NCBI GenBank assembly: GCA_026399755.1
Contig: JAPLQI010000020.1
Span: 1-64,000 of the forward strand
Length of the DNA: 64,000 bases
Reading direction: 5' to 3'
Source of the DNA: Pseudomonadota bacterium
Lineage (GTDB): Bacteria > Pseudomonadota > Gammaproteobacteria > Burkholderiales > Chitinibacteraceae
Position numbers and translations under genes: made by a program. The notes beneath the pieces are model-generated. The model was not told where the DNA came from and searched no databases. It saw only the letters and a list, made by a program, of their open reading frames with translations. Position 1 is the stretch's first letter. Every line of letters begins with the position of its first letter. Of this stretch, positions 1-64,000 are shown one piece after another.

Positions 1-157
1 CCCCGCTCAATCGGGTGTAATATATCGGCATAAAATACTTCAGGCTGCGCCCAGCAAGGGATTCACAAGGGGCTCAGCGTTTTTATGCCCCCAAGGTGGT
101 GGTTTTTCTGCCGCTTTAGGGTGTCTACATATTGTTAGCCATATAAGGAGAGGTTCG

Positions 158-484
158 TTGATTTATCTGGCAAAGGAATCGTCGGATTTATATTTTGAAT
201 TGTCACGACTTTATTTTCATGCCGAAAAGTTAAGTTGGACTCATTATCTTGACAGAATGATTGCACTCAAAACTATGTGTGAGCCAGATGATCCAATTTA
301 TAAAAGAGCGAATCGAATTCTTCTAGCTGAAGAATGGAATAACGAAGAACGCTGGTGTGAGGAAAGCGGTGAGCATGGCGATGCGTCATCTAGTCAAGAT
401 GACGTAGATTCCAAAGATGAAATCCAACCTGGTCTAAGCAGGGATAGAAAGGGTAATCCCCCCACAAAACCAGCTCATTTTTAA
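158..484 (+). pseudogene. Hypothetical protein gene truncated by the IS element
   Basis: The reading frame opens with TTG at 158 behind a good ribosome binding site (AAGGAGAGG at 145-153). The product is about 108 residues, rich in charged and aromatic residues, with an acidic Ser/Asp stretch near residues 70-90. I recognise no family. The frame crosses the left end of the IS element at 452, so about the last ten residues (GNPPTKPAHF) are encoded by the IS terminal repeat. The host gene has therefore lost its natural C-terminus. No continuation is evident on the other side of the IS (1646 onward). It could still be translated as a chimeric protein. The function is unknown. Confidence 0.55.
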
Positions 485-518
485 GTAGAATTTTCTCGCA
501 GTCTTTGAGGAGTTCTAC

Positions 519-785
519 ATGAAAGCAGCGCGTTATTCTGACAGCCAGATTATGGCAATTTTAAAGCAAGCCGAAGCCGGCTCGACAGTCCCCGATCTGT
601 GCCGCGAACACGGCATGAGTTCGGCCTCTTTCTATAAGTGGCGGGCTAAATTTGGCGGCATGGACGTCTCGATGATGACGCGCATGAAGGAGCTGGAGGA
701 CGAAAACAAGCGCCTTAAAAAGATGTATATCGAAGCCCAAATGCAGGCGGATATCATTAAGGAAGCCATGTCAAAAAAGTGGTGA
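519..785 (+). CDS. IS3-family transposase OrfA (helix-turn-helix subunit)
   Basis: The product has 88 residues. The N-terminal half (about residues 5-50) is the IS3 helix-turn-helix with the family phrases [13 protein letters not shown] and [15 protein letters not shown]. The C-terminal half (about 50-80) is a charged leucine-zipper-like helix ([14 protein letters not shown]) that usually drives multimerisation. In this family OrfA binds the inverted repeats and is also made as a fusion with OrfB by frameshifting. It ends at 783-785 and overlaps orfB, which lies in the -1 frame. The start is ATG 519, preceded by GAGG. Confidence 0.92.
773..779 (+). promoter_or_regulatory. Predicted -1 ribosomal frameshift site
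   Basis: A slippery heptamer A_AAA_AAG lies in the correct phase: the orfA codons are TCA, AAA, AAG, TGG, TGA. It falls just before the orfA stop, where orfB opens in the -1 frame. This is the classical IS3 signal for making the OrfAB fusion transposase. I did not resolve a downstream stimulatory structure by eye. Confidence 0.75.
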
Positions 786-1606
786 AGCCATCTCAGCGTC
801 GCGAGATGGCTCACTGGGCCGTTGAAACCAAGTCCGTGTCCATTCGTGCGGCTTGCGCCAGTTTTGCGATTAGCACAACTTGCTATCGCTATGTTCGTAG
901 GCTGGATGCAGAAAATGCCCAAATCGCTGACTCATTGGTTCAACTCACGGAAACGCATCGCAACTGGGGCTTTGGCCTTTGTTTTTTGCATCTGCGAAAC
1001 GTAAAGAAAAAGCACTGGAATCATAAACGGGTCTACAGGATTTACTGCGATTTAGAATTAAATCTGCGGATTAAGCCTAAAAAACGTTTAGATCGCGAAA
1101 CGCCAGAGCCATTAGCGGTGCCAGAGGCAAAAAATGAAACGTGGTCGATGGATTTTATGCACGATCAATTAGCCGATGGCCGCAGCATTCGCTTATTTAA
1201 TGTGATTGATGATTTTAATCGGGAAGGATTAGGTATTGAAGTCGATTTCTCTTTGCCAGCAGAGCGCGTAATACGCAGCCTGAATCAAATCATTGAATGG
1301 CGCGGCAAGTCCAAGCGAATCAGGTCCGATAATGGGCCTGAATATATTAGCCATCTGCTAAAAAATTGGGCAGAACAACAATCGATTGAATTGGCCTATA
1401 TTCAGCCTGGTAATCCGCAGCAAAACGCATATATTAAGCGCTATAATCGCACAGTACGTTATGAATGGCTGGCTTGCGATGATTTTGAAAGCCTTGCCGA
1501 AGTGCAAGAAACTGCAACGCAATGGCTTTGGACTTACAATAACGAACGTCCGCATATGGGATTAGGCGGCATCACCCCGAAACAAAAACTGGCATTACAT
1601 GCCTAG
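779..1606 (+). CDS. IS3-family transposase OrfB (DDE integrase domain; catalytic Glu replaced by Lys)
   Basis: The product has 275 residues and is probably made mainly as a fusion with OrfA. An HTH_21-like segment comes first, followed by the rve integrase core. The first catalytic Asp is residue 125 (WSMDFMH) and the second is residue 184 (SDNGPEY). Exactly 35 residues intervene before residue 220, the spacing expected for the Glu of the D,D(35)E triad. That codon is AAG (1436-1438), so the motif reads [10 protein letters not shown] instead of the usual NAYIERYNRT. Catalysis by this copy should be abolished. The frame is otherwise intact, which suggests recent inactivation by a point change. 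Confidence 0.9.
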
Positions 1607-1764
1607 CCTCTACTTTTAAGTGAGCTTAAAAACGGGGGGATTACCGGCTCTTTAGGTGTCTAGGAAACCAGAGGCGATTCAACTTACCCCCTGCCACCCC
1701 CAACGGTTCAACCCAATTCACCGGGGGGTACATAGCCATAGTTATTCTCACCTCTGTAAAGTCG

Positions 1765-3495
1765 CTATGTTAAAGGCGAAGGTAAATCCATCCATTGAGA
1801 GGACGTAGGAAATTCATGCTTTACTGAAATGAATTCTCCATGGCGAAATTCAGCGATTTCTTCCATTGAGCCATCTTCGGCAAAGGTATACTGTTTTCCA
1901 TGAAAATTGCCTTTGTCATCATAATTTCCTTGTTTTAATCGATAATTATTTATATTGACCTGCTCCCAAAGTCCAACTTGCGCACCCATATTATATCGGC
2001 CAATCCAATACAGCCTGTTCGGTTGAGGATAGGCAATATAAGCGGATTCTTTAGCCAAAATCCAATCGCCATGCCGTTTGCCATCACGGTATTCGCCTTT
2101 TTCATATAGTTGACCATTATTGGCATAACGCTGACACAGTCCCGTCGCCTTACCATGAGTAAACGTCAGCAGTTCAAGCAGTTGCCCTGAATCAGTTTCG
2201 TTACGGTATTCGCCATGGAGCTCACCTTTATCGTCATAACTAAAGGTACTTTTGCCATGTTCAAATTGTCGTTTCATCCAAGTGCCACTGGGTTTATCGT
2301 GAGTATATTGGCCGCGTTCAATCACTGTGCGCTGTTTATCATTAAGCTGAATGCGTTCATAGGTGCCATGACGAAGCCCGTTTTGATAATATTCTTGAGT
2401 GAGCAAGGGTTTATCTTCAAAAAAACCAGAGGACACGATATAGAGTCCGGTTTGATTATTGTTAATTGATTCTGTTCGTGCAACGAGCTCCCCTTCACTA
2501 AACTCCTCATATAAAGACCACTTTTTAAGTTTGTCTTCTTCGTTACTTCTGATGAGTTTTCCTTGCTTGAAGTATTGCCTTTTCTGATAAATCCAGCGGT
2601 CCCCTTGATGTTTTTCTTCAGTTGAACTCAGTATTTCCCCCTGATTATTATATTGCTCCGATAGCTTCACATTCCATGGTGCTTCAGTGATTTCTTTTCT
2701 AGCGAGTTGGCCATTTTCATGGAAGTCGAGCTGCTCACCAACTTTATAATCATTGTCGTAGCGGTAATGGCGTTTAACTTTGTTATCGTCAAAATATTCA
2801 AAATAGTCGCCTTGTTTTTGGCCTTTGGCGTACTCTTGGGTCGATATCACTTGCCCATTAAGGCCCCAAGTGGTCTCTATGCCTTGCAATAGGCCATCGA
2901 CTTTATGGACTTCACGGTTGAGTTTGCCGAGATTAAAATATTGGTTCACACCATTAGCGTCGTTGCAAATTTTTGCGGTTAATTCGCCTTCAGGGCTAAA
3001 ATGTTCACTTATGCCGACTTCTTTATCATTTTGATAGGTTGTTTTGTAGCGGACATTCCCACCTTCCCAATAACCCGTTTCAAGGCCTTGCTGTACACCA
3101 TTCTCAAAGTGTGATTCCACATAGTACGAACCCGTTGCGATATATTTTTTGAACAAGCCATGAAGTTGACCTTGATCGTTGATAAACGCTTGTTGGTAGG
3201 GGTTACCATCATCGAAGTAACATTGATAAGCTCCGCGAAATTGCTCAATCTTGAGTGTTTTACCCAATTTGTTATCTAAGAGCGTCCCAGCACAGAACAG
3301 TGCATCGTTGTCTTGATAATAAATCTCAACTTTAAATTCCCCGTCAACAGTCTCAACGGGTTGCTTTAAATAATAGTGTGCCGATTTTTTACTTTTGACG
3401 ACATTCCAATTTGAATCAAGTAACACATTTTCAGCATTAGCATTGGCGTTAAAAAGCACGAGAGCGGCAAGGAGCAAATGGATAATGTTGCGCAT
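1765..3495 (-). CDS. Exported YwqK/MORN-like repeat protein
   Basis: The product has 576 residues. A signal peptide occupies about residues 1-21 (hydrophobic core, then ANANAEN). The rest is many short repeats of the type (G)xxxGxxxxYxxxGxLxxxxxYxxG, for example YWEGGNVRYKTTYQNDKEVG, the signature of the MORN variant called the YwqK family. Such repeats form beta-hairpin solenoids; YwqK itself is thought to act as an antitoxin/immunity factor in Bacillus, but the repeats recur in many unrelated exported proteins. It lies 8 bases downstream of the lipoprotein gene at 3504-5834, so the two are very likely co-transcribed. Both are visibly more AT-rich than the genes from 9 kb on. Its role is unknown; a cell-envelope structural or immunity function is possible. 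Confidence 0.85.
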   Translation of the reverse strand: MRNIIHLLLAALVLFNANANAENVLLDSNWNVVKSKKSAHYYLKQPVETVDGEFKVEIYYQDNDALFCAGTLLDNKLGKTLKIEQFRGAYQCYFDDGNPYQQAFINDQGQLHGLFKKYIATGSYYVESHFENGVQQGLETGYWEGGNVRYKTTYQNDKEVGISEHFSPEGELTAKICNDANGVNQYFNLGKLNREVHKVDGLLQGIETTWGLNGQVISTQEYAKGQKQGDYFEYFDDNKVKRHYRYDNDYKVGEQLDFHENGQLARKEITEAPWNVKLSEQYNNQGEILSSTEEKHQGDRWIYQKRQYFKQGKLIRSNEEDKLKKWSLYEEFSEGELVARTESINNNQTGLYIVSSGFFEDKPLLTQEYYQNGLRHGTYERIQLNDKQRTVIERGQYTHDKPSGTWMKRQFEHGKSTFSYDDKGELHGEYRNETDSGQLLELLTFTHGKATGLCQRYANNGQLYEKGEYRDGKRHGDWILAKESAYIAYPQPNRLYWIGRYNMGAQVGLWEQVNINNYRLKQGNYDDKGNFHGKQYTFAEDGSMEEIAEFRHGEFISVKHEFPTSSQWMDLPSPLT

Positions 3496-3503
3496 AACGG
3501 CTC

Positions 3504-5834
3504 CTAAGGCAGAGGCTTAAAGGTGAATTGATATGGTAATTCAATAGGTTTAGCTGATATTTGCATGATACTGACCTTGGCAGCCGCGCCAGACGCACTG
3601 ATAAATTTCCCATCGACCAGAACGTCTTTAATGCTCAGTTCGGCACTATTTTCGGGAAGCCTTATGGTTAAGTTTGTGCCTTCATCGTCCTGTATTTTGA
3701 AATACTGCTTAAGTAATTCGCTGGGTTTATCTGCCATACTAGGCGGTGTTAGCCAAGGGCCAATATCAACAAGCCATGGTCTTTCGCCGGGTTGAAGCGT
3801 TACATGCTGCCATGTCACGTCGCCTTGGCAATGGATCTTGCCTTGGATTTTTTTATCGTAAAAATAACGCCTCACCCCGTCTGGACTTGCCAGATGATAG
3901 GCGGGTCCTGTTAACGCTTTGGTGTCATACACCCAAGTCACTGGTTGCTTTCCTTCAGTAAAACCTTGTTCAATTTCGGGTTTACAACTCATAGCAAGAG
4001 CTGGTGACATCGGGATATAAAAATTGTGGCCATCATCTGAAACCGGTTTGATATCCTTAACGTCACTGATTTCTTTCACGCTTAGCTGCAGCTGGCTTGG
4101 ATCTGTGAGGAAAAAATCCGTCTCTCTTGAGTAATCGAAACCGCTTGTTGGGTTAGCAAGATCCTTGTAGTAGTCGCTGATATGCATAAAGGTGACGGGA
4201 TTTGTGTGCGCCATTTGCGGTTGAGGTTCGGTCTCATAAAAGCTCATGGTCTCGGGGATATCAGTCAGCTTTAATAAGAAAGCCGTAGCATTGCTGTTAA
4301 CGTGTTTTTCGCCATATTTAAATAATACATTTAGCAAATCCTGATCAGAGGCGCTTAACCATGTAGGGTAACCCTGATCGACCATCGCATCACCCATTTG
4401 CCCATTAAACTGGCTAAAGTTAATATTAATCCCCTTTTCAGCGGTTTGGCGCATAACGACTTTATAGAGGTGAGTATTAGCATCGATTAAGGTGATCTGT
4501 AGACTGGCGCCGCCAAAGTGATAAGGTTTGGCTAATAGTTCGCTCCAAGGCATTGTTACCAAACGATTTTTTTCGGGAATGAGTGTTAATTTGGCACTAA
4601 TGTGATTAATTTTCTTGATCTTGCTCGCGGTATTGTCCCAGCCTATCGGCAGTAAATCACTTGTCGATTCAATCTTACCGCCGTAGTTATTCACCCATGA
4701 ACGGTTGTGTTGCCAAAATTGGATATCGATAGGGTTATTTTTATAATCAAACGCTTGGATATCTTGGTAAAGAACCTCACCGGAAAAATACTTTTTCGTT
4801 AACCCGTGCACAAAGCGCAGTTGCATCTCTTTCATTGCATCTTCACCCCAGCTGCCAATGTTATCGATGATGCCTTGATGCTCAGGCAGTAAAGCTTGCA
4901 CAATCTGGCTATCCATATCTTGGTAAATGAGATTATCTTTATGAATATCATTGAGTGTTCGCTGGCTATCTTCAGCTTTTCGTAACGCATCATAGTCGGC
5001 ATAGGCGTGCCAAATAATGCTCATTACAAAGGGTTTATCCTTTGGCGCCATGGCCAAACGATGATTAACCAGTCGTCCATTACGCATCGACTGATTAATC
5101 AATACCAGGCTATTGAGCCAGCCAGTTTTTCGGTCAACTTCAAACGCGCCATAGGTTTTTTGATACTGCTCTGGTGATTCTGTATTTTTACCTTGTAATA
5201 CAGCGACTAAGCTATCTTCACTGACTTGCTCAACGGTCCATATTAAGTGTTTATCCTTTGGGGATACCTTGCTAAAACCCACCTTAGGTTCAAGCTTAAC
5301 GAGGAGCATAGGCACCTGTTGAAACAGCGATTTAAGATTGTCCCATTGCTCAAACATCTTGGCTAAATCTTGCGCTTGTGGCTTATCTATGGGCGATAGG
5401 GCCGTCACTTCACCTTCATTAACACTCAGGTTAAACCCATCCTTAATCATCAATGAGAGTTCATTGGACTGGATACGCTCATCGATATTGCTGATAGGTA
5501 AAGGAATGGCGCGGTCGGCAAACTGCAGTAGGCTGGGTGTGATAATAAAGTTGCCACTCGTACTCAGCGGGCTCGACAATGTTGATGCATCATTGTGAGT
5601 CGATTGCAATTGATACTTCAATATCATCCTGGCCTGCATAGTATTGTTATTACCAGAATAGTCACGGTCAGTTAAATTGGTCTCACTCGAAATGATTTGA
5701 TATTCACGCTCTGTGGGGATGCTGATATTGTTCGAGTCGGTGAATGAGTTAGCGCAGGCGGCAAGCATGACGGCTATGCCTAGCACTGTTATACCGATTA
5801 CTGCGTTAACTGCCTTGTATTTTCCTATGGTCAT
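3504..5834 (-). CDS. Large lipoprotein of unknown function
   Basis: The product has 776 residues. It begins with a lipoprotein signal: a hydrophobic stretch to residue 26 and the lipobox LAAC, with Cys27 as the lipidation site. A low-complexity Ser/Asn/Thr stretch follows (about 28-60). The body has no motif I recognise; it looks like a mixed alpha/beta envelope protein and includes a Cys pair near the C-terminal quarter (SCKPE, HCQGD) that could form a disulfide. It is the first gene of a two-gene unit with the MORN-repeat protein 8 bases downstream. The ribosome binding site before ATG 5834 is weak (AAAGGG). Base composition and the flanking insertion-sequence remnants suggest acquisition by transfer. 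I cannot assign a function. Confidence 0.8.
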   Translation of the reverse strand: MTIGKYKAVNAVIGITVLGIAVMLAACANSFTDSNNISIPTEREYQIISSETNLTDRDYSGNNNTMQARMILKYQLQSTHNDASTLSSPLSTSGNFIITPSLLQFADRAIPLPISNIDERIQSNELSLMIKDGFNLSVNEGEVTALSPIDKPQAQDLAKMFEQWDNLKSLFQQVPMLLVKLEPKVGFSKVSPKDKHLIWTVEQVSEDSLVAVLQGKNTESPEQYQKTYGAFEVDRKTGWLNSLVLINQSMRNGRLVNHRLAMAPKDKPFVMSIIWHAYADYDALRKAEDSQRTLNDIHKDNLIYQDMDSQIVQALLPEHQGIIDNIGSWGEDAMKEMQLRFVHGLTKKYFSGEVLYQDIQAFDYKNNPIDIQFWQHNRSWVNNYGGKIESTSDLLPIGWDNTASKIKKINHISAKLTLIPEKNRLVTMPWSELLAKPYHFGGASLQITLIDANTHLYKVVMRQTAEKGININFSQFNGQMGDAMVDQGYPTWLSASDQDLLNVLFKYGEKHVNSNATAFLLKLTDIPETMSFYETEPQPQMAHTNPVTFMHISDYYKDLANPTSGFDYSRETDFFLTDPSQLQLSVKEISDVKDIKPVSDDGHNFYIPMSPALAMSCKPEIEQGFTEGKQPVTWVYDTKALTGPAYHLASPDGVRRYFYDKKIQGKIHCQGDVTWQHVTLQPGERPWLVDIGPWLTPPSMADKPSELLKQYFKIQDDEGTNLTIRLPENSAELSIKDVLVDGKFISASGAAAKVSIMQISAKPIELPYQFTFKPLP

Positions 5835-5917
5835 GTGTGCCCTTTAATTTTTATGCTGTTGAAATGTAAATTTATTAAAATTTAATTGGCGACATTATAG
5901 GTAGGATAGGGAATTTG

Positions 5918-5931
5918 GGTTCTGTCGCAAA
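5918..5931. other. Possible IS6-type terminal repeat remnant
   Basis: GGTTCTGTCGCAAA resembles the 14-bp ends of IS6-family elements (for example GGCACTGTTGCAAA of IS26). No transposase frame and no matching second end are visible nearby, so this would be a solo remnant. A short match like this can occur by chance. Confidence 0.25.
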
Positions 5932-5945
5932 CTGAGATCTTGCGG

Positions 5946-6095
5946 CTATAAATTGAGCCATTGACCGTTAGGAAGATCCACAGGACCGTGAACCACTTTG
6001 TCGTAATCCGCCGCAAACGCAGCAGGAATGACCGCAAAAGAAGATATCAATACCGCACTGACAGCAGCGCACAAACGACGAATCGAAAGTTCCAT
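5946..6095 (-). CDS. Small exported peptide or truncated secreted-protein start
   Basis: An open frame of 49 residues starts at ATG 6095. Residues 1-28 form a textbook signal peptide (positive start MELSIRRL, hydrophobic core, PAAFA then AD at the cleavage site). The mature part would be only about 20 residues (DYDKVVHGPVDLPNGQWLNL). GGGTAG upstream could serve as the ribosome binding site. Because a possible IS-end remnant lies just beyond the stop, this may be the N-terminus of a once longer secreted protein rather than a true small protein. Confidence 0.5.
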   Translation of the reverse strand: MELSIRRLCAAVSAVLISSFAVIPAAFAADYDKVVHGPVDLPNGQWLNL

Positions 6096-6168
6096 TAAAC
6101 TACCCTTTACACCGACACCTTGCGCCTCGTGCGCACCAGTAAACGGGCTGAATTTTAAGCGTAAGCAC

Positions 6169-6306
6169 TCAGCCGTACCACAGCAATTTTTCGATTAACT
6201 CTGGCATGCTGCGCTTTTTATCTTTGGCGCTGACGAACTGAATGGACTGCCCCAGCTCTGGTAGAAAATTTCGCGTCTCGCTAAAATGTCCGCTTTGGCC
6301 GAGTAA
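6169..6306 (-). pseudogene. Possible C-terminal gene fragment
   Basis: A start-less open stretch of about 45 codons on the minus strand ends with TGA at 6169-6171. It reads like genuine protein (FLPELGQSIQFVSAKD, then RSMPELIEKLLWYG). No start or upstream domain is present, so it would be the tail of a deleted gene. I do not recognise the family, and it may be a chance frame. Confidence 0.25.
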
Positions 6307-6329
6307 CGCTTACTTGCATTCAAAATAGG

Positions 6330-6360
6330 AAAGGCTGCAACCCGATGGTTAGCAGCCTTT
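6330..6360. terminator. Hairpin, possible bidirectional terminator
   Basis: A perfect 9-bp stem, AAAGGCTGC (6330-6338) with GCAGCCTTT (6352-6360), closes a 13-base loop. The stem ends in A and T runs, so it could terminate transcription in either direction within the debris region. Confidence 0.5.
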
Positions 6361-6539
6361 TGCGTTTCAAGCTTTAGGATTGTTTCGTCAGCTTATGCAG
6401 CTCGACGGAGCTTTTCACCGAAAAATTCTTATAAGCGAGTATTAAATACGCAAACTCCGGCGGACTTTACTTCAAAGTTGCGGCCTCAAAAAATCAATGA
6501 CTTCGTGATCCAGTTCTCGACGGACTTTATTTTCCCTGT

Positions 6540-6623
6540 TCATTGCTCTGTATCATAGGTTTCAGCGGACCCTAGGGCAGAGGCTAGAAGTAAGCTTACT
6601 ATCCAGACAAATTTCAAATTCAT
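6540..6623 (-). pseudogene. Signal-peptide remnant of a broken secreted-protein gene
   Basis: A 27-codon frame from ATG 6623 encodes a complete signal peptide (MNLKFVWIVSLLLASALGSA) and then stops after seven more residues. A good ribosome binding site (GGTGAAAA) lies just upstream. It looks like the surviving start of a secreted protein whose body was lost. The stretch between 6361 and 6540 holds no convincing frame. Confidence 0.4.
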
Positions 6624-6687
6624 AATTTTCACCAATAATGTTTAAAGTGTACCGCCCCAGCCGGCGAAGGTCGGCACGAAAGATCGC

Positions 6688-7212
6688 TTAGGCCTCTGCT
6701 TCGTAGGAGTGAAAACCATCGAAGTGCTCTTTTCCAACGGCGACCCCAAGACCGCGCAGGATGGCATAGGCTGTGGTGATATGAAAAATGAAGTTAGGTA
6801 GTGCGTACTGGAGCAAAAACGCTGGCGCCCTGAGTGAAACAAGTGCATTACCAGCCTTGCTTTCTAGTACAGCAGTCTCTCGCCCTTCAAACTCCGCTGC
6901 GTGCAACGTTTTGAGTAATCCGACGACGTATGCAATGCGTAGATGAAGGCCTTGTGCCGTAGCTGGAAATTCGCCATAAGGTGGAATGAGCTTGCCTGCC
7001 AGCGGAAAGCACGCACGTAGCGCGAAGTTGGCAGCGATAAGCACTTGAGTTTCAAACGGCAACATGTCCGGCGCAATGGATGTCTGAAGAAGGTTAGATA
7101 CGTCAATATCATTCCCTGTCGCGTGGGATTCGGCGGCGTCAAGTAGCCCGTCCAAACGATTGAGGTAACGTAAAAAAACCGGAATAGATGCATCGTATAG
7201 AGCAATAGACAT
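6688..7212 (-). CDS. DUF1993 family protein
   Basis: A soluble protein of 174 residues, matching the usual size of the DUF1993 family, a DinB-like four-helix-bundle group. The diagnostic C-terminal phrase is present: LPNFIFHITTAYAILRGLGV followed by VGKEHFDGF. No signal peptide or membrane segment is visible. Family members are found in bacteria and fungi and have no agreed biochemical role; the DinB-like fold suggests metal binding by scattered His residues, but that is inference. It stands alone, with a 141-base gap to the next gene upstream. Confidence 0.85.
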   Translation of the reverse strand: MSIALYDASIPVFLRYLNRLDGLLDAAESHATGNDIDVSNLLQTSIAPDMLPFETQVLIAANFALRACFPLAGKLIPPYGEFPATAQGLHLRIAYVVGLLKTLHAAEFEGRETAVLESKAGNALVSLRAPAFLLQYALPNFIFHITTAYAILRGLGVAVGKEHFDGFHSYEAEA

Positions 7213-7354
7213 GAGAGCCTGACGTTTAGATTAAAAGGGCTGCGGCACGCGCACCCAAAGAATGACGCGAACGATTTGAATCGCTTAATAGGCGATACAA
7301 CAATTATTTTTGAAATGTCTTTTGCTTAAGTTGATAGGAGTGATTTAATACTAC

Positions 7355-8683
7355 CTACCCCAAATACCCCGCCACCACATAAATAATCAAACCTACCAAT
7401 CCGCCCACCAAAGTGCCGCTCACGCGAATAAATTGCAAGTCGGTGCCGATGTTTAATTCGATGCGCTCGACCATATATTGCTCGTCCCATGTTTTGACTT
7501 GATCAGAGATAAATACGCCGATTGTTTCTCGGTATTCTTCAATGATGGGCGGGATGGCGCGCTCACATTGGGTGTTGATCCATTCTTGCATTTCGGTATT
7601 TTTATTGAGTTTTTTACCCATATCGGCAGCCAATAGCATGATATTGGCGCGGATGGTGGAATCAATGCGGTGCAAATCGCTATGCAGCCAGCGCAATAAT
7701 TGCGTCCAAAGTGTTTCGATATATTCACCTACTGCCGGATGGGCGAGCAGTTCATTTTTAAGCTTTTCGCCTCTTTGTTTGAATTCGGCATCATGCTTTA
7801 ATTTATCAACAAATTGCGCAATATAGCGATCAAATTGCAGGCGCAGATGATGGTCTGGATTGTCTTGCATGGCTTTTAATTCTTTTTGCACCGCGCCTAG
7901 CATTTTTTCAGCGAGGTATTTGCCAGCGACTTTATCTAGCACCATATATTTTAGAAATGAGATTTCTTCTGCGGCCACATGGGCCATTGCTTCTTGTGTT
8001 TCGGCACGGCCGAGTATTTTTTGTAATTCGTGCAATACTTCGCTTAATACATGATGATGACGGCCATTTTGAGTGAGTGAATCTAAAATATGACCACTAA
8101 ACTGGCTGATATCTACCCGCTGTAATTCGGTAATTAAGGTGCTTTTTAAAAAGGCCAGCAATCGACCGTCGTGTAGGGAATTAAGGCTATAGGTGAGCAC
8201 TCTAATTAATAAATTAGAAAAAGGCCGCGAGTTTTTCGTTAGCCATGTGGCAATTTTATGCGCCGGATTAAATTCGCGAATTTTGCCAACGATCCGCTCA
8301 GTCGATAAAAAATTACTTTGAATAAAGCTGCCCATGCTATCGGCAATTCGTAATTTATTTCTGGGCACAATTGCTGTGTGTGGAATGGGCAAGCCTAAGG
8401 GGCGGCGAAATAATGCCACCACCGCAAACCAATCCGCCAAAGCCCCCACCATCGCCGCCTCTGAAAACGCCGTGATATACGCCAGCGCCGGATAGCGCGA
8501 TTTGTAAATCGTAGCAAACACAAAGACCACGGCAAAAAACAGCAGCAATGCCAGTGGCAAGAGCTTGGCTTGCTTTAGTTTTTGCCGTTTAAGTGCAATT
8601 TCGGCGCTTTCTATGGCTTGGTAGAGATGATTAGATGATGTCATTGGCTTAATCGAAAGATTGATTGAATTGAAGGGTATCAC
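7355..8683 (-). CDS. DUF445 family inner-membrane protein (YjiN-like)
   Basis: The frame encodes 442 residues from a GTG at 8683; an ATG 13 codons later (8644, MTSSNHLYQ) is an equally likely start, and neither has a strong ribosome binding site. Two hydrophobic helices lie near residues 45-65 and 70-95, followed by the family hallmark ALADWFAVVALFRRPLGLPIPHTAIVP. A long soluble helical region comes next, and a last membrane helix closes the protein (GTLVGGLVGLIIYVVAGYLG). This matches DUF445/YjiN, whose function is not established. It is monocistronic as far as can be seen. Confidence 0.88.
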   Translation of the reverse strand: MIPFNSINLSIKPMTSSNHLYQAIESAEIALKRQKLKQAKLLPLALLLFFAVVFVFATIYKSRYPALAYITAFSEAAMVGALADWFAVVALFRRPLGLPIPHTAIVPRNKLRIADSMGSFIQSNFLSTERIVGKIREFNPAHKIATWLTKNSRPFSNLLIRVLTYSLNSLHDGRLLAFLKSTLITELQRVDISQFSGHILDSLTQNGRHHHVLSEVLHELQKILGRAETQEAMAHVAAEEISFLKYMVLDKVAGKYLAEKMLGAVQKELKAMQDNPDHHLRLQFDRYIAQFVDKLKHDAEFKQRGEKLKNELLAHPAVGEYIETLWTQLLRWLHSDLHRIDSTIRANIMLLAADMGKKLNKNTEMQEWINTQCERAIPPIIEEYRETIGVFISDQVKTWDEQYMVERIELNIGTDLQFIRVSGTLVGGLVGLIIYVVAGYLG

Positions 8684-8743
8684 TATCTAGAGTAAAGCTT
8701 ATTGATAAGATCGCTTACATTAATAGGTATACCCTCATTCAAT

Positions 8744-9223
8744 TCACCGAAGTGCCGCTTCAACGACTTGCGCTGTGAGTATTCGCATTAATTCCGCAGG
8801 ATCAAGCGAAACCAAATAGCCTCGACGCCCTCCATTGATATAAATCAACGGCAAATCAAGAATGGTTTTCTCAATATATATCGGCATTTTTTTCTTAGTG
8901 CCAAATGGGCTGGTGCCGCCAACCAAAAAACCGGTATGGCGATTTGCCACCTCAGGTTTGCATGGCTCAATTTTTTTGCAGCCCACCTGGCGCGCCAATT
9001 CTTTAGTAGAAACCTTGCAATCGCCGTGCATAAGCACAATCAAGGGCTTGCCTGCTTCGTCTTCCATAATCAGGGTTTTGACTACGCAGTTTTCTTCAAC
9101 ATTAAGTTCGCGTGCAGATACCTTGGTGCCGCCATGCTCTTCATAGGCATAGAGATGGCTTGCAAAAACCGCCGCCTGTTGCTTTAGAAATAGGGTTGCG
9201 GGGGTTTCAGGAAAATGTCGCAT
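8744..9223 (-). CDS. ybaK: Cys-tRNA(Pro)/Cys-tRNA(Cys) deacylase YbaK
   Basis: A YbaK/EbsC domain protein of about 159 residues. The family hydrolyses cysteine mischarged onto tRNA-Pro, acting in trans beside prolyl-tRNA synthetase. Visible features are the core phrase KTLIMEDEAGKPLIVLMHGD, the conserved lysine region around KVSTKELARQVGCKKIEPC, and the GFLVGGTSPFGTKKKMPIYI loop typical of YbaK. I chose ATG 9223 because GGAG lies at a suitable distance; the frame itself runs up to 9253. It is divergent from selO, with which it shares a 260-base upstream region. Confidence 0.92.
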   Translation of the reverse strand: MRHFPETPATLFLKQQAAVFASHLYAYEEHGGTKVSARELNVEENCVVKTLIMEDEAGKPLIVLMHGDCKVSTKELARQVGCKKIEPCKPEVANRHTGFLVGGTSPFGTKKKMPIYIEKTILDLPLIYINGGRRGYLVSLDPAELMRILTAQVVEAALR

Positions 9224-9405
9224 TTTATGTTTCTCCAATACTTTCATATCCAAAAGATATGCCTCGAATTAAATTCCATACGGCTTCTAAACACAAAACC
9301 GTCATTCCCGACTGTGCTGATTGGGGGGCCAGCAGATCTACTAGATGCCCGACAGAAACACGAGGGAAAGGCGAGCTTACTCAGCATGCCCTATGGGATT
9401 TATTT

Positions 9406-9427
9406 CGAGCCATATCCTTATGGCTCG
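9406..9427 (+). promoter_or_regulatory. Hairpin in the selO upstream region
   Basis: A perfect 9-bp stem, CGAGCCATA with TATGGCTCG, closes a TCCT tetraloop 60 bases before the chosen selO start. A second small palindrome (CGGGT ... ACCCG) lies between it and the gene. They may be a leader structure or the remains of a repeat; a piece resembling the CGTCATTCCCG repeat lies just upstream near 9299. Confidence 0.35.
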
Positions 9428-9487
9428 CCTCAAAACAAGGCGTACGGGTTACAATACCCGACTAAATTACTCAAGCTTAGCGCGGTT

Positions 9488-10942
9488 ATGACCATGCCAA
9501 AACTCACTTTTGATCAAATTTTACTCACACCACGTTTTGGCCGTCTACCCGGACATTTTTACACTCGCATTCAGCCTACGCCTTTGCCCTCGCCTTATCT
9601 GATGGCTTGGAACGCTGAATTAGCCAATGAGATGGGCCTCGCCAGCACTAGCGATCAGCCAGCCAGCTTAGCCGATTACCTCTGCGGCAATCTCTTACCG
9701 CAGGGCAGCGAGCCGATTGCTAGCGTGTATTCTGGCCATCAGTTTGGTGTCAACGCGGGCCAGCTAGGGGATGGGCGAGCCATTTTGATAGGCGAATATC
9801 TAGCAAGCAACGGCCAGCACTGGGAAATGCAGCTCAAGGGCGCAGGGCCTACGCCTTATTCTCGCCGAGCAGATGGCCGAGCTGTGCTTAGATCATCGAT
9901 TCGTGAATATTTATGTTCAGAAGCCATGCACGGCCTCGGTATTGCCACCACTCGGGCACTCGGTATGGCGGGGTCCAAGCAAGGGGTGTGGCGAGAAAGC
10001 TTGGAAACCGCAGCGGTGGTCTTACGCGTCGCCCCTAGCTTTGTACGCTTTGGCCATTTTGAGCACTACCGCCATGATGTTGATTCGCTGCAAACACTCG
10101 CCGATTGGGTGATTGAGCATCATTACCCAGATTGCGCCACCGCCAGCAATCCCTACGTGGCTTTGCTTGAAAACGTGATTGAGCGTACCGCCATCATGAT
10201 TGCAGAGTGGCAAGCCGTGGGCTTTTGCCATGGGGTGATGAATTCTGACAATATGAGTATTTTAGGGCTGACGCTGGATTACGGCCCCTTCGGCTTTATG
10301 GATGGCTTTGATGCAGGGCATATCTGTAATCATTCTGACGACAGTGGCCGCTATGCCTACCAACAGCAGCCAGAAATCGGCCAGTGGAATCTCTACGTCT
10401 TAGCAGAAGCGCTCCTCCCACTGATGGACAAAGCGTCTGCTTTACACGCCTTGCAACAATATCAAACGGTGTTTGAAAGCCACTTTTCCGACTTACTGCG
10501 GCAAAAAATGGGGCTACTCCACTGGCAAGATAGCGACTGGACACTCATCACCACACTGTTTGAACTGATGCATCGCAGCCGCACAGATTGGACTTATTTC
10601 TGGCGCAATTTATCCAACATGGATAATTCGCTGCGAAATCACTTTCAGGATCGCAGCGCATTCGATGCTTGGTTTGCCGATTATCAGATTCGCCTCAGCG
10701 GCGAAGCAAGGGACGCCAATGAGCGAAAAACGGCCATGGACTGCGTAAATCCCAAATATGTTTTACGCAACTATTTAGCGGAAATCGCCATTCGAAAAGC
10801 ACAAGAAAACGAGGACTTCAACGAAATCAACGCCTTACAACAATGCCTAATGCGCCCCTTTGACGAGCAGCCCGCCTTCGAGCATTACGCCGCACTCCCG
10901 CCGGAGTGGGCAGCACAGATTGGCGTGTCTTGCTCGTCCTAA
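9488..10942 (+). CDS. selO: SelO/YdiU protein adenylyltransferase (pseudokinase)
   Basis: With ATG 9488 as start the product has 484 residues, close to E. coli YdiU; the frame runs back to 9215 but that extension lies in non-coding repeat sequence. The pseudokinase core is clear: YSGHQFGVNAGQLGDGRA, the RRADGRAVLRSSIREYL segment, GVMNSDNMSILGLTLDYGPF and AYQQQPEIGQWNL. The family transfers AMP to Ser, Thr or Tyr of target proteins and is linked to redox stress. The C-terminus ends CSS, with Cys at the position occupied by selenocysteine in the eukaryotic form. Confidence 0.94.
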   Translation: MTMPKLTFDQILLTPRFGRLPGHFYTRIQPTPLPSPYLMAWNAELANEMGLASTSDQPASLADYLCGNLLPQGSEPIASVYSGHQFGVNAGQLGDGRAILIGEYLASNGQHWEMQLKGAGPTPYSRRADGRAVLRSSIREYLCSEAMHGLGIATTRALGMAGSKQGVWRESLETAAVVLRVAPSFVRFGHFEHYRHDVDSLQTLADWVIEHHYPDCATASNPYVALLENVIERTAIMIAEWQAVGFCHGVMNSDNMSILGLTLDYGPFGFMDGFDAGHICNHSDDSGRYAYQQQPEIGQWNLYVLAEALLPLMDKASALHALQQYQTVFESHFSDLLRQKMGLLHWQDSDWTLITTLFELMHRSRTDWTYFWRNLSNMDNSLRNHFQDRSAFDAWFADYQIRLSGEARDANERKTAMDCVNPKYVLRNYLAEIAIRKAQENEDFNEINALQQCLMRPFDEQPAFEHYAALPPEWAAQIGVSCSS

Positions 10943-11051
10943 AAGCAGTAAATATTTTCTGAAACTTATTTGCTGTAGTACTACTGAAATCAAAACAGGG
11001 TGTGGCGGTTTTGGGGCATAATCGCGCCGTCATCACTCACTTAACCCTACC

Positions 11052-12518
11052 ATGCCCGATATTTTTAGTGGCCTTGACTATGGCGTTGCCATCAGCTTGG
11101 TTCTGGCCCTTGGCTTTGTACTTACCTACGAATTTATTAATGGCTTTCACGATACGGCCAATGCAGTTGCCACCGTGATTTACACCAAAGCCATGCCTCC
11201 ACACCTTGCCGTCGTTGCATCAGGCATCTGTAATTTCTTTGGCGTATTGCTAAGTGGCTTAGGCGTAGCCTACGCGATCGTCCATCTTTTGCCGGTTGAA
11301 CTCTTATTGAATGTAGGGTCTGGGCAAGGCTTAGTGATGGTGTTTGCGCTCCTAGCCGCCGCCATTATCTGGAATCTAGGCACATGGTATTTGGGCCTGC
11401 CAGCTTCTAGCTCGCATACGCTGATTGGCTCCATTCTTGGTGTAGGTATTGCCAATGCATGGATGACCAACATCCCCTTACTAGAAGGCATCAATACCCA
11501 AAAAGCCATCGACATCATGCTCTCCCTACTGATCTCCCCTACCGTGGGCTTTCTGGTTGCGGGTGGCCTGCTATTACTATTGAAAAAATTTCGTTCCGAT
11601 TCACGCATGCACAATACGCCGGACGAGCGTAAGGCATTAGATGGCAAGAAACACCCGCCATTTTGGACCCGCGTGGCCCTGATTTTATCCGCAATGGGTA
11701 TCAGCTTTGCGCATGGCTCCAACGATGGGCAAAAAGGTATTGGCCTGTTAATGCTGGTACTGATCGGCATTGTGCCAGGCAAGTTTGTGGTCGATATGGC
11801 CAGCACCACTTATCAAATTGAGCGCACCCACGATGCAGCACTGCATTTGCAGCAGTTTTATAGCCGCAATAGCTATCGCCTTAACGCTTATATTGATCCA
11901 AAAGCACAAGAACCATTGCCGCCACAGTTTAAATGCGACACGCAGCAAACCATGCCTGCCAGCAATGAGCTAGTCACCAAGTTGGCTGGCATTCGTAGCT
12001 ACGATCAATTGCCTGAAGTAGAGCGTATTCGCGTACGCCGTCTGCTGCTTTGCCTTGATGACACCGCCAAGAAAGTCAGCAAATTACCGAGCATTACCTC
12101 GGCAGAAAAAGCCGACTTAGATCGCCTGCGCAAAGATCTATCTGCCACCACCGAATACGCCCCACAGTGGGTGATTGTGGCAATAGCCCTCGCGCTGGGC
12201 CTCGGAACCATGATCGGTTGGAAGCGGATTGTACTCACCGTTGGCGAAAAAATCGGCAATAAAGGCATGACCTATAGCCAAGGTATGGCGGCTCAAATCA
12301 CCGCAGCTACCGCCATCGGCTTGGCCAGCCTGACCGGCATGCCGGTATCCACTACCCACGTTTTATCCTCTGCCGTAGCAGGAACGATGGTGGCCAACCG
12401 CAGCGGCCTACAAAGCCAAACAGTGAAAAACATCTTGCTGGCCTGGGTGCTTACCCTGCCCGTATCGATGGCGCTCGCTGGCGGCTTGTTTATTGCCGCA
12501 AGTCATTGGTTGAAGTAA
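11052..12518 (+). CDS. pit: PiT-family inorganic phosphate transporter
   Basis: A polytopic membrane protein of 488 residues, the usual length for E. coli PitA-type carriers, which import metal-phosphate with protons. Both halves carry the duplicated PHO4 signature: NGFHDTANAVATVIYTKAM near residue 30 and GMPVSTTHVLSSAVAGTM near residue 435. ASSSHTLIGSILGVGIAN and SFAHGSNDGQKGIGL are also present. A large soluble loop of about 130 residues splits the halves (roughly 240-375), as in PitA. It is followed directly by a strong terminator, so it is probably a single-gene unit. Confidence 0.93.
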   Translation: MPDIFSGLDYGVAISLVLALGFVLTYEFINGFHDTANAVATVIYTKAMPPHLAVVASGICNFFGVLLSGLGVAYAIVHLLPVELLLNVGSGQGLVMVFALLAAAIIWNLGTWYLGLPASSSHTLIGSILGVGIANAWMTNIPLLEGINTQKAIDIMLSLLISPTVGFLVAGGLLLLLKKFRSDSRMHNTPDERKALDGKKHPPFWTRVALILSAMGISFAHGSNDGQKGIGLLMLVLIGIVPGKFVVDMASTTYQIERTHDAALHLQQFYSRNSYRLNAYIDPKAQEPLPPQFKCDTQQTMPASNELVTKLAGIRSYDQLPEVERIRVRRLLLCLDDTAKKVSKLPSITSAEKADLDRLRKDLSATTEYAPQWVIVAIALALGLGTMIGWKRIVLTVGEKIGNKGMTYSQGMAAQITAATAIGLASLTGMPVSTTHVLSSAVAGTMVANRSGLQSQTVKNILLAWVLTLPVSMALAGGLFIAASHWLK

Positions 12519-12539
12519 CAATACTGTGCAATAAAGCCA

Positions 12540-12570
12540 AAGGCCATGTCGTGTGACATGGCCTTTTTTA
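12540..12570 (+). terminator. Rho-independent terminator after pit
   Basis: An 11-bp stem, AAGGCCATGTC with GACATGGCCTT, closes a GTGT loop and is followed by a T run, 21 bases after the pit stop codon. Confidence 0.9.
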
Positions 12571-12614
12571 TGCCCTGATAGACCCACTGACGGCGGAGTT
12601 TTACACCCCAACGC

Positions 12615-12643
12615 CCTCCGTGGTTCAAGATTTGGGTTTCGTG
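12615..12643. repeat. Half copy of a dispersed repeat
   Basis: CTCCGTGGTTCAAGATTTGG followed by GTTT matches the end of the repeat at 24444-24467. A diverged copy in the opposite orientation lies near 14810-14852, on the other side of the Ig-like lipoprotein gene. Confidence 0.6.
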
Positions 12644-12663
12644 ATGCAGCAGCAGTTACACAC

Positions 12664-14706
12664 TTAATTCAGCGGTACGCTTTGCGAGGTTTCCACCCCA
12701 CTTGGAAACTTCACTTTTACCACCAGCTGCGCGTCAGCGGGGATCGGGCAAGCCACTGCTGATAAAGTGCCTGTAAGTTGCGAAACCAACGCCGTACTCG
12801 GCACCGTAAAGCTAGGCAGGCCTGACAATTGCACGGGGTTATTAATCGCATTACCCAGCAAGTCGACCAAGACGGTTTGGGTGATTTCCAAATCGACCTG
12901 CGTTTTAGCAGGTAAAACATTGCCATTACTATCCCGCGCAGCAAAGGCAAATTGGCTGATCAAGCTGCCCGGTGCGCACAATCTGCTTGCGCTCAAAGGG
13001 TAGGTCAGCACATTGCTCCCTAAGGAGCTTGCCGACCAGATGATCACTCTGCTACTCGATACATGAATGGTTTTAGCCACCGAGCTAGGAATACTTGCCG
13101 ACCTCAACACGCCGTTATATTGCCCATCCGGCCCGTTGTAGAGGCCGTCGCCGTTAAAGTCGATAAAGGGCTCAACATAGGCACTGCCATCGACAGCCAA
13201 AAGAGATACGGGTGCGGCGTGCGCGCTTTCATCGGCGTTTAAGAAGGCCTCGCCCTGATCCGACCAGCTCTCCCCTGTATCAAACACCCCGTTACCATTC
13301 AAATCATTAAAGCTCTCTTCCCCTACCATATGCGCCAGCACCGTCATTCGCCCCGCCCCGACTAGCTTTTGCCGATTGCCCGAGCTAACTAACGTGACGT
13401 TGCACGCCCCACTCAGCATGGTGCAGCGCGGCGTAATTGTGCCGATGCCGCTTTCAGTCATAAAGCTCACCGCAGAGCCATCGGGCACAGGGTTACCAAA
13501 GCGATCCGATGCCCTTGCAGTGAGCACCACACTATTGCCATCTACCGTATAAAACTCTGGATTCAAAATATCCGCCGATAAGCTAAAACCATTTTGATGC
13601 GGCAAGCCGGTTGAAATCGTCAAGGCATTAGACTGGCTGCTAATCAACGGCGACGCGCCGCGCAGCACCGCCGTAACGCGCACCACCGTACTAACCGAAC
13701 CCGCATTCACCACCACCTGCACCAAGCCTGTGCTCGGCTGGCTTTGCCCCGCGCTCTGCACCAAGGAAATCCCGCCCACCGTGGTGTTCAAAGCAAAATC
13801 GACCCATTGCCCGCCCAAGGGGCTGCCTTGTAAATCTTTCACTTTAAATTGCACTATGGCACTGGTATTGCCCCCTGTTCCTGGCAGGGCAATCAACTCG
13901 GGAATGGCGCTCACAAACTCAATATTGCCTGCCGCAGCGGCAAGCACAGCAAGCTTAGTTTTAGACGAGCGACTTACGCCGCCCAAGGTGGCTGTTGCGG
14001 TAATTTCATCGGCGCCTGCGCAAGATTTATCTTGATAAGTTGTGGATGCGCTGGCCGTTTTGACGCCATTAATGCTATTCACAATCGATAACACAGGAGA
14101 CGACAACAGCGCCTTGCCCGCTTCAGCGCAAGGCGAACTAAAGCTGACACTCACAGGCGTTTCTAGGGCCAAGCCTGTTTCGCTATTACTAAGGGTGACC
14201 AACACGCCGACGCTGCCGCCAGCAGATAGCGTACTTAAATCAAGCTTTGGGGTGCTCAAGGCAAAATTCAGCGATCGAACGCTGTAATTAAAAGCGGTGC
14301 TATACGATTTACCTTCGATATCAATCGTGGCGTTGATGGCATCTGCGCCAGTATTGTCGTTGGTAATCAGCTGCGACTCTGCCCGCCCCGAAGCATCGGT
14401 TAAAACCGTATCGGGGCTGATTTTGCTAAGTGTAGAGGTACTTACGCCGAGCTTAACCACGCGATTACTCAGGGGCATGCCCTTGGCATCACTCAGATTA
14501 ATTACAAGGGTGGCAATCGAATTGGCGTAAACCGTGGTGGAAACCTGGCCTGCCGCATCTTGCAAAGAAACGGCTAATTGCGCAGCACCACTGGCAACAG
14601 CTACGGCACTGGCGGTGCCACTTTTAACATCACTCGCCCCGCCGCCACAGGCCGCCAACACAGCAAACAGCAAAATAATGAGAACGCCCCGCATCGCTTT
14701 GTCCAC
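12664..14706 (-). CDS. Ig-like-domain lipoprotein
   Basis: The product has 680 residues. The N-terminus is a lipoprotein signal (FAVLAACGGG, lipobox LAAC), followed by a Gly/Ser/Ala linker. Residues about 40-480 are beta-rich repeats resembling bacterial Ig-like (Big_1/invasin) domains, with recurring phrases such as VTLSNSETGLALETPVSVSF and ARASDRFGNPVPDGSAVSFM. A later segment has acidic EF-hand-like loops (DLNGNGVFDTGE, DFNGDGLYNGPDGQYNG) that probably bind calcium. The protein should be anchored in the outer membrane and may be surface exposed. Either ATG 14706 or ATG 14694 can serve as start. Halves of one repeat family lie on both sides of the gene. Confidence 0.85.
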   Translation of the reverse strand: MDKAMRGVLIILLFAVLAACGGGASDVKSGTASAVAVASGAAQLAVSLQDAAGQVSTTVYANSIATLVINLSDAKGMPLSNRVVKLGVSTSTLSKISPDTVLTDASGRAESQLITNDNTGADAINATIDIEGKSYSTAFNYSVRSLNFALSTPKLDLSTLSAGGSVGVLVTLSNSETGLALETPVSVSFSSPCAEAGKALLSSPVLSIVNSINGVKTASASTTYQDKSCAGADEITATATLGGVSRSSKTKLAVLAAAAGNIEFVSAIPELIALPGTGGNTSAIVQFKVKDLQGSPLGGQWVDFALNTTVGGISLVQSAGQSQPSTGLVQVVVNAGSVSTVVRVTAVLRGASPLISSQSNALTISTGLPHQNGFSLSADILNPEFYTVDGNSVVLTARASDRFGNPVPDGSAVSFMTESGIGTITPRCTMLSGACNVTLVSSGNRQKLVGAGRMTVLAHMVGEESFNDLNGNGVFDTGESWSDQGEAFLNADESAHAAPVSLLAVDGSAYVEPFIDFNGDGLYNGPDGQYNGVLRSASIPSSVAKTIHVSSSRVIIWSASSLGSNVLTYPLSASRLCAPGSLISQFAFAARDSNGNVLPAKTQVDLEITQTVLVDLLGNAINNPVQLSGLPSFTVPSTALVSQLTGTLSAVACPIPADAQLVVKVKFPSGVETSQSVPLN

Positions 14707-14809
14707 TTATTGTCATCTCAGTGGCATTTATAGCAAAGGTGGGGCGCAGAAGCTTGTCAGATTATCGCAAGCGATTAATAAAGGGCCTTTCTTACTCATG
14801 CTAGCTAAG

Positions 14810-14852
14810 GAAAACCCAAGCATCAAACCACAAAAGGCACGGAGTTTCACAG
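14810..14852. repeat. Diverged half copy of the dispersed repeat, inverted
   Basis: GAAAACCCAAGCATCAAACC, then GGCACGGAG and GTTTCAC, is an imperfect reverse complement of 12615-12643 and also resembles the repeat near 24290. It sits just upstream of the Ig-like lipoprotein gene. Confidence 0.5.
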
Positions 14853-14854
14853 AA

Positions 14855-14888
14855 AAAAGCCAATACGCTGATCCGTGTATTGGCTTTT
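14855..14888 (-). terminator. Terminator of the proline-rich membrane protein gene
   Basis: A perfect 12-bp stem, AAAAGCCAATAC (14855-14866) with GTATTGGCTTTT (14877-14888). Read on the minus strand it ends in a T run and lies 10 bases past the stop codon of the gene at 14899-15519. Confidence 0.85.
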
Positions 14889-14898
14889 ATTTATTTGA

Positions 14899-15519
14899 TC
14901 ACCACCGGCAGTTTTTCATTCTCTGTAGCAGTTTCATGTCCACAATAATCATAGGAAGACCATCCGATATTTTGGCTATACCTCTACTCTCTGGCGAGTC
15001 TTCCTCAGCCAATACATCGCGGCAATCACGCAAAGTGGATTTGGCAAACTCTTGGCCAAATGCCGACTTATATTCCACGCCCGAAGCCAACAAGGCACCA
15101 CTTTTAATTTGCCTCTGTCTATCTAGACGATCAGCACTCACCACATCTTTCAACACTTTTTGTGCCAAGCCCTGTTCTCGGCTGACTAGCCCATCGACCG
15201 AATCAATCACGATCTCGGCCACACTCTCTTGTTTCTTATTGGGCTCTTTGGCCGCAATAGCACGCGATTGCATATTTGCTGACAACGATGGAGGCGCCGG
15301 TTTTTGAGTTCGAGCGACTGGTGCTGGTGCTGGCAGCAAAGATGGCTCACTCTTCACAGGCGAACTGAGTGTAATAGACACAGGAACCAAGATAGGCTCG
15401 GGCGCGGGCTGCGTCACAGAGGGGCGCCAAAAGAGCAGTAAGCTGTGCAATAGAATGCTCAGCATTAAAATGGCAGGCTTGGAAGAGCTCAAGGACTTTA
15501 AAAAACCAAATACGGGCAT
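14899..15519 (-). CDS. Proline-rich single-pass membrane protein, unknown
   Basis: The product has 206 residues. A membrane helix near residues 16-32 (AILMLSILLHSLLLFW) is followed by a Pro/Ala/Val-rich periplasmic stretch (about 33-85). This layout resembles TonB N-termini. The C-terminal domain (about 105-206) contains SADRLDRQRQIKSGALLASG, a Cys-Asp pair (RDCRDV) and ends with MKNCRW. It is not a recognisable TonB box or TonB C-terminal domain, and no exbBD genes are near. I regard it as a lineage-specific envelope protein. It is followed by its own terminator. Confidence 0.7.
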   Translation of the reverse strand: MPVFGFLKSLSSSKPAILMLSILLHSLLLFWRPSVTQPAPEPILVPVSITLSSPVKSEPSLLPAPAPVARTQKPAPPSLSANMQSRAIAAKEPNKKQESVAEIVIDSVDGLVSREQGLAQKVLKDVVSADRLDRQRQIKSGALLASGVEYKSAFGQEFAKSTLRDCRDVLAEEDSPESRGIAKISDGLPMIIVDMKLLQRMKNCRW

Positions 15520-15578
15520 GCAGCTGCAACCTTAATAAAAGCAAACAATTCAGATCAATTCAGCCGACTTATTGCCTC

Positions 15579-16517
15579 TTAGTCCTCAGACAATTCTTTA
15601 ATATGCGCCGCCACACTCCGCCCCAAGGCAGAAAGATCGTAGCCACCTTCCAGAAAAGACACGATACGGCCCTGTGCATGCTGACTCGCTACTTTCATAA
15701 GCTGCTTGGTAACCCATGCGTAATCCGCCTCCACCAAGCCCATAGTCGACATCTCATCCTCTAAATGGGCGTCAAAGCCAGCGGAAATCAGGATTAATTG
15801 TGGGGCAAACTCATTTAAAATCGGCAGCCATTTTTCCAACACCAAGTCGCGGAACTGTGCACCCGTTGTGCCGCGCGGCATAGGGAAATTATGCATATTA
15901 GCGCCGCGTGGTGTATCCCCCGAATACGGAAAAAAAGGATGCTGAAAGAAACTCACCATCATCACGCGATCCTCTTCACAGAAGATATCTTCGGTGCCAT
16001 TGCCGTGGTGGACGTCAAAATCAACAATCACCACCCGCTCTAAGCCATATTGCTCAAGGGCGTGGCGTGCTGCGACCGCCACATTATTAAAAAAACAAAA
16101 GCCCATGGCATTGTTTTTTTCAGCATGGTGCCCTGGTGGGCGCACACCACAAAAAGCATTCGCCGCCTTGCCCTGCATCACCGCATCGACCGCGGCAATG
16201 CCTGCGCCCGCCGCATGGTAAGCCGCTCGCAAGGTAAAAGGATTCATCGCCGTATCGGGGTCGGCATGCACAAAGCCATGCGTGGGTGAAATCATCGCCA
16301 AGCGATCTAAATACGCCAAGCCATGCACGCGCGCCAATTGCTCACGCGTGGCAGCAGGAGCATCAAGATGCAACAGAAAATCCCAAACCCCTGCCGCCAT
16401 GAGGCGATCTTTAATCGCTTCTAGGCGCTCAGGGCACTCAGGATGCCCCTTGCCCATATCGTGCATCGCACAGGCAGGGTGACTAATATAAGCGCTTGGA
16501 CCACAACTCACAGGCAC
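15579..16517 (-). CDS. Histone-deacetylase-superfamily amidohydrolase
   Basis: A cytoplasmic zinc enzyme of 312 residues from the class II-like bacterial HDAC group (acetoin-utilisation AcuC, acetylpolyamine amidohydrolase and relatives). Key motifs are all present: HDMGKGHPECPERLEAI, RPPGHHAEKNNAMGFCFFNN with the tandem His pair, the metal-binding VDFDVHHGNGTEDIF and SAGFDAH, and FLEGGYDLSALG near the C-terminus. The true substrate cannot be read from sequence; acetyl-lysine or an acetylated small amine is likely. It shows no close operon partner, and the gene on either side is separated by 60 bases or more. Confidence 0.92.
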   Translation of the reverse strand: MPVSCGPSAYISHPACAMHDMGKGHPECPERLEAIKDRLMAAGVWDFLLHLDAPAATREQLARVHGLAYLDRLAMISPTHGFVHADPDTAMNPFTLRAAYHAAGAGIAAVDAVMQGKAANAFCGVRPPGHHAEKNNAMGFCFFNNVAVAARHALEQYGLERVVIVDFDVHHGNGTEDIFCEEDRVMMVSFFQHPFFPYSGDTPRGANMHNFPMPRGTTGAQFRDLVLEKWLPILNEFAPQLILISAGFDAHLEDEMSTMGLVEADYAWVTKQLMKVASQHAQGRIVSFLEGGYDLSALGRSVAAHIKELSED

Positions 16518-16695
16518 GACCCCTCTAAAGACAAGCAGCTAGTTTAAACGATCAAATTCAGCCCAGAAGAAGCGAACTCTGCTTCATTCTGACTACTAGT
16601 TTACGCCCTAGGCAAATACACTGGCAACGAAAGCGAATAGACAGTTTGCCATTCATGGTCAACACTGAAGTGATCAATAAACAGGAAGCCATCTC

Positions 16696-17607
16696 ATGGC
16701 ACCACGCTTGCCAGCGGTACTCAAACAACTCGAAGCCATCATTCTTGGCAAGCCGATTCAAATTCGCCAAGCCTTATCTTGCCTGCTGGCCCAAGGCCAT
16801 TTGTTGATTGAAGATTTACCCGGCGTCGGCAAAACCACGCTCGCCCATGCTTTGGCCCGCACGCTGGGGCTAAAGTTTCAGCGCGTTCAATTCACCAGCG
16901 ACCTACTCCCAGCTGATCTCACTGGCGTATCGATTTTTGATCGAGAAAACCAGCGCTTTCAGTTTCATCATGGCCCGCTGTTCACTCAACTATTACTGGC
17001 CGACGAGATTAACCGCGCCTCGCCCAAAACGCAGTCAGCCCTGCTCGAAGCGATGGAAGAAGGGCAAGTGACTGCAGACGGCACGACTTGGCCCCTGCCC
17101 GAGCCTTTTTTTGTGATTGCTACGCAAAATCCATCACACCAAATCGGCACATTTTTACTGCCTGAATCGCAGCTAGACCGATTTTTAATGAGGATTGAAC
17201 TAGGCTACCCAGATACACAAGCCGAACGCGCCATGCTAGCAGGCTCTGATCGACGCCACTTAATTGAAACTTTGACAGAAGCCATCAGTAGCACAGAGTT
17301 ACAAGCCAGCCAAAAAACAGTTCGTGAAGTTCATATCGCCCCAGCCCTACTTGATTATGTGCAAGCGCTCATTGCCGCCTCGCGCCAACCGGGGCGTTTT
17401 ATGTGCGGCCTATCTCCCCGCGCCGCCTTAGGCCTCCTGCACGCAGCACAAGCATGGGCATGGCTAGACGGCCGCGACTTAGTTTTACCCGAAGACATTC
17501 AAGCGATCTTTGTTCCCGTCACCCAGCACCGGCTAGTGATGCCAGGCAGCGGCAAAGCGGCCGTAGATATGGTGAAAGCACTAATTTTAGAAACCAGCAT
17601 TCCGTAA
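16696..17607 (+). CDS. MoxR-family AAA+ ATPase
   Basis: The product has 303 residues. Walker A is GVGKTTLAHALAR near residue 42, and Walker B is LLADEINRASPKTQSALLEAMEEGQVT near residue 100, both with the spellings typical of MoxR. The sensor-1 segment reads VIATQNPSHQIGTFLLPESQ, followed by the AAA lid domain (about 190-300). MoxR ATPases act as chaperones for metal-cofactor or envelope complexes and are usually encoded next to DUF58 and transglutaminase genes. Those two partners do follow here, but only after a 504-base repeat-filled gap. The start ATG 16696 lacks a strong ribosome binding site. Confidence 0.93.
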   Translation: MAPRLPAVLKQLEAIILGKPIQIRQALSCLLAQGHLLIEDLPGVGKTTLAHALARTLGLKFQRVQFTSDLLPADLTGVSIFDRENQRFQFHHGPLFTQLLLADEINRASPKTQSALLEAMEEGQVTADGTTWPLPEPFFVIATQNPSHQIGTFLLPESQLDRFLMRIELGYPDTQAERAMLAGSDRRHLIETLTEAISSTELQASQKTVREVHIAPALLDYVQALIAASRQPGRFMCGLSPRAALGLLHAAQAWAWLDGRDLVLPEDIQAIFVPVTQHRLVMPGSGKAAVDMVKALILETSIP

Positions 17608-18111
17608 AAACCGGCGGGTTTCATCCCATAGATGTTAACTAAATTGGTTTTTAATTAGTAAACAACGAAAAAACATAATAACCACGCTCTTTGCACTGGG
17701 CTTAAGCCCCCCTTAAAGCACGCCGAAGCGAGGAACAAGCGGGCGGGGTTTCTTTGATGCCTGTCTGAGCGAAGCGAGTTCCGCAGCCGCCGCTCGATTG
17801 TCCGCAGCGAGGGGTTTCGTGCTGATCGGGGCGGCCTTCTTTTGGTTCTTTTCTTGGCCGTCAAGAAAAGAACGCCCCCGCGGGGGCTACCGCTCTAAAA
17901 TTAACGTGCCGAAGGCACTAAAAAGATCTTTTTGACTTTGCTTAGCATGTAGGGCGCCGTCTTTCGGTGCGCAACGACTTCGTCGTTGTACACCCTATGA
18001 ACTACGAAACCGGCGAACTTCACCCGCCCTAAGAATGATGCAATGCATTACAAATGCGTAACAGGTGACATAACAAACACCGAATAGCCCCCCCACTTGC
18101 TCGAGGCTTAA
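17608..18111. repeat. Intergenic repeat island between moxR and the DUF58 gene
   Basis: No credible gene is present. The stretch is a chain of palindromes. A perfect 11-bp hairpin, TTCTTTTCTTG (17846-17856) with CAAGAAAAGAA (17862-17872), is followed by GCCCCCGCGGGGGC (17873-17886). Further on come CAACGACTTCGTCGTTG near 17970 and a unit ending CGGCGAACTTCACCCGCCCT near 18012. The last unit recurs at 55076-55097 as CGGCGGGCTTCACCCGCCCT. A frame on the minus strand (17655-17864), rich in Arg and Lys, is a translation of this repeat and not a gene. Confidence 0.75.
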
Positions 18112-19062
18112 ATGGCGCAACTCAATGCTCTTTCTAAGTTAAAACAAATTCGGCAAGGCTGGTTCAATAAGCGCCATCCTGCGCAGAGCGGAGCAACGAC
18201 ACTTAAGTACGATCGTATCTATATCTTACCCAGCGGCTTTGGCTATGCACTGGGTTTTACCACTTTTCTTATTTTGATTGGGGCGATCAATTACCAGCTC
18301 AGTTTGGGCTATTTATTTGTATTTACCCTCTTGGGTCTCGCCCATGCGGCTCTGCTACGGACCTTTAGAAACTTACTCAGCCTTCGCCTACAGCTATTTG
18401 ATGCCCCCGCCGTTTTTGCAGGCGAGGTGGCGGTGTTTCCTCTACAGATCAGCCACAGCAGCAAACTTGCCCGTCACGCTATTTTTTTTCACTTTAAGCA
18501 TCAGCCCCTCATTGCCAGTGGGCTAATTGATAGCGAAATTCAGCTTGCCATCCCTCTACAAACATTACAACGCGGCTGGCTCTCTGCGCCCACGCTTCAT
18601 TTATCGAGCGATTACCCCGTCGGCTGGTGTCATGCATGGAGCTATCTTAATAGCTGTGCGCGTTGCTTGGTTTGGCCTAATCCAGAAATCGACCCACCGC
18701 CTTGGCCACAATCGGGCGATCAAGGCCAAGCCCATGGCCGAGGGGAAGAAGACTTTGCAGGCTTACGCCCCTATCAAGCTGGTGACTCCTTACGCAGAAT
18801 TGCTTGGAAGCAAGCCGCACACAGCGAGACCTTGCCGGTTAAGTTTTTTGAAGCGCAAGGTAGCGCATCGCAGATATTTAGCTGGGATCAGCTGAGCGAG
18901 CTCGATACCGAAGCGCGTTTATCTAGACTATGTGCATGGATCCTTGCCGCCCAACTTATGGGCACGCCCTATGGTTTATCGCTCCCGCAGCAGCATATCG
19001 ATGCGGCACTAGGCGAAGCACACCTTATTAACTGCCTAAATACACTGGCGCTATTTGAATGA
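18112..19062 (+). CDS. DUF58-domain membrane protein
   Basis: The product has 316 residues. Two membrane helices lie near residues 45-85 (FGYALGFTTFLILIGAINYQ and LGYLFVFTLLGLAHAALL), then a soluble region. The family hallmark, GRGEEDFAGLRPYQAGDSLR followed by RIAWKQAAH, is near residues 205-235. DUF58 proteins carry a von Willebrand-A-like fold and function with MoxR ATPases and TgpA-type transglutaminases in poorly defined envelope processes. Its stop overlaps the next start by four bases (ATGA), so the two are translationally coupled. ATG 18112 follows GAGG weakly. Confidence 0.9.
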   Translation: MAQLNALSKLKQIRQGWFNKRHPAQSGATTLKYDRIYILPSGFGYALGFTTFLILIGAINYQLSLGYLFVFTLLGLAHAALLRTFRNLLSLRLQLFDAPAVFAGEVAVFPLQISHSSKLARHAIFFHFKHQPLIASGLIDSEIQLAIPLQTLQRGWLSAPTLHLSSDYPVGWCHAWSYLNSCARCLVWPNPEIDPPPWPQSGDQGQAHGRGEEDFAGLRPYQAGDSLRRIAWKQAAHSETLPVKFFEAQGSASQIFSWDQLSELDTEARLSRLCAWILAAQLMGTPYGLSLPQQHIDAALGEAHLINCLNTLALFE

Positions 19063-20999
19063 ACGCACCACTCGCACGCATGCCCATGCACTATTTAATC
19101 GCCACATTTGCACTGGTATTGGCCCCACATTGCCTGCGCTTTAGCCCTTGGCTCACGCTGGCCTTGGCGGCACTTTTACTTTGGCGCGCGTGGATTACCT
19201 ACAAGGGCAGCGCCTTACCCCCTACTTCTTTCAGCTTTTTGCTGGCGCTTGGGCTGTTTTTGCTGATCTGGCTAGAATACAAAAGCCTAATGGGCCGACA
19301 AGGCGGAGTTGCTGCACTGGCCAGCCTTGCCACGCTCAAGCTTTTTGAAACGCGCAGCCCGCGGGATGTCAAAGTCATTAGCCTGCTCGCTTATTTTTTG
19401 GTGGGGGCGAGCTTTTTAAGCGTGCCCTCGCAATGGATGCTGCTGTGGGCCTTGTTCGCTATGCTGGCGATTACTGGGCAACTCATGCTTTGGCAAAGCT
19501 CGCAGCCTTGGCAATTACTGGGTAAGCAACTTGTTTTTATGCTGTGTGAAGCCCTACCCTTGGCGCTATTACTGTTTGTTTTTTTCCCAAGAATGCCGCC
19601 GCTTTGGAGCATGCCAGACGAGCAAATCGGCGCGCGCACAGGGCTAAGCGATGAAATGCGCCCAGGAAACTTTAGCCAATTAGCACGCGATGAGTCGATG
19701 GCTTTTAGGGTGGAGTTTGATGGCCGCATTCCCAAAGCATCGGCAAGATACTGGCGTGGCCCCGTATTCGATCTTTTTGATGGCGAAACATGGCTGCAAG
19801 TCCCGCTCGATGAAGCAGGCGGCCCAAGCGTTACGGCGAGCGGCCCCACCATCGGCTACACCATTACCATGGAGCCACACAATCGCAACTGGTTGCTGGC
19901 TATGGATATTCCTAGCGAATTACCCGACAGCGCATTAATTAGCAATCGTCTTCAGGCCGTCAATAGCTCGCCCATCACCCAACGGCAGCGCTATCACTTA
20001 AGCAGTTTTACCACTTGGCGCACCAGTAACGACGACACGGTAGGCAACGCCCTACAACTCCCCAAATTTGGCAATCCACAGGCCAGAAAACTAGCCGCTA
20101 GCTGGCAAGCACTGCCACCACTCGAGCGCGTCAACAAGGCTCTGCAGTTTTTAAAGGACGGCGGCTTTAGCTATACCTTGCAGCCCCCTCTATCTAATGG
20201 CCGTAATGGCATCGACGATTTTCTCTTTATCCATAAACAAGGATTTTGCGAGCACTACGCCAGCAGCTTTACCTTTTTAATGCGTGCGGCAGGCGTGCCC
20301 AGCCGCGTGGTCGGCGGCTATCAAGGCGGGGAATGGAATAATAGGGGCAAATATTTAATGGTCCGCCAATCCAATGCCCACGCTTGGACCGAAGTGTGGC
20401 TGGCTCAAACGGGCTGGCAAAGAGTTGACCCTACCGCAATTATTGCGCCATCCCGCATCGATAACGGCTTAGCCATCAACCTCGGCCAAGCCGACACCCT
20501 GCCCTTTATGGAGGGCGCTCCCCCCGCATGGATTCATGAGCTGCGCTTAAATTGGGATAGCTTGGTCAATGGCTGGAATCAATGGGTGATGGGCTACGAC
20601 ACGCGCAAGCAGATGGAGCTGTTTAAGAAACTAGGCATTTCAGAGGTTGTTTCCAGTGAATTTATTGTGCGGATGATTTTAGCCATCAGCTTGGTGCTAG
20701 GCCTGTTGTTTTTACTCGCCATGCGCACCACCCCCGCCAAACGCGATCCTGCCCGCCTAGCTTGGCAGCAATTTACCCGCAAGCTGGCACGCAAAGGCTG
20801 TAGTCAGCCCATTTATGAAGGCCCGCTTACGTTTAGCCTGCGCGCGAGCTTGCAATTTCCTCAACATCATGAGGCGATTCATTACATTGCCCAGCAGTAC
20901 ATTGCTAGCCGCTACGGAAAGGATACTGCGGCAATTTTAAAGCTTCAGAAAGCCGTACGTTATTTCTCGTGTAATCAAATCAAACGCAGCCTGTTATGA
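19059..20999 (+). CDS. tgpA: TgpA-type membrane transglutaminase
   Basis: The product has 646 residues. The N-terminal part (about 1-190) holds several membrane helices (DUF3488 region). A periplasmic loop with the transglutaminase-like core follows (about 320-480), and another membrane helix near residue 550 precedes a cytoplasmic DUF4129-like tail. The catalytic triad is visible as Cys397 (KQGFCEHYASSF), His441 (SNAHAWTEVW) and Asp457 (QRVDPTAI). In Pseudomonas aeruginosa TgpA is an essential membrane protein with transglutaminase activity. It is coupled to the DUF58 gene by a four-base overlap and ends 28 bases before hemH. Confidence 0.93.
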   Translation: MNAPLARMPMHYLIATFALVLAPHCLRFSPWLTLALAALLLWRAWITYKGSALPPTSFSFLLALGLFLLIWLEYKSLMGRQGGVAALASLATLKLFETRSPRDVKVISLLAYFLVGASFLSVPSQWMLLWALFAMLAITGQLMLWQSSQPWQLLGKQLVFMLCEALPLALLLFVFFPRMPPLWSMPDEQIGARTGLSDEMRPGNFSQLARDESMAFRVEFDGRIPKASARYWRGPVFDLFDGETWLQVPLDEAGGPSVTASGPTIGYTITMEPHNRNWLLAMDIPSELPDSALISNRLQAVNSSPITQRQRYHLSSFTTWRTSNDDTVGNALQLPKFGNPQARKLAASWQALPPLERVNKALQFLKDGGFSYTLQPPLSNGRNGIDDFLFIHKQGFCEHYASSFTFLMRAAGVPSRVVGGYQGGEWNNRGKYLMVRQSNAHAWTEVWLAQTGWQRVDPTAIIAPSRIDNGLAINLGQADTLPFMEGAPPAWIHELRLNWDSLVNGWNQWVMGYDTRKQMELFKKLGISEVVSSEFIVRMILAISLVLGLLFLLAMRTTPAKRDPARLAWQQFTRKLARKGCSQPIYEGPLTFSLRASLQFPQHHEAIHYIAQQYIASRYGKDTAAILKLQKAVRYFSCNQIKRSLL

Positions 21000-21027
21000 T
21001 TCAGTTAACCCATCTGAGCCAACTCCT

Positions 21028-22128
21028 ATGTCCCTATTTTTGCCTGAGCCCCCATTTCGCCACGATCAAAGCAGCCGCATCGGCGTTTTGCTGGTCAATT
21101 TAGGCACGCCTACGGCCCCTACGCCCAAAGCAATCCGCCCCTATCTGCGTCAATTTCTTTCCGACCCTAGAGTGGTAGAAATACCGAAAGCCGTTTGGTG
21201 GGTCATTCTGAACGCCTTTATTCTGCCTTTTCGCCCCAAAAAAACGGCGGCTAAATATGCAAGTGTATGGATGAGCGAAGGATCCCCCCTAAAAGTCTGG
21301 ACGATGACACAGGCCAAACTTGTTAAAGGCTGGCTAGGCGAGCAAGGTCATCAAGGGGTTTTAGTCGACTATGCCATGCGTTATGGTCAGCCTTCGATTG
21401 CTGCACAGATGGATAAGCTGAAAGCTGCTGGTTGTGAAAAATTACTCATCCTACCGCTTTATCCCCAATATTCGGCCAGCACCAGCGCCACCGTGATTGA
21501 TGAAGTTGGCCGAGTACTCGCCACCTACCGCAACCAGCCAGCCCTTCGCACCGTACGCAGTTTTCATGACGACGAAGGGTATATAAAAGCACTCGCTGGA
21601 CGAGTCCGTGAGTACTGGCAAGCCAAGGGACGGGGGGATCATTTACTGATGAGTTTTCACGGCGTGCCGCGCTATACCTTGGATAAGGGCGACCCTTATC
21701 ACTGCTACTGCCGCAAAACAGGCCGCCTTTTAGCAGAAGAGCTGGACCTTGCCGAATCAGAATACACCGTCGCCTTTCAATCTCGATTTGGCAAAGCAGA
21801 ATGGCTGCAACCCTATGTGGCAGCGACCTTAAAAAGCCTCGCTGAGGCGAACACGGGTCGGCTTGATGTAATCTGCCCAGGGTTTGTAGCTGACTGTTTA
21901 GAAACACTAGAAGAAATAGCCATCGAAGGAAAACAGGACTATCTACAGGCCGGCGGTAAGGACTATCACTTCATTCCCTGCCTAAATGACAGCCCTCTTT
22001 GGATCGATGCTTTAACCGCGCTGACAAAAAAAGAGCTTTCTGGCTGGCTACTTACTGACAACACTGCTATAGACAATACACAACAATGCACATTGAGCAG
22101 GGCCCAAGCTTTAGGTGCACAAAATTAA
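21028..22128 (+). CDS. hemH: Ferrochelatase
   Basis: The product has 366 residues, typical for proteobacterial HemH, the last enzyme of protohaem synthesis, which inserts ferrous iron into protoporphyrin IX. Visible motifs are GVLLVNLGTPTAPTPKAIRP at the N-terminus, LSDPRVVEIP, the active-site region LMSFHGVPRYTLDKGDPYHC with the catalytic His, and CPGFVADCLETLEEI toward the C-terminus. It may share a transcript with the DUF58-tgpA pair because only 28 bases separate it from tgpA. Confidence 0.95.
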   Translation: MSLFLPEPPFRHDQSSRIGVLLVNLGTPTAPTPKAIRPYLRQFLSDPRVVEIPKAVWWVILNAFILPFRPKKTAAKYASVWMSEGSPLKVWTMTQAKLVKGWLGEQGHQGVLVDYAMRYGQPSIAAQMDKLKAAGCEKLLILPLYPQYSASTSATVIDEVGRVLATYRNQPALRTVRSFHDDEGYIKALAGRVREYWQAKGRGDHLLMSFHGVPRYTLDKGDPYHCYCRKTGRLLAEELDLAESEYTVAFQSRFGKAEWLQPYVAATLKSLAEANTGRLDVICPGFVADCLETLEEIAIEGKQDYLQAGGKDYHFIPCLNDSPLWIDALTALTKKELSGWLLTDNTAIDNTQQCTLSRAQALGAQN

Positions 22129-22196
22129 CTTGGGTATTAAAGAAATTACAGTTAAACTGCCGGTAAGCTTATTCTTACAAAACGAGGGTTCAGAAC

Positions 22197-22895
22197 ATGA
22201 GCACAAAGCTCTTTCTCGCTGAAGACGACCTAATTCTCGCTGACGCTCTGAAAACCAGCCTGTCTCAGGCTGACTTTCAAGTTGATTGCGTTAACGATGG
22301 CGCTCTTGCCTTACAAATTTTACTGCACAACGACTACGAAGTTGTGGTGTTGGACGTTGGCTTGCCAAACATGGATGGCTTGCAAGTATTAAAGAACGTT
22401 CGTCAGCACAAGCCTTCCCTTCCTATCTTGATCCTGACGGCTCTTGATGGCTTGGAAGATCGCGTAGCCGGCTTAGATGCAGGTGCCGATGATTATCTTG
22501 CTAAACCGTTTGAGTTCTCTGAACTTGAAGCGCGTTTGCGTGCCCTGCTTCGTCGCAGCAAAATCTTACCGCAGTCCGTGCAACAGCTCGGCAATCTGCG
22601 TTTAGATCGCGCTGGCCAACGTGCTTGGTGTAATGACACTCCGCTTGATCTATCTGCGCGTGAACTCACCGTATTGGAAATCTTGATGTCCAATATTGAT
22701 CGTGTAGTGACCAAAGAGCAGATCGTGAGCGAGCTGGGCTCAGAAAATGCTGAAGTTGGCCTCAATGCCATCGAAGTGTATGTTCACCGCCTACGCAAGA
22801 AGCTTGATCCTTGCGGCGTGGTGATTCGTACGATCCGTGGTCTGGGCTATTTACTCGAGAAGCAACCTCCTCAAGCGCAGGATGTTGAGGGGTAA
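22197..22895 (+). CDS. OmpR-family response regulator (QseB/TctD type)
   Basis: The product has 232 residues. The receiver domain (1-115) has the acidic pair Glu9/Asp10 with Asp11, the phospho-acceptor Asp53 (VLDVGLPNMDG), Thr81 and Lys103 (LAKPF). The winged-helix DNA-binding domain (about 130-225) carries LSARELTVLEILM and the recognition region IEVYVHRLRKKL. The sensor kinase gene overlaps its 3' end by 14 bases, so the pair is co-translated. The regulated genes cannot be deduced; hemH lies upstream and the pseudopilin operon faces it. Confidence 0.94.
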   Translation: MSTKLFLAEDDLILADALKTSLSQADFQVDCVNDGALALQILLHNDYEVVVLDVGLPNMDGLQVLKNVRQHKPSLPILILTALDGLEDRVAGLDAGADDYLAKPFEFSELEARLRALLRRSKILPQSVQQLGNLRLDRAGQRAWCNDTPLDLSARELTVLEILMSNIDRVVTKEQIVSELGSENAEVGLNAIEVYVHRLRKKLDPCGVVIRTIRGLGYLLEKQPPQAQDVEG

Positions 22896-24270
22896 TTTCT
22901 CTATCAAGCGACAGCTCCTCCTGTGGTTACTTATACCGCAGGGGGTGCTTTGGCTTGCCGGTGCATTCTTAAGCTATAATGTCGCCAAGCATTATACCAA
23001 TATGGCGATTGACGACAGCTTGCTGCAAACTGCTCGCTCAATAGGCCGACAAATCAAGCCGCAAGATAATGGGCTAATTATTGATTTTCCGCACGCACTC
23101 CAGCTTTTACTCAATGACGATGCAGACGAGCGCCTGTTTTATATGGTTTCGCTCAATTCAGGTGGCGTTATTTTTAGCAATAGCGATTTGCCCACGCTCG
23201 CAAATCATCAAAAGCCCGACAATCAAATTATTTTTTATGACGCGAACGTCCAAGACGAGTCGTTACGCATTGTTTCACTGTATTTCCCCGTAGAAATCAC
23301 CCAACAAAAAAAATGGCTGCATGTGCAAGTCGGCAAAAGCACTGATGCACGCAATCAATTATCCCAAAAAATCTTAATCGACATCGCCGCCCCGCTGGCC
23401 ATCTTGATTTTTGTAATGAGTTTCTTAGTCTGGTGGGGAATTAACCGTGGTTTACGCCCCTTAGCCCGTTTGCAGCACCAAATTGAAGCGCATTCTGGCC
23501 AAGACACCACTCCGCTCCAGCTCGATAACGAGCCAGAAGAAGTCGGCGCGCTCACCTCAGCACTCAATCATTTACTCAGCAGCACCAATGAAAGCGTCGC
23601 CAGACAGCGCCGTTTTATTGCCGATGCAGCGCATCAGCTCAGAACACCACTGGCTGGGTTAAAATCGCAAACCGAGCTGGCCATGCGCGAAACCACGCCA
23701 GAAGGCCTCAGTAATCGGCTATCTATGGTGCACACCAGCGCCAATCGCAGCATTCACCTTGTAAATCAGCTACTTACCTTAGCTAGATCAGAACCAGACA
23801 GTGCCAAAGGCATGCCACGCATAGCCTTAGATTTAGCCAAAATCATTCGCGAGCTGACCGCAGAATGTGTGCCACGCGCCCTTGCAGCAGGCATGGATTT
23901 AGGTTGCGACACCGATATTTCTGAAGCCCCTATGCACGGCAATTCCGCCTTACTGCGCGAGCTATTTACTAATCTGGTCGAAAACGCCATTAAATACATC
24001 CCGCGCGGCTGTAATATCACCGTTCGCCTCAGCATCGAAGGCGAGCACTATGTGGTGGAAGTGGAGGACGATGGCGCTGGGATTCCAGATTCAGACAAAG
24101 AACGCGTCTTCGAGCGCTTCTACCGCCGCGAACAAACCGGCAATGGCTGTGGATTGGGAATGGCGATTGTCAAAGAAATCACCGAAAGACATCGCGGCAA
24201 TATTCGATTACTCGACGCCAAGCCACATGGGCTGATTGTGCGGGTGATGCTGCCGATTAAATCAGAATAA
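22882..24270 (+). CDS. Sensor histidine kinase (QseC/TctE type)
   Basis: About 462 residues from ATG 22882 (MLRGNFSIKRQ), chosen because the residues upstream of it are only the shadow of the regulator gene. A first membrane helix (about 12-32) precedes a periplasmic sensor of roughly 120 residues. A second helix (IDIAAPLAILIFVMSFLVWW) leads into a HAMP-like linker. The H-box AHQLRTPLAGLKSQ holds the phosphorylated His251. The N-box is LVENAIKYIP, and the G-boxes are EDDGAGIPDSD and GCGLGMAIVKEI. It phosphorylates the overlapping response regulator; its signal is unknown. Confidence 0.93.
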   Translation: MLRGNFSIKRQLLLWLLIPQGVLWLAGAFLSYNVAKHYTNMAIDDSLLQTARSIGRQIKPQDNGLIIDFPHALQLLLNDDADERLFYMVSLNSGGVIFSNSDLPTLANHQKPDNQIIFYDANVQDESLRIVSLYFPVEITQQKKWLHVQVGKSTDARNQLSQKILIDIAAPLAILIFVMSFLVWWGINRGLRPLARLQHQIEAHSGQDTTPLQLDNEPEEVGALTSALNHLLSSTNESVARQRRFIADAAHQLRTPLAGLKSQTELAMRETTPEGLSNRLSMVHTSANRSIHLVNQLLTLARSEPDSAKGMPRIALDLAKIIRELTAECVPRALAAGMDLGCDTDISEAPMHGNSALLRELFTNLVENAIKYIPRGCNITVRLSIEGEHYVVEVEDDGAGIPDSDKERVFERFYRREQTGNGCGLGMAIVKEITERHRGNIRLLDAKPHGLIVRVMLPIKSE

Positions 24271-24281
24271 AAAACCCCACA

Positions 24282-24467
24282 TCTAAAGCACAGAGAACAC
24301 AGAGTTTCACGTAGAAAACTACGGGAAATAATCAGTTTTTTGTTCCTTTCGTGTTTTTCATAAATATCAGCTTTATTTTAAGCGCTACAGAGTCGTTACG
24401 TTTTCCCTGTGGTTTTCTCCATAGCCCTCCGTACACTCCCTTTTCTCCGTGGTTCAAGATTTGGGTT
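24282..24467. repeat. Dispersed imperfect palindromic repeat
   Basis: This lies between the convergent sensor kinase and gspK genes. The left part reads AAAGCACAGAGAACACAGAG and the right part ends TTTTCTCCGTGGTTCAAGAT. Related copies lie at 30933-31048 and 62477-62638, with half copies at 12615 and 14810. No gene is present in 24271-24498. The element probably also serves as the transcription border of the two convergent units. Confidence 0.7.
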
Positions 24468-24498
24468 TTCATGTGAGAATTACTTTCACAGTTGCACG

Positions 24499-25419
24499 CT
24501 AGCGCCTTCTCAGCCAAACAATGCGCGGAATCTGATCGCCTTTACGCTCTAATAGCGCTTGAAAGCTCATATTCACTCGACCAAAGTGCGCGTCCACTTC
24601 GCTGATAAAGTAGCGGCTTTGGATAGAAACTGCATCCAGCGATACCGTCGCCTGCAACGTTTGGGGGAGTGCTAGTTTGAACTCTTCGACGCTTTTGAAA
24701 TACTTTCCCGAGCGTTTCGCGATCACGCCTTGGGCTGCAGACACCGATAAGCCGGGGATAATTGCGGCCAATACTTCTGGCCCTACAAAGTTGACATTCA
24801 CAGGAGTGGCTTGCGGCAAGACGCTTACTAGCGGCTCTAGCTTAGCGATCACCTCAGGGCTAAAACCGCGAATGCGCGATAAGCCCTGAATATCTAACAG
24901 GGGACGATTGGCGGCTCGATAAGCATCAGGCATCGCCAAATACTCAACATCTTCTGCCCCACCCGGATAGCGCGTCAGGCTATCTGCATCTAGCCAATCC
25001 ACCAGCGCATTAGCGATATCCAGCGGCAAGCCTAGCGTTTGGAGTAGCTGCTGAAACGCAGCAAAACTCGCCTCATTGAGCACGCCATTTTGCACCACAT
25101 TATTTAAATTAAAGCGCCCCTGTTGCTCTAATAAACGCCCACCGACTCGCCCTGTTTCTACAGGGATGGCCGGAATCGGAATATTCCACGGCTCAAGCTG
25201 ATGATCGATTTGATTATTGCGGGCGTCGTCTCGCAAGGTGAGCCGAGCTAAATTAATCGAAGCACGCGCAATACCGCGTGCTTCGGCCAGATCAAATTGA
25301 TTTTCTAATTGACGAAACCATAGCTGCTGCCGCCAGGCGATCGCCACCGCCAGTGTAGTCACCAAGGCTGCGGTCAGTACCGCAGTAATGATGGCAATGC
25401 CTTTTTGTTTACGCATCAT
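24499..25419 (-). CDS. gspK: Type II secretion minor pseudopilin GspK
   Basis: About 306 residues from ATG 25419 (or 305 from ATG 25416, MRKQKGIAII). A short basic leader ends at Gly, and the mature protein begins IAIITAVLTAALVTTL. GspK characteristically lacks the Glu at mature position 5 that other pseudopilins have, and this one does too. The large globular domain contains RFNLNNVVQN, the helix-hairpin-helix-like region GLSRIRGFSPEVIAKLEPLV and VNVNFVGPEVLAAIIPGLS. GspK caps the pseudopilus with GspI and GspJ. Its start overlaps the stop of the chimeric frame at 25416-25613. No gspL or gspM follows. Confidence 0.9.
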   Translation of the reverse strand: MMRKQKGIAIITAVLTAALVTTLAVAIAWRQQLWFRQLENQFDLAEARGIARASINLARLTLRDDARNNQIDHQLEPWNIPIPAIPVETGRVGGRLLEQQGRFNLNNVVQNGVLNEASFAAFQQLLQTLGLPLDIANALVDWLDADSLTRYPGGAEDVEYLAMPDAYRAANRPLLDIQGLSRIRGFSPEVIAKLEPLVSVLPQATPVNVNFVGPEVLAAIIPGLSVSAAQGVIAKRSGKYFKSVEEFKLALPQTLQATVSLDAVSIQSRYFISEVDAHFGRVNMSFQALLERKGDQIPRIVWLRRR

Positions 25420-25693
25420 GGCAGGGTGTAAATCCTTTGTACGGTACTGCCTTCGGCGAGCGTTAGATTTATTTTCATATCCTGTTGTGGCACTTTTGAT
25501 TGATTTTCTAATTGCCAAAACCATAGCTGCAGCCTATTAATAGCCACCGCCAGTGTAGTTACCAAGGCTGCGGTCAGTACCGCAGTAATGATGGCAATGC
25601 CTTTGCGCATCATGGGAGGGTGTAAATCCTTTGTACGGTGCTGTCATCCCCTAGAGTGAGCTTCACTTTTACGCCACGCGGTGGCACTTTATT
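25297..25693. repeat. Tandem duplication spanning the gspJ/gspK junction
   Basis: Copy A is about 25297-25499 and copy B about 25500-25693; corresponding points are about 194-203 bases apart. Shared landmarks include TTGATTTTCTAATTG (25297 and 25500), GCGGTCAGTACCGCAGTAAT in both copies, and GGGTGTAAATCCTTTGTACG in both. Each copy contains the end of gspJ followed, on the minus strand, by the start of gspK. The copies have diverged at many positions but keep frame. Confidence 0.92.
25416..25613 (-). CDS. Chimeric mini-pseudopilin (GspK start fused to GspJ end)
   Basis: An intact frame of 65 codons was created by the junction duplication. Residues 1-40 reproduce the GspK N-terminus: basic leader MMRKG, then the hydrophobic helix IAIITAVLTAALVTTLAVAI. 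Residues 41-65 reproduce the GspJ C-terminus (KINLTLAEGSTVQRIYTLP). Its ATG overlaps the gspJ stop as ATGA, and its own stop overlaps the gspK start the same way, so translation should pass from gspJ through it into gspK. The leader has the form processed by prepilin peptidase. It may be a neutral by-product that preserves coupling or a membrane peptide that touches the pseudopilus. Confidence 0.65.
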   Translation of the reverse strand: MMRKGIAIITAVLTAALVTTLAVAINRLQLWFWQLENQSKVPQQDMKINLTLAEGSTVQRIYTLP

Positions 25694-26209
25694 ATTGCCA
25701 GCGGGTGGCCAGCTTGGCTGCCATTGGCTGGCCGCATCTAAAAATGTGGCTTCAAAACCGCGGATATTCTCGAGTAAAACATGCACCTGTGGCTCTTCAC
25801 GCGGCCCCAGATCGAGTGCATTCCAAAGCAGTAATTCTAAGCGACCATTGTTGAGGCGATAAGCCACGTGAAAAGCGTCCCGATTGCGATCTAAGCGGAT
25901 TAACTCTAGCGGTTGATCATCTTTACGCTCAGGCTTATTCGTGCCGCGCATCGCAGGCTGCTCTACCCCACCCTGATCGCGCCAAGGCCGATCCACCGCT
26001 TGGCTCACATCTTCTTCCATGCGATCAAACACAAGAGACAAATCCCGCCACCGCTTGGCTTCAGCATCTAAAGCCGTACGCGTTTGCGCCACCGACTCCA
26101 GCCCCTTATACGAAATCAGCGTCACCACACTAAACACCGCCAGTGCGATTAAGATTTCCAGCAGGGTAAAGCCCGCTTGTTTAGGCCTGAGCACTTTAAT
26201 GGGGAACAT
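25610..26209 (-). CDS. gspJ: Type II secretion minor pseudopilin GspJ
   Basis: About 199 residues from ATG 26209; a TTG two codons earlier is possible. A prepilin leader ends KQAG, and the mature protein starts FTLLEILIALAVFSVVTLIS with Glu at position 5. The globular part has the GspJ features RWRDLSLVFDRMEEDVSQAV and IRGFEATFLDAASQWQPSWP. GspJ forms the pseudopilus tip with GspI and GspK, which is needed to push folded substrates through the outer membrane secretin. It overlaps gspI at its start and the chimeric frame at its end. Confidence 0.93.
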   Translation of the reverse strand: MFPIKVLRPKQAGFTLLEILIALAVFSVVTLISYKGLESVAQTRTALDAEAKRWRDLSLVFDRMEEDVSQAVDRPWRDQGGVEQPAMRGTNKPERKDDQPLELIRLDRNRDAFHVAYRLNNGRLELLLWNALDLGPREEPQVHVLLENIRGFEATFLDAASQWQPSWPPAGNNKVPPRGVKVKLTLGDDSTVQRIYTLP

Positions 26210-26567
26210 GAGCAAGGTAACTAACCAGAGTAGCCGACGCGTGTTGATTATCGTCGACAGAAAAAACTTTTATTTCGATGCGGCGAAAGCTGCGATTCGG
26301 CGATCCGCCTGTTTCTACCCGCCATGTAAAATCCATGCCCGCCTGAGATTCAACGCCACTTGTTGTGCCTATATCGGGCCATGCGCCCAAGGCGGCCAAC
26401 TCGTTTAAGCGGTTTTGCGCCACCCAGCCTGCTGCGGTGCGGTTTTTTAGCTCGATGCCGTTATTGGTACTCGCCAAAGTGGCTTTCATCGCCGCGCCCA
26501 TAGCGATGGCAATCACCGCCAGCGCCACCAGCACTTCGATCAAGGTAAAGCCCGTATTTTTACGCAT
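26196..26567 (-). CDS. gspI: Type II secretion minor pseudopilin GspI
   Basis: About 123 residues from ATG 26567 ([12 protein letters not shown]); the frame is open to 26594 but that part overlaps gspH coding sequence. The leader ends with Gly and is followed by FTLIEVLVALAVIAIAMGAA, with Glu at mature position 5. The C-terminal half matches GspI: TAAGWVAQNRLNELA near residue 50 and the final beta strands. The start overlaps the gspH stop by eight bases and the stop overlaps gspJ, which indicates coupled translation. Confidence 0.93.
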   Translation of the reverse strand: MRKNTGFTLIEVLVALAVIAIAMGAAMKATLASTNNGIELKNRTAAGWVAQNRLNELAALGAWPDIGTTSGVESQAGMDFTWRVETGGSPNRSFRRIEIKVFSVDDNQHASATLVSYLAHVPH

Positions 26568-27114
26568 GAGGCAAGGCCGCAGGGGCTGAGGCATCAGGCT
26601 GGCGCACTTCTACTCGCCCCATCACATCACCTTGCAATTCTAAACGGCTATTATTTAAACGCAGCTGCAAGCTAAAAGGCGCATTCACCCCCGAAGGCTC
26701 AAACACCAAACGTTCCCCCAAGCGCTGCTCGCGCAAATTTACGGCAAATCCTTCAACCCTGACTTCTTCTAAAATACGAGGATTAAGCAAATCATGCGAG
26801 GCAATCGATTGCCAATTATTTTGCGCGTCTTGCAGCCAAAACTGATACCCAAGACCATCCGACGACCAAGCAATGGCTTGCCCGCTGGTAATGGCCTCAT
26901 CCCTAGCCGATTCAAACAATGAAGCTAGGCGGCTGGCCTCACGCTCTACCCTTTGCCCATCTGATAAATCCAGACGAACTACGGCCAAACCCATGATGAT
27001 GCCGATAATGCCGAGCACCACAAGGATTTCGATCAGGGTAAAGCCAAGCTGGCGCAGCGCTGGCTGGCGAGGGGCAACAGACAACTTAGTTATCCCAAGA
27101 GCCAATATCTGCAT
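26560..27114 (-). CDS. gspH: Type II secretion minor pseudopilin GspH
   Basis: About 184 residues from ATG 27114; a GTG at 27126 is an alternative. The leader before the processing site is unusually long (about 23 residues, ending RQLG), then [20 protein letters not shown] with Glu at mature position 5. The GspH domain follows, with [20 protein letters not shown] and an acidic, hydrophobic C-terminal half. It overlaps gspG at its start by about 29 bases and gspI at its end. Confidence 0.88.
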
Positions 27115-27511
27115 CCGTGCCTTCACCGCCCTGTTGGCCGTCCGCGCCGTAGCTCATCACATCAATTTCACCCTTAATGCCAGGGCTAAGGTAAAGATAA
27201 TCGCTACCCCAAGGATCTTTAGGCAGCTTTTCTAAGTAGCCACCGGTTTTCCAGTTATTAGGCACAGGCGCAGCGCTTGGCTTTTCTACTAGCGCTTTTA
27301 AGCCCTGCTCGGTGCTTGGGTAGCGGCCGTTGTCCAGCTTATAAAGCTTGAGCGCCTGCACTACCGAACGAATATCTTGCTTGGCCGCCACAACGCGCGC
27401 CTCATTCGGGCGATTCATAATTTTAGGCACCACCAAAGCGCCCAAAATAGCCAGAATGGTAATTACCACCAAAATTTCAATCAGCGTAAAACCGCCTTGC
27501 TTGCGTTTCAT
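27086..27511 (-). CDS. gspG: Type II secretion major pseudopilin GspG
   Basis: The product has 141 residues, the expected length. The leader MKRKQGG is cut before [20 protein letters not shown], with Glu at position 5. The conserved core is intact: [55 protein letters not shown]. The C-terminal acidic loop ([20 protein letters not shown]) supplies the calcium-binding residues typical of major pseudopilins. GspG builds the pseudopilus shaft. The gene lies 50 bases downstream of gspF. Confidence 0.97.
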
Positions 27512-27561
27512 TGAGTACTCCCCTTTATGAAAGCCATCACGATTCGTTCGTAATTAGCCTT

Positions 27562-28758
27562 TTATTTAACCAATTGATTCATTTCAAAAACAGGCAATAA
27601 AATCGCCAATACAATCACCAGCACGACGCCGCCCATTAATAACACCATTAAAGGGCCAAGCAGGCCGGTAAAGGTAGAAACACGATTTTCTAACTCTTGT
27701 GTTTGCTGCGCAGCGGCTTTTTCCAGCATATGCTCCAAGCGCCCCGTTGCCTCTCCACTGCCAATTAAATGGATCAACACAGGCGGAAACATTTTGCTTG
27801 CAGCCAGGGCGCGCGATAGCGTCATCCCTTCACGCACTTGCTTTGCAGCTTCGGCCACTGCATCACGCAAGGGCAAGCTGCCCAATACGCCGCTCACGGC
27901 CTGCAAGGCACTCAATAGCGGTACGCCACTGCCTACCAAAATCGCCAAAGTAGAAGCCAGTTGCGCGGTATTGGCCGTGCGCTCAAAGCGCCCAATCAAG
28001 GGCAGTTTTAAGCGCCAAGCATCAAACTGCCGCCTTACGGATTGCTTCTTAAGTGCATGCCAGCCAGCCCCCGAGGCAATCGCTAGCAGCACAAAGAAAA
28101 TCAGCCCCCAATCACGCACAAATTGGCTGGCCCAGAGCAATAGTCGGGTGAGCAGAGGCAGGGTTTGCTTGGCGCTTTGAAACACCGTCACCATCTGCGG
28201 CACAACCCAAGTCAAAAGCCCAACAATCACCAAGGCCGAAACAAACATCACCACCGCTGGATAAATAAACGCCAACCCCACTTTGGAGGCTAAAGATGCG
28301 CGTGATTCTAAGTAATCTGCCAAGCGCTGCATCACGGCAGCGGCTTTGCCGGATTCTTCACCGGCACTGACAATGGTGCGATACAGCTCGGGAAATACAC
28401 GAGGATGGCGTGTAAGCGCCTGAGAAAAAGATGATCCGGCTAAAATTTCACTACGTAGCGCGGCAACCAGCTGCTTTTCGCGCTCGACTTCGCTTTGCTC
28501 GATGAGCACGGAAAGCGCCTGCTCTATCGGCAAACCCGCATCCAGCAAGGTGGCAAGCTGGCGCGTGAGCAAGGAAAGCTTTGCCGTACCTAAGCTGCGC
28601 TCACCTTTTGCGCCGATAGAGGCGATTTCTTCTAGTTCAGAAACCCACAAGCCCTGTGATCGCAGCAAGCCCTTGGCTAAGCGCGATGTTTCCGCTTCGA
28701 TGACGCCGCGCGCAGCTTTGCCGCCCTCGTTAACTGCACGATAGCGAAAAGCCGTCAT
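27562..28758 (-). CDS. gspF: Type II secretion inner-membrane platform protein GspF
   Basis: About 398 residues from ATG 28758 (MTAFRYRAVNEGG), a start typical of GspF. Two homologous T2SSF domains (about 65-185 and 265-390) are present, with VSAGEESGKAAAVMQRLADY and IGSGEATGRLEHMLEKAAAQ as matching motifs. Three membrane helices are visible, including LAFIYPAVVMFVSALVIVGL and the C-terminal GPLMVLLMGGVVLVIVLAIL. It couples the GspE ATPase to the pseudopilus. It is the first gene of this cluster; gspC, D, E, L, M and N are not in the window. Confidence 0.95.
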   Translation of the reverse strand: MTAFRYRAVNEGGKAARGVIEAETSRLAKGLLRSQGLWVSELEEIASIGAKGERSLGTAKLSLLTRQLATLLDAGLPIEQALSVLIEQSEVEREKQLVAALRSEILAGSSFSQALTRHPRVFPELYRTIVSAGEESGKAAAVMQRLADYLESRASLASKVGLAFIYPAVVMFVSALVIVGLLTWVVPQMVTVFQSAKQTLPLLTRLLLWASQFVRDWGLIFFVLLAIASGAGWHALKKQSVRRQFDAWRLKLPLIGRFERTANTAQLASTLAILVGSGVPLLSALQAVSGVLGSLPLRDAVAEAAKQVREGMTLSRALAASKMFPPVLIHLIGSGEATGRLEHMLEKAAAQQTQELENRVSTFTGLLGPLMVLLMGGVVLVIVLAILLPVFEMNQLVK

Positions 28759-28845
28759 AGGGGGGCACCATGAAATACCAAACAAATTATCATTTTTATT
28801 ATTTTGTTCAGGAGAGGTTAATCAAATAGAGTATTTCACGATTCA

Positions 28846-28890
28846 TATAAAAGCCGCCCTTGATTTTATACAAAAAATCAAAAGCGGCCC
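28846..28890 (-). terminator. Terminator after purU
   Basis: On the minus strand the sequence GCCGCTTTTGATTTT pairs with AAAATCAAGGGCGGC and is followed by TTTTAT, about 20 bases after the purU stop. Confidence 0.85.
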
Positions 28891-28908
28891 TAATACATTT
28901 TTTATTTT

Positions 28909-29760
28909 TTAAGAAAAAATCACTGTTTTCTTTGCATACACCAAAATACGACTTTCAAGATGGGCACGCACTGCACGGGAAAGCACCATTCTTTCTAAAT
29001 CACGGCCTTTCTGAATCAACATATCAATATCATCGCGATGAGAAATACGCATCACATCTTGTTCGATAATCGGACCGTCGTCCAATACTTCAGTCACATA
29101 ATGGCTGGTTGCACCAATCAGCTTTACTCCGCGGGCAAATGCGCGATGATAAGGCTTGGCCCCTTCAAAAGCAGGCAAGAATGAATGATGAATATTAATT
29201 ACCCGCTGCGGATAAGACGCAGTAAATTCGTGGCTTAATACCTGCATATATCGGGCAAGTACAATTAAATCAATCTGATTGGCTTCCAGTAATTCGCGTT
29301 GAGCTTGTTCTGATTCAGCCTTATTGTCTTTTGTGACGGCAATAACATGATAGGGAATACCATAGTAATCCGCTAAACCACGGCAATCTTCATGATTAGA
29401 AATAATCAAGGGGATATCGCAGCGCAACTCGCCGCTTTTATGCCTATGCAATAAATCAACCAAGCAATGATCGTATTTAGAAACAAAGATAGCCACCTTA
29501 GGGCGGCAAGCAGATAAGGCGACCGACCATGTCATTTGAAAGCGATCGGCTATCGGCTGAAACGCCGAAGCAAATGCGCTCATATCCAAAGTGAAATCGG
29601 TAACATCCCATTCAATTCGCATCAAAAACAGACTTTCTGTTTCGTCCTGATGCTGATCGGCGTGAACAATATTGGCGTTATAGGTATACAGAAAATTGGC
29701 AATCGCAGCAGATAAACCTTTTCGATCTGGACAACTAATCAGTAGTGTTGCGGTATTCAT
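28909..29760 (-). CDS. purU: Formyltetrahydrofolate deformylase
   Basis: The product has 283 residues. An N-terminal ACT domain (about 5-85) begins LLISCPDRKGLSAAIANFLY. The C-terminal formyltransferase-fold domain (about 90-280) has VLARYMQVLSHEF, NIHHSFLPAFEGAKPYHRAF and the catalytic Asp in EVLDDGPIIEQDV. PurU hydrolyses 10-formyl-THF to formate and THF, feeding formate to PurT and balancing one-carbon pools; the ACT domain usually senses methionine and glycine. The gene stands alone with its own terminator. Confidence 0.96.
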   Translation of the reverse strand: MNTATLLISCPDRKGLSAAIANFLYTYNANIVHADQHQDETESLFLMRIEWDVTDFTLDMSAFASAFQPIADRFQMTWSVALSACRPKVAIFVSKYDHCLVDLLHRHKSGELRCDIPLIISNHEDCRGLADYYGIPYHVIAVTKDNKAESEQAQRELLEANQIDLIVLARYMQVLSHEFTASYPQRVINIHHSFLPAFEGAKPYHRAFARGVKLIGATSHYVTEVLDDGPIIEQDVMRISHRDDIDMLIQKGRDLERMVLSRAVRAHLESRILVYAKKTVIFS

Positions 29761-30008
29761 TCAGTGGCTCTAGTAAAATCTATTCCTAATTCTAACAGCA
29801 ACACTCACAAAAGCGGCAGATCTCCACTCGCAGCCTGTTGGATTTAAGCTATCGTAGCGAGGGAAAGACCGGTTTGAGACAGATTTCATGTGTTTTTGAG
29901 GCGAATAGCTAGCTATTTAACGAAAAAATGCGTGGAATGTGGCCAAATCCGGCTTTTCCGCAGTAGATCAGTCTTAAGTCCTGCAGGCTGCTAGCCGCTT
30001 GTGCTAGC

Positions 30009-30371
30009 TCAACAATGTTTTTGCATTGCTTGCTGAGTTTTTTGCTCGTTCCGGCATTTCTCAACCATTGATTTTCCTTTATGAAGCAGCATTTCAAAGG
30101 GGGTACTGAACCCATGCTTTGGTATTTTTGCCTGCCATACAAAACCCTCACCCGGCACATCTAATAACTCAAAAGGATAATCAAACATCGCCGCATAAAT
30201 CGCCGATCCTACCCCCGTGATCCGCGCGGGGTTGAAAGATCGGCCGTCTTCCCCCATCATCTCGTGGTCGATGGCTCTAAAAACGACAGCTACCGTTTCA
30301 TCTGCGGGCAGATTATCCAAAACAGCCATATGCACCGCAGCTAGTAATATTTCTTTTTGAATCACTTCCAT
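30009..30371 (-). CDS. Hypothetical protein
   Basis: The product has 120 residues, with no signal peptide or membrane helix. A strong ribosome binding site (GGGGGAG) precedes ATG 30371, which supports translation. Internal sequence such as AVFRAIDHEMMGEDGRSFNP looks like a folded acidic protein, but I recognise no family. The Gln/Lys-rich tail (EQKTQQAMQKHC) may be a disordered end. The gene is divergent from trmL. The 248 bases downstream, to purU, hold no gene that I can support. Confidence 0.6.
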   Translation of the reverse strand: MEVIQKEILLAAVHMAVLDNLPADETVAVVFRAIDHEMMGEDGRSFNPARITGVGSAIYAAMFDYPFELLDVPGEGFVWQAKIPKHGFSTPFEMLLHKGKSMVEKCRNEQKTQQAMQKHC

Positions 30372-30462
30372 CGCTCCCCCAAAAAAATAAACTATGTTGT
30401 TTTATTCTGGGTTTCTATCTGTTTAATACAAGGCGTTTCGCCTGCCACCTGTCAGCTAAACT

Positions 30463-30927
30463 ATGTTCCATATTGTTTTATTCCAGCCAGAAATACCGCC
30501 CAACACCGGCAATGTCATCCGTCTTGCTGCCAATACCGGCTGTAGCTTGCACCTAGTCAAACCCCTTGGCTTTGAGCTAGAAGACAAGCGCATGCGCCGT
30601 GCTGGACTCGATTATCACGAGTTTTCTACCATGAAAATTCATGAATCGTGGGCAGATTGCCAAGCCGCGTTAGCAGGACAGCGCTTTTTTGCCATGACCA
30701 CAAAGGGCTCCACTCGGCACGACCAGATTATCTACCAGCAAGGTGACGTTTTTGTGTTCGGCCCAGAAACACGTGGCCTACCTGAAGAAATTCGTGCTGA
30801 ATTTGCGGCAGATCGCCGCATTCGCCTACCAATGATGCCGGATAATCGCAGCTTGAATTTATCCAATGCTGTGGCGATTACGGTGTTTGAGGCTTGGCGA
30901 CAGATGGATTTTGCTGGGTCTTTATAA
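30463..30927 (+). CDS. trmL: tRNA (cytidine/uridine-34 2'-O)-methyltransferase TrmL
   Basis: A SPOUT-class methyltransferase of 154 residues, exactly the family length. It methylates the wobble ribose of tRNA-Leu isoacceptors using S-adenosylmethionine. Motifs: PEIPPNTGNVIRLAANTGC, HLVKPLGFELEDKRMRRAGL, DVFVFGPETRGLPEEI, and the C-terminal knot LPMMPDNRSLNLSNAVAITV. The start ATG 30463 is the conserved family start (MFHIVLFQPE). It converges on the opp operon, with a palindromic repeat between. Confidence 0.96.
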   Translation: MFHIVLFQPEIPPNTGNVIRLAANTGCSLHLVKPLGFELEDKRMRRAGLDYHEFSTMKIHESWADCQAALAGQRFFAMTTKGSTRHDQIIYQQGDVFVFGPETRGLPEEIRAEFAADRRIRLPMMPDNRSLNLSNAVAITVFEAWRQMDFAGSL

Positions 30928-30932
30928 AAAAT

Positions 30933-31048
30933 TCTGTAGGCACAGAGAACGGTGAGGACACAGAGCACACAGAGAAAAACTCAAGAATATTCCCTCTTGG
31001 CTTTCTCAGTATTCTGCTCTTTACCTCGGTGTGCTCTGTGCCTACAGA
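30933..31048. repeat. Dispersed palindromic repeat with 15-bp perfect arms
   Basis: TCTGTAGGCACAGAG (30933-30947) pairs perfectly with CTCTGTGCCTACAGA (31034-31048). The interior carries further CACAGAG and CTCTGTG units. It fills the convergent gap between trmL and oppF and may end both transcripts. A sister copy lies at 62477-62638. Confidence 0.85.
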
Positions 31049-31061
31049 TTTTTTTCCTACT

Positions 31062-32051
31062 CTATGCCAACAAGCACGCCGCTTGCGTTTCTGGGCTTAG
31101 TTCACGCAGCTTAGGCACATCCTTGGCGCATTGATCTTCGGCCTTAGGGCAGCGCGTTCTGAATACGCAACCTGAAGGTGGGCTGATCGGGCTGGGCAAG
31201 TCGCCTTGCAAGATCTGAATCACCTTGGTTTTTTCACGCTCAGGGTCTGGAATCGGAATCGCAGACAAAAGTGCCTGCGTATAAGGATGGCTTGGGTGTG
31301 AATAGAGCGCGGCTTTTTTGGCCAACTCCATTTCATGCCCCAAATACATCACCAAAATACGATCGCTAATATGCTTCACCACGGCCAAATCGTGGGCAAT
31401 AAAAATCAGCGCCATACCCATTTCACGCTGCAATTCTTTAAGCAAATTCACAATTTGCGCTTGAATCGATACATCCAACGCTGAAACCGGCTCATCACAT
31501 ACAATCAGCTTAGGCTTCATAATTAGCGCGCGTGCAATGCCGATACGCTGGCACTGGCCACCAGAAAACTCGTGTGGATAGCGATTAATTTGCTGCTCGC
31601 GCAAACCCACTCGCACCATAATGGCCTTCACTTGCGCCATTACATCGGCTTCAGAAATCTCTGGGTAGTGCGTTTTCAAGGGCTCGGCAATAATCTGAGC
31701 GACGGTCATGCGCGGGTTTAATGACGCCAAGGGATCCTGAAAAATCATTTGGATATCTTTACGTGCATCCAACCACTGCGAGGAACTTGCGCCGTGCATC
31801 TCCTTACCCATCCAGACGATGCTGCCGCTGGTGGCCGGAATTAAATTCAGCACCGCACGGGCGAGGGTTGATTTACCACAGCCTGACTCACCCACCACAC
31901 CCAGTGTTTCACCTGCGTACAAATCCAGCGATACGCCATCTACGGCTTTCAGTTGTTTGCTCGCTTGCCAAGGCCACTTCACGCCCTGACGCACCGAGAA
32001 ATGAACTTTTAAATCACGAATAGACAGAATAGGTTTACGTGCTTCAGACAT
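31062..32051 (-). CDS. oppF: Peptide ABC transporter ATP-binding protein OppF
   Basis: About 329 residues from ATG 32051 ([10 protein letters not shown]). Walker A is GESGCGKSTLARAV, the signature is EFSGGQCQRIGIARAL, and Walker B is LIVCDEPVSALDVS. The C-terminal oligopeptide/dipeptide extension carries the Cys cluster CVFRTRCPKAEDQC, typical of OppF/DppF. With OppD it forms the ATPase heterodimer of the importer. It overlaps oppD by eight bases. The stop at 31062 is just outside the repeat. Confidence 0.94.
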   Translation of the reverse strand: MSEARKPILSIRDLKVHFSVRQGVKWPWQASKQLKAVDGVSLDLYAGETLGVVGESGCGKSTLARAVLNLIPATSGSIVWMGKEMHGASSSQWLDARKDIQMIFQDPLASLNPRMTVAQIIAEPLKTHYPEISEADVMAQVKAIMVRVGLREQQINRYPHEFSGGQCQRIGIARALIMKPKLIVCDEPVSALDVSIQAQIVNLLKELQREMGMALIFIAHDLAVVKHISDRILVMYLGHEMELAKKAALYSHPSHPYTQALLSAIPIPDPEREKTKVIQILQGDLPSPISPPSGCVFRTRCPKAEDQCAKDVPKLRELSPETQAACLLA

Positions 32052-33036
32052 GAGCCACCTCAATTTTTGTTTCTTCTACCGGCTTATGGCAAGCACGCAA
32101 TACACCGCCAGCACCAACCGGCAGCAATAAAGGCAAGGTGGTATGACACATAGGCATCACATGCTCGCAGCGCTCGCTAAACGGACAGCCCGGCGGCATA
32201 TGCGCCATATTGGGTGGATTACCTGGAATAGAAATCAGGCTTGTCGAATCGTCATGATCGAGGCGAGGCAAGGCCCCCAGCAAACCAATCGTGTAAGGGT
32301 GCGATGCATGATAAAAAATATCACTCGCATTGCCCTGCTCCATCACACGTCCACCATACATCACCAAGACTTTTTCACAGAGACCCGCAACCACCCCTAA
32401 ATCATGGGTAATCATCACAATACCGGTGCCGAAATCACGCTGCAGATCTTTGAGTAGCGCAATAATTTGCGCTTGCACAGTGACGTCCAGCGCAGTGGTG
32501 GGCTCGTCTGCAATCAATAATTCAGGCTCGCACAATAGCGCCATCGCAATCATCACTCGCTGACGCATCCCGCCCGAAAACTCGTGTGGATACATCATCA
32601 CGCGCCGGGCCGCTTCAGGGATTTTTACGGCATCAAGCAGCTCGATAGAGCGCTTTTTTGCATCGCGACGACTCATGCCCTTGTGTAATTCAAGCACTTC
32701 GGTCATTTGACGCTCAACCGTCAGATAAGGATTCAAGGACGTCATCGGGTCTTGGAAAATCATCGCTACGCGATTGCCACGAATCTTATTGAGTCGCTGA
32801 GCAGGCATAGACAATAGATCTTGCCCATCAAACAAAGCTTGGCCTTGAGTCTTCCCGTTTTTAGCCAGCAAACCCATCAAGGCTAAAACAGTCTGGCTTT
32901 TACCTGAGCCCGATTCACCCACAATACCCAGTGTTTCACCGCGATTCAGCTCAAAAGACACGCCATTGACCGCACTCACCAAGCCATCATTGGTGGCAAA
33001 CTGCACACCGAGGTCTTTTACTGATAATAAACTCAT
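32044..33036 (-). CDS. oppD: Peptide ABC transporter ATP-binding protein OppD
   Basis: The product has 330 residues. Walker A is [16 protein letters not shown], the signature is [16 protein letters not shown], and Walker B is [14 protein letters not shown]. The C-terminal oligopeptide extension includes [17 protein letters not shown] with its conserved Cys residues. It pairs with OppF. A gap of 92 bases separates it from oppC, the widest in this operon apart from oppA-oppB, but the gene order leaves little doubt about co-transcription. Confidence 0.95.
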
Positions 33037-33128
33037 GATGCTGCCCTTAATCCAATTTGGTCACGCAAATCATTGCCACCCAAATAATGAATGCTCACAG
33101 ATAATAAATGCATGATATTTGGTTCCGC

Positions 33129-34028
33129 TTAACGATCTTTCGGGTCAAGCGCATCGCGCATGCCGTCACCGATATAATTGGAACAATACAAAGTGATAGA
33201 CAACATGGCAGCAGGAAAGAGCAACAGCCAAGAGGTTGTTTCCATGACACTCGCACCATCATGAATCAATACACCCCAGCTGGTCATCGGCTCTTGAATA
33301 CCCAAGCCTAAAAATGACAATACTGATTCAGTCAAAATCACGCCCGGCACAGTCACCGTGGTGTAAATCACCACAATGCCCAGCAAATTAGGCACTACAT
33401 GACGGAAAATAATTTTCCATGTTGGCACGCCAATGGCATGTGCGGCTTCAATATATTCTTTAGATTTAATCGCTAAAGTTTGGCCGCGCACTACCCTCGC
33501 CATATCCATCCAACCAAATACGGTAATGGTGAGCACAACCAAATAAAATTCACGGCCTAATAAGGTCACCATTAAAATAGCAATTAATAAATATGGGATT
33601 GCGTACATCATATCGACAATACGCATCATCACTGCATCGACTTTACCGCCCAAAAAGCCAGCCGTCGCGCCCCAAATCACCCCGATAGTAACCGACGTTA
33701 AAGTGGCCAATACCCCGATCATTAGGGAAATACGGCCACCAATTAAACTTCGCACTAATAAATCGCGGCCTAGTTCATCTGTACCAAATAAATGCCAGTT
33801 CTCAAATGTGGGGGCCAAGCCCATTGCGCCAAAATCGGTATCTTCATAAGAATTAGGCAATAAAAAAGGCCCTAAGATACAGGCTACCGTAATAATCATT
33901 AAAATAATGGCGCTAATGACTGCTGCCTTATTCTTAAAAAAGCGACGACGTGCATCTGCCCAAGGACTACGGCCTTCTACTGGCAAGTTTTCCAGCGTTG
34001 CGGCGAGTTTTTTATTTCTAAATAGCAT
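33129..34028 (-). CDS. oppC: Peptide ABC transporter permease OppC
   Basis: The product has 299 residues. The N-terminal OppC_N segment has SPWADARRRFFKNKAAVISA, followed by six membrane helices. The cytoplasmic coupling loop (EAA motif) reads EAAHAIGVPTWKIIFRHVVP. The C-terminal part contains ESVLSFLGLGIQEPMTSWG, a hallmark of OppC/DppC permeases. It lies 14 bases downstream of oppB. With OppB it forms the inner-membrane channel for peptides delivered by OppA. Confidence 0.95.
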   Translation of the reverse strand: MLFRNKKLAATLENLPVEGRSPWADARRRFFKNKAAVISAIILMIITVACILGPFLLPNSYEDTDFGAMGLAPTFENWHLFGTDELGRDLLVRSLIGGRISLMIGVLATLTSVTIGVIWGATAGFLGGKVDAVMMRIVDMMYAIPYLLIAILMVTLLGREFYLVVLTITVFGWMDMARVVRGQTLAIKSKEYIEAAHAIGVPTWKIIFRHVVPNLLGIVVIYTTVTVPGVILTESVLSFLGLGIQEPMTSWGVLIHDGASVMETTSWLLLFPAAMLSITLYCSNYIGDGMRDALDPKDR

Positions 34029-34042
34029 GACAACCCCGCCTA

Positions 34043-34963
34043 TTAATAACGAATTTTAGGATCAAGTAGCGCGTAGGCTAAATCAACCAATAAATTAAGT
34101 AATACCGCAACCACGGTAACCAAAACAACTAAGCCTAGAACCAAGGTGTAATCGCGGTTACTCGCCCCATTAACGATTAATTTACCAATCCCTGGTAAAG
34201 AAAATACCGATTCAGTCACCACGGCAGCAGTAATAGAAGAAATAGCCAAGGGGCCCAATACAGAAACCACCGGCAATAAAGCAGGCTTTAAAGCATGGCG
34301 AAATACAATGGTTTTTAAAGGCAGGCCTTTAGCCCGAGCTGTACGGATAAAATTGCTGCTCATCACCTCAATTAAGCTACCGCGCATCACACGAGCAATC
34401 GTTGAAACATTAATAAAGGTTAGCAAGGAAAGAGGCAAAATAATAAAACGTATATCAAATTCATTCCAGCCACCCGCTGGCAAGATAGGAATCCAAATGG
34501 CAAAGACCAGAATCAGCACCGGTCCTAAAACAAAAGAAGGAATCGTACTGCCAACATTCCCGATCAGCATCACAAAGTAATCAACAAAACTATTTTGCTT
34601 TAATGCAGCTGTAATCCCTAGGCCCACACCAATAATAATCGAAAGCAAAATAGCGCCACCACCAATCGTGAGCGACACAGGCAAAGCAGCTGCAACAAGA
34701 TCATTCACACTCCAATCGGCATAGCGAAAAGAAGCGCCTAAATCACCTTGCAATAAGCCTTTTAAATAATATAAATATTGCTGCCAAAGTGGTAAATCCA
34801 AATGGTATTTGGCTTGTAAATTGGCCAGCACCGCTTCAGATACTTTGCGCTCTGAATCAAACGGGCCACCTGGCGTTAAATGCAGCAATAGATAGCAGAC
34901 GGTAATCACTGCCAGCATTGTAGGAATTGTCGCCAAAATACGGCGGAATGTATAAGCCCACAT
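34043..34963 (-). CDS. oppB: Peptide ABC transporter permease OppB
   Basis: The product has 306 residues, a length typical for OppB. It starts MWAYTFRRILATIPTMLAVI, with six membrane helices in all. The coupling motif reads RTARAKGLPLKTIVFRHALK, and the C-terminal part has TESVFSLPGIGKLIVNGASN. The gene lies 134 bases after oppA. That gap contains a hairpin that probably attenuates transcription, so that OppA is made in excess of the membrane proteins. Confidence 0.95.
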   Translation of the reverse strand: MWAYTFRRILATIPTMLAVITVCYLLLHLTPGGPFDSERKVSEAVLANLQAKYHLDLPLWQQYLYYLKGLLQGDLGASFRYADWSVNDLVAAALPVSLTIGGGAILLSIIIGVGLGITAALKQNSFVDYFVMLIGNVGSTIPSFVLGPVLILVFAIWIPILPAGGWNEFDIRFIILPLSLLTFINVSTIARVMRGSLIEVMSSNFIRTARAKGLPLKTIVFRHALKPALLPVVSVLGPLAISSITAAVVTESVFSLPGIGKLIVNGASNRDYTLVLGLVVLVTVVAVLLNLLVDLAYALLDPKIRY

Positions 34964-35046
34964 CAGGCATCCCCTCCTTGATTGTTCTTTTTAGATAGAT
35001 AATATAGGTAAGCGACTCTACGGCCACCGCACCTACACAAAACAAC

Positions 35047-35076
35047 GCCGCTTTGAGCAAAAAAACCCAAAGCGGC
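35047..35076 (-). terminator. Attenuator-like hairpin between oppA and oppB
   Basis: GCCGCTTTG (35047-35055) pairs with CAAAGCGGC (35068-35076). Read on the minus strand the loop holds a T run, but no long T run follows the stem, so partial termination or transcript stabilisation is more likely than a full stop. Confidence 0.6.
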
Positions 35077-35097
35077 AGCTTAGAAACTCTTAAAATT

Positions 35098-36705
35098 TTA
35101 ATGCTTAATGATATAGAACTCTTTACTTAAGTAACGATCAACTGGATTCTTAGTTGAATAGCCACCTACATAAGATTTAACCAAACGCGGTAAAGTATAT
35201 TGCAGCAATGGAATCATTGGATAATCATCCATAATCATTTTTGCTGCTTGCGTAAGCAATGCTTTACGTTTAGCAACATCTTGCTGCTCATTACCCTGTT
35301 TAATTAATTCTTCTGCTTTTTTATTGCAGTTAAAGTTGTCATTTTGCGATGAGCCACACTGAACTAACGTTAGGAAGGTCGTAGCATCATTGTAATCTGC
35401 CAACCAGCCATTACGTGCAATTTGGAAATCACCATCATGGCGTTTTTTCAATAGCACTTTAAATTCAAGACTATCTAATTCAGTTTCCAAACCCAGTTTA
35501 TTCTTCCATTCAGAAGAGGCAAACAAGGCCATTTTTTTATGATAGTCATCAGTGTTATAAGTAAATTTAATTTTTGTGCCAGGTTTTACGCCCGCTTCAG
35601 CCAATAATTTCTTGGCTTCTTCAACGCGCTTTGCCATTGGCCACTTAACCCAATCGTAAGTAGTTACATCAGCACCTTCCAGCCCTTTAACCGTCACGCC
35701 ATACGCAGGGATTTGACCATCTACGGTTACTTTTTGCGCCAAGATATCGCGATCCAACACCATCGATAGCGCTTTGCGAACGCGCATATCTTTCATCATT
35801 GGATCTTTATTGTTCAATGCGTAGTAACGCAGGCCAAGAATAGGACCATTTTTAATTTCTTGTGGGAAGTCTTTTTTCAGCTTCTCGTATTGACCAGCTG
35901 GCAATTGGTAAACGAAATCATTGTCGCCCGACTGATACAATTTTAACTCTGCATTGCCTGCTTCTACTGGCAGATACGTCACACGTGTTAAAACTGTGTT
36001 CTTGGCATCCCAGTATTGGGCATTCTTTTCAATCACAATTTTGCTATTTACTTTCCAGTCTTTCAATACATATGCACCGTTGCCAACCATATTGCCCGGC
36101 TTAGTCCAATCCTTACCAAATTTATCAACCGTTGCCTTATGCACAGGCGCAAATTGTGAATTAGATAAAACGCTTGGTAAGTACGCAATTGGATTCGGTG
36201 TTTTTACTTCGAGCGTGTATTTATCAATCGCTTTAATAGCTAGAGTTGAAGGCGCTTTTTTGCCTTCAGCAATTTCCAGTCCATTTAATACAAAAATACC
36301 ATAGGCTGTGCCGTACTGTGAGGCAAGCTTAGGGTCAAGAAAACGTTGCCAGCCATATACAAAATCAGCCGCTGTAATTGGGTCGCCATTAGAAAACTTA
36401 GCATCTTTACGCAAGCTAAACACCCAAGTCGTTGGGTCTGTTTGCTTCCAGCTAGTCGCCACACCGGGGTGTAAACGCCCTTCATTATCTGTTGTCGTTA
36501 AGCCTTCAAACAAATCACGGGTAATATTATTCGCCCCCACAGATTCAGCAAGATGTGGATCAAGTGTTTCCACTTCTGATCCATTATTACGAATCATTTC
36601 TTGCTTATCACTAAGCTTAACGCCAGCAGGCACAGTCGCCGCAAATGCCGCGCCGCCTAATGCAAGTGAAAGCGCGAATGTCACTGATTTCATAGTCCAG
36701 CTCAT
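35098..36705 (-). CDS. oppA: Periplasmic oligopeptide-binding protein OppA
   Basis: The product has 535 residues. A signal peptide covers about 1-23 (ALSLALGGAAFAA). The SBP_bac_5 domain is clear: NNGSEVETLDPHLAESVGAN, FSLRKDAKFSNGDPITAADF VYGW segment, NGAYVLKDWKVNSKIVIEKN and RVRKALSMVLDRDILAQKVT. The start ATG 36705 is set by AAGGAG six bases upstream. It captures peptides in the periplasm and hands them to OppBC. It lies 124 bases after the porin gene, whose product may supply the outer-membrane route. Confidence 0.95.
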   Translation of the reverse strand: MSWTMKSVTFALSLALGGAAFAATVPAGVKLSDKQEMIRNNGSEVETLDPHLAESVGANNITRDLFEGLTTTDNEGRLHPGVATSWKQTDPTTWVFSLRKDAKFSNGDPITAADFVYGWQRFLDPKLASQYGTAYGIFVLNGLEIAEGKKAPSTLAIKAIDKYTLEVKTPNPIAYLPSVLSNSQFAPVHKATVDKFGKDWTKPGNMVGNGAYVLKDWKVNSKIVIEKNAQYWDAKNTVLTRVTYLPVEAGNAELKLYQSGDNDFVYQLPAGQYEKLKKDFPQEIKNGPILGLRYYALNNKDPMMKDMRVRKALSMVLDRDILAQKVTVDGQIPAYGVTVKGLEGADVTTYDWVKWPMAKRVEEAKKLLAEAGVKPGTKIKFTYNTDDYHKKMALFASSEWKNKLGLETELDSLEFKVLLKKRHDGDFQIARNGWLADYNDATTFLTLVQCGSSQNDNFNCNKKAEELIKQGNEQQDVAKRKALLTQAAKMIMDDYPMIPLLQYTLPRLVKSYVGGYSTKNPVDRYLSKEFYIIKH

Positions 36706-36829
36706 TGTGTCTCCTTAAAGGGCGATACCCGTTTGTTGCAAGATAAATAAGCCACTCCCTCGATCTGAAGAAGTGGCTCAAATGAAGATACACGGCTTAA
36801 ACCCGTGTGACATCAGATAAAACGACTAC

Positions 36830-37870
36830 TTAGAACAGTAAAATCATGCCTGCGCTTACAACTTTAGGTGTAGAAGCCAAACCTTCGCTAATACTTGTTG
36901 AAAATGAATTCTGATCTTTATTTTGAATTACAGCAGCTTCAACATATAGCAATGAAGATTTGCTTAGGTTGTAATCGGTACCAATTTGGAAATGATTAGC
37001 CTTGGCTAGATTTTTTTCGCCAGTGCCATTCATTTTGCCTACACCTTGGTAAACATAACCCACGCGCGGCACCCAGTTACCTACTTCGTATTGCGCCATG
37101 ACAATCCCGCTATCACGCTTAAAATCACCACCACCTAATTGATCTTGTTTGGCGTGCTGATAAGCAGCACCTATTTGCAAACCAGCCATTGGAAATACCT
37201 TAGCACCCACAATATATGACGTCAGATGAGCGCCTTTTTGCTCTTTAGCCGCTTGTGCACCTGAGCGCGCTAAATTATTAATGCGTGCAGTACCTGCATA
37301 TGCAGCAAATTTTGCATGCGTATAGCTAATTGTTGCGTCATAACCTTTTTGATCCTCAACATCAGCTTTGTCGCCACTAAACTTACCGCTATCAATCACG
37401 TAATTAAGGTTTGCAGCAAAACCGCCTAAATTGGCCGGTGTTGAATAGTAAATACCACTTTCATGACGTGCTCTATAAGTATTGTCTTGAATCGTACTTG
37501 CAAGTGTTGTGTTGCTTTCAAACAAATCAAAAGTCTCTACCAACAAATCGTATGCACCTTTGCTTTTACCAAAGCGTAAAGTACCTGCGTCTTTATTTTC
37601 ATAACCAATCCATGCTTCACGACTACCGAAGCCTTTATCCAGACCTGTTTCAAGCTTCCACAATAAAGTCGAGCCATTGTCTAGCTTATCCGTGCCCTTA
37701 AAACCAACACGGCTACCAATATCTTGCATCGAGAACTTTCTTTCGCCCGTTGGTCCATTGCCATAATCAATAGATTTTTGTGCGATACCATAAAGAGTTA
37801 CATCAGCTTGGGCGTAAGAAACCACACACAAACTCGCAATAGCCACGGCCAGAATTCTTTTAACCATCAT
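36830..37870 (-). CDS. Outer-membrane porin (Neisserial/betaproteobacterial general porin family)
   Basis: About 346 residues from ATG 37870, set by GGAGAG just upstream; the frame is open further but has no Shine-Dalgarno there. The signal peptide ends SYAQA, followed by the mature start DVTLYGIAQKSIDYG. Further porin marks are GSRVGFKGTDKLDNGSTLLW, REAWIGYENKDAGTLRFGKS near residues 70-100, alternating strands, and a C-terminal Phe (SAGMILLF) recognised by the BAM complex. It should form a 16-stranded trimeric channel. Lying directly before oppABCDF, it may admit peptides. Two NtrC-like sites lie upstream. Confidence 0.93.
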   Translation of the reverse strand: MMVKRILAVAIASLCVVSYAQADVTLYGIAQKSIDYGNGPTGERKFSMQDIGSRVGFKGTDKLDNGSTLLWKLETGLDKGFGSREAWIGYENKDAGTLRFGKSKGAYDLLVETFDLFESNTTLASTIQDNTYRARHESGIYYSTPANLGGFAANLNYVIDSGKFSGDKADVEDQKGYDATISYTHAKFAAYAGTARINNLARSGAQAAKEQKGAHLTSYIVGAKVFPMAGLQIGAAYQHAKQDQLGGGDFKRDSGIVMAQYEVGNWVPRVGYVYQGVGKMNGTGEKNLAKANHFQIGTDYNLSKSSLLYVEAAVIQNKDQNSFSTSISEGLASTPKVVSAGMILLF

Positions 37871-38059
37871 CTTTCTCTCCATAAGTGTCAGCAAGGCCAC
37901 GCCTTGTATGAAGAAGAAGATATGCTTTTTCCTTGGGCGCTGACCACCAGCACTGCGCCTCCAATCTCGCAAAAACCAACTACAAATTAGTTGGGCATGA
38001 AATCGCCAATTGCATTAAATATTTATTTCAGCACATTAGAATCAAACACCTCATTAAAC

Positions 38060-38074
38060 GCACTATTTTAGTGC
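38060..38074. promoter_or_regulatory. NtrC-like inverted repeat, proximal to the porin
   Basis: GCACTATTTTAGTGC fits the NtrC enhancer pattern GCAC-Y-N5-R-GTGC exactly. Its centre is about 197 bases upstream of the porin start, a distance usual for enhancer sites of sigma-54 promoters. I did not find a sigma-54 promoter with correct -24/-12 spacing by eye. Confidence 0.5.
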
Positions 38075-38201
38075 ACTCCACGAGCAGCCCAATGGGTGTA
38101 CCGCCTAACCACTTCAGAAAACGAAAAATAAAATGCCTCTGTTCTTTATAAATTACAAGAAAAAAGCTCACTTTTGGTATTTTTAATACGGCATGCACAG
38201 C

Positions 38202-38216
38202 GCACCAAATAGGTGC
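38202..38216. promoter_or_regulatory. NtrC-like inverted repeat, distal to the porin
   Basis: GCACCAAATAGGTGC fits the same pattern and is close to the strong consensus TGCACC-N5-GGTGCA. It lies about 339 bases upstream of the porin start and 142 bases from the proximal site. The dyad extends to GCGCACC/GGTGCGC, so a plain RNA hairpin is the alternative reading. Confidence 0.5.
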
Positions 38217-38610
38217 GCGCCTCCTTCAAAAAAACAAGTTACATCAATAAAGTTTTCTTCCCCATGTGTGTTTATTTCTTTGAGGCAAAAGAAATAACCT
38301 CGCATCAACAGCAACAATCAAAAGATAACGACCGATCGACCGCATTTTTTCTTGCCAACGTCATTACTCAAACACAAAAAATACCAAAACTATCCACTCA
38401 AGGCTATGTATCTTTTTTACAACTCAAAAACAATTATTCACGTTTAAAATAAAATCAAGGCACAAAATACCATAAAAAGAACAAGCCATCATTAGATAAA
38501 ACCACAAGTTGCCATAAATTTAGTATATAAAAATGTGCGCATCACTCAATAAAACCACTCCACACACCATACTCAGCGTAATCAGCAGATGAATACAAGC
38601 GATGGACGTA

Positions 38611-38636
38611 AAAAAACCCGCACTAGGCGGGTTTTG
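38611..38636 (-). terminator. purA: Terminator after purA
   Basis: On the minus strand AAAACCCGC pairs with GCGGGTTTT and is followed by a T run (the A tract at 38611). It lies 18 bases after the purA stop and ends the long ndk-to-purA block. Confidence 0.9.
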
Positions 38637-38653
38637 ACAGCAATAAACCGTGA

Positions 38654-40357
<1,704 letters not shown>

Positions 40358-41426
40358 AATACGCGAATTGCGGCAAGTAGAGCCACATCATCTCCAGCTG
40401 GGGCTAACACACCCGAGCGTAAAGACGGAAAAGGCAAAGAAGAAAACTCACGTAAATCCATACTAAAACCAGTAGCAGGGCGGGATCGGCCAAACTTCTC
40501 ACCCACACTATCATAGCGCCCACCCCGTGCTACCGCATTGGTAAATCCATGGGCATAGGCAGCAAAAACCAAACCAGTATGATAGTAACTACTGCGCAGC
40601 TCAGCCAAATCAAAGTGAACCACAATGCCGCGCAACTCCAAGGCGGCAGTCAGCTGATCCAAACTATCCAGCGCAGCAGTCACACCAAGTAATTTAGGCA
40701 ACTCGGCCCGTGCACGAAGCAGCACTTCGCTACCACCATAAAAAGAGGGCAACAATAACAATGCCGCTTGCAACTCAGCAGTAATTTCTGACGTTGTTTC
40801 ACGAATAGTCGGCAAATCTTTCTGCTGTAGCGCCGCAAAAACTTCTGCACGGCGATTTCCCACAAGGCCTGCCTCATCCGCTAAAGCATGAAACAAACCA
40901 ATATGACCAATATCTAAGCGTGGCGATTTTAAACCCGCCAAGGCTAGGCTCTCAAACATCAACTCAACCGCTTCAACATCTGCAGCTACGCTGGCACAGC
41001 CATAGATTTCAGCACCAATTTGGCGTGGCTCGCGCGTTGACAACACGCCTTCTGGCCGAGTATTCACCACCGATCCCGCATAACAAAGCCTTGTTACGCC
41101 TTGGCGATTTAAGATATGCGCATCGATTCGAGCCACCTGAGGCGTGATATCTGCCCGCAAGCCCATTTGACGACCTGTTAGCTCATCAACCAATTTGAAG
41201 GTCTTTAAATCAAGCGCGCTGTCATCTTGTGTAAACAAAGATTCCACATACTCAATCAAGGGTGGTGCAACTTGCTCATAGCCATAGCAGGTAAACAGAT
41301 CGAGTACTTTACGACGCAAAGCCTCAATTTGACGCGCTTCAGAAGGCAAAACATCAGAAATATACTCGGGTAGTATCCAGTTGCGCATAGTCATTTGCTT
41401 TAAAAAACAAAGCCCTTCAAACAAAG

Positions 41427-41457
41427 GCCCGCACTGTGCAAACTGCACAGTGCGGGC
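41427..41457 (-). terminator. Perfect 14-bp hairpin between DUF2065 and hisZ genes
   Basis: GCCCGCACTGTGCA (41427-41440) pairs perfectly with TGCACAGTGCGGGC (41444-41457) around an AAC loop. On the minus strand it is followed by CTTTGTTTG. It probably ends most transcripts of the hfl operon and sits 40 bases before the hisZ start, so it may also act as a leader attenuator. Confidence 0.75.
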
Positions 41458-41478
41458 ACACACTTCTAAAGAGATAGT

Positions 41479-41664
41479 CTAGAGCACCAATAAGGCCAGC
41501 ACTAAACCTGCGAGCAAACAACCCAAACCAATTAAACGAATTTTAAAATCATCTAACTCTGCCATTTTTTGCATTGTACTACGCCATACGACAGGAAACG
41601 CAAAAGGCACGATTCCTTCAAAAATAAGCATCAGTGCAAAGGCTAGAAGCAAAACATCAATCAC
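41479..41664 (-). CDS. DUF2065 small membrane protein
   Basis: The product has 61 residues, two membrane helices and a short polar loop: an N-terminal helix (LLLAFALMLIFEGIVPFAFP), the conserved WRSTMQKMAELDDFKIRLIG, and a C-terminal helix rich in Leu/Val. This is the DUF2065 family (E. coli YjeT), which is nearly always found between hflC and purA or hisZ. Its ATG overlaps the hflC stop by four bases (ATGA). A role with the HflKC complex is inferred from position only. Confidence 0.93.
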   Translation of the reverse strand: MIDVLLLAFALMLIFEGIVPFAFPVVWRSTMQKMAELDDFKIRLIGLGCLLAGLVLALLVL

Positions 41665-42530
41665 TTCGCTTTCGGGTTTTTCATATATTTAAAGAATTCT
41701 GAGCTTGGATCAACCACCATCACATCGCTCTTCTTCGCAAAACTCTGCTTGTAGGCATCCATGCTCTTATAGAACGAGTAGAACTCTGGATTACGTCCAT
41801 AGGCTTCACCATAAATGGCTGCGGCTTTAGCATCGCCCTCACCCTTAATTTGCTGAGCTTTATTGTAAGCATTTGCCAAGGTCACTTCGCGCTGGCGATC
41901 AGCATCAGCCTTAATCTTTTCAGCCTCGGCCGAGCCTTCCGCACGCATTTGATTGGCCACCGCTTTACGCTCGGACTGCATACGCTCGTACACAGAATTA
42001 AGCGTAGCGTCTTCTAGCTCAACGCGCTTGATCCGCACATCAATCACTTGCACACCAATCCGCGCTGCATCAGAATCGGCCACTTTGCGCACCGTATCCA
42101 TCACTTCATCGCGCTTGCCTGAAATCACGTCTTGCACCGTACGCTTACCAAACTCATCACGCAGCATATTGTTTACCGTATTACGTAAACGCTCTACTGC
42201 CTTACGTTGGTCAACACCGACAGCCTTGTAGTATTTCTCTACATCGACGACTTTCCACTTAATAAAGCTATCTACTTTAACGTTCATTTTTTCAATCGTT
42301 TGGATACGCGCAGGCGTTTCCTCATCAATAGTTAAAATGCGCTTATCAAAGTAACGGACGTCTTGCAACAAAGGGATCTTAAAGTTAATCCCTGGACTTT
42401 TAATGACTCGAACCGCTTCGGAAAACTGAAACACCACCGCATATTGGCGCTGGTCAACAGTAAAAAACGAGGTCGAGAAAACAAACAAAGCCACTAGCAC
42501 CAAGGCTAAAGCAGGAAGAATTCGATTCAT
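41661..42530 (-). CDS. hflC: HflC, subunit of the HflKC modulator of FtsH
   Basis: About 289 residues from ATG 42530 (MNRILPALAL), favoured because GGGGAG is well placed; an ATG two codons earlier is also in frame. One N-terminal membrane helix is followed by the SPFH/prohibitin domain: TVDQRQYAVVFQFSEAVRVI, PGINFKIPLLQDVRYFDKRI, then the long Ala/Glu-rich helix (ANQMRAEGSAEAEKIKADAD). HflK and HflC form a periplasm-facing cage around FtsH. It is six bases from hflK. Confidence 0.95.
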   Translation of the reverse strand: MNRILPALALVLVALFVFSTSFFTVDQRQYAVVFQFSEAVRVIKSPGINFKIPLLQDVRYFDKRILTIDEETPARIQTIEKMNVKVDSFIKWKVVDVEKYYKAVGVDQRKAVERLRNTVNNMLRDEFGKRTVQDVISGKRDEVMDTVRKVADSDAARIGVQVIDVRIKRVELEDATLNSVYERMQSERKAVANQMRAEGSAEAEKIKADADRQREVTLANAYNKAQQIKGEGDAKAAAIYGEAYGRNPEFYSFYKSMDAYKQSFAKKSDVMVVDPSSEFFKYMKNPKAK

Positions 42531-42542
42531 GTTCATCTCCCC

Positions 42543-43700
42543 TTAGCGACCGTCGCGCACAGTAGTGCGAACGGTGCGGTTAGCTTCTGGACTTACAGCA
42601 GGATCAGCCGCTTTTGCTGGCTCAGTAGCCGCAGGCGCTGTTGGCGTTGTCATTTGCATTAATTTATCCAAAGGCAGGTAAAGCAAATTGCCATTCGACT
42701 TTTGATCGATTAACAACTTGGTCGTGTTTTGGAACACTTGCTGCATCGTGTCAAAGTACATCCGGTCCCGCGTCACTTGTGGGGCTTTGGCATATTCAGC
42801 AGCCACCTGCTTAAAGCGGGAGGCATCCCCTTCTGCTTGTGAAACAACACGTGAGCGATAACCTTCAGATTCTTCTGAAAGACGCGCAGCCATACCGCCC
42901 GCCTTAGGAATTACATCATTCGCGTAAGCTGTACCTTCGTTAATCAGACGGGCTTTATCTTGACGCGCTTTTACCGCGTCAGAAAATGCAGCTTGCACCT
43001 GATCAGGCGGCTGTACATCTGAGATATTCACACGAGAAACCGCAACACCTACACCGTAACGATCAAGCAGGCTTTGTACGATTTCCTTGGTGTCTTCACC
43101 GATCTTACCGCGCCCTTCATTCAGAACGTAATCGACTTTATTCTTACCCACTACTTCACGAATCGCAGTTTGTGCAATCTGCTTAACCAAGTCTTTAGCA
43201 TCACGATCGGTTGTGCGGTTAAAGAATACAAAGTCATGAGCAGATTTGAGGTTGTATTGCACTTCTAGACGGACTTCGAGGATATTTTGATCCCCAGTCA
43301 GCATCATGGACTCGTCACCTGCACGGCCTTCACCGCCTGGCGTTCCGACTTCCAAACTGCGAATTTCAGTCATATTCACGATTTCGCGTGATTCAACCGG
43401 CCAAGGCAAATGCCAATGCAGACCCGGCTTTTCTACCGTTTCTACATAACGTCCAAAACGCATAATGACGGCATTTTCACGCTCATCCACCACATAAAAC
43501 CCAGAAGCAGCCCACAATACCGCCACGGCAACTGCAACGACTACAGCAGTACCCAAGCCACCACGGCTACTTCCCCCTGAGGGAGGCGCACCATCGCCAC
43601 CTAAGAGACGCGATATTTTGCTTGTGATATTACGAATAATTTCATCCAGATCAGGCGGGCCATTTCGGCGTCCACCCCATTGCGGGTCATTTTGACTCAT
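42543..43700 (-). CDS. hflK: HflK, subunit of the HflKC modulator of FtsH
   Basis: The product has 385 residues. A Gly/Pro-rich N-terminus (GGRRNGPPDLDEIIRNITSK) precedes one membrane helix (about 50-70), as is typical. The SPFH domain has FYVVDERENAVIMRFGRYVE and KPGLHWHLPWPVESREIVNM, followed by an extended helical region and a Pro/Ala-rich tail (PTAPAATEPAKAADPAVSPE). Its start overlaps the end of hflX by 14 bases, indicating coupled translation. Confidence 0.96.
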   Translation of the reverse strand: MSQNDPQWGGRRNGPPDLDEIIRNITSKISRLLGGDGAPPSGGSSRGGLGTAVVVAVAVAVLWAASGFYVVDERENAVIMRFGRYVETVEKPGLHWHLPWPVESREIVNMTEIRSLEVGTPGGEGRAGDESMMLTGDQNILEVRLEVQYNLKSAHDFVFFNRTTDRDAKDLVKQIAQTAIREVVGKNKVDYVLNEGRGKIGEDTKEIVQSLLDRYGVGVAVSRVNISDVQPPDQVQAAFSDAVKARQDKARLINEGTAYANDVIPKAGGMAARLSEESEGYRSRVVSQAEGDASRFKQVAAEYAKAPQVTRDRMYFDTMQQVFQNTTKLLIDQKSNGNLLYLPLDKLMQMTTPTAPAATEPAKAADPAVSPEANRTVRTTVRDGR

Positions 43701-44811
43701 TTGTTAACTCAGCTGTTTTTAGTGGATGGCTTAAAGCCTCAAGCAGCGCGGCGCGAAGTGCATCGAGCCCTGTCCCTTGGGTAGCACTCAAACGCACGGC
43801 GCAAATTCTACCATACTCGTCGTGATCAACACTCGGAGGAAGATCGCGCAGATCAATCTTATTATTGACCATCAATTGTGGAATTCGTTCCGCACCAATC
43901 TCACTTAATACTTTATTCACCTCAATAATTTGCATGTCACGTAATGGATGATTGATATCCACTACATGCAACAACAAATCGGCTTGAATTGTTTCTTCTA
44001 AAGTAGCATGAAATGCTGCCACTAAAGTATGTGGCAATTGGCGAATAAAGCCAACTGTATCCGACAATACAATCGAATGTTCCGGATCAAGAAATAGCTT
44101 TCTCGAAGTCGTATCCAACGTTGCAAACAATTGATCTGCAACGTAAATTTTCGATTTAGTTAATGCATTAAATAAGGACGATTTACCTGCATTGGTATAG
44201 CCCACAATTGCCACACTAAATTGACGATTACGCTCACGTGCTCGGCGTTGTGTGGCCCGCTGCTTTTGCACCGTGGCTAGTTGATCTTTTAAACGCTTAA
44301 CACGTGTGCCTAATAAGCGACGATCCGTCTCTAACTGAGATTCACCCGGACCACGCATGCCGATCCCACCTTTTTGTCTTTCAAGGTGGGTCCAGCCACG
44401 AATCAATCGTGTGGAAATATGCGAGAGCTGCGCTAATTCAACCTGTAACTTACCCTCGGCAGTGCGAGCGCGTTGGGCAAAAATATCTAAAATCAGCGTT
44501 GTTCGATCAACCACACGGCATTGCAATACTTTTTCTAGATTGCGCTCTTGCGAAGGAGAAAGTGGATGATTAAAAATCACCAGTTCCGCCTCATGCACAC
44601 GAACAACCTCTGCTATTTCTTGTACCTTGCCCGTACCTGCAAAATATGCGCGATCAGGCCGGCTGCGCTTACCCTCTACCGTAGCAAGGATTTGAGCACC
44701 TGCACTTTCTACCAGCTGAACGAATTCTTCAACGCCATCTTGATAATCAAGCTCACCAAAATCGAGGCAAACCAAGACAGCCCTGTCTCCACCTTTATGG
44801 CGTTCAAACAT
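43687..44811 (-). CDS. hflX: Ribosome-splitting GTPase HflX
   Basis: The product has 374 residues. The N-terminal HflX domain has RPDRAYFAGTGKVQEIAEVV and VVDRTTLILDIFAQRARTAE. The linker is HLERQKGGIGMRGPGESQLE, and the GTPase domain has G1 GYTNAGKSSLFNAL, G3 DTVGFIRQLPHTLV and G4 NKID. HflX binds the 50S subunit and splits stalled ribosomes after heat stress. AAAGGT before ATG 44811 serves as ribosome binding site. A terminator-like hairpin separates it from hfq, so it is probably expressed by partial read-through. Confidence 0.96.
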   Translation of the reverse strand: MFERHKGGDRAVLVCLDFGELDYQDGVEEFVQLVESAGAQILATVEGKRSRPDRAYFAGTGKVQEIAEVVRVHEAELVIFNHPLSPSQERNLEKVLQCRVVDRTTLILDIFAQRARTAEGKLQVELAQLSHISTRLIRGWTHLERQKGGIGMRGPGESQLETDRRLLGTRVKRLKDQLATVQKQRATQRRARERNRQFSVAIVGYTNAGKSSLFNALTKSKIYVADQLFATLDTTSRKLFLDPEHSIVLSDTVGFIRQLPHTLVAAFHATLEETIQADLLLHVVDINHPLRDMQIIEVNKVLSEIGAERIPQLMVNNKIDLRDLPPSVDHDEYGRICAVRLSATQGTGLDALRAALLEALSHPLKTAELTNESK

Positions 44812-44861
44812 GCATGACCTTTTTCAAAAACAAGGTGTAAAGCCCAGTAGGCCCAACACAA

Positions 44862-44894
44862 AAAACCCCGAAAGACCCAGTCATTCGGGGTTTT
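44862..44894 (-). terminator. Terminator between hfq and hflX
   Basis: Read on the minus strand, AAAACCCCGAA pairs with TTCGGGGTTTT and continues into a T run, 34 bases after the hfq stop. Confidence 0.88.
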
Positions 44895-44928
44895 AAACGG
44901 TATGAATCCTCAAGCCCAGTCCCTACAA

Positions 44929-45192
44929 TCAAGCCTCAACCACCGCTTCTGCCACAATCTGGCCGGCGTGTTCATGCGGAATAGATACTGGACGGGAAGG
45001 CACAACCGTTGAAATGGCGTGCTTATAAACCATCTGCGTCACATTATTACGCAGCAAAACCACGTATTGATCAAAAGACTCAATCTGTCCCTGCAGCTTA
45101 ATCCCATTTACCAAATAAATGTAAACAGGTACATGCTCTTTACGCAGTACATTTAAGAATGGGTCTTGCAACATTTGCCCCTTAGTGCTCAT
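44929..45192 (-). CDS. hfq: RNA chaperone Hfq
   Basis: The product has 87 residues from ATG 45192 ([14 protein letters not shown]), set by TTGGAG upstream. The Sm1 motif ([22 protein letters not shown] block) and Sm2 motif ([12 protein letters not shown]) are intact, with the rim and proximal RNA-binding residues Q8 and F11 equivalents in MLQDPFLN. Hfq pairs small RNAs with mRNAs as a hexamer. The short C-terminal tail ([13 protein letters not shown]) is typical of betaproteobacteria. It lies downstream of der, 255 bases away. Confidence 0.98.
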
Positions 45193-45447
45193 TATTTTTT
45201 TCTCCAAATTTTTGTTATATCTTGATAGAGACAGATGGGTCTTACGCTTGTCAGTCCGCTGAAAACCGTTTGTAGCTACATTACTCAGATAAGAAACAAG
45301 ACAACAGCGCTTAATTTTATATACGCACTGTTAATTCTTCGTTTATTACCCTTCCCTTCGCTAATCATTTCAGTTTTCGACGGACTGTTATAGTACAAAA
45401 CGCATTCTATGCCAAGCGTGAAAATTGCGAAATACTTTCAAGCTTTA

Positions 45448-46842
45448 TCAGCGTTTACCGTATTTTTTTGGTTTAGCACCCTTCAAATGAACCATAGGCA
45501 TTGCCTTACCGCCACTCACTTGCTTTTTGTGCTCGAATGGATTGACGTTCTTTTTGAACTGAACACGCAATGGCGTACCTTGCAAATTGAACATCTTCAT
45601 AAAGTGATGCTCAAGATAACGCCAATACGAGTCTGGCACTTTTTCCAAAGCATTACCGTGCACAATTACCACAGGCGGGTTTGTTCCACCCTGATGGCAA
45701 TAGCGCATTTTTGGACGAATCTTGCCCGCGATAGGCGGCTGTTGACGCTCAATTGCAATTTCCAAGCCACGAGTCAGCTTAGGCGTTGGAATTTTGATCA
45801 TTGCGGCAGCGTAAGCTTGATCGATAGAGCCAAACAACTCACCCACGCCCTGCCCTTGTAAGGCAGAAATATAGTGGAATTTAGCGAACTCCAAAAAGCC
45901 GAGCTTACGAGTAATTTCACGCTTAATCAGATCTTTCTGGAATTGATCAGCCGCTTCCCACTTATTAATCGCAACCACTAAAGCACGGCCAGTTTCCAGC
46001 ACAAAGCTCGCAATTCGCGCATCTTGATCAGAAACTTCTTGCGTGGCATCCAGCACCAATACCGCCACGTTAGCGTCTTCAACCGCTTGCATGGTTTTAA
46101 TCACCGAAAACTTCTCGATCACATCGGTAACCTTGCCACGCTTACGCACACCTGCCGTATCAATAATGGTGTAGTTACGATCATTGCGATCAAATTCGAT
46201 ATAAATCGAATCACGCGTGGTACCTGGCTGATCAAAAGCAATCACTCGCTCTTCACCCAAAATGGCATTCACCAAAGTGGATTTACCCACATTTGGACGA
46301 CCAATAATGGCAAAGATGGGGTGATCTGCTTCTTCTTCTTCTTCTGGCTCAGGGAAGTCTTCCAGAATTTCATTCATCAATAGACGTACGCCCTCACCGT
46401 GCGATGCAGAGATCGCCACAGGATGGCCAAGGCCTAATTCAAAGAAGTCCGCGCAAACCACGGAGGCATTCATCCCCTCAACCTTGTTCACCGCCACCCA
46501 AACTGGGCGGGTGGACTGGCGCAAGCGATTAGCGATAATTTTATCTTGCGGAGTAATGCCGTTACGACCATCCACAATAAAAACAATGACATCGGCTTCG
46601 TCAACGGCCTGCAAAGTTTGCTTGGCCATTTCGAACATAATGCCTTCATCAACCACGGGTTCAAAACCACCCGTATCAACCACAAGGTAAGGCTTCTCGC
46701 CGACCAGACCGTGCCCGTAGTGACGGTCACGCGTCAGACCAGGGATATCGTGAACAAGTGCGTCGCGCGATTTGGTCAGCCGGTTAAATAGCGTGGACTT
46801 TCCGACGTTGGGACGACCAACCAGCGCAATTGTAGGTTTCAT
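45448..46842 (-). CDS. der: Ribosome-assembly GTPase Der (EngA)
   Basis: The product has 464 residues. Two consecutive GTPase domains are present, each with the loop GRPNVGKST (residue about 8 and residue about 185), DTGGFEPV and [13 protein letters not shown] as the G3 regions, and NKVEG and NKWEA as the G4 regions. A C-terminal KH-like domain (about 365-450) ends with a basic Lys-rich tail. Der is essential for 50S subunit assembly. The start directly follows the bamB stop, with no bases between them on the minus-strand order der after bamB. Confidence 0.97.
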
Positions 46843-47973
46843 TTATTTACTTAAGCCTATTGAAAAAACATTGCCGGATAGCGTTTGCACCAGCAAATGC
46901 TCTCCAACCACTAAAGGACTCACCGCGATGCGCGCACCATCTGTAGCCAGCTGTGCGACAAAACTGCCGTCTTCTGTATTTAAAAAATGGGTGTAGCCTG
47001 CAAAATCAGCCACCACCAGATACTTACCTAATACTGCAGGAGCCGTCACTAAGCGAGCCGCCAATTTATCTTGGCGCCACACACTACGGCCACTTTCACG
47101 CTCAAAAGCGTTCACGTTTCCTGCTGCATCTACTGCATAAACATAGCGATAATCCATCGCCAAACCAGACCAACTCGATAACTCACGCGTCCAAGCTGCA
47201 CTGCCGCTAGTGGCATCAAAGCAAGCGACTCGTCCTTGGTAAGCAACAGCACACACTAAGCGACCATCGACCACAGGAGGTGCCACGACATCAGTTACGC
47301 GCTCTAGCTCGGTAGCGCCACGGGGAATCGCCACAGGGCTATCCCATAGCACGCGACCATCTTGCAAAGATAGAGCCACTAAACGCCCACCCGACAAACC
47401 AGCATAAACCACATTGCCAGAAATAGTGACCGCTGCGTAATTACGCAAAATCAAACTCGGCAATTGCTTTTGATACTGCCACAGCTGCTTACCATCTGCC
47501 GCTGCATAAGCCGCAACACGTCCATCACCTGTTTTTACCACGACGATCTTCTGGCTAACCGCAGGGGGCGCCATAATTTCGCTAGAGGCCTGAGCACGCC
47601 AGAGGAACTTGCCCTCACGGTCATACGCAAGCACCACTCCTTTTACAGAGCCGACTGCGATTACATCACTACCCAAACCAACGCCACCAGCGATCGCTTG
47701 TTCGGTTTTGATTTGCCAACGATTTTTGCCACTGACCGCATCCACGGCTTGCAGCTTATCCGGCGAGCCTGCCAGCACAACTAAATCACCATCCACTGCA
47801 GGCACAAACCGGAATAAAGTTTTATCGCCAACCGAAGCACGCCATTGGCTAGCTACAGCCAAGCTTTGTGAGATTACCGGCAAAGGAGCAGGCTCAGGCG
47901 CATTGCTAACCGTGCTACACGCCGTTAAGCCCAATAATGACACAGCAATAACTAAGCGATAAAGATCTTGCAT
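46843..47973 (-). CDS. bamB: Outer-membrane assembly lipoprotein BamB
   Basis: The product has 376 residues. The lipoprotein signal ends GLTACS, with Cys19 as the lipidated residue. The rest is an eight-bladed propeller of PQQ-like repeats (for example VDAVSGKNRWQIK, YAAADGKQLWQYQ, DATSGSAAWTREL, FERESGRSVWRQD). BamB assists BamA in folding outer-membrane proteins. Its start overlaps the yfgM stop by one base, and the der gene follows immediately, an order conserved across proteobacteria. Confidence 0.96.
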   Translation of the reverse strand: MQDLYRLVIAVSLLGLTACSTVSNAPEPAPLPVISQSLAVASQWRASVGDKTLFRFVPAVDGDLVVLAGSPDKLQAVDAVSGKNRWQIKTEQAIAGGVGLGSDVIAVGSVKGVVLAYDREGKFLWRAQASSEIMAPPAVSQKIVVVKTGDGRVAAYAAADGKQLWQYQKQLPSLILRNYAAVTISGNVVYAGLSGGRLVALSLQDGRVLWDSPVAIPRGATELERVTDVVAPPVVDGRLVCAVAYQGRVACFDATSGSAAWTRELSSWSGLAMDYRYVYAVDAAGNVNAFERESGRSVWRQDKLAARLVTAPAVLGKYLVVADFAGYTHFLNTEDGSFVAQLATDGARIAVSPLVVGEHLLVQTLSGNVFSIGLSK

Positions 47974-48605
47974 TAAGAATTCCCCAGGGCTTCCAGTTTC
48001 ACTTCCACAAACTTCACGTTAGGTGCGTCTTTTGGTAGCTTAGCAACGGCTTGCTTATAGGATTCACGCGCAGCGGCTTTGTCACCCTTAATCAGCAAAA
48101 CATCGCCTTTGGCTTCAAAGAACAAACCAGCAAAACTTGATTCTTCACTGGTCTTTAAAGTCGCCAAAGCATCATCAAACTTTTTTTGATCCAACTGCAC
48201 AGCGGCTAAACGCAAACGAGATACATCACGCAGGCCCGCTTCTTTTGCGCTGGCAATCACCCACTGCAATTGCGTTGTTGCCGTAGCAACATCACCTGCG
48301 TCTACGCTGGTTTTAGCCAAAAGCAAGGCGGCCCGTGGTGTGTAAGCCGAACTCGTGAAGTCTTTTTTCAAAGACTCAACAACAGGCTTCATTTTTGCAG
48401 CATCTTTAAGAGCCGCCAGCTTATCCAATTCGGCATAGAGCACGCCAGCCTTGGCAGACTGAGATGCCAAATGGGCATTCCATGCCTTCCAACCCACATA
48501 AGCAACTAATGCGGCAACAAAACCCACCGCAATCAACTTGCCCCAGCTATCCCACCATGCTTTAAATTGTGCAATTTGTTCTTGTTCTTGTAGATCGAAA
48601 GCCAT
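47973..48605 (-). CDS. yfgM: YfgM-like ancillary SecYEG subunit (TPR protein)
   Basis: About 210 residues from ATG 48605 (MAFDLQEQEQIAQFKAWWDS), the family start; the longer frame lies in hisS. A cytoplasmic N-terminus is followed by one membrane helix (LIAVGFVAALVAYVGWKAW) and a periplasmic tetratricopeptide domain (about 45-205) of paired helices. YfgM binds the Sec translocon with PpiD and passes exported proteins to periplasmic chaperones. It is four bases downstream of hisS. Confidence 0.93.
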   Translation of the reverse strand: MAFDLQEQEQIAQFKAWWDSWGKLIAVGFVAALVAYVGWKAWNAHLASQSAKAGVLYAELDKLAALKDAAKMKPVVESLKKDFTSSAYTPRAALLLAKTSVDAGDVATATTQLQWVIASAKEAGLRDVSRLRLAAVQLDQKKFDDALATLKTSEESSFAGLFFEAKGDVLLIKGDKAAARESYKQAVAKLPKDAPNVKFVEVKLEALGNS

Positions 48606-48609
48606 GTCT

Positions 48610-49890
48610 TTACTTCCCTTCTTGTGTGTTAGAGAGATGCGTTGCAAGTTCAGCAAGGGCAACTGTGCGCTGCTCACCAGCCCCTACGCCATTCAGTGTT
48701 TTTACATTAGCAGACAGCGCTTCTGCCTCTGCTTCGCCAATAACAACTGCAAACCGTGCTTGGCTTGCATCCGCCTTCTTAAACTGAGATTTAAAACTAC
48801 CGCCACCACAATGCAATACAACAGCAAGACCCGTCGCGCGCAATTGCTGCGCCGTTACAAACGCCAAACGCCCCGCTACATCACCTAAGTGAACAAGATA
48901 CACATCAGGCACAGCCTGTGGCACAGGAACAGCTTGCTCTTCTAGCAACAACAAAATACGCTCGATTCCCATACCAAAACCAACGGCAGGACAAGGTTTG
49001 CCACCAAGCATTTCTACCAGCGTATCGTAACGGCCACCGGCAGCAATGGTACCTTGCGAGCCTAGATCAGTAGTTACCCACTCAAAGACGGTTCGGTTGT
49101 AATAATCAAGCCCACGCACTAGACGCGAATTCACCCTATAAGCTATCCCAGCAGCATCAAGCAAGGCTTTTACGCCATCGAAGTGCTGACGTGAATTATC
49201 GCCCAGAAAATCGATTAACTTAGGCGCGTTTTCTGCCATTTCTTGCAAGGCAGGGTTTTTAGTATCCAGTACTCGCAGCGGGTTGGTATACAGACGGCGC
49301 TTGCCATCTTCATCCAAGATATCCACAAAAGCTTCTAAATACGCAATCAAAGCCTCGCGATGCGCGGCACGCTCATCTTTATCGCCCAGTGAATTGATTT
49401 CTAGGCTGACGTTTTTCAAACCGAATCGCGCCCATAGATCAGCCAGCATCAAAATCACCTCAGCATCAACATCGGGCGTTGCCATACCAAACGCTTCAAC
49501 ACCGATCTGATGAAACTGACGATAGCGGCCTTTTTGCGGGCGCTCGTGGCGGTACATTTGGCCCATATACCAAAGACGCTGTGTTTGCTTATACAGCAAG
49601 CCATGCTCAACGCAAGAGCGCACGCAGCCTGCTGTACCTTCTGGGCGCAGAGTTAGCTTTTCACCGTTGAGCTTATCTTCAAAGGAATACATCTCCTTTT
49701 CTACAATATCGGTGTGTTCCCCAACACCACGCACAAAGAGATGGGTCGACTCTACAATTGGCATACGAATATTTTTGTAGCCATAAGCGGCCAACCAATC
49801 GCGCGTGACCTGCTCAAAATAAAGCCATGCTGGGGACGCATCCGGCAGAACATCGTTCATGCCGCGAACACCTTGAATTTGATTAGACAT
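48610..49890 (-). CDS. hisS: Histidyl-tRNA synthetase
   Basis: The product has 426 residues. The class II motifs are intact: motif 2 ([20 protein letters not shown] ... [20 protein letters not shown] region), the HisA-type loop [14 protein letters not shown], motif 3 ([16 protein letters not shown]) and the C-terminal anticodon-binding domain. It charges tRNA-His. The gene is between ispG, 117 bases upstream, and yfgM, four bases downstream. Confidence 0.97.
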
Positions 49891-50007
49891 TTATTTTTTT
49901 CTTAGTTTTAGTTTGATTAGATGTATATCTTTTCTTAGCTCGGTATTGAGCACAAATATCCTGGGCCACGCCTTAAGGGGCAGTGATAAACACGCCCCCT
50001 CAATCAT

Positions 50008-51265
50008 TTAAATCACCTTCAGTGCAATCACCTTAGGGCGGAGTTCCTGACGCTTTGCTCCGCCTTCGCCGTAACGCGTTTGCACATAATCCAGCACAAT
50101 GGCTTGGAAAGACTCGCTGATTTGATCGCCCTTTAGGGTAACGGTTTTTTCACCATCTACATAAACGGGGCAAACAGGAATTTCACCCGTACCTGGCAGA
50201 GAAATTCCCACATCAGCCAATTTGGACTCGCCGGGGCCATTCACAACACAACCCATCACCGCCACGGTCATGTCGGCTACGCCCGGATATTGCAAACGCC
50301 AGATGGGCATTTGCTCACGTAAAAAGGTTTGAATGCTCGAGGCTAATTCTTGAAATACGGTAGAAGAAGTACGACCACAACCGGGGCACGCGGTTACAAG
50401 CGGCGTAAATGAGCGCAAACCCATGGTTTGCAGAATCAGTACAGCGATCGCCACCCGGCTCAGGCGTAAGCGAGATACGGATCGTGTCGCCGATACCTTC
50501 TTGCATCAAGACCGACAAAGCGGCTGTTGAGGCCACAATCCCTTTCGAACCCATACCTGCTTCAGTCAAGCCTAAATGCAGCGGATAATCGCAGCGCGCT
50601 GCCAAGGCGCGATACACCGAAATCAAATCTTGCACATGCGATACTTTACAAGAAAGCAAAATTTGATTTGGGTCTAAACCCCAGCTAATTGCCTGATCAG
50701 CCGATTCTAGCGCAGAGACAATCAGCGCCTCACGCATTACCGCATCAGCAGACAAAGGCTGCGCCAACTTAGCGTTGGCATCCATCAGCTTTACCACAAC
50801 GGCTTGATCGAGCGAGCCCCAATTCACACCAATACGCACTGGCTTTTTATACTTAATCGCCTGCTCAATCATAAACGCGTATTTTTCATCGCGCTTACTC
50901 CCCTTGCCTACATTGCCGGGGTTAATTCGGTACTTTCCTAAAGCTTGTGCACACTCTGGGTAATCTCTCAGCAAGCGATCCCCATTAAAGTGAAAATCCC
51001 CCACCAAAGGCACGTCACAGCCCATTGCATCTAAATTGGCACGAATCGTCGCCACTTGTGCTGCGGCTTCTGGGCTATTGACGGTAATGCGCACCACCTC
51101 AGAGCCCGCTTTCCATAGCTCGTATACCTGCTTGGTCGTGGCGGCTGCATCGGCGGTATCGGTATTAGTCATCGACTGTACGACGACTGGATGATCACTG
51201 CCCACCCAGACATTACCAATCTGTACTTGACGTGTTTTGCGGCGGGGAATTGAAATCGTTGTCAT
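50008..51265 (-). pseudogene. ispG: 4-hydroxy-3-methylbut-2-enyl diphosphate synthase (IspG), frameshifted
   Basis: Two frames together give a nearly full IspG. The first (from ATG 51265) contains [54 protein letters not shown] and ends the homology at LTPEPGGDR. The second (to 50008) resumes at [20 protein letters not shown] and carries the [4Fe-4S] ligands CPGC and GCVVNGPGE. About ten residues normally present between GGDR and LQTM are reduced to three or four, and the frame shifts by +1 near 50440-50450. A deletion of about 19-20 bases explains this. IspG is an essential MEP-pathway enzyme, so this is either an assembly error or a real loss backed up by another copy. Confidence 0.88.
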
Positions 51266-51287
51266 GGTCTACTTCAGCTCTAGGGGT

Positions 51288-52163
51288 TTATTTCAACTCG
51301 AAAGTCGCTACAACGCCGTTGGTATACGTGGTTAAATCCACGAGTTTATTGCGGAATGTCAGCTGGGTATATGGCGCATTACCAATCTTCAAACGGTAAG
51401 GAGCAACACCCGCTACGCTTTTAACCACACCGGGCTTGAGTAATTCGCTTACTAATTTTGCGCCAGTGGCGTCTTGTACCTGAACCCAAGAATCTTGCTG
51501 TACGGCAATGCTCAGCTCAGCCTTGCTAGCCGCCACAACTTCACTGGCCTTGGCGACCGGAGCGCTAGCAGGATTCAACACAACAGCCCCTACCGCCTCT
51601 TCAGCAACGACACTGGCCACTTGGCTTTCTACCGCAACGGCACTCGCCACTGCGCTGGCTTCTTCAAGCACCACTACCTTAGGTAGGGCAACCGTGGCCG
51701 AGGCCACCAGTTCGGGCTGAGCAAGCTGCTGCAAATACCAAACCACGCCACCCACACCCACAGCAAACGCTGCCAGCACGACCAAAACCAAAACTACGGG
51801 ACTACTACGCCCGCCTCCACCACCTAGCAACACCGAAGCATCTTCATTCACCCGCGGTAAGGCCGCCTGTTGGCGCTCCAGCGGCAAGCAAGTCTCTAAA
51901 TGCGCAAGCAAAGGGGCCATCGGCAAATCGAGGAAACGTGCGTAATTACGCACAAAGCCACGCACAAAGGTATTGCCGGGCAATTCGTCAAAGCGCTCAT
52001 TTTCGATCGCATCAATTTGACGCGGTGTCAGCTTAAGCTGCGCCGACACTTTATCGAGCGTATAGCCCAACTCAACTCGACGTGCTTTTAAAGTGGCGCC
52101 CGCAGATAGGCCGGTATTTAGCGACGATTGGGGCTCTGAAGAGGAATCAATTATTTCGGTCAT
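51288..52163 (-). CDS. rodZ: RodZ-like cell-shape protein (HTH and DUF4115)
   Basis: About 291 residues from ATG 52163. The N-terminal HTH_25 domain (about 20-95) has LKARRVELGYTLDKVSAQLK and IENERFDELPGNTFVRGFVR. A Gly-rich hinge precedes one membrane helix (VVLVLVVLAAFAVGVGGVVW), then an Ala/Val/Glu-rich linker and the C-terminal beta domain DUF4115 (about 215-290, QQDSWVQVQDATGAKLVSEL). RodZ anchors MreB filaments and shapes rods. It lies seven bases after pilF and 22 before ispG. Confidence 0.92.
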   Translation of the reverse strand: MTEIIDSSSEPQSSLNTGLSAGATLKARRVELGYTLDKVSAQLKLTPRQIDAIENERFDELPGNTFVRGFVRNYARFLDLPMAPLLAHLETCLPLERQQAALPRVNEDASVLLGGGGGRSSPVVLVLVVLAAFAVGVGGVVWYLQQLAQPELVASATVALPKVVVLEEASAVASAVAVESQVASVVAEEAVGAVVLNPASAPVAKASEVVAASKAELSIAVQQDSWVQVQDATGAKLVSELLKPGVVKSVAGVAPYRLKIGNAPYTQLTFRNKLVDLTTYTNGVVATFELK

Positions 52164-52176
52164 ACACATCCGTTAA

Positions 52177-52914
52177 TCAATCATACGAACCGCTTAAGAG
52201 GCGGACCATTTCTTGCGAATCGGGGAATTTCTTGCGTAATTGCTCTGCCAGCTTGTTTTCTGACTCTTTATTGCCGATTTGATGCTCAAGCTGAATCCCT
52301 AACCAAAGCAGCTCAGCCGTACTTGGCGTCAAACGTTGTAATTCTAAATAATATCGTTTGGCTAGCCCAGTATCTTTATTTCGCATACCAAACTCTACCA
52401 GCTTTGCTCTAGCAGCCAAGCTATCTGGGCGAATCCGTAATGCACGCTCAAAATATGTTTTTGCCGCCGCTTCATCACCACTCTTTAATGCGCATTGCCC
52501 TGCAGCAAGTAATGATTTATCGGGCGTACTATATAGTGCATTTTTTTGTGTCGCCAATAGGAATTGAATCCCTTCTGGAAACTGCCCTTTTTGGCATAAA
52601 TACCAACCATAATTATGATTAATATCCGCATCATTTGGCGACAACTGTACTGCACGGGTAAAAGATTGTCTTGCCGCCTCATCTTCACCCAATTCGGCAT
52701 GAATTAAGGCCATCACATTGTGAGCAGGCGCATAAGATGAATTAACCGCTAGCGCCTTATTCACCTCATCAATCGCAACGGCATATTGGCCACGCTTTAA
52801 ATACTCTGCGCCCAATTGCGTTCGCAAAGAGGCACGATCTTCCTCCCCTTCTGCAGCACTCGCTAAAGAAGTAGAAATCAAGATAGCCATCATTACAAAC
52901 GCGCGTAATTTCAT
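52177..52914 (-). CDS. pilF: Type IV pilus biogenesis protein PilF (PilW)
   Basis: The product has 245 residues. A signal peptide covers about 1-20 ([14 protein letters not shown]; no lipobox Cys visible). Six tetratricopeptide repeats follow, for example [40 protein letters not shown] and [20 protein letters not shown]. This is the pilotin that brings PilQ to the outer membrane. Typical family members are lipoproteins; the lack of a lipidation Cys is notable. It overlaps rlmN by four bases. Confidence 0.9.
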
Positions 52915-54071
52915 TGAATATCGCCACTCTGAGGATGGAAAATAATTGCTTGTGCATCGCCTGCCAAGCGCTTTTCAACGCGGCGGGTTTTATCTAATAC
53001 TTGCCCTGCTAATTGACCACAAGCGGCATCAATATCATCACCACGCGTTTTACGCACCGTGGCGATATAACCCGCGTTTATTAAAATATCACGAAACCGT
53101 AAGATTGCATCTCTTTGCGAGCGTTTAAAGCCCGAATTAGGGAATGGATTAAACGGAATCAAATTAAATTTACAGGGCACATCACGCACCAAAGCCACAA
53201 GTTCGCGCGCGTTTTCTACGCTGTCATTAATACCATCGAGCATCACATATTCGAAGGTAATAAAATCACGCGGTGCCTTTTCTAAATAACGTGTACACGC
53301 TGCTAATAACTGGTGCAGCGGGTATTTTTTATTAATAGGCACGATATCGTCACGGATTCTATCATTAGGCGCGTGTAAGGACACCGCTAATGCCACCGGA
53401 CAATCTTCACGCAAGCGATCAATCGCCGGCACAATGCCAGATGTAGACAAGGTGACGCGGCGGCGAGACAAGCCGTAAGCATTGTCATCCAGCATCAGTT
53501 TCATGGCAGCCACCACATTATCGTAGTTAGCCAGTGGCTCGCCCATGCCCATCATCACCACATTAGACACAATGCGGGTGTCGCCATTTCTATTGTCGGC
53601 CAAGCCTGCATCACCTAGACGCGAAGCATCCAGAGACATGCGGCGATTAGCCCACCACAGCTGACCAATGATTTCAGCCGTGCTTAAATTTCTGTTAAAG
53701 CCCTGACGCGCCGTTGAGCAAAAACCACAATCAAGCGCACAGCCCACCTGACTCGACACGCAAAGCGTACCTCGGTCGTCTTCGGGAATAAACACCGCTT
53801 CAACGCCGTTGCCCGTACCCACATCCAGCAGCCATTTACGCGTGCCATCTTTAGCAATTTGCTCCGCCATTAAGCCAGGCGGTGTGACTGCTGCATCTAA
53901 GGCCAGTTTTTGCCGAAACGATTTGGCGATATCGGTCATCGCATCAAAATCTGGCTCGCCGCGCTGATGAATCCACTTCATCAACTGCTTGGCGCGAAAC
54001 GGCTTCTCGCCATATTGCGCCATCAACTCGGCCAAACCCGCCGCATCATAATCCAACAAATTAACTGACAT
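52911..54071 (-). CDS. rlmN: Dual-specificity 23S rRNA/tRNA adenine-C2 methyltransferase RlmN
   Basis: A radical-SAM enzyme of 386 residues. The iron-sulfur motif CALDCGFC (Cys-x3-Cys-x2-Cys) follows SSQVGC. Other blocks are [57 protein letters not shown] equivalent and [18 protein letters not shown], which carries the catalytic Cys. It makes m2A2503 in 23S rRNA and m2A37 in some tRNAs. It overlaps pilF by four bases and lies 135 bases from ndk. Confidence 0.97.
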
Positions 54072-54177
54072 TACTCTTACCCACTATAAAAATCACTACT
54101 CAGCTACTACAGCTGCGAGATGTGCCAAGCAAGTTACTATGCAGCTTACTGCCCAGCACATTACTCACAATAAACCC

Positions 54178-54198
54178 GCCAGACACCAAGCATCTGGC
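54178..54198 (-). terminator. Possible terminator after ndk
   Basis: GCCAGA pairs with TCTGGC around a nine-base loop and, on the minus strand, is followed by GGGTTTATTG. It lies about 10 bases past the ndk stop. The stem is short, so read-through to rlmN is expected. Confidence 0.5.
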
Positions 54199-54206
54199 AA
54201 GCTTAA

Positions 54207-54632
54207 TTAGCGGCTGTAAACTTCGGATGAAGCAAAGAAGTAAGCGATTTCGATCGCTGCATTTTCAGCAGAATCAGAACCGTGTACCGCATTTGCATCG
54301 ATAGAATCAGCGAAATCAGCACGGATTGTGCCGGCAACTGCTTCTTTAGGATTGGTTGCGCCCATCAAATCACGGTTCTTCAAGATCGCGCCTTCGCCTT
54401 CCAGTGCTTGAATCATGACTGGACCGGAGATCATAAAGTTCACGAGGTCGTTAAAGAAAGGACGTGCAGCATGTACAGCGTAGAAGCCTTCAGCTTCAGC
54501 GCGGGACAACTGTTTCATTTTAGCAGCAACAACTTTAAGGCCGGCTGACTCAAAACGATCGTAGATCTTACCAATTACGTTCTTTGCAACTGCATCAGGC
54601 TTAACGATAGAAAGAGTGCGTTCGATAGTCAT
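54207..54632 (-). CDS. ndk: Nucleoside-diphosphate kinase
   Basis: The product has 141 residues, the standard length. It starts [20 protein letters not shown]. The active-site His lies in [20 protein letters not shown]. Other conserved parts are [20 protein letters not shown] and [20 protein letters not shown]. Ndk transfers the gamma-phosphate between nucleoside triphosphates and diphosphates. It is the first gene of the conserved block that runs to purA. Confidence 0.98.
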
Positions 54633-54843
54633 GTAATTCTCCAGAGGTGGTTTTATAAGTAAAACATTTGCAGCGTATAAAAAAGTCAGCTAGCCTGCTT
54701 GCAAATTACGCAAGCTGTACAAATGGATTCAGCAGCTTAAATGCCTTCCCTACACATAAATTCAATCGGAACAGGCAAAAACAAGCACTCATCGTGATGC
54801 ATTTACCCAGCAAAAATTGGATTAGCCGAACATTATAACAAAA

Positions 54844-55080
54844 TTATGTGAAATCGGCCCACGTAGTACCAAGCAGCAGCGTAAAACATTGGGTACCAGC
54901 TAATCTTGTGAACAAATTTATGCGAAATCGGCCCACGTAGTACCAAGCAGCAGCGTAAAACATTGAGCACCAGCTAATCTTGTGAACTAATTTATGCAAA
55001 ATCGACCCACGTAGTGCCGAGCTGCAGCGTAAAACATTGGGCACCAGCTAACCTTGCGAACAAATTGAAGTGAAATCGGC
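54844..55080. repeat. Three 74-bp tandem repeats plus a partial fourth
   Basis: Units begin at 54844, 54918 and 54992, with a partial unit at 55066. Each contains CCCACGTAGT (54859, 54933, 55007), GCAGCGTAAAACATTG and ACCAGCTAA. Copies 1 and 2 are nearly identical; copy 3 has a few changes. The period of 74 is not a multiple of three, so the frame on the minus strand here is not a real protein. The array runs directly into CGGCGGGCTTCACCCGCCCT at 55076, a unit shared with 18012. No gene is present in 54633-55133. Confidence 0.92.
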
Positions 55081-55133
55081 GGGCTTCACCCGCCCTAAGC
55101 GCTATTGATAACAACACCAAGCGAAATCAAGCA

Positions 55134-55889
55134 ATGAATGACGCACTAGACCCCATCTTGCAGCAAGAATCCCAACGTCGCCTAAAAGTACAACTAGCAT
55201 GGCGACTTGGCATTGCGGCCACATTAATTGTACTGGTGCTCTTTGGCATCAACTGGCTAGATCAGCAAAAAGAAGCACCACCCTCAGTCCTCACGCCCAT
55301 TCCCCTTATCGCCCCACCGGTCACTGAAGTAGAGCCCTTGCCACTTCCAACAAGCGCCCCCATCGCCAGTGCCGCCATAGAAGCCAGCAGCGCACTGAGT
55401 GTGCATGCACCCATTGCATCCAGCTCGGCATCAGGCGTCATCGAAGGCGCTAACCGTAGACCAACACCAACGCCGCCCTCGCTGACACCCCGCCCAAGCA
55501 TCAGCAAGCCAACACTTAAACTAGAAGCCATTAATCCAGCGGTCAGCAGCACACAAAAACCCGCACCAGAAAGCGCCGTGACTGCAGCCAAACCTGAGCC
55601 AACAACCCGCCCTGCGTCAGTGACCCAAGCCCCGCAAAGCACACCCGTCGCTGCGCCACTCCCTTATCCAGCCGCGCAGCACACCCCAAATGGCTATACC
55701 GTGCAAGCAGGTGTTTTCTTGCAAGCACAAAATGCAGGCAAATTACTCAGCCAACTTAAAGCCGCAGGCATCCCCGCCTTTGCCGAAACCCGTGTGCAAA
55801 TTGGCCCGTTTAAAGACAAAGCCAGTGCCGATGCCGCAGCAGCAAAACTAAAACGCATGGGCATTGATCCGATTGTGCGTGGCAATTAA
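55134..55889 (+). CDS. SPOR-domain membrane protein
   Basis: The product has 251 residues. A short cytoplasmic N-terminus precedes one membrane helix (about 21-42, LGIAATLIVLVLFGINWL). A long Pro/Ala/Ser-rich periplasmic linker follows (about 55-180). The C-terminal SPOR domain (about 182-250) reads NGYTVQAGVFLQAQNAGKLL then AETRVQIGPFKDKASADAA. SPOR domains bind denuded peptidoglycan glycans at the division septum, so this resembles FtsN/DedD-type division proteins. The upstream region is the 74-bp repeat array. GNAT gene 55920 follows after 30 bases. Confidence 0.92.
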   Translation: MNDALDPILQQESQRRLKVQLAWRLGIAATLIVLVLFGINWLDQQKEAPPSVLTPIPLIAPPVTEVEPLPLPTSAPIASAAIEASSALSVHAPIASSSASGVIEGANRRPTPTPPSLTPRPSISKPTLKLEAINPAVSSTQKPAPESAVTAAKPEPTTRPASVTQAPQSTPVAAPLPYPAAQHTPNGYTVQAGVFLQAQNAGKLLSQLKAAGIPAFAETRVQIGPFKDKASADAAAAKLKRMGIDPIVRGN

Positions 55890-55919
55890 GCGATCCATTT
55901 CAAAACAAGGAGAATAGAG

Positions 55920-56363
55920 ATGCAGCAATACTCACTAAGCCTCAGCGACCAAGACGATAAGCTGGTGCGCCAAGGCATCGTAGCCCCGCTACGTGCTTAC
56001 AACCAAAGCCAAACCGCCCCTAGCGAGCATCGCCCTCTTGTAATTGCAATAAGAGATAAAGAGGATCAGGTGATTGGCGGCCTATGGGGCTACACTCACT
56101 TTGGCTGGTTGTTTACAGAATTATTAGTGGTGCCCGAAGCACTACGTGGCCAAGGCATTGCCACAACGCTACTCAAACAAGCCGAACAAGAAGCAATATT
56201 GCGTGGCTGCCACGGGGCATGGCTCGATACATTTGAATTTCAAGCAAGAGGCTTTTATGAGCAACTTGGCTACAGCTGCTTTGGCGAACTAGCCGACTAC
56301 CCCAAGGGTTTTGCGCGCTTTTTTATGCAAAAACAACTCACCAACCCAAGCCAATCCACATAA
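55920..56363 (+). CDS. GNAT-family N-acetyltransferase
   Basis: The product has 147 residues, a single acetyltransferase domain. The acetyl-CoA loop reads LRGQGIATTLLKQAEQEAIL, preceded by the strand WLFTELLVVPEA. The C-terminal GAWLDTFEFQARGFYEQLGY is characteristic of a conserved proteobacterial group whose substrate is not known. A GGAG ribosome binding site precedes ATG 55920. It is probably co-transcribed with the SPOR gene 30 bases upstream. Confidence 0.9.
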   Translation: MQQYSLSLSDQDDKLVRQGIVAPLRAYNQSQTAPSEHRPLVIAIRDKEDQVIGGLWGYTHFGWLFTELLVVPEALRGQGIATTLLKQAEQEAILRGCHGAWLDTFEFQARGFYEQLGYSCFGELADYPKGFARFFMQKQLTNPSQST

Positions 56364-56445
56364 ACCCTGAGCTGCTACCCCCATGGCAGGCAGCCACCCT
56401 AAATCCATCCTCATTCATAGCAATCATTCTAAATGGGGCGCTTTA

Positions 56446-56533
56446 CCCCCCCCCCAAAAAAAACCGTCATTCCCGCGTGCTTTTATCGAGAATCCAGCAG
56501 CGCCACTGGATTCCTGCCTGCGCGGGAATGACG
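56446..56533. repeat. Homopolymer run and nested palindromic repeat
   Basis: Ten C residues (56446-56455) and eight A residues (56456-56463) precede a nested palindrome: CGTCATTCCCGCG (56465-56477) pairs with CGCGGGAATGACG (56521-56533), and inside it GAATCCAG pairs with CTGGATTC. The outer arms are a widely dispersed repeat in proteobacterial genomes. A partial copy of its left arm lies near 9299. No gene is supported between 56364 and 56664. Confidence 0.85.
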
Positions 56534-56664
56534 ATTTGATAGCGATTTAGAATTGCTACATGGCAAGTGATGTGATTCAAGGCGCAGAGATGGGCATGCG
56601 CTCTTGCTTACGTGTCGAATTTCCTAGCAAGCTAGCAGCACACGCCCATCAGTGGCGGCACGCA

Positions 56665-57147
56665 TTATTTCTTAAAGCACTTACGGGAGGCGATCCACTG
56701 CACCAATGGCTCGCCATCCTCGTCAACAAGGCTCTCACCGCGCTCAAACCCCAGCTTTTGCACTACTTTGATTGAAGCGACATTATCTGGATTGATTTGC
56801 GCCAAGACCTCATCAACCTCCTCCCTCAAAAAAGCCAGCCGCATTAACTCTGCCACCGCCGCCGTTGCAAAACCTTGGCGCTGATAAATGGGCAACACGG
56901 CATAACCAAGCTCTACCCGTCCCTTAATGGGCGCTTGTTTAAAGCCGCAACTTCCAAGCACCACTTGATCAATGCGACGCAGCATATAAAACGGCCTAGC
57001 CCAGCGCTCTGGCACACCCGCTCGCAACATTTGAATCGCACGCTCGGCAACAAAAGCGGGAAGCCGCTCATTTTCAGAGCATCCAAATATCGCATCCGCT
57101 CCTAAATATTTCTGCAAATCAGTTACTTTCTGCAGTTGTAAAGTCAT
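56665..57147 (-). CDS. GNAT-family N-acetyltransferase (RimJ/RimL-like)
   Basis: About 160 residues from ATG 57147, set by AAGGTGG seven bases upstream. It has the acetyltransferase fold of the RimJ/RimL group (Acetyltransf_3): VVLGSCGFKQAPIKGRVELGY strand pair, the acetyl-CoA loop YQRQGFATAAVAELMRLAF, and NVASIKVVQKLGFERGESLV near the end. The group includes ribosomal-protein and small-molecule acetylases; the substrate here is not known. It converges on the GNAT gene at 55920, with the palindromic repeat between. Confidence 0.88.
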   Translation of the reverse strand: MTLQLQKVTDLQKYLGADAIFGCSENERLPAFVAERAIQMLRAGVPERWARPFYMLRRIDQVVLGSCGFKQAPIKGRVELGYAVLPIYQRQGFATAAVAELMRLAFLREEVDEVLAQINPDNVASIKVVQKLGFERGESLVDEDGEPLVQWIASRKCFKK

Positions 57148-57401
57148 ACACCACCTTTCATGCATTTATGAAGTTCAACACCTAAGATGTAGGACAGGCG
57201 CATTGAGTCACGCCTGCCAGCAATAAGGGCTATATCTTCCTATTAGAGCGATCACAAGCTACTCAGAATACTCTATTCATATCGTCATAAATCTTACAAA
57301 CAAGCGTCATTTTTGCTTGCTACTCTGCGCCACTGGCATAGACCTACCCTTGGGTCAATCAACCACTATGACGTCCCCTTGAGTCAGTTACGGAGCAAAA
57401 G

Positions 57402-58415
57402 ATGAAATTTGTTTTAAGCGCATTGACCCTTGCTTGCTTTATATCCGCCCCTGCTCAAGCATGGGATCAAACCACACATAAGCGCATCGTCCTAGATGCC
57501 ATGGCCTTTATTAAAAACAATCCCGACAGCAATCAATATCAAAAATTAGCCGCTGGCATTAGCAAGGCAGGCTTTACCTGGGAGCAGTTTGCCAACACGG
57601 TAGGCCAAGGCGCTTACGATGTGGATGACTTTGCTGACACTTATCTCTGCGGAGCAACGACGGGTAGCTGTCAGATCTCGCCGGTATACAGCACACTAAA
57701 AATCGCCCAATACACCTCTTACTGGCACTTTCAAAACCACACCTCTGGCCCTGATGTGCACGGTAATAAATTTGGCGGCTACAACTATGCCAAGCTGACC
57801 GTTGCAGGCGATATCGATAAGCTGGCAAAAACTTGGTTGATTGGTGATTACCTCGACGATGGCGCAGGCGGCCTAAAAGGCTGGTTCGGCGATAGCTCCA
57901 AATACAATAGTTACGGGCTGACTGAAGCGCATTACCGCCTTGGCGGAAAATCATCGGCCAATATGTATGCCGATTTTGAAACCATGCCTTTTCAGCCTAT
58001 CGACAATCTAGGCCAGTATTGGTGGCAGCAATTTCTAGCAAAGCCTAGCGCGCAAACACTGGGCTTTGTGATGCATACCACCGATTTGCTGCAACCCCAC
58101 CACACATGGACCACCTCGGCCAATAATCACTCTGGCTGGGAAACATGGGTTAAAGATTATTACGATTCAGAACAACTAAATAATCCTGCGCTTATCTCTG
58201 CCGCCTTAAAAGACTTTAGCCCGCTCAAAGCCACCGACACCGACATCCGCCCTCTACTCACCGAAGGCGGCACTTATTCTTATAAAAATGGTGGCATCGT
58301 TTTATCTTCAAGCGATCATAGCGATCGCGTGCGTGTAGCCAAACTAATGATCCCGCATGCTATTGCCATGGTGGTTCATATCTTAAACCGCTCAGCAGAA
58401 CGCCTCGCTCAGTAA
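57402..58415 (+). CDS. Secreted zinc-dependent phospholipase C/P1-nuclease superfamily enzyme
   Basis: The product has 337 residues. A signal peptide (1-20, ending AQA) would be cut to leave Trp21 as the first residue. In this superfamily the N-terminal Trp itself binds zinc, and His26 sits five residues on, as His6 does in P1 nuclease. Other likely zinc ligands are in YDVDDFAD, YWHFQNH, VMHTTDLLQPHH and NNHSGWE. The fold predicts three zinc ions and hydrolysis of phosphodiesters; phospholipid or nucleic acid cannot be decided. It is probably exported. A hairpin separates it from the parvulin gene that follows. Confidence 0.82.
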   Translation: MKFVLSALTLACFISAPAQAWDQTTHKRIVLDAMAFIKNNPDSNQYQKLAAGISKAGFTWEQFANTVGQGAYDVDDFADTYLCGATTGSCQISPVYSTLKIAQYTSYWHFQNHTSGPDVHGNKFGGYNYAKLTVAGDIDKLAKTWLIGDYLDDGAGGLKGWFGDSSKYNSYGLTEAHYRLGGKSSANMYADFETMPFQPIDNLGQYWWQQFLAKPSAQTLGFVMHTTDLLQPHHTWTTSANNHSGWETWVKDYYDSEQLNNPALISAALKDFSPLKATDTDIRPLLTEGGTYSYKNGGIVLSSSDHSDRVRVAKLMIPHAIAMVVHILNRSAERLAQ

Positions 58416-58425
58416 TTTAATGACA

Positions 58426-58451
58426 AGCAACACGGCCAGCGCCGTGTTGCT
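58426..58451 (+). terminator. Hairpin between the metallohydrolase and parvulin genes
   Basis: AGCAACACGGC (58426-58436) pairs perfectly with GCCGTGTTGCT (58441-58451) around a CAGC loop. There is no T run after it, and it begins 10 bases after the stop. It may be a weak terminator or a stabiliser of the upstream mRNA. Confidence 0.55.
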
Positions 58452-58468
58452 CAATGTGGATATACCTC

Positions 58469-59791
58469 ATGCTTAAGCGCCTCGTTTGGCTCATGCTGGC
58501 TTTGATCAGCAGCACAAGTCACGCACTCATCAGCTATCAGCTCAGCCATAAAAACATCGCAGCAAAGCTTGATGATGAAGCCCTGCATTCATTCAGCCTG
58601 AGCAATATGCAACAGCTAGCTAGCGGCAAAACCCTTAGCTCAGCAGACCAGCTTGCACAGATGCTCAGCCAGCGCTTACTGGCCGCCGAAGCACGCCGCC
58701 TATATCCGCCCGAAGCACTCCACCCCGCCAGCAGAATTGCCTTTGCCCGTGACATCGCCATCGAAGACAGACTAGCCTCCTCATTGCGTGCTATCTATGG
58801 CAAAGAACTAGAGAAAGCCGTGCAAGCACTTCCCGGCGGCACGCTAAAAAGCTTATATATCGAAGAAAACACCTTAAGTGCCACGCAGCAAGAAGTCGTA
58901 TTTGGCCCTGCCAAGCAAATCAATCTGGAATACTCCTTAAAACCTGAGCAAATCAATCGCGCCAAAGAAATCACCCTTGTACGCTATCAGCTCACCACGA
59001 AAGGCAGCCTCACACTTTACGATATTTATCATCGGCAAAATGTGCAGGGCCGAATCGAGCTATACGCCAAAAATCAAGAGTATTTAAATCAGCAAATTCA
59101 AATTGCCTTTGCCAATTTATTTATCATTGATTGGGCAAGCAAACAATTTGGGGCGCAAGCCGTCAATGATTACCGCCGCAGCTTAAAAGACCAAGAAGAC
59201 GCCGAAGCGCTGATGAAAATCTATGGCATAGGCGATCAACATGATGTCAGCGATTACTTGAATCAATTAGCAAAAAAAACCAGCCCTGCTGAAATAGCCG
59301 ATTATTATCGCAAACATAAAAATGAATTCAAACGCATTGCCAAAGTGAAAGCTCGGCATATCCGCGTGAATAATGAAGCACTAGCCAAAACGCTGATCCT
59401 GCAATTAAAACTAGGTGAAGACTTTGCAGCCATTGCCCGGCAACATTCGATTGCCAGCGATGCGGAAAAAGGAGGAGATTTAGGCTGGATTACACATCAG
59501 GGCGCATTAAACTGGGTTGAACAAATTGCCTTTAGCCAAACCGATATATCCCAAGCCTTTCGCTCCCCAGTTGGCCCGGATGAAAAGGCAACTTGGGAAA
59601 TCATTAAAGTTGAGCAGCGCGTAGAAGACTATCAAGCCGCCGATTCAGAATCGGTGCGCTATGCAGCCAGCGCACAAATCGCACTGCAAAAATCCAGAGC
59701 GCAATTTAAGCGCCTACTGGACCAGCAATGGGAAAATGCAAAAATTGAAATCAATCCATCCATAGGTAAAATAAAGCTGAATTTAAAATGA
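58469..59791 (+). CDS. Parvulin-type peptidylprolyl isomerase, periplasmic
   Basis: About 440 residues from ATG 58469 (MLKRLVWLMLALI); an upstream in-frame GTG is less likely. A signal peptide covers roughly 1-18 (STSHA). A long helical region follows (about 30-285). The parvulin domain is about 290-395: KVKARHIRVNNEALAKTLIL, GEDFAAIARQHSIASDAEKG, GGDLGWI. Such proteins act as foldases of exported proteins (SurA and PpiD are relatives). Position directly after a secreted metallohydrolase gene hints at a dedicated client. It overlaps the next gene by four bases. Confidence 0.85.
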   Translation: MLKRLVWLMLALISSTSHALISYQLSHKNIAAKLDDEALHSFSLSNMQQLASGKTLSSADQLAQMLSQRLLAAEARRLYPPEALHPASRIAFARDIAIEDRLASSLRAIYGKELEKAVQALPGGTLKSLYIEENTLSATQQEVVFGPAKQINLEYSLKPEQINRAKEITLVRYQLTTKGSLTLYDIYHRQNVQGRIELYAKNQEYLNQQIQIAFANLFIIDWASKQFGAQAVNDYRRSLKDQEDAEALMKIYGIGDQHDVSDYLNQLAKKTSPAEIADYYRKHKNEFKRIAKVKARHIRVNNEALAKTLILQLKLGEDFAAIARQHSIASDAEKGGDLGWITHQGALNWVEQIAFSQTDISQAFRSPVGPDEKATWEIIKVEQRVEDYQAADSESVRYAASAQIALQKSRAQFKRLLDQQWENAKIEINPSIGKIKLNLK

Positions 59792-60312
59792 AATATCTCA
59801 TTCTCACATCGGGTCTGATTGCCGTTTTTTTCTGGCTACAAAACAAAGAAGAAAGCCAAGCGCCTACCATGGCCATCACTACAGCCAAGATAAAGCCTTC
59901 AGCAGCACCCGATAAACATTGGCTTGCTCGTTTTTACCCAGAAGCGGGCAATCAAACCGCCCAAGCGGCAGAAGTACCCGCCGCCGAAAGCATGGCTGAG
60001 GCCCGTATTAACGGTGAATCACGCACCCCACCCATCGTCAGGCAAGAGCAGAAAATAGCAGCGACCCCAACAGAGCTCGCCGATCACGCCGCCTACCAGC
60101 AGTATGAAGCACGGCAAAATGTGCAAGAGCTTGCCGCCTTTAGTAAGGCCGTACCGGCACAGATCGCGCAACTACAGGAGGATATTCGAAAAGGCAAAGC
60201 ACTAGGCATCGCACCTGAACTCATTGCCCAGCAAGAAAGAAAAGTGACAGAGCTACTGGCAATGCGCCAGCAAGTACTGATGGCGCATCCTGAAATCAAT
60301 TCTGCGCAATAA
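59788..60312 (+). CDS. Membrane-anchored hypothetical protein
   Basis: The product has 174 residues. A single N-terminal hydrophobic helix (MKYLILTSGLIAVFFWLQNK) is followed by an Ala/Pro-rich linker and a predicted coiled coil (about 105-170, LAAFSKAVPAQIAQLQEDIR to MRQQVLMAHPEI). This layout recalls lipase foldases and other membrane-anchored periplasmic chaperones, but no specific family is recognisable. Its start overlaps the parvulin stop (ATGA), so the two proteins are made together. Confidence 0.75.
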   Translation: MKYLILTSGLIAVFFWLQNKEESQAPTMAITTAKIKPSAAPDKHWLARFYPEAGNQTAQAAEVPAAESMAEARINGESRTPPIVRQEQKIAATPTELADHAAYQQYEARQNVQELAAFSKAVPAQIAQLQEDIRKGKALGIAPELIAQQERKVTELLAMRQQVLMAHPEINSAQ

Positions 60313-60361
60313 ACATGTCGACAGCGCCACGCACACTGTGTTTTCAACCTAGTCGCAAAAC

Positions 60362-60832
60362 CTAGGCAATATAAATCAACTCAAACTCTTCACAAACCAT
60401 CTGCATCTTCAGGTCGGCCATTATTCCAAGAGGCTGGCATGCTCTTGTACAGTAAGCCCAATGCGCATCTCGCCAATATGCAAGCGAAAAATCCCCCTCG
60501 CCCTCTCGCTTGGCAAAGGCTTCATTTACTTCATCAAATGGAATAATCATCACATTTTTGGTTTCAATAATACACAGTGGTTCGCCCAGCCAATTTGTTA
60601 CCACACTCAAAGCACCAGGCTCTGGCAATGGCGTCTGTGACGCTTCGTAAACACATAATGGGCCTGCCGTGGCGCGCTTCACTCCTGCCAAAATTAATGC
60701 GGCCAATTCATTTGCACTTGCTTCATTGCCGTCAAAATAAGAAGCGCTATAAAAACGTGCGGAAACATCGACGCCTATACTTGCTTGGAATTTATCCCAA
60801 TAAGGGCGTATTAATTCTGGAATCACCATCAA
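60362..60832 (-). CDS. ASCH-domain protein
   Basis: The product has 156 residues. The ASCH fold is recognised by AGVKRATAGPLCVYEASQTP, EPGALSVVTNWLGEPLCIIE and EVNEAFAKREGEGDFSLAYW. ASCH proteins are PUA-related; some bind RNA, and E. coli YqfB hydrolyses N4-acetylcytidine, a smaller member. This is the longer bacterial form with an N-terminal helix (about 1-30). It stands alone, with the broken GNAT gene just upstream on the same strand. Confidence 0.9.
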   Translation of the reverse strand: MMVIPELIRPYWDKFQASIGVDVSARFYSASYFDGNEASANELAALILAGVKRATAGPLCVYEASQTPLPEPGALSVVTNWLGEPLCIIETKNVMIIPFDEVNEAFAKREGEGDFSLAYWRDAHWAYCTRACQPLGIMADLKMQMVCEEFELIYIA

Positions 60833-60877
60833 TTTATCATCTTATTAAAGATTATTAGCAGCCTAAGCCCGCGCCCT

Positions 60878-61399
60878 TTAATTTCTCAGCGCCACGCGAT
60901 CAGGCACATAGAGCACTAACTGCTCTTCATGAATAAATACGCCATCGACCAGCATGGCATTTTTCTCTAGCCCATAAAGCTCAAAGCCCAAGGCGTAATA
61001 CAGCGCTTTGGCATTTTTATTTTCTGTATTTACGCTCAAGGTAATTTGCACCAGATGAGGATCAGAATAAGCGTCATCAAGCAGCGTTAGTAATAAGCGG
61101 CGGGCAATGCCTTTTTTTCGCTGAGCAGCTTGGGTATAAACGCCGAATATATTAGCCTTATGCTTTAATTTTGTAGCGCTATTACGCCTTAATCCTGCAA
61201 TCGCAATTAAATCAGCCTCTACAAATACACCATAAACGGCATCTTGCGGATCACTGAGCAGCTGCGCAAAGCTTTCAATACTTCGGGCGCGTACTTCTCA
61301 TACATTTGGCATAAAGGAGACAGGGGAATCTTGCACGGCTTCTAGCCGAATCGCCTTTAGAGCGGCGGCATCGTGAATCGTCAGATTTCTAATGTGCAT
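60878..61399 (-). pseudogene. GNAT-family N-acetyltransferase with in-frame stop
   Basis: A single frame of 174 codons from ATG 61399 is interrupted by one TGA, codon 34 (61298-61300). Before it: MHIRNLTIHDAAALKAIRLE and AVQDSPVSFMPNV. After it the acetyltransferase continues in the same frame: EVRARSIESFAQLLSDPQDA, the acetyl-CoA loop QRKKGIARRLLLTLLDDAY, and the C-terminal NTENKNAKALYYALGFELYG. The rest is intact, so inactivation is recent or a sequencing error. Restart at an internal codon would lose the first beta-alpha unit. Confidence 0.85.
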
Positions 61400-61403
61400 C
61401 CTA

Positions 61404-62441
61404 TTAGGCTCGCTTAAACGCAATCACATGATCAATTTCTAGGCGTATGCCAATATCCTCACCCACGGCGTGATTGTGATGACTAGGCACCAGCGATAAT
61501 ACTTTTTGCCCTGATGGCAGAGCCAGCGTGTAAAGAAATTGTGCACCTCGAAATGCTTTAGCCAGCACGGTGGCTTTCATTATACTTGCATCATCATGCA
61601 GCACATCGTCCGGGCGCACCAGCACATCGGCAGTGCAACCTAAGCAGCAATCCTCAGGCATAGAGCCATCGATCACGCCTAGCTCGATTTTCACTTTGCC
61701 GCCCTCAGCCACCACACCAGACAGAAGTACGCCTTCACCGACAAAATCGGCCACAAAACGATCCAGAGGCCGGTGGTATAAATCGTAAGGCGTGGCCCAT
61801 TGGCGGATTTTACCTTCCGTCATCACGCCCACTTTATCGGCCACTGCAAAGGCCTCTCTTTGATCATGGGTGACTAAAATCGCCGTCATGCCCGCCGCTT
61901 TTAAAATGGTGCGCACTTCCTGCCCCAGTCTTTCACGCAGCTCTACATCTAAATTTGAAAACGGCTCATCCAGCAATAAGAGCTGTGGACGTGGGGCCAA
62001 TGCCCTTGCCAGTGCCACACGCTGCTGCTGGCCACCTGATAATTCATGCGGATAGCGATGCTCAACATGACCTAATCCAACCAATTGCAAAGCATCGGCC
62101 ACGCGCTTGTCTTGCTCAGCTTTGCTTTCCCCCCTCAAGCCAAAAGCAATATTTCCCGCCACAGTAAGATGAGGAAAAAGCGCGTAATCCTGAAACACCA
62201 TACCAATCTGACGCTGCTCTGGCGGCAACATTTTGGCAGCGCTGCTGACTTTATTCCCCGCCAGCGTAATCTCACCCGCAGCCGGCTTCTCAAAGCCGGC
62301 AATGGCACGCAAAACCGTGGTTTTGCCGCAGCCGGAAGCACCCAACAGACAGCCAATCTCGCCCGCTTGCAAATGCAGCGATAAGTTTTCAACCACGGTA
62401 CGACCACCAAGGGCAATCGCAAGATCAGATATTTTCAGCAT
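61404..62441 (-). CDS. fbpC: Ferric-iron ABC transporter ATP-binding protein FbpC
   Basis: About 345 residues from ATG 62441 (MLKISDLAIALGGRTVVENL); the open frame further upstream is a translation of the repeat element. Walker A is GASGCGKTTVLRAIAG, the signature is LSGGQQQRVALARALAP, and Walker B is LLLLDEPFSNLDVELRERLG. A C-terminal TOBE-like domain (about 240-345) fits the FbpC subgroup of CUT1-like importers. It energises periplasmic iron uptake with FbpB. Usually the gene directly follows fbpB; here a repeat of about 160 bases lies in the gap. Confidence 0.9.
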   Translation of the reverse strand: MLKISDLAIALGGRTVVENLSLHLQAGEIGCLLGASGCGKTTVLRAIAGFEKPAAGEITLAGNKVSSAAKMLPPEQRQIGMVFQDYALFPHLTVAGNIAFGLRGESKAEQDKRVADALQLVGLGHVEHRYPHELSGGQQQRVALARALAPRPQLLLLDEPFSNLDVELRERLGQEVRTILKAAGMTAILVTHDQREAFAVADKVGVMTEGKIRQWATPYDLYHRPLDRFVADFVGEGVLLSGVVAEGGKVKIELGVIDGSMPEDCCLGCTADVLVRPDDVLHDDASIMKATVLAKAFRGAQFLYTLALPSGQKVLSLVPSHHNHAVGEDIGIRLEIDHVIAFKRA

Positions 62442-62476
62442 ATAAACCCTTAAAACAGACCAAACCAAACCTAAGT

Positions 62477-62638
62477 TCTGTAGACACGGAGAACACAGAG
62501 CTAAACAAGAGAGGACACGGAGAAAAACAAAGAGGACTTCTCTACAAATGAAACTTAGATAAAACCTAGGAATATCTTTCACTCTTTCGTTTTTCTTTGT
62601 GTGCTTTGTGTTCTCCCGCCTTTCTCTGTGCCTACAGA
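62477..62638. repeat. Dispersed palindromic repeat between fbpB and fbpC
   Basis: TCTGTAGACACGGAG (62477-62491) pairs, with two mismatches, with CTCTGTGCCTACAGA (62624-62638). The interior carries GAGAACACAGAG and its partner CTTTGTGTTCTC. It is the same family as 30933-31048. It separates two genes that normally form one operon. Confidence 0.85.
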
Positions 62639-62657
62639 CCTTTTTAACTTCCCAACA

Positions 62658-64000
62658 TCAGTCCTCGGTTTTCCTGACCAGCAGAATGACCGGGATCAAG
62701 CCCATCAACACAATAAAGAAACTCGGCAGGGCTGCGCGCTCCCACATGCCTTCTGACGTCATCTCAAATACACGCACCGCCAAGGTGTCCCAGCCAAAGG
62801 GGCGGGTCATCAAGGTAATCGGCATTTCTTTCATCACATCGACAAAAGCAATGAGTAAAGCCGTAAGCAGCCCACCACGCAGCAAGGGCAGGTGCACGCG
62901 TCTTAATACTTGTCTCGACGAAAGACCCAGCGATCGTGCCGCGTCTTCCTGATTGCGGGTAATCCGCTGCATGGCGGTATCGATAGGCGCAAAGGCCACA
63001 GCCATAAAACGCGCGGCCAGCGCCAGCAACATCACCGCCAAAGTGCCCTTTAAAACTTGCGTGGTGACAATGCCAAAGTAAGCCAAGATGGGGATCAATA
63101 GATTATCCAGCCAAGCAATGGGGATAAACACGCCCACCGCCAGCACCGTTCCCGGCACGGCATAACCCAAGGTGGCGATACGTACCAGCCAACGTGTGTC
63201 GCGGTAACGACGCTGCGCATAGACCAAGATCAAGCCCAAGCCTGTTACCAGCAACGCCGCCATCACGCCAATGGCAATCGAGCGCAAAATAAACCACGGA
63301 TAGCGCTCGTCAAAATCCATCGCCCACACGCTTTTTACCCAAACCAAAAGCTGAATAAAGGGGACCACAAACGCGATGAGTAGCACAATGCTGCACCAGA
63401 TCAATGCCAGATATCGGCCAGTACCGCGCAAAACAATCCGTTCAGCCGATCCGCTGCGCACGGCGTAATGCCGACGACCCCGCCCCCATTGCTCGGCCAC
63501 GGCCAGCGCCAACACAAACAGCACTAAGATGGACGCCAGCTGCGATGCAGCCGGTAAATTAAACAAGGAGAACCACGATTGATAAATCGCCGTAGTAAAG
63601 GTGTCGTAATTAAAAATAGAAACCGTGCCAAAATCGGCCAGCGTTTCCATCAGCACCAATAACACCCCACCAATCAGCCAGGGCCGTGACATCGGTAAAA
63701 CCACGCGAAAAAACGCCATGCGCCTAGACATACCCAGCATTTGCGCAGCTTCGATGCCACGCTTACCCTGAGTTAAAAACGCGTTTCTCGCTAATAAATA
63801 TACATAGGGATAAAACGCGAGGGTGAGCACCAAAATCACGCCGCCCGTAGAGCGAATACGTGGGAACCAAGATGAATCCCCCGTCCATTCACGCAAGAGC
63901 GTTTGCACCGGGCCAGTAAAATCCAGCAGGCCAACTTGCACAAACGCCAATACATAGGCGGGCATAGCCAGAGGCAGCATCAAGCTCCAAGCAAAAAACC
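62658..64000 (-). CDS. fbpB: Ferric-iron ABC transporter permease FbpB (partial, runs off the right edge)
   Basis: Only the C-terminal part, about 447 residues, is present; the start lies beyond the window. Two permease halves each contain a coupling motif: EAAQMLGMSRRMAFFRVVLP (first half) and EDAARSLGLSSRQVLRRVHL (second half). About ten membrane helices are visible. The duplicated layout is typical of FbpB/SfuB iron permeases. The substrate-binding protein would be expected upstream, beyond 64000. Confidence 0.9.
   Translation of the reverse strand, partial: FFAWSLMLPLAMPAYVLAFVQVGLLDFTGPVQTLLREWTGDSSWFPRIRSTGGVILVLTLAFYPYVYLLARNAFLTQGKRGIEAAQMLGMSRRMAFFRVVLPMSRPWLIGGVLLVLMETLADFGTVSIFNYDTFTTAIYQSWFSLFNLPAASQLASILVLFVLALAVAEQWGRGRRHYAVRSGSAERIVLRGTGRYLALIWCSIVLLIAFVVPFIQLLVWVKSVWAMDFDERYPWFILRSIAIGVMAALLVTGLGLILVYAQRRYRDTRWLVRIATLGYAVPGTVLAVGVFIPIAWLDNLLIPILAYFGIVTTQVLKGTLAVMLLALAARFMAVAFAPIDTAMQRITRNQEDAARSLGLSSRQVLRRVHLPLLRGGLLTALLIAFVDVMKEMPITLMTRPFGWDTLAVRVFEMTSEGMWERAALPSFFIVLMGLIPVILLVRKTED

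Follow-up and report, generated by a model that had tools for sequence, protein, structure and literature searches.

A tandem duplication of the gspJ/gspK junction has placed a chimeric frame of 65 codons, here called the mini frame, between its two parent genes in a gsp pseudopilin operon. The chimera is real and, as confirmed by comparison with relatives, common to two species; it is probably old, and it is probably translated. We regard it as an even call that the mini frame is a tolerated, translated by-product of the operon architecture, held open by translational coupling and GspK-like in its helix, and not a dedicated regulator. The window (i.e., the whole stretch of 64,000 nucleotides analyzed) comes from a genome, G000, that we infer to belong to Iodobacter, and the genus set used below consists of nine genomes including this one (among them G003, G004, G006, and G007).

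The Duplicated Junction and Its Chimeric Frame

The mini frame lies within the pseudopilin operon, where open reading frames and Pfam matches on the minus strand give the order gspG, gspH, gspI, gspJ, the 65-codon frame, and gspK. Elsewhere in the window are genes tentatively named gspF, purU, hisZ, purA, and ndk. The features of the junction are as follows.

25610..26215, minus strand: gspJ (open reading frame and Pfam T2SSJ, E 1e-28); its last ~26 codons gave rise to the chimera's tail
25416..25613, minus strand: chimeric mini-pseudopilin frame, 65 codons plus stop (open reading frame, own-genome matches, and homologous frames in G004)
25539..25613, minus strand: mini codons 1-25, GspK-like leader and membrane helix, homogenized with gspK
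25419..25538, minus strand: mini codons 26-65, linker and GspJ-derived tail
25499..25690, minus strand: upstream junction copy, gspJ end and mini start (repeat search)
25296..25496, minus strand: downstream junction copy, mini end and gspK start (repeat search)
25610..25613, minus strand: ATGA overlap of gspJ and the mini frame
25416..25419, minus strand: ATGA overlap of the mini frame and gspK
24499..25419, minus strand: gspK (open reading frame and Pfam T2SSK_1st, E 2.9e-28); its first ~41 codons gave rise to the chimera's head

The original prediction held that the end of gspJ and the start of gspK are present twice in tandem. The repeat search bears this out, coordinates included, in three collinear blocks: 25296-25331 and 25499-25534 (92% identity), 25326-25404 and 25526-25604 (90%), and 25408-25496 and 25602-25690 (76%). 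Read from 25613 to 25416 on the minus strand, the mini frame translates as MMRKGIAIITAVLTAALVTTLAVAINRLQLWFWQLENQSKVPQQDMKINLTLAEGSTVQRIYTLP, with the leader and helix of GspK at its start and the C-terminus of GspJ at its end. A search of its own genome returned three matches, namely, itself, the start of gspK, and the end of gspJ, in agreement with the chimera first described. The stop/start overlaps of the ATGA type that had been read at the two borders are likewise present, the mini frame sharing one with each neighbor. Both borders read ATGATG, with ACCGTACAAAGGATTTACACCCT before each; since ATGATG and the same AAAGGAT stretch recur at each border, each junction copy carries the start region of gspK.

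By comparison with gspK of its own genome and of relatives, the mini frame encodes a prepilin leader with a glycine, followed by a hydrophobic helix; the cleavage site presumably falls after that glycine. It resembles GspK in this leader, in the glycine before the cleavage site, in having T and not E at mature position 5, in its membrane helix, and in a near-identical sequence, but it lacks the soluble domain (there is no T2SSK match) and ends in a GspJ-derived stretch. With GspJ it shares the last ~26 residues, including VQRIYTLP, but not the leader, the helix, or most of the soluble domain. The Pfam search of the 65 residues found no family at E values up to 1, hence no recognized soluble domain of either parent, and the PDB sequence search at the same limit gave a single match, to an unrelated dioxygenase (0.44). 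Within gspK, immediately downstream of the duplicated stretch, lies a terminator-like hairpin of 11 pairs (8 GC) at 25285-25258 on the minus strand; it is among those listed in the region, where two terminator-like sites were found and shuffles gave 0.9.

Distribution Among Relatives

gspK is present in all nine genomes of the genus, and in G004 its start is matched at two additional places. The mini frame itself is carried by two of the nine, as one copy in the window genome and two tandem copies in G004, with none in G007. The units of G004 measure 203 bases each, hold an open 68-codon frame each, and have ATGA at every border. In the other seven genomes gspJ leads directly into gspK with the same overlap, which means that ATGA joins the end of gspJ to the next start in all nine. 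The comparison turned up no middle frame full of stops, the sign that had been named as speaking against the chimera: the frame is missing from seven genomes and open in two. The suggestion that it has survived for some time also holds, as the two carrier species are ~13% apart (4800 aligned columns from neighboring genes). An assembly artifact was considered and is unlikely because a second species carries the same chimera twice on one contig, the G004 assembly being a single contig of 4,726,850 bases, although of unknown read type and depth.

Farther afield, the full-length chimera was found in 2 of 43 family genomes (again G000 and G004), with some match in 39, and in 1 of 349 sampled genomes of the order, namely, that of the window itself, with some match in 50. 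G004 is not among these 50 and was presumably not drawn, and in many genomes of the order sample the best 17 candidates were the ones scored. The remaining matches in family and order are partial and lie inside open frames of at least 198 amino acids. Among viral contigs, 113 stretches fitted a search pattern and none was confirmed; among the papers listed in the literature searches, no title or abstract opening concerned such a chimera. One metagenome bin (L015) titled Janthinobacterium sp. has a gspK 97% identical to that of the window, and its title is probably a misnomer.

Origin and Gene Conversion

The minis of the window and G004 share their breakpoint (LENQ, one residue, K), an AAT in place of an Ala codon of gspK together with the adjacent CTG codon, and CAGGAT in the tail. 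This common breakpoint and these common changes point to one origin in the sequences compared, and they disfavor independent duplications in the two species. The minis form a clade, though with no more than 71% bootstrap over 34 codons. When purU and gspF-K are concatenated and the duplicated parts left out, the resulting tree groups the genomes as ((G000,G007)98,G004)90; the simplest history is therefore one gain before the window and G004 split and one presumed loss in G007.

A different history, compatible with any mechanism, is that the unit moved between species by recombination and is not shared by common descent. G007 lacks the mini although it is closest to the window genome in the concatenated tree (98%), and the single-gene trees, weaker than the concatenated one, disagree: gspI pairs G000 with G004 (73), purU pairs G004 with G007 (41), and gspK places G004 with G003/G006 (81). 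In mid-gspJ, at a distance of ~180-410 bases upstream, identity of the window to G004 (0.87, 0.85) exceeds that to G007 (0.83, 0.76). Between window and G004, dS of the mini tail (0.44-0.63) falls below that of the bulk of gspJ (0.77) and gspK (0.92), although the parent genes also have low values in their junction parts (0.33-0.59). Transfer nevertheless appears unlikely: window-G004 identity at the junction, at 0.87-0.89, is no higher than elsewhere, and the concatenated tree joins G004 to G000 and G007 with 90% support.

The original prediction also stated that the two junction copies have diverged at many bases. This has to be qualified for the helix segment, whose codons in each mini are nearly identical to those of gspK in the same genome. 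For codons 8-27, the topology that groups each mini with its own gspK (lnL -273.9) is 19 lnL units better than the mini clade (-293.1), which supports gene conversion as the process that would homogenize the mini helix with gspK in each genome. The two units of G004 differ at three bases, and the second unit is therefore young or recently converted.

Selection on the Mini Frame

The test for purifying selection on the 65-codon frame, which had been put forward as a check, gives a signal in the helix and none in the linker and tail. For the latter, a branch model over 34 codons (18 + 16, the last eight being left out), with the tree fixed and some branch lengths at bounds, gives an omega of 1.15 for the minis versus 0.054 for the parents. 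An omega of 1 is not rejected (2dlnL 0.09), while equality with the parents is (32.5); under this model, neutral evolution describes the linker and GspJ-derived tail adequately. Pairwise dN/dS of the tail is lower than the branch-model omega, at ~0.49-0.65 over 30 codons; the weak tail constraint that it might indicate is unsupported by the branch model, which includes the parents.

The helix of the minis, on the other hand, has an omega near zero. Over 27 codons an omega of 1 is rejected under two codon-frequency models (2dlnL 7.66 and 9.62), as it is for codons 8-27 (7.51 and 8.21) and under the mini-clade topology (15.2). Compared with its own gspK over codons 1-27, the window mini has 4 synonymous and 0 nonsynonymous differences and the G004 copies have 5/0 and 4/0, differences that are not all independent and lie partly on the gspK side. 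None of the three copies has an amino-acid change in the helix relative to its own gspK, save for a two-codon deletion in the leader of the window mini. In this small test the probability of no amino-acid change is 0.23 with branch lengths of the neutral model and 0.0001 with those of the free model. The helix part of the mini looks to be under protein-level constraint.

A neutral leftover, i.e., an untranslated or inconsequential duplication whose frame happens to be open and whose similarity is due to gene conversion alone, would account for the neutral tail and for the absence of the mini from seven of the nine genomes. Openness by chance is not rare either, as 22-41% of simulated neutral tails were still open after 20-36 substitutions, depending on the start and the number of substitutions, and the absence of stops alone is therefore weak evidence. 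Such a leftover is nonetheless very improbable in view of the unchanged helix, the ATGA borders kept intact in two lineages, and the indels, all of which are in multiples of three (three gaps between the window and G004 minis and one extra G004 codon relative to gspK).

Coupling as the Proposed Force That Keeps the Frame Open

In the history that we favor, ~200 bp around the gspJ/gspK junction would have been duplicated in tandem once, before the window lineage and G004 separated. Each unit would start with a whole initiation site (AAAGGAT, ATGATG, and the leader and helix of GspK) and finish with a whole coupling site (the gspJ end with its stop). The insert could then act as an additional cistron, receiving ribosomes from gspJ and passing them to gspK. 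It would stay open since any stop or frameshift would, through the putative coupling, deprive gspK of its ribosome supply, and its in-frame state would in effect be selected through gspK. In both carriers the frames are open and every border has its ATGA, which speaks for this by-product reading.

A study of overlapping ATGA-type gene pairs (PMC6728339) reports strict coupling in 9/9 pairs of H. volcanii, abolished translation of the downstream gene when the upstream one carries a premature stop, and a coupling efficiency that differs widely between genes. The mini frame likewise has a stop/start overlap at both borders, but here the overlap itself has been duplicated with its flanks. As gspK has an AAAGGAT of its own, it may not depend on coupling. 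The conserved helix protein is a point against the mini as a pure spacer, since a spacer needs none.

Its leader suggests that the mini peptide would be inserted into the inner membrane and undergo the same processing as GspK. The constraint on its helix, which may reflect contacts with pseudopilins or the harm done by a degraded helix, suggests that the product reaches the membrane, while the GspJ-derived tail would be left to drift. The number of units could change, as the copy numbers of the window genome, G004, and G007 would indicate.

A second tandem copy in the window offers a contrast. The 3' end of hisZ has been copied between hisZ and purA (40210-40355 and 40037-40182, 81% identity), and in each of the eight other genus genomes the hisZ end gives a single match. 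One in-frame stop lies immediately upstream of the copy and a second within it, so that no full frame remains and no stretch is longer than 33 codons; the copy does contain an ATG, from which a short frame of 23 codons is possible. It behaves as the coupling reading predicts, being one control and no rule. A further repeat at 54837-55080 consists of three head-to-tail copies with 74-base spacing and lies between a tentatively ndk-like frame (54632-54207, minus strand) and the frame 55134-55889.

A Dose Device or a Membrane Decoy?

The extra cistrons might themselves be the point: one or two of them could determine how much GspK is made in proportion to GspJ by repeated termination and reinitiation, with copy number (0, 1, or 2) as a dial. 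The copy numbers of 1 and 2 in two species and 0 in seven are in line with this, as are the AAAGGAT and ATGATG that every unit has of its own. Yet each unit restores the native start region of gspK, and the dose may consequently stay the same; protein-level constraint on the helix would also be unexpected. We consider such a device distinctly improbable.

Alternatively, the peptide may act as a functional decoy, its GspK helix competing for the place of GspK in the membrane tip complex and its GspJ strand packing on GspI, thereby tempering pseudopilus initiation. The protein-level constraint on the helix agrees with this, and the retained TVQRIYTLP aligns with the C-terminal strand of EpsJ, the inferred equivalent of XcpW beta-11. 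According to PMC6211770, XcpW L193, R195, and R198 contact the GspI homologue; that paper also describes peptides that mimic either side of the XcpV/XcpW interface, disrupt the tip complex, and inhibit secretion. One of these inhibitory peptides is based on an XcpW strand that we equate tentatively with VQRIYTLP; they are designed and soluble, whereas the mini would be a chromosomally encoded membrane peptide. A changed minor-to-major pilin ratio alters pilus dynamics, as stated in PMC13249403. These observations lend plausibility to a decoy, no more than that. On the other side, the linker and the greater part of the tail are consistent with neutral evolution, the conserved tail end overlaps the AAAGGAT stretch and is exposed to conversion, and the mini is absent from seven of the nine genomes, including the closest relative, G007. 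The XcpW alignments, moreover, end before the relevant strand, leaving the equivalence to EpsJ and residue numbers, and PMC6211770 itself states that conservation across species does not extend to the residues of the interface. Taken together, we think a functional decoy unlikely.

Going one step further, the locus could be a new gene being born. The junction duplication would be a cassette (ribosome site, start, helix, and stop overlap) that multiplies between coupled genes without breaking either, and its product a native membrane decoy that tunes assembly of the pseudopilus tip. To us this bolder proposal is rather unlikely.

Significance

Whatever the peptide does, a duplicated stop/start overlap with its flanks has yielded a ready-to-translate chimeric gene and left both parents whole, and the genus offers the states 0, 1, and 2 of the mini for comparison. 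According to PMC7248040, GspK caps the tip and minor pseudopilins initiate assembly; PMC13249403 adds that the overlap of minor-pilin genes is regarded as fixing stoichiometry and that the minor-to-major ratio governs pilus dynamics. Should the mini peptide prove active, it would represent a naturally occurring equivalent of the peptides shown to disrupt the secretion tip complex, and it would provide a handle on how the dose of GspK and its helix contacts control pseudopilus initiation.
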